Shown here: in pieces, positions 1-39,258 of the stretch
How positions within the stretch are numbered: the first letter of the stretch is position 1
Layout: each line of letters starts with the position of its first letter
Origin: Eubacteriaceae bacterium
Lineage (GTDB): Bacteria; Bacillota; Clostridia; Eubacteriales; Anaerofustaceae
DNA: 39,258 nucleotides
Reading direction: 5' to 3'
NCBI GenBank assembly: GCA_017531485.1
Contig: JAFXKY010000005.1
Location: forward strand, 1 to 39,258
Position numbers and translations under genes: made by a program
Notes under the pieces: model-generated
The model's input: only the letters and a program-made list of their open reading frames with translations
Database searches by the model: none
What the model was told of the DNA's origin: nothing

Positions 1-2
1 CA

Positions 3-80
3 GCCGCCGCGCGAAAGCTTTGCTTTCGCGGCAAAGTGGCTTTGCCACTTTGCGGGCCGTGCGAAGCACGGCTCGGCGGC
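3..80. repeat. Cloverleaf-like cluster of three triloop hairpins
   Basis: An outer 7-bp stem (3-9 with 74-80) encloses three adjacent perfect hairpins. The first pairs 10-18 with 22-30 (loop TTT), the second 31-40 with 44-53 (loop TTT), and the third 56-62 with 66-72 (loop GAA). Each apex has the form GC-NNN-GC, although the stem sequences differ. No coding sequence is present. The position at the window edge suggests a dispersed repeat at which assembly stopped; this is inference. The structure is directly visible, but its function is not known to me. Confidence 0.85.
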
Positions 81-97
81 GGGGGTGGCGGGCGGGG
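81..97 (+). other. G-rich tract, possible G-quadruplex
   Basis: Directly after the hairpin cluster the plus strand carries G runs of 5, 2, 3 and 4 separated by single T or C bases, followed by ATA. One run has only two Gs, so quadruplex formation is uncertain. A similar tract in the opposite orientation closes the window at 39238-39258. Confidence 0.5.
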
Positions 98-102
98 ATA
101 AT

Positions 103-129
103 AAAAAAGCTTTGAGCATTGCTCAAAGC
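103..129 (-). terminator. Rho-independent terminator of the EamA pair
   Basis: A perfect 9-bp stem (109-117 with 121-129, loop ATT) is followed on the minus strand by TTTTTTAT. It lies 23 bases beyond the stop of the EamA gene ending at 153, so it should end that transcript. Its GC-ATT-GC apex has the same build as the three hairpins to its left. Confidence 0.85.
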
Positions 130-152
130 ATCATTGTAAAATTATGTAAATA

Positions 153-1037
153 CTACTCCTGACTCTTTCTCAAAAACTCAAGCTTAGTTTCAGAAATAAT
201 TATTGCCACAAAGATAAGTACAAACCCCGTTAACATCTTGAACGTGACTTTCTCTTTATAAAAGATAACCGAAAATATTACCCCAAAAACAGATTCAAGC
301 GAGAGCAGTATGCTCGCCGCGGACGGAGATGTGTATTTCTGCCCGAAACTCTGAAGTAACAGGCAGGTCGCCGTCGCAAAACAAATGAGATACCCGAGTT
401 CAAGAACAGTATCAAGAGGAAAACTTGTTGGAAATTCTTCAAACAATATTCCAAGCAACCATGAATACACCGCCGCTGTCATGAACTGAACAATCGTAAG
501 AACGACCGGATCACCTTCCTTTGAGAACGCTGCCGTAGCTATCATATGAACGGCAAAGAAGAATCCACCGACGAGTGTGAGGATATCCCCTTTTCCCATT
601 GTAAGACTTCCGTCAAGGCTGACAAGTCCTATTCCTGCGATACACATGACTGCTGCGAAGAAATTAAACTTGTCCGGACGATCCTTTCCGAGAAAAAAAG
701 ATAAAAACGGCACAAATACGCAATACACAGCTGTAAGAAACGCATTTTTCCCCGGTGTGGTGTCAAGAAGACCCCACGTCTGGAAACAATACGCAAAGAA
801 AAGCGCCGAACCCATTATAATGCCATGCTTTACGTAAGTGAAATTCATTTTTCTGACATTTTTGTTGAATATTACGCTGAGGAGGATGCTTGCGCCGGTA
901 AAACGAATTGCAAGAAGATAATTCGTCGGTATAGATGCGGTAGCATTCTTCATTATTACAAACGATCCGCCCCAGATGAGCGTCGCCGTCAGAAGTGCCA
1001 GATGTGGAAGATGCGATTTCGTCATATCCTTTTTCAT
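153..1037 (-). CDS. EamA/DMT-family transporter (second copy of tandem pair)
   Basis: This 294-residue membrane protein has about ten hydrophobic segments and two EamA halves, the usual length for the drug/metabolite transporter superfamily. The first half begins near residue 12 with the family-typical LIWGGSFV stretch, and the second near residue 150. It is closely similar by eye along its whole length to the adjacent upstream gene at 1034-1948, sharing the MKKDM start and the IPTNYLLA and LQSFGQ stretches. Its start codon overlaps the stop of that gene by four bases, so the two are translationally coupled. A terminator follows at 103-129. Substrates of EamA proteins span metabolites and amino acids and cannot be predicted here. 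The pair probably arose by tandem duplication. Confidence 0.9.
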   Translation of the reverse strand: MKKDMTKSHLPHLALLTATLIWGGSFVIMKNATASIPTNYLLAIRFTGASILLSVIFNKNVRKMNFTYVKHGIIMGSALFFAYCFQTWGLLDTTPGKNAFLTAVYCVFVPFLSFFLGKDRPDKFNFFAAVMCIAGIGLVSLDGSLTMGKGDILTLVGGFFFAVHMIATAAFSKEGDPVVLTIVQFMTAAVYSWLLGILFEEFPTSFPLDTVLELGYLICFATATCLLLQSFGQKYTSPSAASILLSLESVFGVIFSVIFYKEKVTFKMLTGFVLIFVAIIISETKLEFLRKSQE

Positions 1038-1948
1038 GCCTTCACCTTTTCAGCTTCTGTTACGCTTTCTTTACTTAAAAATGCCAACTTCGTTTCAGAT
1101 ACTACTATTGAGAAAAATATCAATACAAATCCCGCAATCATCTTCAACGTAACTTTTTCCTTATAAAATATCACTGAGAATAACACTCCGAATACGGATT
1201 CAAGCGAAAGAATGAGGCTCGCCGAGGATGCTGTTGTGTAAGTCTGACCGAAGCTCTGAAGGAGAAGACATCCTGCCGTTGCAAAGACGATAAGATATCC
1301 CAGTTCGAGGATCGTATCTGTACCGAAACCCGTGGGGAACGTTTCAAATGATATGGCCATTATCCACGTATACACCGCGGCAGTCATAAACTGAACTATT
1401 GTAAGAGTAACGAAATCCGCACCTTTCTTACCGGTAAACATGGCGATAGTTATCATATGTACCGCAAAGAAAAATCCGCCGACAAGCGTCCATACATCTC
1501 CCCTTGATATATACATTCCGCCTTCGATACTTACGAGACCTATTCCGGCAATACACGCTCCTGCAGCTATAAAATTATATTTATCGATCTTTTCTTTTCC
1601 GTACAAATACGCAATAAACGGGACGACCACGCAATAAACCGCCGTAAGAAAAGCGGATTTACCCGGTGTTGTATCTTTCAGGCCGATCGTCTGAAACGTA
1701 TACGCAAGAAAAAGAGCAGTCCCCATAACAGAACCGTGCTTTAAATAAGTCTTATTGATTTTTCTTGCACTTTTATTAAATATTACCGATAATATAATAC
1801 TTGCACCGGTAAAACGGAATGCAAGCAGATAATTCGTCGGAATCGAGTCCGTGGCATTTTTCATCATTACGTATGAGCCACCCCAGATCACTGTCGCAAG
1901 AACAAGTGCCATCTTAGGTATATTTGAGTGGAGCATATCTTTTTTCAT
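1034..1948 (-). CDS. EamA/DMT-family transporter (first copy of tandem pair)
   Basis: This 304-residue protein has ten predicted membrane segments and duplicated EamA domains (about residues 12-140 and 150-290). It is the upstream member of a tandem pair, and most residues match the downstream copy by eye. The C-terminus is slightly longer and charged (FLSKESVTEAEKVKA). An AGGTAA sequence 6-7 bases before the ATG is only a modest ribosome binding site. The gene follows the PrsA-like lipoprotein gene with a 72-base gap that contains a hairpin at 1966-1992, so it may be read through from that gene or use its own unseen promoter. The two copies may form a heteromeric pair or have diverged substrates; neither can be decided from sequence. 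Confidence 0.9.
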   Translation of the reverse strand: MKKDMLHSNIPKMALVLATVIWGGSYVMMKNATDSIPTNYLLAFRFTGASIILSVIFNKSARKINKTYLKHGSVMGTALFLAYTFQTIGLKDTTPGKSAFLTAVYCVVVPFIAYLYGKEKIDKYNFIAAGACIAGIGLVSIEGGMYISRGDVWTLVGGFFFAVHMITIAMFTGKKGADFVTLTIVQFMTAAVYTWIMAISFETFPTGFGTDTILELGYLIVFATAGCLLLQSFGQTYTTASSASLILSLESVFGVLFSVIFYKEKVTLKMIAGFVLIFFSIVVSETKLAFLSKESVTEAEKVKA

Positions 1949-1965
1949 ATTTTATTACCTGTACA

Positions 1966-1992
1966 AAGGCTATCCGTTATTCGGATAGCCTT
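1966..1992 (-). terminator. Probable weak terminator after the foldase gene
   Basis: A perfect 11-bp stem (1966-1976 with 1982-1992, loop TTATT) lies 28 bases beyond the stop of the foldase gene. On the minus strand it is followed by only TTTGT, so termination may be partial and allow read-through into the EamA pair. Confidence 0.55.
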
Positions 1993-2020
1993 ATCTGTCT
2001 TATTGATTTTTCAATCCGGA

Positions 2021-3433
2021 TTATCTTCCGGCAACGTCTGAGTCGATTTTGACATCATATTTTTCGTAGAGATATTTTACGAGAAGCTCTACAGGTGTAA
2101 TTCTGAAATCTCCTTCTTCGTCTTCGTATGTGCTGAGGAGATTATCAATATGTGACTGACCGAAATATTCGATGTGATCAGCTTTGTAGTCCTCGTAAAC
2201 TTCATCTTTTGCTGATTCGAATGTTGTTTCTGTGATATTTGATTCGTAAACATATACAATATGTGTACCGAACTCAGTATCACACATTCCGATCTCGCCT
2301 GCCTTGAGTCCGAACGCACAATCCTCAAATTCGTCAACCATCTTGCCTCTTCCGAATTCACCAAGGTCTGTAGCCTCTCTTACTTTTTCATCTTTGCCGT
2401 ATTTTTCATATACAGCCATGAATCCGTCCGCAGTTTTTCCTGTTTCGTCATACATACTCTGTGCAAAATCTTTATCTTCTGTAAGAATATGATATGCTTT
2501 TACAGTTGATTTGTCGTATTTATCGATAGATGTTTCGTAGTAAGTTTTGAGTTCCGCATCCGTGAATTCTGCGTCATCACCGAATTTGTTAAGGATAACA
2601 TCCTGGGCAGCAAGTGCATTTACCATAAATACTACAGCTTCGTCGATCTGTGTATCTGTAAGGAAGAAGATCTCTTTTGCTGCACTGCGCAGACCATAAA
2701 GGTCAAGCATTGAAATGGAGCTTTCCATTTCAGTAATGGTTTCCTGCGGGATTTCGAGGTTATTGTCTTTTACGTACTGAAGTGATTTTGCACCTGTCAT
2801 CATATAAGTATACATCTTTGAATAGAACGCATCTGTATCATACGGGTCTCCGTCTGCACTCATAAGATAATTTGCAAGTACGTAATAATAGAATGTTGAC
2901 ATCGGGATCTTCGTTTCGCCTACAGTTGCAGCGATAGTCGTACCGAAAGAATTGTCAAGATTCTTAGTCTGGAACGGTCTTACGTAATCGAGAAGAGTAA
3001 GTTTTTCTTCAGCAATAGCATTGATATCTTCTTCTTTATAACCGTATTTTTTAAGCACTTTATCTTTGTCTTCGAGGGAATCGATCTTGTCCATAAGCTC
3101 AGTTACTGATTTGCTGATAGTTTCCGTGTCCGGTTCAGCACCGTTTGCAATGCAGTCTTCCCTGAGGACAAGTCTTAAAATGTACTCATCAAACATCCCG
3201 AGTTTGTAGGATTCCATTTCAGCATCAGTTCCGGTAATGGGTGAACCATAAACTTCCTGTCTGAAAAGATAGAATGTGTAAAAATCATTGAAGTCGCTCT
3301 TTAAGTATTCAACTCCGTTAACTGTTGCGACAACTGCCGTTGCGTCTTTTTCTTCGTTAAGAACGCATCCCGCAAAGCTGAAAAGCATTAAAACAACCAG
3401 CATAATTGCGGAAATTCTTTTAATAGATCTCAT
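2021..3433 (-). CDS. PrsA/SurA-like peptidyl-prolyl isomerase lipoprotein
   Basis: This 470-residue protein starts with a basic, hydrophobic signal sequence ending in a lipobox (FAGC, lipidated Cys23), so it should be anchored on the outer face of the cytoplasmic membrane. The N-terminal half resembles the SurA/trigger-factor-type chaperone region. Residues about 320-415 form a parvulin rotamase domain (VKAYHILTE, GEFGRGKMVDEFEDCAFGLKAGE and GTHIVYV stretches, split here into short pieces). The usual role is folding of exported proteins. The ATG is preceded by a GGAGG site 6 bases upstream. A promoter lies at 3550-3578, overlapping the end of mfd. Placement after pth-mfd recurs in Clostridia. 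The name prsA is plausible but orthology to Bacillus PrsA was not tested. Confidence 0.88.
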   Translation of the reverse strand: MRSIKRISAIMLVVLMLFSFAGCVLNEEKDATAVVATVNGVEYLKSDFNDFYTFYLFRQEVYGSPITGTDAEMESYKLGMFDEYILRLVLREDCIANGAEPDTETISKSVTELMDKIDSLEDKDKVLKKYGYKEEDINAIAEEKLTLLDYVRPFQTKNLDNSFGTTIAATVGETKIPMSTFYYYVLANYLMSADGDPYDTDAFYSKMYTYMMTGAKSLQYVKDNNLEIPQETITEMESSISMLDLYGLRSAAKEIFFLTDTQIDEAVVFMVNALAAQDVILNKFGDDAEFTDAELKTYYETSIDKYDKSTVKAYHILTEDKDFAQSMYDETGKTADGFMAVYEKYGKDEKVREATDLGEFGRGKMVDEFEDCAFGLKAGEIGMCDTEFGTHIVYVYESNITETTFESAKDEVYEDYKADHIEYFGQSHIDNLLSTYEDEEGDFRITPVELLVKYLYEKYDVKIDSDVAGR

Positions 3434-3549
3434 TTTTTCCTCCGTTGTAGTAGAATTTGTGGAATTACCACCAATGCCTGCAATATTTCACACAATACCC
3501 ATAAGGCATCCCAAAGCAGGCAATTATTTCTCTGCAATCCATAAATGTT

Positions 3550-3578
3550 ATTATACCAAAAATATTACTCTTTGGGAA
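3550..3578 (-). promoter_or_regulatory. Sigma-A-type promoter of the foldase gene
   Basis: On the minus strand a TTCCCA -35 (3573-3578) and a perfect TATAAT -10 (3550-3555) are separated by 17 bases. The -35 element lies partly in the region just beside the mfd stop. It would drive the lipoprotein gene starting at 3433. Confidence 0.6.
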
Positions 3579-6500
3579 TAATATTTTTCACCAATTCCAT
3601 ACAAAAACGAATATTATTTTTCTGTTTATTCTTCACGACCGCGAAGATCGGATATTTTGAGTTTTTCCTCAGCTTCACAATGTATTTCTTATCCGCCAGC
3701 AGGCTCAGAATATTCGGATCGAACTTCGAAGCGTCTTCATATTCTATGAAATACATCTCTTCGCTTTCCCTGATCTTACTGATCCCTGCTTTCGAGGCAA
3801 GAGCTTTCAGAAGAGCGATCCTGAGAAGGTTTTCCACGCTGTCCGGAATGTCTGAGAATCGGTCCGTGATATTATCCGCAACATCATCGAAATCTTCCTC
3901 CGAAGTGATAGCAGCAATACGTTTATATACTTCGATACGGTCAAGCTCTCCTTCGATATAATCCTGCGGAATGAATGCGTTGACTACAAGATCGATCTCC
4001 GTTTCTATCGGACGGACAACATTCGCTTCTTCACCGAGCTCATCAGCAACCGCTTCCTGCAACATACGGCAGTACATTTCATAACCGACATTCGCAAAAT
4101 GTCCATGCTGATTTGCACCGAGGAGATTTCCCGCACCTCTTATCTGCAAATCCCTCATGGCGATCTTGAAGCCCGAACCGAACTTTGTGAATTCTTTCAT
4201 GGCGCCGAGCCTTTTTTGCGCGATCTCGCTGATCTGCTTATCTTTTGCGTAAAGCATATAGCAATATCCCTGTCGCGAGCCGCGTCCGACTCTGCCACGG
4301 AGCTGGTAAAGCTGAGAAAGTCCGAGTTTGTCGGCATCCTCGATTATCATTGTGTTGGCATTCATGATATCAATGCCGTTTTCAATAATGGAAGTTGAGA
4401 CAAGTATATCAAACTCCTTGTTAAGGAAGGACACGATGATCCTTTCGAGTTCCTTTTCTTCCATTTGTCCGTGTGCAAAAACTACTCTTCCTTCCGGAAC
4501 AAGCTCAGAAACCCGCAAAGCACATTCCTCAATGTCTTTGACCTTATTATGCAGGAAAAATACCTGTCCGCCTCTTTCGAGCTCTGTAGTCAGCGCCTGC
4601 TTTATCACGCTTTCATCATATTCCATTACGTATGTCAATACGGGAAGTCTTTCGGCAGGAGCTTCTTCGATCGTTGAAATATCCCTTATTCCCGAAAGGG
4701 ACATGTGAAGCGTTCTGGGAATAGGCGTTGCGCTGAGAGAAAGTGTGTCAACGTCCTGCTTCATAAGCTTCAGTTTATCTTTATGCGCAACTCCGAAACG
4801 CTGTTCCTCGTCAATAATAAGAAGACCGAGATCCTTGAACTCAACATCCTTTGAAAGGATGCGGTGAGTTCCGATAACGATTTCCGTGATTCCCCGCTTC
4901 AGATTTTCAGCAGTCTGTTTAAGCTGTTTGGAAGTTCTGAAACGGCTCATCATTTCAATCTTCACGGGATAATCCTTGAATCGTTCCGTGAAGTTGTTGT
5001 AATGCTGAAGAGCGAGGATGGTCGTCGGGGCAAGAACCGCGACTTGTTTGGAATCGAGGACGGCTTTGAATGCGGCACGGATGGCAACTTCCGTCTTTCC
5101 GAATCCTACATCTCCGCAGAGAAGTCTGTCCATAGGCGATGGTCTTTCCATATCGGATTTTATCTCACTCACAGCCTTCAGCTGATCATTCGTCGGCTCA
5201 TAAGGAAATTTTGCTTCAAATTCGCTCTGCCAGTCACTGTCTTCGCTGAACGCAAAACCCTTCATGTTTCTGCGGTTTGCGTACATAACCACATATTCCT
5301 TTGCAAGCTCCTTGACAGCTTTAGATACTTTTGTTTTCGTGTTTGCCCAGTCGTTACTGCCAAGGCGGTTGAGTCTGGGCGGTGCATCTGATGAGCCGAT
5401 ATATTTCTGCACGCGGTCCATATTTTCCGCCGGAACGTAAAGGACGTCGTCTTTAGCATAAGTGATCTTGAAATAATCCCTCATCACCCCTGCTGTGTTC
5501 ATTCGTTCAATTCCTTCATACCGACCGATGCCGTGCTTTTCATGCACGATATAATCCCCCGGAACTACATCAGAGAAGAACGTCTGCGTTTCCGCTTTCT
5601 TCTTTTTCTTTGGTTTCGGAAGTTCTCCGCCGAGAAACTCTCCTGCGGGAATGATGAGAACTTTCTTTTCAATGCTGTCGATTCCGGAATATATTTCCTC
5701 TTTTGCAAGACTGACGTTGCCCGGAGCGATCTTTGCGGGACGGATCCCGAAATTCTCAAGAAATCCCACAAGTGTCATATACTCATTATCCTGAGTATAC
5801 GTAAATATAACCTTATATCCGTCACTCAGATACATCGGCACCTGCTTCATAAGCGCCGACATATTTCCTTTATACGAAATGACATTTATGCAGTTCGCAC
5901 GGTATACTGTGTCAAACTGACAGTATTTAATACTTTCATCCGTGATCGTAACGACATAAAAATCCCTCTCCTTACACATGGAAACGATCTCTTCAAATGA
6001 ATAGAATATCTCCGCCTGCTTTGTATAGGCGAGAAAAGCGCTCTTCTGAAGAGTGAAGTCCGCCATGACTGAACGGTGCATATCCTTATAAGCTCTCTCA
6101 AGTGAAGGTTCGGAGAAGATGACAGGAGAATCTGCCATAAGCTCCATGATCGATAAAAGCTTCTTTGGTGAGTACATATAAAGGAGCCTGTTCTGATTGA
6201 CTGAAGAATGAGTAAGCTTTTCACGGAGAAAATTGTATTCCTCCCTTGCCTTTTCCTTGTCCTCACCTTTCAACTTTGAAATAAGCTTTTCTGCGTCTTT
6301 GTCGTAATTCAGAAATGCTTCGTTCGCTTCTTCTTCAGTCATTACGCTGTCCGTAAACGGAAGAATAAATACATCATCCACATTTCCCGTTGAAAGCTGA
6401 GTTGTCGGATCGAATGTCCTGATGCTGTCAACTTCGTCACCGAAAAATTCGATCCTCACAGGTTCGTTCATGTGCGGCGAAAAAATATCAATAATTCCGC

Positions 6501-6996
6501 CGCGGAGAGTGAATTGTCCCGATTCTTCAGTGCGGGCTTCACGGGTGTAACCGTAATTGATAAGTCTTTGCGCGAGATGGTCCGTATCGACTTCATCTCC
6601 CACCGAGATATTTAAAATATCTTCTTCACCGAAAAAAGCCCTCATTTCCGAAAGGGCAAAAATACTCAGAACGACGATCATTCTCTCTCCGCGGAGAGCT
6701 TTGTTTATTACTTTCAGTCTGTCTTTTGAAGACTCCCCGGAAAAGCTGTCGAGATACGAAAAATAAAGCCCTTCTCTCGGATAATATACAGCATCTTCAC
6801 CGACGTATTTTCCGAGCTTTACACTTACATTCTTCGCTTCAAGTTCATCAGAGCAAACAAACAATGCGCTCTTTCCCGAATTGTAAATATCCAGCGCAAG
6901 AAACATCTTGAAGTTTCTCTCCGCTGAATTTATGAGATAGGAATGTCTGCCTTCTTTCTTAAAATCAAACATTCCCAGTTCATGCAACAATGACAT
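3565..6996 (-). CDS. mfd: Transcription-repair coupling factor Mfd
   Basis: Mfd is a DNA translocase that removes stalled RNA polymerase and recruits UvrA to the lesion. The 1143-residue protein is full length for the family. In order it shows a UvrB-like N-terminal region, a CarD-type RNA-polymerase-interaction domain (about residues 480-580, with [16 protein letters not shown]), and a superfamily 2 helicase core with Walker [10 protein letters not shown] near 628-636 and DEEQ near 727. After these come the motif VI region (QLRGRVGRG) and the C-terminal TRCF domain. An AGGAGT site lies within the 3' end of pth, only two bases separate the genes, and the two are clearly co-transcribed. UvrB, its pathway partner, is encoded at 33570. 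Confidence 0.98.
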
Positions 6997-6998
6997 AA

Positions 6999-7628
6999 TT
7001 ACTCCTGTTTAACTTCAACTTCCCCTTCGGCAGGTTTCTTGTCCTCCGCAGGCTTTTCTTTTTTCTTCTTTTTCTCGTTGTAAAGATTCATTGCAGAGTC
7101 GATGCCGTTTGTGAGATATTCGTCGATGACCGAAGAGCATTTTACAACCACTTCATCAAGAACCTTTCTTTCCTCCTGAGGAATGTGTCCGAGAACGTAA
7201 CTGTAAAGCTCCATTTTCTTGTCATTACCCACACCGATGCGGACTCTCGGAAAATCTGTTGAATCGAGCTTGAGGACTATGTCCTTCATGCCGTTATGGG
7301 TTCCGCCGCTGCCTTTTTTTCTGATCTTGATAACTCCTACGTCGAACTCGATGTCATCGTGGAGAATAAGGATATTTTCCGTCGGAATGTCAAAATAATC
7401 TGCGAACGGTCGCACGCTGTCCCCGCTTAAATTCATAAAAGTCTGCGGCTTCAACAGAATCACTTTCTTTGAGTTTATAATACCCTGCGCATACAATCCG
7501 TCGAATTTGGTCTTGTCAAAAGATAAATTATTTTTCTTTGCAAAATAATCCACTGCATCAAAACCGATGTTGTGGCGGGTGTTTTCATACTGCTTGCCGG
7601 GATTGCCCAGCCCTACTATAAGATACAT
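6999..7628 (-). CDS. pth: Peptidyl-tRNA hydrolase
   Basis: The enzyme releases tRNA from peptidyl-tRNA that drops off the ribosome. The start MYLIVGLG is chosen at 7628 because a GGAGGA site lies 5 bases upstream and family members begin here; an in-frame upstream ATG at 7706 would add 26 unrelated residues. The protein has 209 residues. Family residues are in place: Asn9 (GLGNPG), His19 (TRHNIG), Asn66, Asp91 and Asn112. The last 25 or so residues form a lysine- and glutamate-rich tail (NEKKKKKEKPAEDKK) not found in the E. coli enzyme. The gene is the first of the pth-mfd unit. Confidence 0.97.
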   Translation of the reverse strand: MYLIVGLGNPGKQYENTRHNIGFDAVDYFAKKNNLSFDKTKFDGLYAQGIINSKKVILLKPQTFMNLSGDSVRPFADYFDIPTENILILHDDIEFDVGVIKIRKKGSGGTHNGMKDIVLKLDSTDFPRVRIGVGNDKKMELYSYVLGHIPQEERKVLDEVVVKCSSVIDEYLTNGIDSAMNLYNEKKKKKEKPAEDKKPAEGEVEVKQE

Positions 7629-7739
7629 TTTCTTCCTCCGCAAACTCAAAAATCGGCGCATATAGCGCCATATGGTAATTTTATCATATTTTTCTTTGCG
7701 TATCAACGGATTTTATGAGATTATGACAAATCACGACAC

Positions 7740-7830
7740 GTGAATCAAATTCACATCATTTATATTGACAGGACACAAAACGCGATATATAATACACTCA
7801 CAAACAGCATATCGAACAGATATTCGAATA
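7740..7830 (+). promoter_or_regulatory. Perfect consensus promoter with flanking palindromes
   Basis: TTGACA (7765-7770) and TATAAT (7788-7793) are separated by exactly 17 bases, matching the sigma-A consensus at every hexamer position. An inverted repeat (GTGAAT at 7740-7745, ATTCAC at 7749-7754) lies just upstream of the -35. A perfect 10-base palindrome, TATTCGAATA, lies at 7821-7830 in the transcribed leader. Both are candidate operators, which is inference. Transcription would start near 7800, giving a leader of about 75 bases. Confidence 0.8.
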
Positions 7831-7874
7831 AATAAATATATAAGTGATATATACTCACAAAGGAGGAATTAAAA

Positions 7875-8375
7875 ATGCAGGAAAGCACTAAAGCACGAAC
7901 AAGCCACAGCACAATCAAAAACGAAGAACTCAAAAGAATTCTTGAAAACATTTTCTATACAGAAGATCTCATTTCCGAACTTACCACCGAACGCGACAGC
8001 CTTAGGTTACTGCTTTCAAAAGAAGGGATCAGATATGAAGACGGAAAGTATGTCCTTCCGCCAAATGCATCTGAGCATGCAACAGCACTCGTTCACGAAG
8101 CGGACAAACTTGATGAGCATATCATCAGAAGCACAAAAAAAATTATTGCAAGACAACGCACAGCAACATCTCTTATCAACTCCGTGAAAGATTACCGCCT
8201 CAGACTTGTCCTCATCAAGAGATTTATCGACAACAAGCCCCTTGACGTGATCTCTTCGGAAATGGGATTTTCCGTACGACACACTCAGCGAATGATCAAA
8301 GAAGCGACGGAACTTATGGAAACAGCATATGAAAAAGAGAAAGAAAAACGATTATCACCCAAAGGCTTTGCCTAA
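7875..8375 (+). CDS. Sigma-70 region 4-like / DUF1492-type HTH regulator
   Basis: This 166-residue protein has a helical, charged N-terminal half (about residues 15-90, coiled-coil-like). The C-terminal helix-turn-helix (about 105-152) resembles sigma-70 region 4, with VKDYRLRLVLIKRFID, then LDVISSEMGFSVRHTQRMI. This arrangement matches small phage-type regulators of the DUF1492/ArpU kind, which I judged from pattern only. It probably binds DNA or RNA polymerase. An AGGAGG site lies 8 bases before the ATG. The gene is monocistronic, with its own consensus promoter and a bidirectional terminator, and no phage genes accompany it. It may be a phage remnant adopted by the host, or a host regulator of similar fold. 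Confidence 0.75.
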   Translation: MQESTKARTSHSTIKNEELKRILENIFYTEDLISELTTERDSLRLLLSKEGIRYEDGKYVLPPNASEHATALVHEADKLDEHIIRSTKKIIARQRTATSLINSVKDYRLRLVLIKRFIDNKPLDVISSEMGFSVRHTQRMIKEATELMETAYEKEKEKRLSPKGFA

Positions 8376-8384
8376 TGTATAAAT

Positions 8385-8407
8385 GGGCAGAATTGGTCAC
8401 TCTGCCC
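8385..8407 (+). other. Hairpin downstream of the HTH regulator gene
   Basis: A 7-bp GC-rich stem (8385-8391 with 8401-8407, 9-base loop) lies just past the regulator stop and ahead of the stronger terminator. No T run follows it directly, so it more likely stabilises the mRNA 3' end than terminates transcription. Confidence 0.4.
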
Positions 8408-8421
8408 GTCTCCTTCTAAAC

Positions 8422-8449
8422 AAAAGATGCGGCTTTTGCCGCATCTTTT
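8422..8449. terminator. Bidirectional terminator between convergent genes
   Basis: A 12-bp stem (8422-8433 with 8438-8449, loop TTTT) has A runs on one side and T runs on the other, so it works in both directions. It separates the plus-strand HTH gene from the minus-strand symporter gene. Confidence 0.9.
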
Positions 8450-8481
8450 GTATTGTATAGGAAACTTATGTAGCATAAAAA

Positions 8482-9960
8482 TTATGCTTCTTCAGCCGGA
8501 GCTGCCATCTGAGCCATAGCTCTTTCAGCGTTTGCCTTAGCGTACATAGCTGCGTCTTCGTCTGTGATCTTGTAGCAGAAGAGTACGAGGGCTGCTGCGA
8601 TGAACATTGTGATTGCCGGGAAGAGTGAGAACCAGAACATGAACGGTCCTTTGATAGCATCTGTGAATGCTGCAACTGCGCCTACGAAGTCGCCTGAAGC
8701 TGCTGTGAGCGTTACGGCGTCGAATCCGATTGCTCCGAGAGCGACAGCTGAAAGTGAACCTGCAAACATTGTAGCGATCTTCATCGGGATGTTGAACATA
8801 GCCATAGCAACCGTTCTGTTGTCCTGACCTGTCTTGTAGTATCCATATTCACCACAGTCGAGGAAGTAGTTGATACCGAATCCTGAGAATACGTTCATAG
8901 CTACTGAGTTGATGCAAGAGAATGCTGTGAAGATATACCACGGTGAGTTGCCTTTGCATACGAAGTATACGCCTACAAGACCTACGCCCCAGAGGCCAAG
9001 ACCTGTAGCGAGAGCTTTTTTCTTACCGAGCTTCATACCGATCTGCGGACCTACAAACGCACCTACGAGAGAAGCGATTGAACGTGCGAGCTGATGGATA
9101 GTATATACGGATGTAAATGTTTCCGGAGTTTTCCAGAACTGGAAGAAGTACATTTCAAATCCTGCTGCGAAGTTGAATCCGAAGTTGTATACTGAGTATA
9201 CGAGGATGAGAACGAGGAGCTGGCTGTTTGTAGCTACTGATTTGAACATGTCAGCTACAGAAACGCCGTTTCCTACTGCCGCCTTTTCAGCTTCTGAGAG
9301 CTTCGGTCTCGGAAGGTCATACGGTTTTGATACGGAAAGTGTGCATCTAGCACCGATGAGGATCGTAAGGCCGAAAATAGCAGATGCTGCGAGGTAACCG
9401 AGCTGTTCGTTGCCTGTTGCGTTGAAGATAGCCGTCTTCAGCGGAAGGATCGTAGCGGATGTAATGATCGTAGCTGCTGCCATCATTCTTGCACCCATGA
9501 TAGACATTCTGTTACGGTCTGTCATTGACGGGCCTGCCATTGCCTGCATGATACCGCTGTTTGCGATACCGAGGATGGAAACGGAGCCGCAGATGAGGAT
9601 GTAACCGAGGATACAGATGAGACCTTTTACGACAGGGCTTCCGATGCTTGACGGTGCTGCGAATGTGATGATCGCACCGGCGAGCATTACATAAGGCATG
9701 AATGTGAACCACCAGCGGTATTTACCTTTGTTTCCGCCGGAATTCTTTTCTACGATAGGTGCGGCGATGATTGAGAACACAAAGTCAGTACCTGTACCGA
9801 TAAGTACGAGAACGCTGAGTACTGCTGCCGGAACACCGAGGTTAACCTGCATGAACATACGATAGTACATAAATGCGGGCATCATTGCTGCGAATGAAGT
9901 CAGACCATACATACAATATTTTACGATCTGGGCATTCGTGAGTCTTGAATCATTTTGCAT
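8482..9960 (-). CDS. GPH/MelB-type MFS symporter
   Basis: This 492-residue, twelve-helix permease resembles the glycoside-pentoside-hexuronide:cation symporter (MFS_2) group. It has an early Asp in a TGTDFVFSIIAAPIVEKN stretch where MelB-type carriers place cation-binding acids, and an internal LGKKKAL loop. The start MQNDSRL at 9960 is chosen because AAAGGAGT lies 8 bases upstream; an upstream in-frame ATG at 10074 would prefix 38 non-membrane residues. It follows the PucR-type regulator on the same strand across a terminator, and a URO-D-family gene lies beyond that regulator. This suggests one uptake and catabolism locus. The substrate is unknown; sugars are typical, but PucR control leaves other small organic compounds possible. 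Confidence 0.85.
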   Translation of the reverse strand: MQNDSRLTNAQIVKYCMYGLTSFAAMMPAFMYYRMFMQVNLGVPAAVLSVLVLIGTGTDFVFSIIAAPIVEKNSGGNKGKYRWWFTFMPYVMLAGAIITFAAPSSIGSPVVKGLICILGYILICGSVSILGIANSGIMQAMAGPSMTDRNRMSIMGARMMAAATIITSATILPLKTAIFNATGNEQLGYLAASAIFGLTILIGARCTLSVSKPYDLPRPKLSEAEKAAVGNGVSVADMFKSVATNSQLLVLILVYSVYNFGFNFAAGFEMYFFQFWKTPETFTSVYTIHQLARSIASLVGAFVGPQIGMKLGKKKALATGLGLWGVGLVGVYFVCKGNSPWYIFTAFSCINSVAMNVFSGFGINYFLDCGEYGYYKTGQDNRTVAMAMFNIPMKIATMFAGSLSAVALGAIGFDAVTLTAASGDFVGAVAAFTDAIKGPFMFWFSLFPAITMFIAAALVLFCYKITDEDAAMYAKANAERAMAQMAAPAEEA

Positions 9961-10187
9961 TGTTTTTACTCCTTTTAATTTTTTTGACTGCCGAAATAAG
10001 TCCGTATAAATGTTATTCATACAACGGCTGTCAACTGTATTACAATTATATGCGGAATTTTCTGCAAAATCCATATACGCTCAATACAAAACAGCGCCTT
10101 TTTAACCATACCCAAATGGACGACAAACACCAAAAGTTCATATTCAATTATAGTTATAATTACAACAACTATTAACCCGCTATAATA
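9961..10187 (-). promoter_or_regulatory. Regulatory region upstream of the symporter gene
   Basis: This AT-rich gap holds at least two candidate minus-strand promoters and no credible gene. One has a perfect TTGACA (10029-10034) but a poor -10 about 18 bases on (TTTATA near 10005-10010). The other combines TTGTAA and TATGAA 17 bases apart nearer 10130-10160. Neither is convincing alone. An activator such as the adjacent PucR-type protein could compensate; this is inference. Confidence 0.35.
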
Positions 10188-10223
10188 TAAAAAACAGCCT
10201 GCAATTTATTATATGCAGGCTGT
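10188..10223 (-). terminator. Terminator of the PucR-type regulator gene
   Basis: A perfect 10-bp stem (10194-10203 with 10214-10223) is followed on the minus strand by TTTTTTAT. It lies a few bases after the regulator stop, so the symporter gene needs its own promoter. Confidence 0.88.
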
Positions 10224-10229
10224 AAAATA

Positions 10230-11708
10230 TTATTTTTTCTGTATGTAGTCTGCGATGTTGTATTTCTGGGAATACAGATCGATGACCTTTATGGACAGCT
10301 TCATATAGTCCCTCGTATAAACATCGTTTATGTCATAACGCATCATATCCGTGATCTTCTTGATTCTGTAAACAAGGGTGTTGCGGTGAACGAACAGTTC
10401 CTGAGCCGTGTTCACAAGGCTTCGTTCGTTATTCAGATACGAACGAAGGGTATTCATCCTGTCGGAAGCGCTGTCCGTGTCGCTGTAAAGGATCGTAAGG
10501 ATATCCGGGTGACATACATAAAGCGCATCCTTCACGCCGTTGTTTTCAATGATATAATCAATGGCAAAATCATAGAAATTATACACATCATCATCTTCTT
10601 TTCTGTCGCCGAACAATTTGCCATAGTCAATAGCGGAAACAGCCTGTTTGAGGAACATATCAAGCGCGTAAAGGTCAGAAACCGGAAGGCTTATTCCCAT
10701 GCTCAGGCGATTCTGCTTGATGATCGGTTTAAGAGCCGTAAGGAACTGTTCCTTGGTGGTGTGTTTTTCGTTATACACAACAATTACCATTCCGCCGACG
10801 ATAAGCGTAACTGCTCCCGGAAGTTGTTTTCCGAGCAGGCTCGATATAAGCGAAAGTAGCTCTGTCGGAAGGCTTTTGTCTTTAGGAATAAGTGCCGCAA
10901 CATAAAGCGGATCCTCGTCTGTCCAGTGCATATACTGAAGCTGGAACTGGAGTGTTTCTTCTGCAACAGCCTGACCGATGAGAAGATCATAAAATACGTT
11001 TCTCGTGGAGATATGTTCATCCGTCGATGTCAGCGAACCGAGAGTCGATGTAATGATCTCGGAAAGATGATTGAGAACCTGCATATCCCCATAATTTATT
11101 TTTCTGTCGTGCTGAATAATATTAATTCTCCCGCAGCTCGTATTTTCGTGCATCAGCGAAATAGAGAGACATGACGGCTGATGGGCATTGGGAGATGCGT
11201 AATAGAAAGGTTTATTCGAATTGAATGATTCCAGAAGGCCGGGGCCTGAAAGAGAGTTTACAGCAACGACCGATGAATATCCGTACTTGCTGAGATATTT
11301 CCACTCGCTGTCAACTTCATCTTCCGCGTATTCACTGCTCAGCGCCAGTACCTTACAGTTCGCATCGAGAAAAACGATGGGATTGTGGAACACATGCCAG
11401 CATTCATCCACGATCCTCTGATAATCCATATCTAAAGCGGCCTGCTTGACGTTCGCAGCCCAGTCGTCATAAAAGTCAAAAGTCGCCTGAATGAGTTCAA
11501 AAGCCTGTTCTGTCCCCATATCCTTGAGGCGGATGTAGTCTCCTTCGCCGTTACAGATAACATCATCCCCTACCTGAAATACGTGAACACAGTTTGTCGC
11601 ATATGCCCTTCTTGCACTTTTCAGAGTAATGGGTGCCGAATCCCTTATGTGTATCTCCGGATCAAGTGCATTGAGACGGTTTGCGATCATCCACATACTT
11701 AGTCTCAT
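10230..11708 (-). CDS. PucR/CdaR-family transcriptional regulator
   Basis: This 492-residue regulator carries the C-terminal PucR-type helix-turn-helix (about residues 424-485). Its signature pieces are YLNNERSLVNTAQELFVHRN and TLVYRIKKI. The central part (about 240-390) fits the degenerate GGDEF-like domain common in CdaR proteins, and the N-terminal part is a likely ligand-sensing region I cannot assign to a named fold. Members usually activate genes for uptake and breakdown of purines, sugar acids or similar compounds. A GGAGGT site precedes the ATG. The gene is divergent from the URO-D-family gene at 12119, with a 410-base shared control region, and upstream of the symporter on the same strand, so both are likely targets. 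Confidence 0.9.
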   Translation of the reverse strand: MRLSMWMIANRLNALDPEIHIRDSAPITLKSARRAYATNCVHVFQVGDDVICNGEGDYIRLKDMGTEQAFELIQATFDFYDDWAANVKQAALDMDYQRIVDECWHVFHNPIVFLDANCKVLALSSEYAEDEVDSEWKYLSKYGYSSVVAVNSLSGPGLLESFNSNKPFYYASPNAHQPSCLSISLMHENTSCGRINIIQHDRKINYGDMQVLNHLSEIITSTLGSLTSTDEHISTRNVFYDLLIGQAVAEETLQFQLQYMHWTDEDPLYVAALIPKDKSLPTELLSLISSLLGKQLPGAVTLIVGGMVIVVYNEKHTTKEQFLTALKPIIKQNRLSMGISLPVSDLYALDMFLKQAVSAIDYGKLFGDRKEDDDVYNFYDFAIDYIIENNGVKDALYVCHPDILTILYSDTDSASDRMNTLRSYLNNERSLVNTAQELFVHRNTLVYRIKKITDMMRYDINDVYTRDYMKLSIKVIDLYSQKYNIADYIQKK

Positions 11709-12118
11709 ACTTTACCTCCTTAATAATTAAGATAAAAATCTATTCCCCTTTTACGTTTTTCAACTTATAACACAGCGCAACCGGGATTCGTACTCACTTC
11801 ACAAAATTTTGAATGCTTTTGTGCAATCCGTCCAACAAAATTCATGGGTTCGCACGGAATCATTGTACGCTTGTTATAAATATAATATCACATTTGTACG
11901 CTTAGCACAAATACAATTTAAAGAAAATCGCATTTTATTTTACGAATCTTTTCTTCAGATGCTTCCTTTTCAGGCGATTTTATATAGTTCAGAATTGTCA
12001 TAATATTATTTGCTCAATAATTGATTTTTTTGTTGTTAGAAACGAGGCAAATATGATATAATAAAACGTAAATTTGAAAATTACAAGTAAAAAATACAAA
12101 TAAAGGAGAATATTTACT
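11709..12118. promoter_or_regulatory. Divergent control region with direct repeats
   Basis: This 410-base gap separates the PucR-type regulator and the URO-D-family gene. A 10-base direct repeat TTGTACGCTT occurs at 11863-11872 and 11894-11903, 31 bases apart, about three helical turns and so on the same DNA face. A palindrome CAAAATTTTG lies at 11802-11811. These are candidate regulator sites. The plus-strand promoter is listed separately. I saw no convincing promoter for the regulator itself and no credible small gene. Confidence 0.5.
12033..12062 (+). promoter_or_regulatory. Promoter of the URO-D-family gene
   Basis: A perfect TATAAT (12057-12062) follows TTGTTA (12033-12038) at an 18-base spacing. 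The imperfect -35 leaves room for activation. The leader to the start codon would be about 50 bases. Confidence 0.65.
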
Positions 12119-13108
12119 ATGATGCCATTAAAGATCGACTTCAACTATCCCATCACAGCAAAAGAAAACATGCAGATGGTATTTGACAAGAAAAAACCTC
12201 TCTGGGTTCCGAATATGACATTCGACAAAGGCGTTATCTTCAATACTGCAGACAACGACCGTCCGTTCTTCGGAAAAACAGATTATGACTGGTTCGGCGT
12301 ACACTGGACAGACGTTCCCACAGTAGGCGGCCAGATGGTAACACCGGGCACATTTATCCTTGACGATCCGGCAGAATGGGTTGAAAAACTCGTATTCCCG
12401 AACCTTGATGATTATGATTTCACAGAAGTAGGAAAAAAAGCTGCAGAAAACGCTGACCCGACAAAATTCAACTTCTACCTCATGCAGAATGGTCTTTTCG
12501 AAAGATGGCTCTCACTCGTAGATCCGGCTGATGGTCTTGCATATCTTTACGAAGAAAAAGAAACAGCAAAAGAATACTTCAAGAAGATGGCTGATTATAA
12601 GATCGCTATGATGGAAAAAGTTATCCGCGAATTCGCACCCATCGACGGCTTCATCAACTCAGACGACTGGGGTACACAGCAGTCAATGTTCATCTCTCCT
12701 GATATGTGGAGATATCTCGTTCATGACGAAATGAAGAGAATAACTGACTATGCACACAGCCAGGGCAAATACGTTGACTATCACTCCTGCGGAAAATGCG
12801 GAGATCTCGCTCCTCAGATGATCGAATGCGGCGCTGATATGTGGGAAGCTCAGGGCATGAACGACCTCGTAGCTATCAGAAACCGTTACGGCAGCGCTCT
12901 TCCGATCCAGATCGGCATGGATGCTGCATACCTTAACGATCTGGAAAGAACAGACGAAGAACTCATTCAGTACGTTCACAATTTCGTTGATACATACGCA
13001 CTCGACGGCGGTCTTCTCACAAGCACATTCCACAAAGATCCGAGAATCGCTGAACTTCTCGCAAGAGAACTTTACGAATACTCTACATGGTACTACAAGA
13101 ACAGATAA
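12119..13108 (+). CDS. Uroporphyrinogen decarboxylase-fold (MtaA/CmuA-type) protein
   Basis: This 329-residue protein resembles the URO-D superfamily branch that holds corrinoid-dependent methyltransferases. The His-x-Cys zinc pair typical of MtaA-type enzymes is visible as His222-Ser-Cys224 in YHSCGKCG. The later zinc-ligand Cys expected near the C-terminus is absent: the corresponding stretch reads GGLLTSTFHKDP. Cys227 or Cys238 might substitute. It is therefore unlikely to be HemE, and a methyltransferase or another lyase-like role is open. No corrinoid protein or reductive activator is encoded nearby. AAAGGAG lies 10 bases before the first ATG; a second ATG follows immediately. Divergent PucR-type regulator and nearby symporter suggest induced catabolism. 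Confidence 0.75.
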   Translation: MMPLKIDFNYPITAKENMQMVFDKKKPLWVPNMTFDKGVIFNTADNDRPFFGKTDYDWFGVHWTDVPTVGGQMVTPGTFILDDPAEWVEKLVFPNLDDYDFTEVGKKAAENADPTKFNFYLMQNGLFERWLSLVDPADGLAYLYEEKETAKEYFKKMADYKIAMMEKVIREFAPIDGFINSDDWGTQQSMFISPDMWRYLVHDEMKRITDYAHSQGKYVDYHSCGKCGDLAPQMIECGADMWEAQGMNDLVAIRNRYGSALPIQIGMDAAYLNDLERTDEELIQYVHNFVDTYALDGGLLTSTFHKDPRIAELLARELYEYSTWYYKNR

Positions 13109-13117
13109 TCTCTGTGC

Positions 13118-13147
13118 AAAAACGGCAGGCGTATGCCTGCCGTTTTT
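13118..13147. terminator. Bidirectional terminator
   Basis: A 13-bp stem (13118-13130 with 13135-13147, loop GTAT) has A and T runs on opposite sides. It ends the URO-D-family gene on the plus strand and the T-box operon on the minus strand. Confidence 0.93.
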
Positions 13148-13153
13148 TAAGTG

Positions 13154-14728
13154 CTATTCTTCCACCTTACTCAGATAATAAATATATGAATCATACAGCG
13201 CATTGAACGATGCGTCGATGACGTCCGTTGAAACTCCGAGAGTTGTGAATGAGCCGATCTTATCGGACTGGGACGTCAGGTTTACTCTTACTGTAGAAGC
13301 GGTCGCACCGTCGGGGTTGACGACACGTACACGGTAGTCCGTAAGCCTGAGCCCTTTAAGGGACGGGAAGAACACTTCAAGCCCCCTTCTGAGTGCTCCG
13401 TCCAGAGCGTTTACAGGACCGTTGCCTTCCGCCGCGGCAAATTCCGTATTTCCGCCAACGTTGACCTTGACCATCGCCGATGCGATATTTTTTTCCGCGC
13501 CGACAGTCTTTTCTCCCATTACGCGATAAAGCTCAACAGTAAAATATTCCTTCACCATTCCGAAAAGATTTTTGACAAGAAGTTCAAAGGATGCTTCTGC
13601 GTTTTCGTACTGATATCCGCTGAGTTCTTTTTCCTTTATGGCATAAAGAACCTTCGCCGCCTTTTCATCGTTTTTTCCGTCAAATGATATAAATTTCCCT
13701 GCCTTCTCAAGAACAGCGCCTTTGCCCGACACTTCACTCAGAAGCAGGTTTCGTCTGTTGCCGACCATTTCGGGAGATATATGCTCAAATGCAGAAGTAT
13801 TTTTCAGTACTCCGTCGATGTGCATTCCGCCTTTGTGTGAAAACGCTGCCTCTCCGATATACGGCGAGGATCTGTTTATTTCCGTTTCACACACTCTCGC
13901 AACAGCCTTTGCATAATCACAGAGATTTTGTATGGACGATACGGGAATGGTGTCATACCCCATCTTATATGTAAGCGTAGGGATAATTTCCGCAAGGGAT
14001 GCGTTTCCGCATCTTTCGCCGAATCCGAGAAGAGTGCCCTGAATATGTCTTGCTCCTGCAGAAACAGAAGTAAGGGTATTCGCCGTGGAGAGCCCAAGGT
14101 CGTTATGAAAATGAACACCTATCATAGTTTCCGGAAAAGTCGTGACGACGTGTTTTACAATATCATAGACTTCGTTTGTCAGTGATGAGCCGTTTGTGTC
14201 GCAAAGCACAAGGCAATCCGCTCCTGCGCTGACGGCACATTCAAGTGCTTTCATTGAATATATGCGGTCTTCTTTATATCCATCGAAAAAATGCTCGCAA
14301 TCGAAATATACTTTATGTCCTCTTTCCTTCAGAAGAGAAAGGCTGTCATATATCATCCTGAGATTTTCCTCGCCGTCCGTTTCAAGTACAGTCCTGACCT
14401 GCGAAAGGGATGTTTTTCCCACAACGCATACAGCTCTGCATCCTGACGTCAGAAGCGCATTGACCGCTTTATCTTCTTCCGCGGATGAATATTTCTTTCG
14501 CGTAGAACCGAATGCTGCGAGGGAAGAACTGCAGTGAACATCTTCAAGCCGCTCAAACAGCTCCCTGTCTTTCGGGTTTGAATATGGGTTGCCACACTCA
14601 ATGATGTGGATTCCGAGGGATGAGAGGATATTTATTATTGATAATTTATCTTCAACTGTAAAGGATATGCCCTCTGCCTGCGCTCCGTCCCGCAGGGTCG
14701 TGTCTAAAATTTCAACGGATCTTGTCAT
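13154..14728 (-). CDS. cimA: (R)-citramalate synthase
   Basis: CimA condenses pyruvate with acetyl-CoA to citramalate, starting the threonine-independent route to 2-oxobutyrate and isoleucine. The 524-residue protein is typical in length. The DRE-TIM metallolyase barrel starts with DTTLRDGAQAEGISF (Arg13, Asp14), then IECGNPYSNPKD, the metal-binding HFHND (His206, His208) and GFGERCGNASL. The C-terminal third (about 400-520) is a LeuA-type allosteric domain. These details fit the CimA group better than LeuA or homocitrate synthase. A GGAGAG site precedes the ATG, and 28 bases separate it from the acyl-CoA synthetase gene, so it is the third gene of the T-box operon. The isoleucine-type specifier in the leader supports this assignment. 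Substrate preference is not proven. Confidence 0.87.
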   Translation of the reverse strand: MTRSVEILDTTLRDGAQAEGISFTVEDKLSIINILSSLGIHIIECGNPYSNPKDRELFERLEDVHCSSSLAAFGSTRKKYSSAEEDKAVNALLTSGCRAVCVVGKTSLSQVRTVLETDGEENLRMIYDSLSLLKERGHKVYFDCEHFFDGYKEDRIYSMKALECAVSAGADCLVLCDTNGSSLTNEVYDIVKHVVTTFPETMIGVHFHNDLGLSTANTLTSVSAGARHIQGTLLGFGERCGNASLAEIIPTLTYKMGYDTIPVSSIQNLCDYAKAVARVCETEINRSSPYIGEAAFSHKGGMHIDGVLKNTSAFEHISPEMVGNRRNLLLSEVSGKGAVLEKAGKFISFDGKNDEKAAKVLYAIKEKELSGYQYENAEASFELLVKNLFGMVKEYFTVELYRVMGEKTVGAEKNIASAMVKVNVGGNTEFAAAEGNGPVNALDGALRRGLEVFFPSLKGLRLTDYRVRVVNPDGATASTVRVNLTSQSDKIGSFTTLGVSTDVIDASFNALYDSYIYYLSKVEE

Positions 14729-14756
14729 TTATCTCTCCGGTATTTTTCCGATATAT

Positions 14757-16430
14757 TTATTTATCGGTCTTTTCATTGTCTTTCTTTCTGATATCAACTC
14801 GTTTGATCTTGCCGCTGATGGTTTTCGGAAGATTTTCCACAAACTCAACCACTCGCGGATATTTATACGGCGCTGTCACCTTCTTGACGTAGTTCTGAAT
14901 CTCTTTTTTCAGTTCGTCATTTCCGTCTTTGTCCTTGACAAGAACGATAGTCGCTTTGACGAGCTGACCGCGGACTTCGTCGGGAATTGCTGTTACGGCA
15001 CATTCAAGAACGTATGGCAGTTCCATGATGACACTTTCGATCTCAAACGGACTGATGCGGTAACCTGAGGATTTGATAAGGTCGTCGCTTCTTCCGTTAA
15101 ACCAGAAATATCCGTCTTCATCCACCCATGCCGTATCACCTGTGCGGTATATTCCGTCCTCGATGCGTCTGTCGAGAGTGAAGTCGTCTTCAAGATATCC
15201 CATAAAAAGTCCGTAAGGCACTTTCTTGTCTACTCTTATGCAGATCTCTCCGACTTCCCCCACGCTGCATTCATCGCCTTCGGCGTTACAGATCACCACG
15301 TCATACTGCGGATTCGGTTTTCCCATGCTTCCCGGCTTTGGTTCGTCGGAAACGAGATTTGCGATAGTGAGGGTTGTTTCTGTCTGCCCAAAACCTTCCA
15401 TTATTTTCAGCCCCGTCGCTTCATAGAACTGTTTAAACACTTCCGGATTCATGGCTTCTCCTGCGACGTTTGCGTATTTAAGGCTTGAGAGGTCATATTT
15501 CGAAAGATCTTCCTTAATAAAGAATCGGTACATCGTCGTCGGTGCGCAGAATGTGGTTATATTGTATTTTTTAAACAGCGGAAGTATCTCATTCGCGTCG
15601 AATTTGTCAAAGTCATATACCATTACCGCCGTTTCGCAGAGCCATTGGCCGTAAAGTTTTCCCCATACGGATTTGCCCCAGCCTGTTTCCGAAATAGTGA
15701 AATGTACACCATCCGGATCGACATTATGCCAGTGTCTTGCGGTTACGATATGACCGAGAGAATATGTATGAGCGTGAACAGCAAGTTTCGGATATCCCGT
15801 CGTGCCGGAAGTGAAATACATAAGCATCTCTTCATCCCTCTTCGGTGCGTCTTCTCCGACAGGGCGGACGAATTCATAATCATGCTTCGGAAGCTCTTCA
15901 TCAAACGAGCTCCATCCTTCTTTTTTGCCGTTTACGATCACTTTGATCCTGACTTGCGGACACTCTGCTATCGCTTCGTCACAATGGTCTGCAATATCTC
16001 CGTCTGCCGTCACTACGACAGCTTTTATATACGCCTTGTTAAAGCGGTAAGTAAGGTCTTTCTTCTGAAGCTGATTTGTCGCAGGAACGACAACTGCTCC
16101 GAGTTTATGGAGGGCGATGATGGAAAACCAGAACTGATAATGCCTTTTAAGAATCAGCATTACGCTGTCGCCTTTTTTAATACCGAGGCTTCTGAAATAA
16201 TTCGCCGTCATATCGGAGTACTTCTTCATATCTCCGAAGGTAAATCTTCTTTCAACGGATTTGTCCGCATTTAAATATATCATGGCTGTCTTGTCAGGGC
16301 ATTTTTCCGCAAGATAGTCCACTACGTCATATCCGAAATTATAATTTTCATCAACATCAAAATCGAAGGTGGCAAGTCTTCCGTTCTGATCAAAAGTTTC
16401 TTTTACAAATCTCTGATAGCAAAGTTCCAT
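14757..16430 (-). CDS. AMP-forming acyl-CoA synthetase
   Basis: This 557-residue adenylate-forming enzyme activates a carboxylic acid with ATP and CoA. It shows the phosphate loop YFTSGTTGYPK (residues 205-215), GEGFGQTET-like core as EGFGQTET, the hinge GRSDDLIKSSGYRISPFEIE, and the catalytic lysine region KTISGKIKR near 540. It most resembles the acetyl/medium-chain acyl-CoA synthetase group. Start MELCYQRF at 16430 is chosen because AAGGAG lies 8 bases upstream; an in-frame ATG at 16457 overlaps the preceding stop. It sits between an XRE-cupin regulator gene and cimA, all under one T-box leader. A short or branched acid usable for isoleucine synthesis, such as 2-methylbutyrate or propionate, is a reasonable guess for its substrate. 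That is inference from context. Confidence 0.9.
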   Translation of the reverse strand: MELCYQRFVKETFDQNGRLATFDFDVDENYNFGYDVVDYLAEKCPDKTAMIYLNADKSVERRFTFGDMKKYSDMTANYFRSLGIKKGDSVMLILKRHYQFWFSIIALHKLGAVVVPATNQLQKKDLTYRFNKAYIKAVVVTADGDIADHCDEAIAECPQVRIKVIVNGKKEGWSSFDEELPKHDYEFVRPVGEDAPKRDEEMLMYFTSGTTGYPKLAVHAHTYSLGHIVTARHWHNVDPDGVHFTISETGWGKSVWGKLYGQWLCETAVMVYDFDKFDANEILPLFKKYNITTFCAPTTMYRFFIKEDLSKYDLSSLKYANVAGEAMNPEVFKQFYEATGLKIMEGFGQTETTLTIANLVSDEPKPGSMGKPNPQYDVVICNAEGDECSVGEVGEICIRVDKKVPYGLFMGYLEDDFTLDRRIEDGIYRTGDTAWVDEDGYFWFNGRSDDLIKSSGYRISPFEIESVIMELPYVLECAVTAIPDEVRGQLVKATIVLVKDKDGNDELKKEIQNYVKKVTAPYKYPRVVEFVENLPKTISGKIKRVDIRKKDNEKTDK

Positions 16431-16456
16431 TTTAATCTCCTTATATTTTACCAACA

Positions 16457-17023
16457 TTACTGTTTCATTACGATAGCGAGGAATACGCAGTCTTCTCCAC
16501 CTGTCGCGATCATTCCGTGACCACGGGAAGAGTCGTAATATACGCAGTCCCCGGCATTAAGAATCTCAACGTTGTCTTCAAACTGACATTTAAGGCTTCC
16601 TGAGAGAATGTAATCCATTTCCTGACCTTCGTGGGTTGAGAGATGAATGGGTTTATCCTGTTCTTCTTCACTGTAAGGCGCTGTGACGAGGAACGGTTCT
16701 GCGATCTTGTTTTTGAAAAGATATGCAAGATGCTTATATTCAAGGCCGCTTCTTCTCTTTACGGAAAGTCCTTTTCCGTTTCTGATCACGGAATAGAAAT
16801 TCAGCTTCGGCACTTCTCCGATCATAAGTTCTGTAATGTCAATGCCGAACTTTTCAGCACATCTGTAAAGGAAGGTAAACGAAAAGTCTGTTTTTCCTTC
16901 TTCTGCCGCAAGATATTCTTCAACGCTGACTCCTGCCGCAAGAGCCATTTCCTCCGGCGTAAATTCCATGATTTCTCTCATAAACTGAATTCTCTGAGCT
17001 ACCTGCTCGATTACATATTCCAT
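16457..17023 (-). CDS. XRE-family regulator with C-terminal cupin domain
   Basis: This 188-residue protein joins an XRE helix-turn-helix (about residues 8-65, with PEEMALAAGVSVEEYLAAEEGK) to a small cupin barrel (about 110-186, with STHEGQEMDYILSGSLK and LNAGDCVYYDSSRGHG). Such proteins typically sense a small ligand through the cupin. Pairing with an acyl-CoA synthetase gene recurs in Clostridia, to my knowledge. It is the first gene of the operon; GGAGGT lies close before the ATG, directly after the T-box terminator U run. It may autoregulate or tune the same operon according to the acid or its CoA ester, which would layer ligand sensing on tRNA sensing. Confidence 0.92.
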   Translation of the reverse strand: MEYVIEQVAQRIQFMREIMEFTPEEMALAAGVSVEEYLAAEEGKTDFSFTFLYRCAEKFGIDITELMIGEVPKLNFYSVIRNGKGLSVKRRSGLEYKHLAYLFKNKIAEPFLVTAPYSEEEQDKPIHLSTHEGQEMDYILSGSLKCQFEDNVEILNAGDCVYYDSSRGHGMIATGGEDCVFLAIVMKQ

Positions 17024-17038
17024 ATTTTACCTCCTTAT

Positions 17039-17289
17039 AAAAAAATCCGCCTCATTATATCAATGAGACGGAATATACCGCGGTACCACTCAATTTGCAG
17101 ATCACTGCCACTTAGCCACATCCAACAATGTGCTCCCTTTTAACGGTGGGATACCGTTCCCTCTTACTTGATTCAGCGGACTGCTCAGGGGTGATATTCT
17201 CCGGAATTTTTCTTTGTGTCTTGCACCAACCGACACTTCTCTGTAAGGTCCATACCGGGCTTTTGCCCCCATCAATGCATTTGGTTAAT
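17039..17289 (-). promoter_or_regulatory. T-box riboswitch leader, predicted isoleucine specifier
   Basis: The minus strand carries the T-box core GAGTGGTACCGCGG (17078-17091), followed by a terminator stem (17062-17071 with 17047-17056) and a run of seven Ts. Upstream are a Stem III-like hairpin (AACGGT/ACCGTT at 17142-17158) and the distal Stem I with GTGTC/GACAC around GGTTGGTGCAA (17216-17236). The Stem I base is made of GGGG (17266-17270) and CCCC (17188-17191). Aligned on the known pattern of a codon, then A, then the closing helix, the specifier reads ATC (17193-17195), predicting tRNA-Ile. Uncharged tRNA should stabilise the antiterminator and switch on the three-gene operon. The T-box is clear; the specifier is read by eye. 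Confidence 0.93.
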
Positions 17290-17295
17290 AAGCGT

Positions 17296-17324
17296 ATTAT
17301 AAGCCCATGAGTAAACTTTGTCAA
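17296..17324 (-). promoter_or_regulatory. Perfect consensus promoter of the T-box operon
   Basis: On the minus strand TTGACA (17319-17324) and TATAAT (17296-17301) are separated by exactly 17 bases. Strong constitutive initiation is expected, with control left to the T-box leader that follows. Confidence 0.92.
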
Positions 17325-17350
17325 GCTTTTTTCTAAAAATTAAGAATTTT

Positions 17351-18679
17351 TCATTCTGTCCTGAATGTATTCTCTCCGACAGATACTTTCATCATTTCTC
17401 TTTGCTGACCCGTCAAGGCATCAATATACACAAGATATGTTCCTCCGTCGTTCTCGCACAAAAATTCATAACACAGATTCTCATTTCCGCCGTCCGTCGG
17501 AAGATAACAAAGGGACGTACCGGTTACATTCACATTTTCGTGAATATTCCTCCTCGCTTCTTCAACAGGAATTTTGGGTGATACCGATTTGCGGTCGTAA
17601 TAATTCTTATAATAACTGTCTGCCTCATAACCGAGGATCTTGCCGTCTTTCATGGACACCTGTACTGTAAGAGTATCACTCAGACACTTTACCCCTTCAT
17701 GAGAATACGCATACGTCACGGAAAGGATGTTGTTATATACTTCATAATATTCTTCATCCATTCCTTCATGTCCCAGATCCGAAATAAATGCGTCAGCTTT
17801 TGACAGAGCTTCTTTGAATGATATCTTCGACTGATCGGGGTAATTATAAGAAGATGCGGAAATAAGGTTGCCACCTGTCTTTGAATACATTACGTGCATG
17901 GTATTATTTCCATCTGTGGCAGTAAAATAATAGGACGGGAGATTTCCGTTACCTTCCCCTGAATATTCCACCTTCCAGCCATCACCGATATTCTCACTCA
18001 GTCTTTTCATTATCTCATCTTGTCCAACCTCTTCACCGCTGATGGCTTTGTAATCCTTCGGATCGATATGCGAAGAATATTTCCCGTCATAATTCAATTC
18101 CGGAAAATCCTCCGTGCCTTCTCCCATATCTTTCAGGGCAGTGGAGAATGTGTCTTCCGCCTCGGAGAAGTAATGATCTGCATTCATCTTTATCCATTCG
18201 TAATCTTCATGATCCATTTTGTCATAAAACCCGTCAAGGGATTCAAGAAACGTCTGCGATGCAGAAGAAATTATTCTTATGGTGTTTCTCTCATTTTCCG
18301 TAAATACACCTTCCGAAATAAAACTACCGAGGGCGGCTTTTGCGGACTGTTCTCCCTTTGAAAGGATACTCTGAACTTTCCCTGCATATATCTGACTCAC
18401 AGGAAGATGCGAGAGGATCTCCTTTGCGGATGAGGCGTGTTTTATTGCATCGGAAAGCCTCCCTGCGATATACTTATCGTCTTTTGACAGACTGCATTTT
18501 TCAAGGCTGTCACTCATAAGTGCCATATCTTCATAGAACTCCTCGAAATCCGATCTGTATTCCCGCTGAAGGCTGTCGTAAAGCGCTGTCTTTTCAATGT
18601 TGACATTTACAGCCCAGGCAGATGTAATGACGAGAGCGCACAAAAGAAATATAATTATAAGATAGCTTTTCTTGTTCAT
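17351..18679 (-). CDS. ypeB: Germination protein YpeB
   Basis: YpeB is a spore membrane protein needed for stable incorporation and control of the cortex-lytic enzyme SleB. This 442-residue protein has an N-terminal membrane anchor (about residues 4-24), a helical region to about 190 and a C-terminal half with PepSY-type repeats (for example ISFKEALSKADAFISDLG and IPVEEARRNI). Length and order fit the family. It starts 6 bases after the sleB stop, with a GAGGA site, so the two form one operon. Downstream is only an AT-rich stem without a good terminator before the next promoter at 17324. Confidence 0.9.
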   Translation of the reverse strand: MNKKSYLIIIFLLCALVITSAWAVNVNIEKTALYDSLQREYRSDFEEFYEDMALMSDSLEKCSLSKDDKYIAGRLSDAIKHASSAKEILSHLPVSQIYAGKVQSILSKGEQSAKAALGSFISEGVFTENERNTIRIISSASQTFLESLDGFYDKMDHEDYEWIKMNADHYFSEAEDTFSTALKDMGEGTEDFPELNYDGKYSSHIDPKDYKAISGEEVGQDEIMKRLSENIGDGWKVEYSGEGNGNLPSYYFTATDGNNTMHVMYSKTGGNLISASSYNYPDQSKISFKEALSKADAFISDLGHEGMDEEYYEVYNNILSVTYAYSHEGVKCLSDTLTVQVSMKDGKILGYEADSYYKNYYDRKSVSPKIPVEEARRNIHENVNVTGTSLCYLPTDGGNENLCYEFLCENDGGTYLVYIDALTGQQREMMKVSVGENTFRTE

Positions 18680-18685
18680 AATTCC

Positions 18686-19384
18686 TCACTCACAGAAGAC
18701 ATGGCGTCCGATGGTAGTAATTATCGGACGGGTGCGGATCCATTTGTTCGTGGCCGTTACGGGGTTATAGTAATAGATCGCTCCACCCGTCGGGTCCCAT
18801 CCGTTAAGGGCATCTTTCGCCGCCCTTATGCATGATTCATTCGGCGTGAGGTTTATCTGCCCGTCCATCACAGCATCAAACGCTCCCGACTGATATATCA
18901 CTCCCGAAACCGTATCGGGGAATTCTTCGTGATCCACCCTGTTCAGGATCACAGCCGCAACTGCCACCTGCCCTGCATAAGGCTCACCCCTCGCCTCTCC
19001 GTTTATACACCTCGCAAGAAGCATAACCTCCTTACTCTCCGAAGCTGACGTGCTGCCGGAAGATGCTCCCGAAGATGATGAGGACGAACTCCCCGAAGAC
19101 ATTCCGAGCGCCGCATAAGTCTGGTTTCCGACTTTGCCGTCAACTTTAAGTCCGTTTTTTTCCTGAAACTTCTTTACGGCGGTTTCCGTCTTATATCCAA
19201 AGACGCCGTCGACCTCCCCGTCGTAATATCCCCAGTTTTTCAGTTTTGTCTGGATCTGTTTTATGGTCTTTGTATCACTGCTTCCGTAATATATTGTTTC
19301 TCGGGCTGAAATGACAGTGGGAAACACTAAAAACATCACAACTGCAATACACCAAGCGATCATTATTCTTTTACTAAGGTTCAT
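18686..19384 (-). CDS. sleB: Spore cortex-lytic enzyme SleB
   Basis: SleB is a lytic transglycosylase that degrades cortex peptidoglycan during germination. The 232-residue protein has a signal peptide (about residues 1-27) and a peptidoglycan-binding domain (about 38-95, TIKQIQTKLKNWGYYDG). A serine-rich linker (about 97-118) leads to the catalytic Hydrolase_2 domain (about 120-232, LLARCINGEARGEPYAGQVA). The presumed catalytic Glu lies in NGEARGEP. A GGAGGAG site precedes the ATG. A forespore sigma-G promoter is expected, but I could not find a convincing one upstream. Together with ypeB it marks the organism as spore-forming. Confidence 0.95.
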   Translation of the reverse strand: MNLSKRIMIAWCIAVVMFLVFPTVISARETIYYGSSDTKTIKQIQTKLKNWGYYDGEVDGVFGYKTETAVKKFQEKNGLKVDGKVGNQTYAALGMSSGSSSSSSSGASSGSTSASESKEVMLLARCINGEARGEPYAGQVAVAAVILNRVDHEEFPDTVSGVIYQSGAFDAVMDGQINLTPNESCIRAAKDALNGWDPTGGAIYYYNPVTATNKWIRTRPIITTIGRHVFCE

Positions 19385-19480
19385 AATCTCCTCCTTTTTT
19401 CATATCATTTACCGTTTCGGAAAAAATAACCGCTTTTTTTTACAAAATATAAAAATGATCAAATATTTAACGACATAAAC

Positions 19481-19509
19481 TTGACAATCATTAGACGACT
19501 AAGCATAAT
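19481..19509 (+). promoter_or_regulatory. Strong plus-strand promoter with no protein gene downstream
   Basis: TTGACA (19481-19486), a 17-base spacer and CATAAT (19504-19509) match the sigma-A consensus at 11 of 12 positions. All flanking protein genes are on the minus strand, so this promoter should make either a noncoding RNA or an antisense transcript. Confidence 0.7.
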
Positions 19510-19515
19510 AGTGAT

Positions 19516-19785
19516 TATCAATTACGAATACATCCCTTGCATATGCCATTCAAAGCATATATTGTTCGAAATATTGTCATTCGATTTAGAAATCACATCC
19601 TGTCTACGGTAAATATCATTACACGATTAATTAAATATATCTGCACAAAAAAAGCCCCGTCAAAAACGGAGCAGTTTATAACCTGTTTTCCCACCACCTT
19701 ATATGAAGATAATAAGTATTTGCATTTATCGGTTTGCCACTTCATATTCTTCTTGCCGCAACACGGCAAGGGTGGGTCTTTTTTT
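19516..19785 (+). ncRNA. Candidate structured noncoding RNA (family not assigned)
   Basis: A plus-strand promoter lies upstream and a T run (19779-19785) ends the interval. The 3' part folds as a three-way junction. A closing stem CCCACC/GGTGGG pairs 19690-19695 with 19771-19776; an 8-bp arm ATATGAAG/CTTCATAT pairs 19701-19708 with 19740-19747. A 7-bp arm CTTGCCG/CGGCAAG pairs 19752-19758 with 19764-19770. The closing stem followed by T7 also reads as an intrinsic terminator. Because the stems are symmetric, a minus-strand RNA in the 3' region of the dipeptidase transcript is equally possible. I considered 6S RNA but cannot confirm it. The 5' half (19516-19640) shows nothing I recognise. Confidence 0.45.
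19647..19672 (-). terminator. Minus-strand terminator of the dipeptidase transcript
   Basis: A 7-bp stem (19654-19660 with 19666-19672, one G-U pair) is followed on the minus strand by seven Ts (19653-19647). It lies about 110 bases beyond the dipeptidase stop, so the folded region at 19690-19776 would be part of that mRNA's 3' end. Confidence 0.8.
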
Positions 19786-21244
19786 ATTTAAGTTTTTCTC
19801 TCCACGCGATCTTGTTTTCGCGGTCTTTTTTGTCAACGATCTTCAGGGTCGTCTGACGGGCAATATTCCACGAGCGTGCAGCCTGTGAGTGAACGAAATC
19901 CGTAAGGAACACTTTCGCAGCTTCCGGATCAACGCTCTTTATCTTCTTATACGTTTCCCTTACTTCCGGAACGATGACATTCCACTGAGCTTCCTGCTTT
20001 TCGATCTCGTTTTTCACGATCTCATAACCGAAGCTGAAATTCATCTCCATAGTCATATTGAGCATATGATAAGCCCAGTAAGCCCTGTCGTTGTGGCAGA
20101 CAAATTCATTTTCATCCGGATCGAAGTGCGTTCTCTGTGCGGCGGAAACGCTCTGCCATGAATACCCTTCCGGAATTTCCGTAATTCCTGCGAACCATGG
20201 CTGATAAGGGCTTACGCACGGACGGAGAACCGTTCTCCAGATCGTCGTAAGGTCCGGATCATCCTGAAATTCAATGATCATGCTTTCAACTGTCGTATCA
20301 CGACATACTCCATAAAACATATGCGGTGTTGCCGCAGGATCTTCTTTGAGAAGTTCGGGATATTCTATACAGTGTGCGCGAAGGATCGGTTTAATGTCCT
20401 CGACGCCGTATTTTCTCGGGGCTTTGATAAGCGTAGTGCGGTAAGGAAGCTTTTCGCCTGCAATCATTGACCATGCAATGTCTGAACGGTCATGGTTTGA
20501 TTTCACATCACTTCCTTCACCCTGATATGCCTCAGCGTAGTCAAAGTCTGAATAATCGCCTTCATTTTCCGGAGTGTACCATCCGTTTCTGACAGCATAA
20601 CCTACGAGGTCTTCGGACCAGTAAAACTTATTATGTTCCGTATCTGAGAAATCCACTTCGTGAAGAGTGAGCCAGTTGGGAATATAATATATCTCGTCAT
20701 CTTCCACCCTTCTTGCGACGTACTGATTGCCCACAGTAAGCTGCAATACCCAGCCTTCATCCTTGTCCGCGATGTGGTATGATCTTGTGGAACGGTAGCC
20801 GTACTGTTTAATAAGACCTATCGCGACTTCAACGCCTTCCCTTGCGCTTTTCGCTCTTTCGGCGATAAGTCTTCTGAGGCCGTAACCGATGCCTTCTGTG
20901 TGCGGCTCGGAAGATTCTTTTGTTGAAACGCAACTGTCGGAAACCACCGCGACACCCCATTCATTCACAAATCCGTCTGCAAACGCTTCACCGCCCGGGC
21001 AGCGCATCTCGCTCCATAAATATCCCCATGTTTCGGGAACCTGCGGGATCACGGCTGTTCCGTCGTCAAAAGTAAGGACTTCGCCTTCTTTATGGCTCAT
21101 TCTCGGGACTTTATGAATCTGAACGATGCAGTTGATATCATCTTCGCCATGGGCAAGGATGACCCTTCCTGTCTTTGAGGCGTTTTTGCCGACAATGATC
21201 GTGCTGCAGTTATCGGTATTTTCGTTTTTATAGTTTTTATACAT
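19784..21244 (-). CDS. C69-family dipeptidase (PepD-like)
   Basis: This 486-residue enzyme belongs to the N-terminal-nucleophile C69 (U34) peptidases that cut dipeptides. The likely nucleophile is Cys13 in TDNCSTIIVGK, exposed after removal of a 12-residue propeptide. Other family stretches are RVILAHGEDD, NEWGVAVVSDSC, RSYHIADKDEGWVLQ and PYQPWFAGI. There is no signal peptide, so it should act in the cytoplasm. AAAGGAG lies a few bases before the ATG. It appears to be a single-gene unit, with its terminator at 19647-19672. No partner in the neighbourhood points to a specific dipeptide. Confidence 0.9.
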   Translation of the reverse strand: MYKNYKNENTDNCSTIIVGKNASKTGRVILAHGEDDINCIVQIHKVPRMSHKEGEVLTFDDGTAVIPQVPETWGYLWSEMRCPGGEAFADGFVNEWGVAVVSDSCVSTKESSEPHTEGIGYGLRRLIAERAKSAREGVEVAIGLIKQYGYRSTRSYHIADKDEGWVLQLTVGNQYVARRVEDDEIYYIPNWLTLHEVDFSDTEHNKFYWSEDLVGYAVRNGWYTPENEGDYSDFDYAEAYQGEGSDVKSNHDRSDIAWSMIAGEKLPYRTTLIKAPRKYGVEDIKPILRAHCIEYPELLKEDPAATPHMFYGVCRDTTVESMIIEFQDDPDLTTIWRTVLRPCVSPYQPWFAGITEIPEGYSWQSVSAAQRTHFDPDENEFVCHNDRAYWAYHMLNMTMEMNFSFGYEIVKNEIEKQEAQWNVIVPEVRETYKKIKSVDPEAAKVFLTDFVHSQAARSWNIARQTTLKIVDKKDRENKIAWREKLK

Positions 21245-21304
21245 ACCATTCTCCTTTAACGCTCTTTTTAATTACTTTATCATTTAATTCCTGAAAAAGC
21301 AACT

Positions 21305-22537
21305 TTATATTTCAAGAGATATGGAAAGGGCTCTGAGATTTTCCGTAATGTCGAATCGCTCCTTGCTTCCCGGTATGTCCACGCGGAATTTAATCGCAAT
21401 GACCCGTTTGTCTTTCGCGGCAACGAGAAGCTGACTTTCAGCATAATACCCTACATACAGATGATCAAATCTGTCATCGGCGATCTCCCTGAATTCAAAT
21501 ACGGAATTTTCGGTCATGATGTCCTCAACAAGCGGATACGCAAGGGCTCTGAGGCGGAGGATATAAACGTCCGTATCTGACGTCACAAAAAAGTCCGTGG
21601 AATATCCTTCAGTGTTTTCTTTTCCTTCGTAAAAATCCTCATCTTTTAAATACCCGCTTTCCCATATCCTGTAAATATCTTTCGCAAGGGCGGAATTGTC
21701 CCTCCTAACGTGGGAATAGGCATCCACACCATTTATCGCAAACGGTTTTTCAGGCACATAAAACCCGTCGTCTTTACAAAGGATCTCTATGGGAATATAC
21801 GGAAGATCATACCCGATTTCATCAATAGACCTGTGCCATGAACCGGTAAAATTTGAGATAAGGAGCATTATCAAAACTCCGCAGAAGGCAAGGTTTCCCC
21901 AGAAGTCGAAGTATGTCCGGAAACGGCTTTTGTAATTTATCTCGCCGACATTCCTTGCGTCCTGACCTTTCTGAAGGAGGTCTTTTATGTGCTTTATCTT
22001 TTTGTATTTATTTGCGCTTCCGAAAGCGGAAAATATGAGGGATATCACCGCAAGAGGAAGAATGAATGATGCACTTTCCACTAAAAGCAGGGCAGGTGTC
22101 GGGGTAAGGAAATATATTCCGAAAATGCTTCCGAGAAGTAAGACATTATATATCCCCATCCCGACCATATCATTCTTCATGCGCTTTACGATATTTTCAT
22201 ATCCGTAACTTTCGGCGACAGGATCCGTATGCAGTTCAGTATCGTTTTCGCTGTCCGTGCGGTATACTTCATACATATTCCCGAACTTATTGACAAACTC
22301 CCATCCGCATTCTTCGTAATAACACATCTTCTCATGGTCGGGCCATGCGCGGGAAGTGTCGATAGGTTCGATGCGGTAACGGTAAGATATATTGTCCCCT
22401 TTTATGAACACTCCGTATCCAAAGAACTTTTCGAAATGAAGTCCCATAAGGCTCATCTGCCTGAAATACTCTTCAAGAGAGAATATATCCTCATGCTCAA
22501 CGGGAATAAGCTTTCTGACTTTCTTTTGTTTTTCCAT
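21305..22537 (-). CDS. DUF2812-type membrane protein (second copy)
   Basis: This 410-residue protein has a soluble N-terminal domain of the DUF2812 type (about residues 8-100, SLEEYFRQMSLMGLHFEK and YRYRIEPID). Membrane helices follow around 125-175 and again near 215-235, then an extracytoplasmic or soluble C-terminal domain. The start MEKQKKVRKL at 22537 is supported by GAAAGGA upstream; it lies one base from the stop of the preceding gene. The same layout occurs in the neighbour at 22539-23753, with low but clear similarity, so these are an old duplication. Both are governed by the PadR regulator. The molecular role of DUF2812 proteins is not established to my knowledge. Confidence 0.82.
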   Translation of the reverse strand: MEKQKKVRKLIPVEHEDIFSLEEYFRQMSLMGLHFEKFFGYGVFIKGDNISYRYRIEPIDTSRAWPDHEKMCYYEECGWEFVNKFGNMYEVYRTDSENDTELHTDPVAESYGYENIVKRMKNDMVGMGIYNVLLLGSIFGIYFLTPTPALLLVESASFILPLAVISLIFSAFGSANKYKKIKHIKDLLQKGQDARNVGEINYKSRFRTYFDFWGNLAFCGVLIMLLISNFTGSWHRSIDEIGYDLPYIPIEILCKDDGFYVPEKPFAINGVDAYSHVRRDNSALAKDIYRIWESGYLKDEDFYEGKENTEGYSTDFFVTSDTDVYILRLRALAYPLVEDIMTENSVFEFREIADDRFDHLYVGYYAESQLLVAAKDKRVIAIKFRVDIPGSKERFDITENLRALSISLEI

Positions 22538-22538
22538 A

Positions 22539-23753
22539 TTATTTCCTTTCGTATGTAAGGGCATTGTGTATCAGATCAAGATATCCGGTAAGAGGATATT
22601 TCAGATATGAATCGCCGGACACCGTATTCACCCACAGCTTTCCGGACATGATGACATTTCCTTTTCCTGCAATAAAATACTGTTCATCTCCGTTCGCAAG
22701 ATAAAGAAACTTATCAAAGCGACCGTCGGATATTTCTTCGGTGATGTCAAGGGATCTTTCCCTGTATTCCTTCACCACATCGTCCCAAAGAGTGTCTGCA
22801 AGTTTTTCCGTTCTCATGTCATACACTTCATATACAAACTGCAGATCCCCGAATCTCCGTAGAGGATCCTTCTCCGTTTCCGACAATACGTACCCTCTTT
22901 GATAAAATTTGTACTCTTCTCCAAAGACTGACTTCTGAATCTGAACGGAGTAACTTCCGTTTCCCCATTTCTGTTCTTCATTATCTGCCACAAAATCGCC
23001 GTCGGGAATAATGTCATAAGCAGAAACAAGAGGAACAGGGTATGTTACGTTATCTATCTGGCGGTAGTATCCTTCTGCGGAGGGTGAATATATGAGAAGC
23101 CAGAAGAAAACAGCCGTGACAAAACTCATGAATTTCTTTAAATAAATCTTCCACAAAGGCACATAACGTATTTCCCGGGAAATGTCTTCACTTGCCCATA
23201 AACGGACTTTACCGATCCTGACTGATGTCTTTATGATCGCTCCGGCCATCGTCGCAGGGCACAAAAGTAAAAAATACAGAATCAGATTGCCCTTTTTCAC
23301 GATCTGAATGACGGACATTGGTTTTATATATGTGATAAAGGCACATACGGCAAGGATCAATGCAGGCACAGCGATGTCAAAAACTGCATTTTTCTTTATC
23401 CTTCTCACGATGTCTTCCGTTGCGATCTCCACGGAAACCTCATCCGTATAAGGTTTTACGGCATCGGGCTTTTCCGTACGGAGGACAGCATATTTTCCGT
23501 AAAGCTTATCAATGATATCCCACCCGCAGGAAGTGAAATACGCAGTCATTTCTGCATCCGGCCACAGTTTTTTTGTATCAATGGGAATGATTTCATATCG
23601 GAAATTTATTTCCTGAGCTTTGTCAAAGTAAACATATCCGCCTTTTATTTCACTGAAATGAAGCCCTTTACTGCTCATCTCCGAAAAATACATCTCCATG
23701 GAGTGAAAATCATATGTTCCTACCGGTAACAGCTTTTTAATTCTCCTTGCCAT
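22539..23753 (-). CDS. DUF2812-type membrane protein (first copy)
   Basis: This 404-residue paralogue of the next gene has the N-terminal DUF2812-like domain (about residues 8-95, HSMEMYFSEMSSKGLHFSE and FRYEIIPIDTKKLWPD). Membrane segments lie near 125-145, 150-170 and 205-225, ahead of a C-terminal soluble domain. The start MARRIKKLL at 23753 is used because AAGGGG lies just upstream and the ATG sits one base after the PadR stop; an ATG at 23771 would overlap padR. Gene pairs of PadR with DUF2812 recur in Bacillota. The protein probably works at the membrane as part of a PadR-controlled stress or envelope response, which is inference. Confidence 0.82.
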   Translation of the reverse strand: MARRIKKLLPVGTYDFHSMEMYFSEMSSKGLHFSEIKGGYVYFDKAQEINFRYEIIPIDTKKLWPDAEMTAYFTSCGWDIIDKLYGKYAVLRTEKPDAVKPYTDEVSVEIATEDIVRRIKKNAVFDIAVPALILAVCAFITYIKPMSVIQIVKKGNLILYFLLLCPATMAGAIIKTSVRIGKVRLWASEDISREIRYVPLWKIYLKKFMSFVTAVFFWLLIYSPSAEGYYRQIDNVTYPVPLVSAYDIIPDGDFVADNEEQKWGNGSYSVQIQKSVFGEEYKFYQRGYVLSETEKDPLRRFGDLQFVYEVYDMRTEKLADTLWDDVVKEYRERSLDITEEISDGRFDKFLYLANGDEQYFIAGKGNVIMSGKLWVNTVSGDSYLKYPLTGYLDLIHNALTYERK

Positions 23754-23754
23754 A

Positions 23755-24060
23755 TCATTCCCCTTTCGCATCTTCCACGCATTGAATCAGTCTTTGAAGT
23801 TCTCTCTCGTATGCTTCTCTGCCTTTGGGAGTGAGTTCGTAAGTTCTCTTTCTTCCGACGACGCTTATTTCCTTTACATATTTTTCCTGCTCGAATTTTC
23901 CCAGGATAGTGTAAAGCGTCGCAGGACCGATTATCAGGCGTGAGTTTGTCTTTTTTGAAATATATGCGGCTATATCCGTTCCGCACTTAGGCTCATTTTT
24001 CAGTGCCATAAGTATATAAAACATACTTTCCGTAAGGACATCAAGTGTCTTCTTTGCCAT
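23755..24060 (-). CDS. PadR-family transcriptional regulator
   Basis: This 101-residue winged-helix repressor shows the PadR pattern. It has LTESMFYILMALKNEPKCGT at the start, the wing region LIIGPATLYTILGKFEQEKY, and VVGRKRTYELTPKGREAY. The start MAKKTLDVL at 24060 follows a GGAGGG site; an ATG 30 bases upstream lies within the operator region and lacks one. It is the first gene of a three-gene operon with both DUF2812 genes, separated by a single base from the next. Its promoter is covered by repeated TATTGATAT half-sites, which strongly suggests autorepression. Confidence 0.93.
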   Translation of the reverse strand: MAKKTLDVLTESMFYILMALKNEPKCGTDIAAYISKKTNSRLIIGPATLYTILGKFEQEKYVKEISVVGRKRTYELTPKGREAYERELQRLIQCVEDAKGE

Positions 24061-24070
24061 AATCCCTCCA

Positions 24071-24130
24071 ATATCAATAGTTGATATCATCTATTGATAT
24101 TATAATATCATGTATTGATATTGTCAATAG
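24071..24130 (-). promoter_or_regulatory. Consensus promoter overlapped by PadR operator repeats
   Basis: On the minus strand TTGACA (24122-24127), a 17-base spacer and TATAAT (24099-24104) form a perfect promoter. A 10-bp inverted repeat ATATCAATAG/CTATTGATAT lies at 24071-24080 and 24091-24100, and another TATTGATAT copy at 24113-24121, about 21 bases on. The repeats cover the -10, spacer and start site, as expected for a repressor. Confidence 0.85.
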
Positions 24131-24162
24131 GGATATAAAAAATGAAAACAAATGAAAAAACG

Positions 24163-24251
24163 CAAAAATGAAAAATACAATGTATTAAGTTTGCATTTTT
24201 GTGTTTAAAAATACACAAAAATGTTGACAAATGAGTAATTTACTTTATAAT
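24163..24251 (+). promoter_or_regulatory. Promoter with upstream inverted repeat for the C26 hydrolase
   Basis: TTGACA (24224-24229) and TATAAT (24246-24251) are separated by 16 bases. Directly before the -35 lies a perfect 11-bp inverted repeat, CATTTTTGTGT at 24194-24204 and ACACAAAAATG at 24213-24223. A further CAAAAATG copy occurs at 24163-24170. The element is a likely operator; whether activator or repressor is unknown. Confidence 0.75.
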
Positions 24252-24291
24252 TAGTTTATTATGATGTACATACATTCAAGGAGAGAATATT

Positions 24292-25047
24292 ATGCATAAA
24301 CCGCTTATCGGCCTTGCGCCTCTTATTTATGACGACAAGACAAAAATAAATATGATGATGTATCCGCGTTACACTACGGCAGTAGAATTCGCAGGCGGTA
24401 TCCCCATCATCCTTCCGCTTACTGACAAATATGAAGACATCAAAGAACTCGTTACTGTTCTTGACGGCATCATTCTCACAGGCGGAGAAGACGTAAACCC
24501 GAGTTATTACGGAGAAGAAAAAGAGTCTTTCTGCGGAAAGATCGTTCCGGAACTTGACGCGATGGAAGACGTGCTGTTTAAAGAATCACTCAAGCAGAAC
24601 AAGCCGGTATTCGGCATCTGCCGCGGATGTCAGTTCATCAACGCATCCCTCGGCGGAACACTCTATCAGGACCTTCCCACCCAGCGTCCGTCAGACCTCA
24701 CGCATCAGCTTCCGAGCTCTGACATCCGTTTTTCTCACAAGATCACGGCTGAAGAAGGCTCTCTCCTTCACAGCATCCTCGGAACAACATCATTCGACGT
24801 AAACAGTTTCCATCATCAGGGAATCAAAGATCTCGCACCGGGGCTTGTTCCCATCGGATATGCTGATGACGGACTTATCGAAGCTGTTTATATGCCGTCA
24901 AAGAATTTCGTTTTCGGCGTTCAGTGGCATCCCGAATTCCACTTTGATCATGATCCGATCTCTCAGCAGCTCTTCAAAGGCTTCCTTGATGCTTGCAGAG
25001 AAACGAAGTCTTATGTAAATACGGAAGAATTTATTGAAAATAACTGA
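24292..25047 (+). CDS. Gamma-glutamyl-gamma-aminobutyrate hydrolase-like (peptidase C26)
   Basis: This 251-residue class I glutamine amidotransferase-like hydrolase has the family catalytic triad: nucleophile Cys110 in GICRGCQ, then His213 and Glu215 in QWHPEF. GILTGGEDVNP-like spacing appears as LTGGEDVNPSYYGE. PuuD and related enzymes cleave gamma-glutamyl bonds of putrescine-derived or other gamma-glutamyl compounds in the cytoplasm. No puuABC genes are nearby, so the exact substrate is open. The ATG follows an AAGGAG site. The gene is a single unit between its own regulated promoter and a terminator at 25052, and it is divergent from the padR operon. Confidence 0.88.
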   Translation: MHKPLIGLAPLIYDDKTKINMMMYPRYTTAVEFAGGIPIILPLTDKYEDIKELVTVLDGIILTGGEDVNPSYYGEEKESFCGKIVPELDAMEDVLFKESLKQNKPVFGICRGCQFINASLGGTLYQDLPTQRPSDLTHQLPSSDIRFSHKITAEEGSLLHSILGTTSFDVNSFHHQGIKDLAPGLVPIGYADDGLIEAVYMPSKNFVFGVQWHPEFHFDHDPISQQLFKGFLDACRETKSYVNTEEFIENN

Positions 25048-25051
25048 CACC

Positions 25052-25075
25052 AAAGACGGCAGATGCCGTCTTTTT
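25052..25075 (+). terminator. Terminator of the C26 hydrolase gene
   Basis: AAAGACGGC (25052-25060) pairs with GCCGTCTTT (25065-25073) around an AGAT loop, followed by further Ts. Confidence 0.88.
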
Positions 25076-25100
25076 ATTTGTCGCGTTTATGTATCAAAAA

Positions 25101-25126
25101 ACAAAAAAGGCAGGTCGCCCTGCCTT
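25101..25126 (-). terminator. Terminator of the ireB-ylbF gene block
   Basis: An 8-bp stem (25107-25114 with 25119-25126, loop of four) is followed on the minus strand by TTTTTTG. It lies just beyond the YlbF gene and ends the minus-strand block. Confidence 0.88.
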
Positions 25127-25130
25127 GAAA

Positions 25131-25508
25131 TTATTCATCCATTCCGAAAAGTCCGTCAGGATAGATATTCAAAAATGATGCGTCGATCTTTGTTGCGTCC
25201 GTGATGGCTTTCATGATGTCATCAACGATGCTTGAGAAATACGCCTGTGCCTGCATGAATTCTCCGATGGATTCAATGGGAGAAACGGCTGTGTAAAGCA
25301 TATTGAACTGCTCAACAACTTCCTGAGGAGGTTCTGTTCCCATCATCTTCGCCATCTGGATCTGCATCTGAACCTTAAGGTAATCTTTCAGCATCTGCGA
25401 ATGTGTCGGATTCTGTTCTACCTTTTCAGCGGCGTATTTATAACGCTGAAATTCAGCGGAAGACTTTATTGCATTTGTAAGATCGTATAATTTATCGTAA
25501 ATATTCAT
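25131..25508 (-). CDS. YlbF-family protein
   Basis: This 125-residue, all-helical protein matches the YlbF/YmcA family. Pieces such as LTNAIKSSAEFQRYKYAAEK, HSQMLKDYLKVQMQIQMAK and FMQAQAYFSSIVDDIMKAI show this. In Bacillus subtilis, YlbF forms a complex with YmcA and YaaT that interacts with RNase Y and affects mRNA processing, competence and sporulation. Its position directly behind RNase J (4 bases between genes) fits an RNA-processing role. It is the last gene before the terminator at 25101. Which paralogue it represents was not tested. Confidence 0.87.
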   Translation of the reverse strand: MNIYDKLYDLTNAIKSSAEFQRYKYAAEKVEQNPTHSQMLKDYLKVQMQIQMAKMMGTEPPQEVVEQFNMLYTAVSPIESIGEFMQAQAYFSSIVDDIMKAITDATKIDASFLNIYPDGLFGMDE

Positions 25509-25512
25509 TTTC

Positions 25513-27228
25513 TCAGTCCTTTACATACATAAGAATCGGAAGTATCATCGGGCGGCGCTTTGTCCTTTCGTAAAGGAATTTTTCAAGCTCACCCTTGAGA
25601 TCTGCTTTGATAGAGCTGTAGTCGTAAATATTCTCTCCATGCCTTAATATTATTTCAACACTGTGCTCTCTCGCTTCCATCAGAAGGTCTTCACTTTCTC
25701 TCATATACACAAATCCTCTTGATACGATATCCGGACCACTCATTATTCCGTTGTCCCCGAGAGCCGCAACGACGATAAGAAGTCCGTCTTCGCTCAGACG
25801 CTTTCTGTCTTTGAGAACGATGTTTCCGACATCACCGATTCCGAGACCATCTATGAGGATCGCTCCGGAAGGAACACTGCCGGAGATATAAGCCTCGTCT
25901 TCATCAACGGTAAGGATCTGCCCGTTCTGCATTACAAATGCATTTTCAGACGGAAGCCCCGCGCTTTCCGCAATAAGAGCGTGACTGATAAGCATCTGAT
26001 ATTCACCATGGCACGGCACGAAATACTTCGGCTGAATAAGAGCCTGAATGAGCGTAAGATCTCCCGCGTTTGCGTGACCTGATACGTGTACATCCTTAGC
26101 TCCCTGATATACGACCTGTGCCCCCAGTTTCATAAGCTCACTTATTATTGACGCCACGGATTTTTCATTTCCGGGAATTGGTGTCGCAGAAATTATGACA
26201 AGATCATTTTCGTCAATCTTCACCTGTCTGTGTTCGCCGGAAGCCATTCTCGCAAGGGCAGACAAAGGTTCGCCCTGAGAGCCTGTCGTAAGAACGACAA
26301 TCTCTTCATCCGGGAATTTTACTACATCCTTGATATCAATAAGGCCATCGTCATCAAATTTAAGATAGCCGAGGTTCTTCGCGACCCCAACAACATTTAT
26401 CATGCTTCTGCCGCTGACAGTGACTTTTCTGCCAAAGAATTTCGCAGCATCAAAGATCTGCTGTATGCGGTGAATATTCGTTGCGAAAGATGCGATAACG
26501 ATCCTCTTTTTCACTCCCGCAAAGAGAGTATGGAAGGATTCTCCTACTGTTCTTTCTGACGGAGTATATCCTTTCTTTCCCGCATTTGTGCTGTCGGCAA
26601 TAAGGACATCCACGCCTTCGGCTCCGATTGCAGCGAATCTCGCAAGGTCGATACGCTGATTATCAACGGGAGTAAGGTCGATCTTAAAATCCCCTGTGTG
26701 GAAGACGCTTCCGCCTGCACACTTCACATAAAGCGCAGCACTGTCGGCGATAGAGTGGTTCGTCACTACGAATTCAACAGAAAATCCGCTTACTTCCACC
26801 GTTTCGTGATATGATACAATATTGAGTTTTGCAGTCTTGTCAAGTCCGTGTTCAACGAGCTTGTTCTGAAGAAGACCGATGGTGAGTTTTGTTCCGTAAA
26901 TAGGAAGATCCGGGAACTTTTTCAGAAGATACGGTATTGCACCGATGTGGTCTTCATGTCCATGGGTGAGAAAGAGCCCTCTGATCATCTGTTCGTTATT
27001 CTCGAGATATGTGAAATCGGGAATGACAAGGTCGATGCCGTACTGTTCCGAATCAGGGAATTTAAGTCCGCAGTCAATGAGGATCATATCATCTCCACAT
27101 TCAATTACAGTACAGTTCTTGCCGATCTCTTCCATTCCTCCGAGAGGAATAACGTGAAATGAAGGTTTGTGAGTTTTGATTTGATAATTTGCAGATCTCT
27201 TCGTTTGTCTGTTAGAGTTTACCTGCAT
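25513..27228 (-). CDS. rnj: Ribonuclease J
   Basis: RNase J is a metallo-beta-lactamase-fold enzyme with endonuclease and 5'-to-3' exonuclease activity in mRNA turnover and rRNA maturation. The 571-residue protein shows the metal site THGHEDHIGA (His89, His91, Asp93, His94), the beta-CASP region (SGHANAGDL and PKYFVPCHGEYQML) and the C-terminal domain. A basic N-terminal extension of about 22 residues precedes the first strand; whether the first ATG is used is not certain. It starts directly after the RuvX-DUF1292 stop and is followed by ylbF. A single RNase J is seen here; a second paralogue could lie elsewhere. Confidence 0.96.
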   Translation of the reverse strand: MQVNSNRQTKRSANYQIKTHKPSFHVIPLGGMEEIGKNCTVIECGDDMILIDCGLKFPDSEQYGIDLVIPDFTYLENNEQMIRGLFLTHGHEDHIGAIPYLLKKFPDLPIYGTKLTIGLLQNKLVEHGLDKTAKLNIVSYHETVEVSGFSVEFVVTNHSIADSAALYVKCAGGSVFHTGDFKIDLTPVDNQRIDLARFAAIGAEGVDVLIADSTNAGKKGYTPSERTVGESFHTLFAGVKKRIVIASFATNIHRIQQIFDAAKFFGRKVTVSGRSMINVVGVAKNLGYLKFDDDGLIDIKDVVKFPDEEIVVLTTGSQGEPLSALARMASGEHRQVKIDENDLVIISATPIPGNEKSVASIISELMKLGAQVVYQGAKDVHVSGHANAGDLTLIQALIQPKYFVPCHGEYQMLISHALIAESAGLPSENAFVMQNGQILTVDEDEAYISGSVPSGAILIDGLGIGDVGNIVLKDRKRLSEDGLLIVVAALGDNGIMSGPDIVSRGFVYMRESEDLLMEAREHSVEIILRHGENIYDYSSIKADLKGELEKFLYERTKRRPMILPILMYVKD

Positions 27229-27972
27229 TTATTCTTCGTCCTCGATACCTTCTTCGTCAAACAGTGATACGTAATATTCGTTTACAGCATCAAATTCATC
27301 ATCTTCGAGGTCGTAAAGAAGAACTTCTTCGTTTTCGCCTGTTTCGAGTCTGAAGAGGATAGCTTCTTCGTCATCATCGTTTGTGCAAAGAACTACATAT
27401 GTGTTTCCTTCAAATTCAAACTCTTCGTCAATGATATACTCAAGTTCCTGTCCGTCGTCTGTCATTACAATGATTGTTTCGTTTTCCATGTTTTTTATTC
27501 CTTTCTTAATTGAAGTTTCTTCAATTTTGTTTACATCATTATTCATTCCCGCAGGGAACATATTTATATAATCCAGATAACTCCGGAGTATTACCTGCGC
27601 AGCCAGCTTGTCTACGACTTTCTTCTGCTTTTTATGATCAAGTTCTCCGATAGCAAGCTCCGCTTCCTTCGTGGAAAATCTTTCATCCCACATCACGACT
27701 TCTTTTTTTGTCTTCATCTCAAGAAGTCTCTTTTTTTCCTGCATTTCCATTGCCTTTTCGCCATAAGTCCCGTCGGTCAGAAGAGGAAGCCCGATGAGGA
27801 TCTTTTCAACGTCATAGATTTCAAGAAGTTCGTTTACCCTTCTGATGACGTCATAAAAATCCTTCTTTTCTATAACTTCCACACCCTGCGCCGTTATCCC
27901 AAGCGGGTCACTCACCGCAACTCCTGTGCGGCTCAGACCTATGTCAAGGCAAAGTATCCTTTTTTTGTACAT
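27229..27972 (-). CDS. RuvX/YqgF nuclease fused to a DUF1292 domain
   Basis: Residues 1-138 form the RNase H-fold RuvX/YqgF domain, with Asp10 (LCLDIGLSRTG), GLPLLTDG and WDERFST (Asp96), and Asp121 (DKLAAQVILRSYLD). RuvX family members process pre-16S rRNA or Holliday junctions. Residues 162-247 match DUF1292 (YrzB), a small acidic protein normally encoded as a separate gene just after ruvX. The two are joined here by an in-frame linker of about 24 residues. That linker encodes an apparent ribosome binding site (27497-27504) ahead of Met162 at 27489, so an 86-residue free DUF1292 protein may also be made. The gene lies directly before rnj. Confidence 0.88.
   Translation of the reverse strand: MYKKRILCLDIGLSRTGVAVSDPLGITAQGVEVIEKKDFYDVIRRVNELLEIYDVEKILIGLPLLTDGTYGEKAMEMQEKKRLLEMKTKKEVVMWDERFSTKEAELAIGELDHKKQKKVVDKLAAQVILRSYLDYINMFPAGMNNDVNKIEETSIKKGIKNMENETIIVMTDDGQELEYIIDEEFEFEGNTYVVLCTNDDDEEAILFRLETGENEEVLLYDLEDDEFDAVNEYYVSLFDEEGIEDEE
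27487..27504 (-). promoter_or_regulatory. Internal ribosome binding site and start inside the fusion gene
   Basis: AAAGGAAT lies about 8 bases ahead of an ATG (27489 to 27487) that opens the DUF1292 part (MENETIIV). The arrangement looks like the remnant of two separate genes whose intervening stop was lost. Confidence 0.6.
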
Positions 27973-28031
27973 ATTGTATTTTACCCCATAATAAAATTGT
28001 TAATCTACGCTGACATAATTCTTCCCAAAAG

Positions 28032-28976
28032 TCAGTCTATGATCTTCAGAGCCATTTCCTTGCATGCGCCGCTGCAATACCCGCAGGTAAGGCATTTTTC
28101 TTCGTCGCACACGCATTTTCCGTCAATGATCGAAAGGGCATTGTTCGGACATCTTTCTGCGCACGCACCGCATCCGACGCACCAGTCTTCCACCATAAGG
28201 TGTTTTTTGCGGCTTCTGAGAGATTCAAAAGCTTCCTCATACGGCTTTTTCTCAAAATACGAAACGTTGGCATCGATCTCTTTTTCGGAAACCATGCCCG
28301 TGAGCACCGAATCTATCCCGTAAAGAGAAGTGATGTAATCAAAAGCATCTTTGGCGCTGTGATAAAGATTTCCGCCTCCGAGAGGTTTCATGGCAAGGAT
28401 ACCTTTGCCTTTATCTTTCGCGTACGCAATGGCTTTTTCCATATCTGCCCTCGTGCCGTCGACGATGCCGATCCCTTTGAAATTGATTATCGGTTCTATA
28501 ACATCTATCTCCGGCATATCCGCCGCCGCATACACAGCCCTGACAAAATGCGTCGAAACACCGACGGCTCGCACATCCCCCGTCTGTTTTTTGGAAATGT
28601 AGTATTCAAGTGCATCATAATGTCCGCGGATAGTATGTTCGCTTTCCGTTTCGTGAAGCATGAAGATATCTATGCAGTCTTTACCCGTCTTTGAAAGTGC
28701 TTCTTCAAGTGCAAACCTTGCACCTTCAATGTCATACGCATATGACTTTGATGCAAGGATGAAATCCTTACTGTATTTTACTGCATAGGAAATATGCTCA
28801 TAATTATTGTAATACTGAGCCGTATCAAACATATTTATTCCCCTGTCCATAGCCATCGCCATCAGCTTCCCCGCATCCTGCGGCGACATATCCTGCTGAA
28901 GCGGACCGAAGCAAAGACACCCGAATCCGAGACGGCTTACTTCAAGGGACGTATTTCCCAATATTGATTTATCCAA
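28032..28976 (-). CDS. Aldo/keto reductase with two 4Fe-4S clusters
   Basis: This 314-residue oxidoreductase joins an aldo/keto reductase barrel (about residues 1-255) to a bacterial-type ferredoxin tail. The barrel residues are present: Asp51 and Tyr55/Tyr56 (FDTAQYYNN), Lys77 (ASKSYA) and His108 (FMLHET). The tail has two CxxCxxCxxxC sets, Cys266-276 and Cys295-305, typical of anaerobes. Such enzymes probably couple NAD(P)H or ferredoxin to carbonyl reduction; the substrate is unknown. The start codon is TTG (28976-28974), two bases after the ireB stop, with no clear ribosome binding site, so translation may depend on coupling to ireB. Its insertion between ireB and ruvX, normally neighbours, is unusual. 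Confidence 0.87.
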   Translation of the reverse strand: MDKSILGNTSLEVSRLGFGCLCFGPLQQDMSPQDAGKLMAMAMDRGINMFDTAQYYNNYEHISYAVKYSKDFILASKSYAYDIEGARFALEEALSKTGKDCIDIFMLHETESEHTIRGHYDALEYYISKKQTGDVRAVGVSTHFVRAVYAAADMPEIDVIEPIINFKGIGIVDGTRADMEKAIAYAKDKGKGILAMKPLGGGNLYHSAKDAFDYITSLYGIDSVLTGMVSEKEIDANVSYFEKKPYEEAFESLRSRKKHLMVEDWCVGCGACAERCPNNALSIIDGKCVCDEEKCLTCGYCSGACKEMALKIID

Positions 28977-28978
28977 GA

Positions 28979-29242
28979 CTATTTTTCGCTGAGGTAATAA
29001 CCCACAAGCTCTTCAAGGAGTTCATCCCTGTCGAATTTTTTAATCTTCATACGGGCATCCTTGTAGGAGGTGATGTATGTGGGATCTCCGCTCATGATAT
29101 ATCCGACGATCTGGTTTACGGGGCTGTAACCCTTTTCTTCCAGAGCTTCCTTGATTTCGGAAAGCGCCGTACGGATCTGGATGCTTTTTTGCATCTCAAT
29201 AGAGAATTTTACCGTTTCAGTCTGAACATTTTTGTTATCCAT
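28979..29242 (-). CDS. ireB: IreB-family regulatory phosphoprotein
   Basis: This 87-residue protein matches the IreB (DUF965, YrzL) family over its full length, with [20 protein letters not shown] and [17 protein letters not shown]. In Enterococcus faecalis IreB is a phosphorylation target of the kinase IreK and dampens cephalosporin resistance; the N-terminal Thr residues (Thr8, Thr10) are the likely equivalent sites. An AGGAGG-type site precedes the ATG. The usual upstream neighbour alaS is missing here. The gene opens the block ireB, aldo/keto reductase, ruvX fusion, rnj, ylbF. Confidence 0.93.
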
Positions 29243-29271
29243 AAGTATACCTCCTTTGGACAGTATATATT

Positions 29272-29300
29272 AGTTTACCTTAAATAGCGCTATTTTTCAA
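29272..29300 (-). promoter_or_regulatory. Promoter of ireB with a palindrome in the spacer
   Basis: On the minus strand TTGAAA (29295-29300), a 17-base spacer and TAAACT (29272-29277) form a moderate promoter. The spacer is almost filled by a perfect 14-base palindrome, AAATAGCGCTATTT at 29282-29295, a placement typical of a repressor or MerR-type site. Confidence 0.55.
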
Positions 29301-29307
29301 TATGAAA

Positions 29308-29351
29308 GGGGAATGATAATGCAAAATTATTCCTGCATCTTCATCATCCCC
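29308..29351 (-). terminator. Possible terminator after yqeY
   Basis: GGGG at 29308-29311 pairs with CCCC at 29348-29351 as part of a longer imperfect stem including ATGAT/ATCAT and TGCA pairs. On the minus strand only TTT follows, so termination is uncertain. The rest of the gap 29352-29450 shows nothing I recognise. Confidence 0.4.
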
Positions 29352-29450
29352 GCATTTTACCGTAAGTTTCGTGGCCTTACTTTAATGACAACACCGTATA
29401 CTGTCTCTGATTTTGGCACATACAACTATATAGCAGCAGCTATACAACTC

Positions 29451-29894
29451 TTAGTTAAGGAACTTTGCAGCTGCGGCATTGATAGCCTTTCCGTCCGACA
29501 TGCCTTTGACTCTGGGCATAACGTCTTTCATAAGAGCACCCATACCCTTCTTCGAGTCGATTCCGAGACGGTCAATAGCTTCCTTTACGATCTCTTCAAG
29601 TTCTTCCGGAGAAAGCTGTCTCGGGAGATATGAAAGAAGGATCTCAAGTTCACGGTTTGTCTGAGCAATAAGATCATCCCTTCCTGCCTTTTCAAAATCC
29701 GCAAGGGCATCTTTTCTCTGTTTGACCTGTTTTGAAATGAGTTCGATGATATGTTCTTCGTCACATTCCTTGAGATTATCTTTTTCATACTGGAGAATTG
29801 CGGCACGAACGAGCGTAACGACATTTTTAAGCACCGCATCATGTTCTTTCATAGCAGTCTTGAGTTCGGACTGCAGTCTTTCCTTGATTGTCAT
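29451..29894 (-). CDS. yqeY: GatB/YqeY domain-containing protein
   Basis: This 147-residue, helical protein matches the YqeY family, related to the tail domain of GatB amidotransferase subunits that contacts tRNA. Signature stretches are LKTAMKEHDAVLKNVVTLVR, ELEILLSYLPRQLSPEELEE and GMGALMKDVMPRVKG. A free-standing tRNA-related role is assumed but not demonstrated to my knowledge. GAGG precedes the ATG. The gene follows rpsU, the conserved neighbour in Bacillota, across a terminator at 30012 and a separate -10 element at 29956, so it has both read-through and independent transcription options. Confidence 0.92.
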   Translation of the reverse strand: MTIKERLQSELKTAMKEHDAVLKNVVTLVRAAILQYEKDNLKECDEEHIIELISKQVKQRKDALADFEKAGRDDLIAQTNRELEILLSYLPRQLSPEELEEIVKEAIDRLGIDSKKGMGALMKDVMPRVKGMSDGKAINAAAAKFLN

Positions 29895-29955
29895 ACGAAC
29901 ACCTCTTTATATATTTTATTTGTCATCTACAACAAATATTACCTGTGATTCTTTT

Positions 29956-29961
29956 ATTATA
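29956..29961 (-). promoter_or_regulatory. Extended -10 element upstream of yqeY
   Basis: The minus strand reads TGGTATAAT, an extended -10 with a perfect TATAAT. The -35 (TTTATT 17 bases upstream) is weak. A CCCGAA/TTCGGG hairpin (29973-29978 with 29988-29993) sits just upstream. Confidence 0.6.
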
Positions 29962-30011
29962 CCACGCATCAACCCGAAAATAAAGAGTTCGGGATTGAGA
30001 AACTCAAATAC

Positions 30012-30036
30012 GAAAAAACCTCCCATAAAGGGAGGT
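30012..30036 (-). terminator. Terminator after rpsU
   Basis: A 7-bp stem ACCTCCC/GGGAGGT (30018-30024 with 30030-30036) is followed on the minus strand by six Ts. It would make rpsU mRNA the major product and limit read-through into yqeY. Confidence 0.88.
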
Positions 30037-30057
30037 ATGAGAAGCTATATGATAAAA

Positions 30058-30237
30058 TTATCTTTTATTTCTCTTTTTTCTTGCAGCTTCCTGTTTTTTC
30101 TTTTTCTTTACACTCGGTTTTTCATAATGTTCTCTTTTTCTCATTTCAGACATTATTCCTGCGAGTGCAGTTTTTTTCTTAAATCTTTTAAGAGCGCTTT
30201 CTAAAGATTCGCCTTCTCTGACTTTAACTTCTGACAT
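30058..30237 (-). CDS. rpsU: 30S ribosomal protein S21
   Basis: This 59-residue protein was found by translating the minus strand directly. It begins [19 protein letters not shown] and ends in a lysine- and arginine-rich tail, the full pattern of bacterial S21, which helps the small subunit select mRNA. A purine-rich site (GGAGGGTAGG) lies just before the ATG. A sigma-A promoter (30293-30320) and a terminator (30012-30036) bracket it, giving a short monocistronic mRNA. It lies upstream of yqeY, the conserved order in Bacillota. Confidence 0.96.
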
Positions 30238-30292
30238 ATCCTACCCTCCCCTCTGCTGTGGGATTTGTTGCATCTATATAATATACCTTATA

Positions 30293-30320
30293 ATTATAGC
30301 AGACATTTCCACAAAGTCAA
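30293..30320 (-). promoter_or_regulatory. Promoter of rpsU
   Basis: On the minus strand TTGACT (30315-30320), a 16-base spacer and TATAAT (30293-30298) match the consensus at 11 of 12 positions. The leader before rpsU is about 50 bases. Confidence 0.82.
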
Positions 30321-30352
30321 GTTACGCAGAATATTTTTTTCATTTTTTCACA

Positions 30353-30694
30353 TCAACCCGGCGGCCAGCCCATCGCTCTTCCTGCGATGAGATGATAATG
30401 AAGATGTTTTACTGACTGACCTCCGTCTTCACCACAGTTATTTACGATACGAAAACCCTTCTGCGTAAGGTCGAATTTGATCGCAAGGCGGTTAATGACG
30501 AAATGTATGTGAGATACTATATCATTTCCTGCGGGAACATTAAGTATGCTGTCGAAATGTTCTACGGGAATGACTACGATATGAACAGGTGCCTGAGGAG
30601 CGATGTCCTTGAAAGCAACGACTCTGTCATCTTCATACACTATCTCCGAAGGAATCTCTTTGGCTGCTATCTTGCAGAACAGACAATCTTGCAT
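30353..30694 (-). CDS. hinT: HIT-family nucleotide hydrolase (HinT-like)
   Basis: This 113-residue protein has the histidine triad His97-x-His99-x-His101 in KHLHYHLIAGR, with His99 the expected nucleophile, and the N-terminal DCLFCKIAAKEIPSEIVYED typical of HinT. These enzymes hydrolyse adenosine phosphoramidates and aminoacyl-AMP adducts in the cytoplasm. An AGGAGG site precedes the ATG. A promoter at 30727-30755 lies in the gap after mtaB, so it can be expressed on its own. No terminator was seen between it and the rpsU promoter. Confidence 0.95.
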   Translation of the reverse strand: MQDCLFCKIAAKEIPSEIVYEDDRVVAFKDIAPQAPVHIVVIPVEHFDSILNVPAGNDIVSHIHFVINRLAIKFDLTQKGFRIVNNCGEDGGQSVKHLHYHLIAGRAMGWPPG

Positions 30695-30726
30695 TTTTCC
30701 TTCCTCCTTTCAGACTTTACAGGCAA

Positions 30727-30755
30727 AATATAGCATATATCCGCTGAAAAATCAA
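30727..30755 (-). promoter_or_regulatory. Promoter of hinT
   Basis: On the minus strand TTGATT (30750-30755) and TATATT (30727-30732) are separated by 17 bases, directly after the mtaB stop. Confidence 0.6.
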
Positions 30756-32018
30756 TCAGATTTTCCCTGAAATATACTCTTTGCAAAGTTTTTCCGCACG
30801 CACATCAAGAATCTTATTTGAAAGGTCGTCTTCGCTTTCAACGGCAAACAGAACATAGTTTTCACTGTATCCTACCCAAAGACCTTCCGCATTTTTTTCT
30901 TCGAACAGGACTTTGTGTGTCTTTCCCATCATTTCCGACAAAGCCACGGTCCTTCCCCTGTCTGCGGCAGCACTCATGACGCCGACTCTTCTTTTTTTCT
31001 CCTTTTGCGGAATCTGGTCGTCATAATCATGTGCAGGAGTTCCTTTCTTCGGCGAGAACGGGAATACGTGCACATGGGAAAATGCGATCTTTTCAACGAA
31101 ATCTATGCTTTCCGCAAGGTCATCTTCCGTTTCACCGGGGAACCCTACGATAACATCAGTGGTTATGGTACTTTCGGGAAAATATTCTCTCAGGAGCTTT
31201 ACTATATTATAATATTCATCCGCAGAATAATGTCTTCCCATATTCTTGAGCGTCTTGTCGCATCCGCTCTGAAGAGAGAGATGGAAATGCGGACATACAC
31301 AACCGACATTTCTCAGTCTTCTGAGGAAGTCTTCCGTCAGAAGGCGCGGCTCAAGAGAACCGAGGCGAAGTCTTTCCAGGGAAGTTTCATTTCCGATCTT
31401 TTCGATCAGGTCAATGAGCTTATTGCCGTTTTTGTCGCGGTATGACGCAAGGTGGATCCCCGTAAGGGTTATTTCGCGGAAACCGCTTTTTATGATCTCC
31501 TTCACCTGACCTGTGACTTCATCCGCATCTGCCGAGATCATCCTGTTTCTCGCATATGGAATGATGCAGTACTTACAGAACATCCTGCATCCGTCCTGAA
31601 CTTTTATTACGGCACGGGTGCGGTTCTCAAACGTCGTCACCATAGAAAACTCATTTTCATCTCCCTCACCGGCATTTCCGCCGAAATGTTCAATGATGAG
31701 CCTTGCTGTATCATGGCGGTCCGAAGTACCGGTGATAACTCCTATGCCGTCGATCTTTTCGACTTCCTCCCTTCTTGTTTCGGAATAACATCCCGTGACG
31801 ACGATAAGTGCGTCGGGGTGAAGAGAGTGAGTCTTTCTTATGAGCTGGCGGCATTTTCTTTCGCTTTCGTTTGTTACCGCACAGGTATTTATAATATAAA
31901 CATCCGCTTCTTCTCCGTCTTTTGCATAGGAAAAGCCTGCGTTTATCAGTTCGGAAGCGATGCTTTCCGAATCATATAAATTAACTTTGCATCCGAGTGT
32001 AGATACTGAAATTTTCAT
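30756..32018 (-). CDS. mtaB: tRNA t6A37 methylthiotransferase MtaB
   Basis: MtaB adds a methylthio group to N6-threonylcarbamoyladenosine at position 37 of tRNAs. The 420-residue protein has the N-terminal cluster cysteines (Cys10 in STLGCKVN, INTCAVT, VTGCYSE) and the radical-SAM triad CRMFCKYCIIPYARN near residue 150. The LQSGCDKTLKNMGR and VGFPGETEDD stretches and a C-terminal TRAM-like region follow. The start MKISVSTLG at 32018 follows a TTGGAG site; an in-frame ATG 18 bases upstream lacks one. It is the first of the minus-strand genes mtaB-hinT-rpsU-yqeY, and is divergent from the gene at 32168. Confidence 0.94.
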   Translation of the reverse strand: MKISVSTLGCKVNLYDSESIASELINAGFSYAKDGEEADVYIINTCAVTNESERKCRQLIRKTHSLHPDALIVVTGCYSETRREEVEKIDGIGVITGTSDRHDTARLIIEHFGGNAGEGDENEFSMVTTFENRTRAVIKVQDGCRMFCKYCIIPYARNRMISADADEVTGQVKEIIKSGFREITLTGIHLASYRDKNGNKLIDLIEKIGNETSLERLRLGSLEPRLLTEDFLRRLRNVGCVCPHFHLSLQSGCDKTLKNMGRHYSADEYYNIVKLLREYFPESTITTDVIVGFPGETEDDLAESIDFVEKIAFSHVHVFPFSPKKGTPAHDYDDQIPQKEKKRRVGVMSAAADRGRTVALSEMMGKTHKVLFEEKNAEGLWVGYSENYVLFAVESEDDLSNKILDVRAEKLCKEYISGKI

Positions 32019-32040
32019 GTTCTTTTCTCCAATCAACGGT

Positions 32041-32077
32041 ATTTTATCACCTTTGGATCAAAAACGCAAATATGCGT
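32041..32077 (-). promoter_or_regulatory. Promoter of mtaB with inverted repeat over the -35
   Basis: On the minus strand TTGCGT (32064-32069), a 17-base spacer and TAAAAT (32041-32046) form a promoter. An inverted repeat ACGCA/TGCGT (32064-32068 with 32073-32077) overlaps the -35 and could be an operator. Confidence 0.5.
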
Positions 32078-32131
32078 GATATTTTCTTTAAAAAAGGCAG
32101 TATTTTCATTTATTTACGGATAAACTTTTGA

Positions 32132-32137
32132 TATAAT
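32132..32137 (+). promoter_or_regulatory. -10 element upstream of the HdeD-like gene
   Basis: A perfect TATAAT lies 31 bases before the GTG start. The -35 region is weak (TTTATT, 17 bases upstream). Confidence 0.45.
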
Positions 32138-32167
32138 TACACTATCTTCACATCAAAGGAGAAAACA

Positions 32168-33055
32168 GTGAATACTAATCCGGACAAACCCCAAAAAACA
32201 AAACAAGATAAAAATACCAACTGGCTGAGAAATTTTGCCATCGGGCTTCTTCTCTTTATCAGCGGACTTCTTTCGAAATTCTATCCCGCAACGGTTCTGA
32301 GCGTGACGTATATCGTCGTAGGAGTTATCCTCGCTCTCATCGGTATCAGCGACGGTGTTGCCGCCCTTAAATACAAGGAAACCGGCTCTGACTGGAAACT
32401 CGTTCTCTCAATGGGCGCAATCAGCATTGTTGCGGCAATATACTTCATTCCCGCGGTAATATACCTCTATTCGGTCAATACATCCATTTACGTCTTCTCC
32501 GCATGGCTTATCCTGCGCGGAATACTCAACATCGCAGGAGTCATCAGAAAGACGCTCAAAAGAAAAAATGTGCTTTTGTGGGCACTTGCGATGATCGCAA
32601 CGGGAATCTTCTTTACAGTATTCTGTGAACAGATAGTTTCATATGCAGTAAGCTATCTTGCATATATTCTTCTGGCAGCAGGTGTCCTGCTTTCGTTCTT
32701 CGGAATCTATCAGAAGACTGACGAAAAAGAAACCAAAGAGAAAAAACTTCGCGAAGAACAGATTCAGAAGGGGCTTGATGACGCAGTTAATAACGCGAAG
32801 ACGACTCCGGGATATCTTTCCGCTCCGGAAGAAAAAACGGTATCTGCCCCCGTTCAGACATCAGAACAATTAAACCCCGAAGCTGTTGAAACACATCCCG
32901 CAGAGCCTGCAGACAACACACCGGACACTCACGAAGTAGCATCGGAAACAGAAGACGGCGAGGTTGTGGAAGTAGAGGCTGTGGAAATGGAAAAGCCCGA
33001 CGAAACAAAGAAGAAAGGATTTCTGAGTTCGCTTTTCGGAAAGCGGACCGAATAA
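32168..33055 (+). CDS. HdeD/DUF308-like membrane protein with acidic tail
   Basis: This 295-residue protein has about six hydrophobic helices between residues 19 and 178, arranged like the DUF308/HdeD family (for example VSYLAYILLAAGVLLSFFGIY). A long hydrophilic C-terminal tail (about 180-295) follows, rich in Glu, Thr and Pro and ending in a basic KKKGFLSSLFGKRTE stretch. The tail is unusual in length and is likely cytoplasmic and disordered. The start is GTG with AAAGGAG upstream. It leads a plus-strand run with lspA 4 bases downstream. HdeD in E. coli relates to acid resistance, but function here is unknown. Confidence 0.75.
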   Translation: MNTNPDKPQKTKQDKNTNWLRNFAIGLLLFISGLLSKFYPATVLSVTYIVVGVILALIGISDGVAALKYKETGSDWKLVLSMGAISIVAAIYFIPAVIYLYSVNTSIYVFSAWLILRGILNIAGVIRKTLKRKNVLLWALAMIATGIFFTVFCEQIVSYAVSYLAYILLAAGVLLSFFGIYQKTDEKETKEKKLREEQIQKGLDDAVNNAKTTPGYLSAPEEKTVSAPVQTSEQLNPEAVETHPAEPADNTPDTHEVASETEDGEVVEVEAVEMEKPDETKKKGFLSSLFGKRTE

Positions 33056-33059
33056 AATA

Positions 33060-33518
33060 ATGCTGTATATTTCTATCATCATCTTATCAATAATTCTCGA
33101 CAGAATAACAAAGGCACTTGCAGTAAAACACCTCATGCCCATCGATACATTTCCTTTATGGAAAGATGTATTTCATCTGACCTACTGCGAAAACACAGGT
33201 GCTGCGTTCAGCATGTTCTCAGACTCAACTGCGGCACTTACTGTCTTTTCAATAATAATCGCACTCTTTCTTTGTATGTTTCTCATAAAGCAGATAAAGA
33301 AAAACCACAAAAAGATATTATATCTGTCCGGAATAACAATGATGATAGGAGGAGCCCTCGGAAATATAATCGACAGAATATTGTACGGATATGTAGTCGA
33401 TTTCTTCGACTTCACTCTCATTAATTTCGCCATATTCAACGTCGCAGACTGTTTCATATGCGTCGGCGCGGCGATATTCTGCCTTTACCTTGTGTTTGAT
33501 AAAGAAATACAGTTATAA
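33060..33518 (+). CDS. lspA: Lipoprotein signal peptidase (signal peptidase II)
   Basis: LspA cleaves lipobox signal peptides ahead of the lipidated cysteine. The 152-residue, four-helix membrane protein has the catalytic aspartates Asp105 (GALGNIIDRI) and Asp130 (FNVADCFI), plus ENTGAAFSM and VVDFFDF. It follows the HdeD-like gene by 4 bases and has no strong ribosome binding site of its own, which suggests coupled translation. A client in this window is the PrsA-like lipoprotein at 2021-3433. uvrB follows after a hairpin. Confidence 0.96.
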   Translation: MLYISIIILSIILDRITKALAVKHLMPIDTFPLWKDVFHLTYCENTGAAFSMFSDSTAALTVFSIIIALFLCMFLIKQIKKNHKKILYLSGITMMIGGALGNIIDRILYGYVVDFFDFTLINFAIFNVADCFICVGAAIFCLYLVFDKEIQL

Positions 33519-33522
33519 GTTT

Positions 33523-33545
33523 AGCCTGCATACTTCATGCAGGCT
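33523..33545 (+). other. Intercistronic hairpin between lspA and uvrB
   Basis: A perfect 9-bp stem (33523-33531 with 33537-33545, loop ACTTC) lies between the genes. No T run follows, so it is more likely an mRNA stabiliser or processing site than a terminator. Confidence 0.6.
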
Positions 33546-33569
33546 GATTATATGATATACGGAGGATTT

Positions 33570-35573
33570 ATGCAGAAAACAGACAATAAATTCAGACTCG
33601 TAAGTGAATATACTCCCACGGGAGATCAGCCTCAGGCCATAGATGATCTGGTGGAAGGAATAAATGCCGGGAAGAAATTTCAGACCCTCCTCGGGGTAAC
33701 AGGTTCGGGAAAGACCTTCACCATGGCAAACATCATCGAAAGGATAAACAAACCCACCCTTATTCTTGCCCACAACAAGACCCTCGCCGCACAGCTTTAT
33801 TCGGAATTCAAAAGCTTCTTTCCTGAAAATGCGGTGGAGTATTTCGTAAGTTATTATGATTATTATCAGCCTGAAGCATATGTTCCGGGCAGAGATCTTT
33901 ATATCGAAAAAGATGCGGACATAAACGATGAGATTGAAAAAATGCGTCACTCCGCAACAGCGGCGCTGTCCGAACGAAACGACGTAATAGTTGTCGCAAG
34001 CGTAAGCTGCATTTACGGTCTCGGCAGCCCTGAAGAATACGAAAAACAGGTCCTCTCTCTCAGACCAGGAATGATAAAAGAGCGTGATGAGATCGCAAGA
34101 AAACTCATCGACATTCAGTACACCCGCGACGAAATGGATTTTCACCGCGGCACATTCCGGTTAAAAGGTGATACGATAGACATCTTCCCTGCGTCTTCAA
34201 CAGATACGGCAATAAGAGTTGAATTATTCGGGGATGAAATAGACCGCATAGCGGAAATTTCCGCTGTAACGGGACAGGTGATAAGATACGTAAAACATGC
34301 AGCAATATATCCCGCGAGTCATTATGTAACTTCACCTGAAAACATGGAGAAGGCAATAAAGACCATATCTCTTGAACTTATCGAAAGGACAAACCACTTC
34401 AAGGAAGAAGGAAAGCTCGTCGAAGCGCAAAGACTTCAGCAGAGAACAAATTATGATCTTGAACTTTTAAGGGAAATGGGTTATTGCAAGGGGATCGAAA
34501 ACTACACCCGTCATCTCAATCAGTCCCTTCCGGGAGAACCGCCGTTTACGCTTATGGATTACTTCGGAGATGATTATCTTCTCTTTATCGACGAATCCCA
34601 CGTAAGTATCCCGCAGGTCCGCGGAATGTTCGGCGGCGACCGTTCGAGAAAAGAGAATCTCGTTGAGTACGGATTCCGTCTTCCGAGCGCCTTTGACAAC
34701 AGGCCGCTTAATTTTGAGGAGTTTGAAAGCAAGTTTGATCAGGTAATCTTTACCTCCGCAACTCCCGGACCATATGAAAACGAGCATACGGAAAACACCG
34801 CACATCAGATCGTCCGCCCGACAGGTCTTCTCGACCCTGTCATCACGGTCCATCCGACAGAAGGACAGATCGACCACCTCATCGCGGAACTCAATATGCT
34901 CGTGAAGAAAGGACAGAAAGCCCTCATCACTACTCTCACCAAAAGAATGGCAGAAGACCTTACGACATATCTCTCAAAAGTAGGTCTGAGCGTCGCATAT
35001 CTGCATTCGGACGTTGAAACGGTAGAGAGAATGAAGATAATCAATGATCTTCGCACGGGAGTTTATGATGCAATAATCGGTATCAACCTTCTCAGGGAAG
35101 GGCTTGATATTCCGGAGGTCAGTCTTGTTGCGATCCTTGATGCAGACAAGGAAGGTTTTCTCAGAAGCGAAACTTCTCTCATCCAGACCATCGGACGCGC
35201 TGCAAGAAACATCGACGGACATGTAATAATGTATGCGGACAGCATCACACGTTCAATGCAGTATGCCATTGATGAAACGGAAAGAAGAAGATCCATTCAG
35301 GAAGCGTATAATACCATAAACAATATAACGCCGAAAGGTATCACGAAGAACATCTCTTCAACTCTCGAAACCATGACCCTCAAAGACGAGGAGATGAAAG
35401 AAAAACGCAAGAAGCCACAAAAGCAGGACAAGTTCTCACCCGTCAGCGATGTTGAAGGCATTATCGCAAATCTTGAAAAAGAAATGTTTGCGGCGGCAGA
35501 AGACATGAACTTTGAAAGAGCTGCGGCTCTTCGCGACAGAATAGCAAATTTAAGAAAGCAGCTGGAAGAATAA
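33570..35573 (+). CDS. uvrB: Excinuclease ABC subunit B
   Basis: UvrB verifies damage handed over by UvrA and positions UvrC in nucleotide excision repair. The 667-residue protein has Walker A GVTGSGKT, the beta-hairpin region [12 protein letters not shown], the helicase motifs (FIDESHVS and QTIGRAARN) and a C-terminal UVR domain ([20 protein letters not shown]). The start at 33570 is set by GGAGG 4 bases upstream; an in-frame ATG at 33537 lies in the hairpin. The stop overlaps the start of the methyltransferase gene by one base. uvrA and uvrC are not in this window; mfd is. Confidence 0.98.
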
Positions 35574-36706
35574 TGGATAAATTTTTAATTACGGCACGAT
35601 GCACCTTCGGTCTTGAAGGCATCCTTAAAAAAGAGATCATGCGTCTTGGATATGAGATCGCAAAGAGTGCGGAAGGATTCGTAAGCATTTACGGAGACAT
35701 GAACGACGTATATAATCTCAACCTGAATCTTCGCACCGCAACAAGAGTTCTCATCGAGCTTTCGGAATTTGAAGCAAGAAGTTTTGATGAACTCTTCGAC
35801 AACGTCGCAGAAATCCGTTTCAAAGATTTTCTCCCGAAAGATGCGAGATTTGACGTTGAGAAGATCTCAAGTGTAAAATCCGAGCTTTTCTCAAAATCCG
35901 ACTGTCAGAGAATAATCAAAAAAGCGGCAGTTGAAAGCATGAAGAGGGATCATAAGATCTCTCGCCTCACGGAAAGCGGAGCAAATTATCCCATATATGC
36001 ATACATCAAGAACGACACAGCAAAGATCTGCCTTAACACGAGCGGAGACAGTCTTCACAGAAGAGGTTATCGTCTTGAACAGGGCAAAGCCCCCCTCAAA
36101 GAAGATCTTGCCGCAGGACTTGTACTCCTTTCCGGATATTACGGAAGGGAAGTTCTCGCAGATATAATGTGCGGAAGCGGAACGATCCTCATTGAAGGCG
36201 CTATGATCGCGGCGAATATTCCGGCAGGGATAAACAGAAATTTCGGTTTTGAAAAGTGGAAGACGTTTGATAAAGACCAGTACTCCCTCGTCCGCGAAGA
36301 AAGCATCTCACGCATCCGCCCGGTGGAAAATCCGATCCTCGGAAGCGACATTGACGGAAACGTTCTCAAAAAAGCGAGAGAAAACGCAAAGCGCGCAGGC
36401 GTCGGGGATATGGTGCATTTTCAGAAGATGGACATGAGAGAATTCCGCTCAAAGAAAAAAGGCGGGATCATCATAACGAACCCTCCTTACGCAGAACGCA
36501 TCGGTGAAAGAAAGATCACCGAAAAGCTTTACAAAGATCTTCGTCCCGTTTTCGAAGCACTTGACGGATGGAGAATGTATGTCCTTTCGGGGAACGAAGA
36601 CTTCACCCGCCTTTACGGCAAAAAGCCCGACAAAAACAGAAAGCTTTTTAACGGAAACATGATGAGTTATGTTTATATGTATGGACTCGGAAACAATAAA
36701 AAGTAA
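35573..36706 (+). CDS. THUMP-domain rRNA methyltransferase (RlmL N-terminal type)
   Basis: This 377-residue protein has a THUMP RNA-binding domain (about residues 40-155) followed by a Rossmann methyltransferase domain. ADIMCGSGTILIEGAMIAANI is the SAM-binding loop region, GSDID follows, and ITNPPYAERIGE (about 299-310) carries the NPPY motif for N2-guanine methylation. The E. coli homologue region RlmL makes m2G2445 in 23S rRNA; that is the likely target. It overlaps the uvrB stop by one base (TAATG), so it is translationally coupled, and ends at a terminator. Confidence 0.92.
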   Translation: MDKFLITARCTFGLEGILKKEIMRLGYEIAKSAEGFVSIYGDMNDVYNLNLNLRTATRVLIELSEFEARSFDELFDNVAEIRFKDFLPKDARFDVEKISSVKSELFSKSDCQRIIKKAAVESMKRDHKISRLTESGANYPIYAYIKNDTAKICLNTSGDSLHRRGYRLEQGKAPLKEDLAAGLVLLSGYYGREVLADIMCGSGTILIEGAMIAANIPAGINRNFGFEKWKTFDKDQYSLVREESISRIRPVENPILGSDIDGNVLKKARENAKRAGVGDMVHFQKMDMREFRSKKKGGIIITNPPYAERIGERKITEKLYKDLRPVFEALDGWRMYVLSGNEDFTRLYGKKPDKNRKLFNGNMMSYVYMYGLGNNKK

Positions 36707-36712
36707 TTTTTC

Positions 36713-36745
36713 AGCGGTAAAATGCATGATTTTTACCGCTTTTAT
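36713..36745 (+). terminator. Terminator of the lspA-uvrB block
   Basis: A 10-bp stem AGCGGTAAAA/TTTTACCGCT (36713-36722 with 36731-36740) is followed by TTTATTTTT. Confidence 0.88.
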
Positions 36746-36795
36746 TTTTCCTGTAATAAAAGTACAGAAAATTTAACATTTTTGTAAATTTATGT

Positions 36796-36824
36796 TTGAC
36801 AAATCCTCCGGATAACATTATTAT
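36796..36824 (+). promoter_or_regulatory. Promoter of the MFS gene
   Basis: TTGACA (36796-36801), a 17-base spacer and TATTAT (36819-36824) match the consensus at 11 of 12 positions. The leader to the ATG is about 40 bases. Confidence 0.85.
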
Positions 36825-36871
36825 GGGGACTGTATTTATAAATTCACTAAATACCGAAAGGAAAAATCCAA

Positions 36872-38149
36872 ATGGAAAGGAAATCATCAGACCTCAATAT
36901 TTTTGCTTTCTGGAAGAAACAGCATGACGCATGGAAGATCACCGTCATCAGAACTTCCCTCGAAAGGCTCGGATATAAGATGGTCTTCCCGTATCTGTCA
37001 CTGTTTGTCATTCTCCTCGGAGCAAACAAAACACAGCTCGGATTGGTCACAAGTGCAGGCCTTATCTGTTCTGCACTCATCGCTCCCCTCCTCGGTCAGA
37101 ACATCGACCGTCACGGTCCCAAGAAGATGTATATCTTCGGAATCCTCGTTCTCCTCGGCGGATACATCGCGTTCTCAGGCGCAAAGATCTGGCAGGTTGC
37201 CGCCCTCGGTATGTTCCTGCATCAGATGGGTGCTACTCTCGGCGGACAATCATGCTCAAACATCTGCGGAAACTGCCTTTCAAACAAAGACCGTGCAAAA
37301 GGTATGCTCGTATGCGAAACACTCGCGGCAGGTGCGCTCGGAATGCTCGGACCGCTGTTTGCAGGCTGGTTTATGGTAAACGTAATGAAAGTTGAAGACA
37401 CCCCTACAAGCCCCGAACAGATCAGACCGCTGTTTTATCTTGCAGTTCTCTTTACTGTAATCTCTCTTGTTCTCATCATCTTCAAGCTCGACGTAAAGAG
37501 CTGGGGAAATGCTGCAAAAGCAAAGAGAAGCGCAATAAAGGACGCATATGCAATGATGAAAGCAGACAAAAACTGCTTCAAATGGGTATTGATGGTCGGA
37601 GTCGGCAGACTTCCCATGGCAATGATCATTCCGTATCTTCAGCTCTATGCGGCTGAAATAAAAGGAGCAAATGCGGAGATCCTTGCGGCAATGACTACTG
37701 CTTCAGCGGTAACAGCCCTTTTATGCGGATATTTCGTAGGAGTCCTCTCTGACAAATACGGCAGAAAGCCTGCCCTCGGAATCAATATCGCCCTTTACAT
37801 CGCAGGTCTTCTCCTTCTCATGTTCGGAAAGAGCGAATTCACCCTCGTAATCGTAGGCATCCTCACAGGTTTCCAGGAAATCGGTCTCACTATCGCAGGC
37901 TCTATCCAGCACGAACTCGTTCCCGCATGGGCAAGAGGAAGATGGTCCGGGGTTAACAGCTTTGTCGGATCAACGGTTTCGGCTGCTGTTGCGGCAATCG
38001 CAGGCATTATTTACGACACAATCGGTCCGCAGTGGCTCTTTATCATTTACATAGCGGCAGAAGTCCTCATCAGACTTCCGCTTCTCATGAGCCTTCCGGA
38101 AACACTCCGTTATGAAGTCAACGAAAATAACTTCGCAGCTCTTAAATAA
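36872..38149 (+). CDS. Major facilitator superfamily transporter
   Basis: This 425-residue, twelve-helix permease has the MFS loop motif between helices 2 and 3 in altered form (GQNIDRHGPKKM) and a clear second copy in the C-terminal half (GVLSDKYGRKPAL). The type resembles drug or metabolite exporters, but the substrate cannot be read. A run of Cys residues (SCSNICGNC, near residues 129-137) in an early helix is uncommon. AAAGGA precedes the ATG. The gene is a single unit with promoter and terminator. The following GNAT gene has its own promoter. Confidence 0.87.
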   Translation: MERKSSDLNIFAFWKKQHDAWKITVIRTSLERLGYKMVFPYLSLFVILLGANKTQLGLVTSAGLICSALIAPLLGQNIDRHGPKKMYIFGILVLLGGYIAFSGAKIWQVAALGMFLHQMGATLGGQSCSNICGNCLSNKDRAKGMLVCETLAAGALGMLGPLFAGWFMVNVMKVEDTPTSPEQIRPLFYLAVLFTVISLVLIIFKLDVKSWGNAAKAKRSAIKDAYAMMKADKNCFKWVLMVGVGRLPMAMIIPYLQLYAAEIKGANAEILAAMTTASAVTALLCGYFVGVLSDKYGRKPALGINIALYIAGLLLLMFGKSEFTLVIVGILTGFQEIGLTIAGSIQHELVPAWARGRWSGVNSFVGSTVSAAVAAIAGIIYDTIGPQWLFIIYIAAEVLIRLPLLMSLPETLRYEVNENNFAALK

Positions 38150-38165
38150 CTCAATTCTTCAAATC

Positions 38166-38200
38166 AAGGCACAGCGATATATCGGCTGTGCCTTTTATAT
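38166..38200 (+). terminator. Terminator of the MFS gene
   Basis: A 10-bp stem AAGGCACAGC/GCTGTGCCTT (38166-38175 with 38185-38194) is followed by TTATAT. The U run is short but the stem is strong. Confidence 0.8.
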
Positions 38201-38228
38201 TGCCTGAGGAATCTTTGTGTGGTATTAT
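38200..38228 (+). promoter_or_regulatory. Promoter of the GNAT gene
   Basis: TTGCCT (38200-38205), a 17-base spacer and TATTAT (38223-38228) with an extended TGG immediately before it form a plausible promoter directly after the MFS terminator. Confidence 0.6.
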
Positions 38229-38253
38229 AAAATAAAAAAAACGAGGCAAATCA

Positions 38254-38670
38254 ATGAATTACTGCATAGAGGAATATACGACTTATAATGAAAAAGATAT
38301 CCTGCCTATATACGAAAGCGTAGGGTGGACAAACTACACAAAAAGACCGCAGATGCTGGAAGATGCGTTTTCAAACTCTCTTAAAATATATGCCGCGTTC
38401 GTGAATGATTCCCCTGTCGGTCTTATACGCGTCGTCGGCGACGGAGTATCGGTAGTTTTTATTCAGGATCTTCTCGTCCGCCCCGAATATCAGCGCCATG
38501 GAATCGGGACTGCACTTCTTGATAAAATAATAAAGGAATACGAAAACGTATATCAACTTCACCTTATTACGGATAACACCGAAAAGACCGTTTCCTTTTA
38601 CAAATCCCTCGGCTTTCATATGGACACAGACATAAATTGCAGGGCATTTTCGAAGTATCATTTCGGATGA
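38254..38670 (+). CDS. GNAT-family N-acetyltransferase
   Basis: This 138-residue protein has the acetyl-CoA-binding motif A, VRPEYQRHGIGTALLDKII (near residues 76-94), and the C-terminal SFYKSLGF strand-helix. It transfers an acetyl group to an amine on an unknown small molecule or protein. Length is typical. GAGG precedes the ATG, and a bidirectional terminator follows. No neighbour indicates the substrate. Confidence 0.9.
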   Translation: MNYCIEEYTTYNEKDILPIYESVGWTNYTKRPQMLEDAFSNSLKIYAAFVNDSPVGLIRVVGDGVSVVFIQDLLVRPEYQRHGIGTALLDKIIKEYENVYQLHLITDNTEKTVSFYKSLGFHMDTDINCRAFSKYHFG

Positions 38671-38711
38671 CATATTACGTCTTATCCGGTATTAAAATAT
38701 CTGCTTACAAC

Positions 38712-38740
38712 AAAAGTCGGACTGATGTTGTCCGACTTTT
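38712..38740. terminator. Bidirectional terminator
   Basis: An 11-bp stem (38712-38722 with 38730-38740) has A and T runs on opposite sides and separates the convergent GNAT and hypothetical genes. Confidence 0.9.
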
Positions 38741-38741
38741 G

Positions 38742-39146
38742 TTAACGAAAACCTTCCTCTTTGAGGATATCAATGACCTCGTTTTCATATTCTTTTTCAC
38801 TGCCACCATCACCAAATCCGACACCACCACCGGACGCGATAACTTCACACACAGTATCCCGTCCGTCATCCGTAATAAGAACAGTCATGGATGTCTGGGA
38901 GTTCGTTCTTGCAAAATATTTTTCAAAGACAAGAAGGATCACTTTTGCTCCGTCAAGTCTTCTTTTATTTTTGTATACGCACTTACTCGTAATCCCCGAG
39001 CGCTCTATGATTCTTTCGAGTTTTGCCGCAAGTGCTTCCGCATCAGTCTTCCCTTTTAGTACTTTAGCCATACATTGCATCTCACTTTCATATGTATTTC
39101 GGATCTTTCTCATAAATGATAAGTATCCTGTATCGTCTTTTGTCAT
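38742..39146 (-). CDS. Conserved hypothetical protein, DUF6054-like
   Basis: This protein of up to 134 residues has a charged helical N-terminus. The core (about residues 60-134) has VILLVFEKYFARTNSQTSMT, ITDDGRDTVCEVIASGGGVG and a C-terminal EVIDILKEEGF. The pattern recalls a widespread small Bacillota family that I know as DUF6054, judged from memory only. The start is uncertain: the first ATG at 39146 lacks a ribosome binding site, while Met26 (MAKVLKGK, at 39071) lies behind GTGAG and may be the true start, giving 109 residues. A promoter lies at 39164-39192. Function is unknown. Confidence 0.65.
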   Translation of the reverse strand: MTKDDTGYLSFMRKIRNTYESEMQCMAKVLKGKTDAEALAAKLERIIERSGITSKCVYKNKRRLDGAKVILLVFEKYFARTNSQTSMTVLITDDGRDTVCEVIASGGGVGFGDGGSEKEYENEVIDILKEEGFR

Positions 39147-39163
39147 GAATTACAATTTTTTTT

Positions 39164-39192
39164 ATTATACACCCAAATTTGCTTTTTACAAA
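39164..39192 (-). promoter_or_regulatory. Promoter of the hypothetical gene
   Basis: On the minus strand TGTATAAT (extended -10, TATAAT at 39164-39169) lies 17 bases after TTTGTA (39187-39192). Confidence 0.55.
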
Positions 39193-39237
39193 ACTTCTGA
39201 TCTGTATTTAGTTTTTCTATCACTTTCCGTTTCTATA

Positions 39238-39258
39238 CCCCCACCCACCCGCCCTCCG
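39238..39258 (-). other. G-rich tract at the right edge (G-quadruplex motif)
   Basis: Read on the minus strand, four G runs of 3, 3, 3 and 5 are separated by single bases and followed by TATA. This fits a G-quadruplex motif and resembles, in inverted orientation, the tract at 81-97. Confidence 0.55.

Follow-up and report, generated by a model that had tools for sequence, protein, structure and literature searches.

What is encoded in the gap between sleB, a germination gene, and a dipeptidase gene in a member of the Eubacteriaceae? The gap (positions 19385-19783) comprises 399 bases with 33% G+C, and lies on contig JAFXKY010000005.1 in a stretch of 39,258 nucleotides that we analysed as a whole and refer to as the window. 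A preliminary description of this DNA had noted a near-perfect plus-strand promoter leading to a three-way junction whose closing stem runs into seven Ts, and had offered three readings: an unrecognised small RNA, a divergent 6S RNA, or a dipeptidase mRNA with a structured 3' end. It had also placed all flanking genes on the other strand, and indeed ypeB, sleB, the C69 dipeptidase gene and two DUF2812 genes are all minus-strand genes (Table 1). We propose that transcription ends here from two sides, that the plus-strand promoter starts an untranslated RNA of ~270 nt ending at the junction, and that any action of this RNA would most simply be in cis; we put the probability of this reading at a little under one half (about 0.46). 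The elements are of known kinds throughout, an orphan promoter and two terminators that face each other, and the locus looks like a set of ordinary signals for starting and ending transcription rather than a new class of RNA.

Table 1. Features of the sleB-dipeptidase gap and its neighbourhood, with the promoter-like sites found elsewhere in the window
Feature	Position	Strand	Basis or assignment
ypeB, germination protein	17351-18679	-	PF14620 above cut-off; TIGR02889 below its cut-off
sleB, spore cortex-lytic enzyme	18686-19384	-	TIGR02869, 297.1 bits, above cut-off
C69 family dipeptidase gene	19784-21244	-	PF03577, 111.5 bits, above cut-off; NCBIfam NF033678 below its cut-off
Putative sigma-70/sigma-A type promoter, TTGACA-N17-CATAAT	19481-19509	+	11/12 consensus match; TTGACA 19481-19486, 17-nt spacer, CATAAT 19504-19509
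Predicted non-coding transcript, ~270 nt	19516-19785	+	Promoter and T-run
Predicted intrinsic terminator of dipeptidase mRNA, hairpin 19672-19654 then seven Ts	19647-19672	-	Terminator scan
Three-way junction	19690-19776	+	P1 19690-19695/19771-19776; P2 19701-19708/19740-19747; P3 19752-19758/19764-19770
Intrinsic-terminator-like end: P3 hairpin, P1 3' strand, T7 (19779-19785)	19750-19785	+	Terminator scan
Promoter-like site	7765	+	Frame beginning at 7875, behind AAAGGAGG
Promoter-like site	17324	-	T-box
Promoter-like site	18600	+	Inside ypeB
Promoter-like site	24127	-	Frame beginning at 23771
Promoter-like site	24224	+	Frame beginning at 24292
Promoter-like site	30320	-	Small frame 30058-30237
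Promoter-like site	36796	+	Frame beginning at 36872

A probable promoter and a predicted non-coding transcript on the plus strand

The promoter noted in the preliminary description is present and lacks a single consensus base. When the gap was shuffled 3000 times with its dinucleotides preserved, a promoter matching at least 11 of 12 positions arose in 3.0% of the shuffles on either strand and in 1.5% on the plus strand. Across the window, eight promoter-like sites reach this quality, as compared with a mean of 0.91, and at most five, in 100 shuffles. Six of them could be assigned by position to a gene or a T-box, leaving the site inside ypeB and the one in the gap. Given this excess over shuffled sequence, and given that most of the sites are assignable, the plus-strand promoter is probably, though not certainly, real; that about 0.9 promoter of such quality is expected in the window by chance counts against our reading. 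Judging by the promoter's position, transcription would start near 19516. Scanning 500 nt upstream of the sleB genes of nine relatives, we found no opposite-strand promoter matching at least 11 of 12 positions, which also counts against our reading; one relative has a site matching 10 of 12.

We also scanned the region upstream of sleB for sporulation promoters, using sigma-factor consensus patterns and allowing at most one mismatch. On the minus strand, the scan returned no site for sigG, sigF or sigE and one sigK-like site; on the plus strand it returned one sigG-like site. An imperfect direct repeat of 16 nt, ATCATTANACGANTAA, occurs at 19487-19502 and 19615-19630, with the first copy inside the promoter spacer; its match count was equalled or beaten (at least two matches) in 16 of 100 shuffles.

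A transcript from this promoter would include a frame of 82 amino acids that begins with the ATG at 19543. The frame scores -0.40 bits per codon, as compared with a minimum of 0.03 among 439 gene windows, and at least one of the other five frames scores better; an equally long frame was present in 58 of 2000 shuffles of 19385-19800. In a search of 67 genomes, its own apart, a single one gave a partial match (E 0.004), interrupted by two stops, and the best Pfam match (E 0.06) is below cut-off. We rejected a small protein because the codon usage is unlike that of the genome's genes and relatives of the frame are lacking in the genomes searched.

Probable transcription ends facing each other

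A second terminator-like end, absent from the preliminary description, lies on the minus strand at 19672-19654, where a hairpin is followed by seven Ts. Its predicted stability is -11.5 kcal/mol on the minus strand and -7.0 kcal/mol in the plus-strand complement, which has C-A in place of a U-G pair; hence, the hairpin is specific to the minus strand. A terminator scan of 16500-22000 reported ends on both strands, with 10 sites in this region as compared with 4.5 in shuffles. In the gap, a GC-rich stem followed by a T-run is found on each strand, and these signals suggest that transcription would stop at both. The two ends are ~80 nt apart and face each other. The arrangement resembles facing intrinsic (Rho-independent) terminators in having a perfect GC-rich stem and a T-run on each strand, and differs in that a three-way junction closes the stem on the plus strand and in that there are two separate hairpins rather than one shared hairpin.

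Two features argue against a terminator on the plus strand: the T-run does not follow the closing stem directly but after two bases, and terminator stems do not usually take the form of a three-way junction. Moreover, 4 of the 22 gene ends in the window have an A-run at the stop codon, which reads as a T-run on the opposite strand, so that the plus-strand T-run taken alone counts for little.

Fold of the three-way junction

The stems of 6, 8 and 7 bp had been described as perfect, and P1, P2 and P3 do consist entirely of Watson-Crick pairs, with 2 nt between the end of P1 and the seven Ts. The sequence of such stems alone cannot choose between the strands; hence, we compared predicted pairing in the two transcripts. 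In the plus transcript, pair probabilities are 0.84-0.90 for P1, 0.75-0.93 for P2 and 0.96-1.0 for P3. In minus transcripts of four lengths they are 0.96-0.99 for P1 and 0.82-1.0 for the inner five pairs of P3, and P2 falls to 0.26-0.29. Thus, in these models P1 and P3 are compatible with both strands; the junction as a whole, owing to the weakness of P2 in the minus RNA, fits the plus strand better.

How unusual the fold appears depends on how it is framed. Excised as a stretch chosen by eye, it has a z-score of -3.64, and none of 200 shuffles was equally stable. A scan of the window in overlapping 106-nt windows on both strands ranks it 40th of 1958, and among folds anchored at T-runs it is 11th of 109 sites (z -2.89). 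The complete 276-nt transcript is not unusually stable: its z-score is -1.34, and 16 of 200 shuffles reached the same stability. The fold is therefore only moderately unusual, beyond chance yet by its ranks on a par with the window's other terminator-like sites. The strongest folds in the scan (z about -9) are at 8348-8510, and are consistent with hairpins between two convergent genes.

A proposed plus-strand RNA that would most simply act, if at all, in cis

Our observations are the sequence signals, the predicted folds and the absence of a coding signal; from these we infer a probable plus-strand RNA with the start and end listed in Table 1. Under the reading we favour, the dipeptidase mRNA would end at an ordinary intrinsic terminator at 19672-19654. 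On the plus strand, a strong promoter of the housekeeping type would initiate a short untranslated RNA, which would stop at the junction and its seven Ts on reaching the dipeptidase stop codon. The junction would then be a terminator stem and a stable 3' end rather than a ligand- or protein-binding domain. By its coordinates, the predicted RNA would be antisense to the dipeptidase 3' UTR over its last ~139 nt (19647-19785). Hence, if the RNA acts, the simplest route for an antisense effect would be in cis, on the 3' end of the dipeptidase mRNA. In having its own promoter, in being untranslated and in its complementarity to the 3' UTR of a neighbouring mRNA, it would resemble cis-antisense or 3'-overlapping small RNAs; it differs from that class in lacking conservation in the genomes searched, and it is predicted here from sequence.

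It is quite possible that only the minus strand matters: the gap would then be a dipeptidase 3' UTR with an ordinary terminator, the stems would at most protect the 3' end of the mRNA, and the plus-strand promoter would reflect chance or pervasive transcription. The strand-specific terminator, the pairing of P1 and the inner P3 in minus RNA, the rank of the fold among T-run sites and the frequency of A-runs at stop codons all agree with this. The weakness of P2 in minus RNA and the rarity of so good a plus-strand promoter in shuffled gaps (1.5%) argue against it, as do the terminator-like hairpins that most of ten dipeptidase relatives carry, by eye, close to their stop codons. The earlier proposal of a structured dipeptidase mRNA 3' end thus holds in part: a minus-strand terminator is present, and P1 and most of P3 form in the mRNA, whereas P2 largely does not and the junction fits the plus strand better.

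Search for homologues

We searched for relatives of the gap at several depths. Against 67 genomes of the order (E ≤ 0.001, best 10 or fewer candidates per genome), the gap matched only itself. A BLAST search with 19640-19800 against 391 genomes of the class (best two or fewer candidates per genome) returned the sequence itself and five fragments of 20-29 nt, which we set aside. In a DNA search of the family at E up to 1, short matches were found in 12 of 13 genomes, its own included; the best foreign match spans 28 nt (E 0.002), and we take these matches for chance.

A covariance model built from the single sequence (R1) found itself and two foreign matches, in genomes G044 (E 0.076) and G409 (E 9.1e-5). 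The R1 genome searches used stricter filters, and the class search kept the best 10 or fewer candidates per genome, so that weak relatives may escape. The G044 alignment has several non-standard pairs. The G409 match lacks most of both P1 strands and lies antisense inside a long open frame (locus L067, 1403-2254). We judged both to be chance and rejected them as relatives. Within the window, R1 gave one other row, at 13800 (E 4).

The neighbourhoods of related genes were likewise negative for the junction. Downstream of the dipeptidase gene in ten loci, no junction was seen by eye (in one of these, L026, only ~60 bases are available there) or by R1 at E ≤ 1. At nine sleB loci of relatives R1 found no junction, with a weak row in one (L038, E 1.8). 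In the genome of the same genus (G001), a DUF2812-like frame directly precedes sleB and ypeB, and no dipeptidase match was found at E ≤ 1e-20. By eye, the corresponding gap there differs in sequence; it shows a terminator-like hairpin together with other inverted repeats rich in G+C. Among these 67 order and 391 class genomes, ten dipeptidase loci and nine sleB loci, there was no believable homologue to align for covariation.

The dipeptidase gene itself is patchily distributed. At E ≤ 1e-20 a single genome among the 13 of the family has it, and its relatives at ten named loci share 45-76% identity, including 72-76% with genes of six Oscillospiraceae metagenome-assembled genomes from ruminants. 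Given this contrast, it was probably acquired in the window's lineage.

The plus transcript is thus a probable, lineage-specific, non-coding RNA, as far as sequence signals indicate. For the small RNA suggested in the preliminary description, the promoter, the terminator-like end and the want of a coding signal have held up; no homologue from which covariation could be read was found in the genomes and loci searched. That this RNA is functional and uses its own fold to regulate other mRNAs in trans, or else the dipeptidase in cis, we consider unlikely: the promoter, terminator-like end, non-coding body and complementarity to the dipeptidase 3' UTR would fit such a role, but neither sequence searches nor the single-sequence model found a homologue in the order and class genomes, and there is no independent sign of selection. 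We regard as more doubtful still the idea that an antisense RNA of recent origin, restricted to the species, lies between the dipeptidase gene and sleB-ypeB, and that its junction terminator lets facing transcription tune the dipeptidase mRNA at its 3' end. Should the plus transcript exist, it would add one to the species-restricted small RNAs; its place between a probably acquired dipeptidase gene and germination genes would give it modest interest. Above all, the case illustrates that, where relatives cannot be found, a neat fold behind a promoter in an AT-rich gap does not amount to evidence for a new RNA class. Among the literature titles listed, none concerned this locus.

Known RNA families and mobile elements

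Membership of a known structured RNA class, whether 6S RNA, a riboswitch or another Rfam family, is very improbable: beyond general shape nothing points to it, no gap match reached the gathering threshold among 4227 families, and even permissive filters gave nothing better than E 0.88. A riboswitch or other Rfam family was rejected on this ground. 6S RNA has the shape of a long rod with a central bubble. The predicted RNA resembles it (RF00013) in being a stand-alone non-coding RNA of 200-300 nt and differs in having no such rod. Contrary to the suggestion of a divergent 6S RNA, RF00013 gave no row in 19380-19860 at E up to 10. We rejected this reading on that ground and because the genome's 6S candidate sits on another contig: the only 6S match in this genome (G000) at E ≤ 1 is G000:C77:1542-1699 (33.1 bits, E 4.3e-5), which is below the 6S cut-off of 46.4. 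By eye, it aligns closely with the weaker copy in the sister genome (L055). That genome has two 6S-like matches, G001:C35:3231-3409 (L044) and G001:C56:33868-34020 (L055).

We rejected a mobile or phage origin, since no match was found in plasmids or phages; the exact P3-P1 pattern was likewise absent from viral contigs. A multicopy element was rejected because the genome has one copy, both at E ≤ 0.001 and by covariance model.

The sole gathering-level Rfam match in the whole window is a T-box leader on the minus strand at 17061-17284 (RF00230, 111.9 bits). Its promoter, at 17324, is a perfect TTGACA-17-TATAAT, and the leader precedes a cupin/HTH regulator, an acyl-CoA ligase-like gene and a citramalate synthase gene; it is perhaps an isoleucine T-box.
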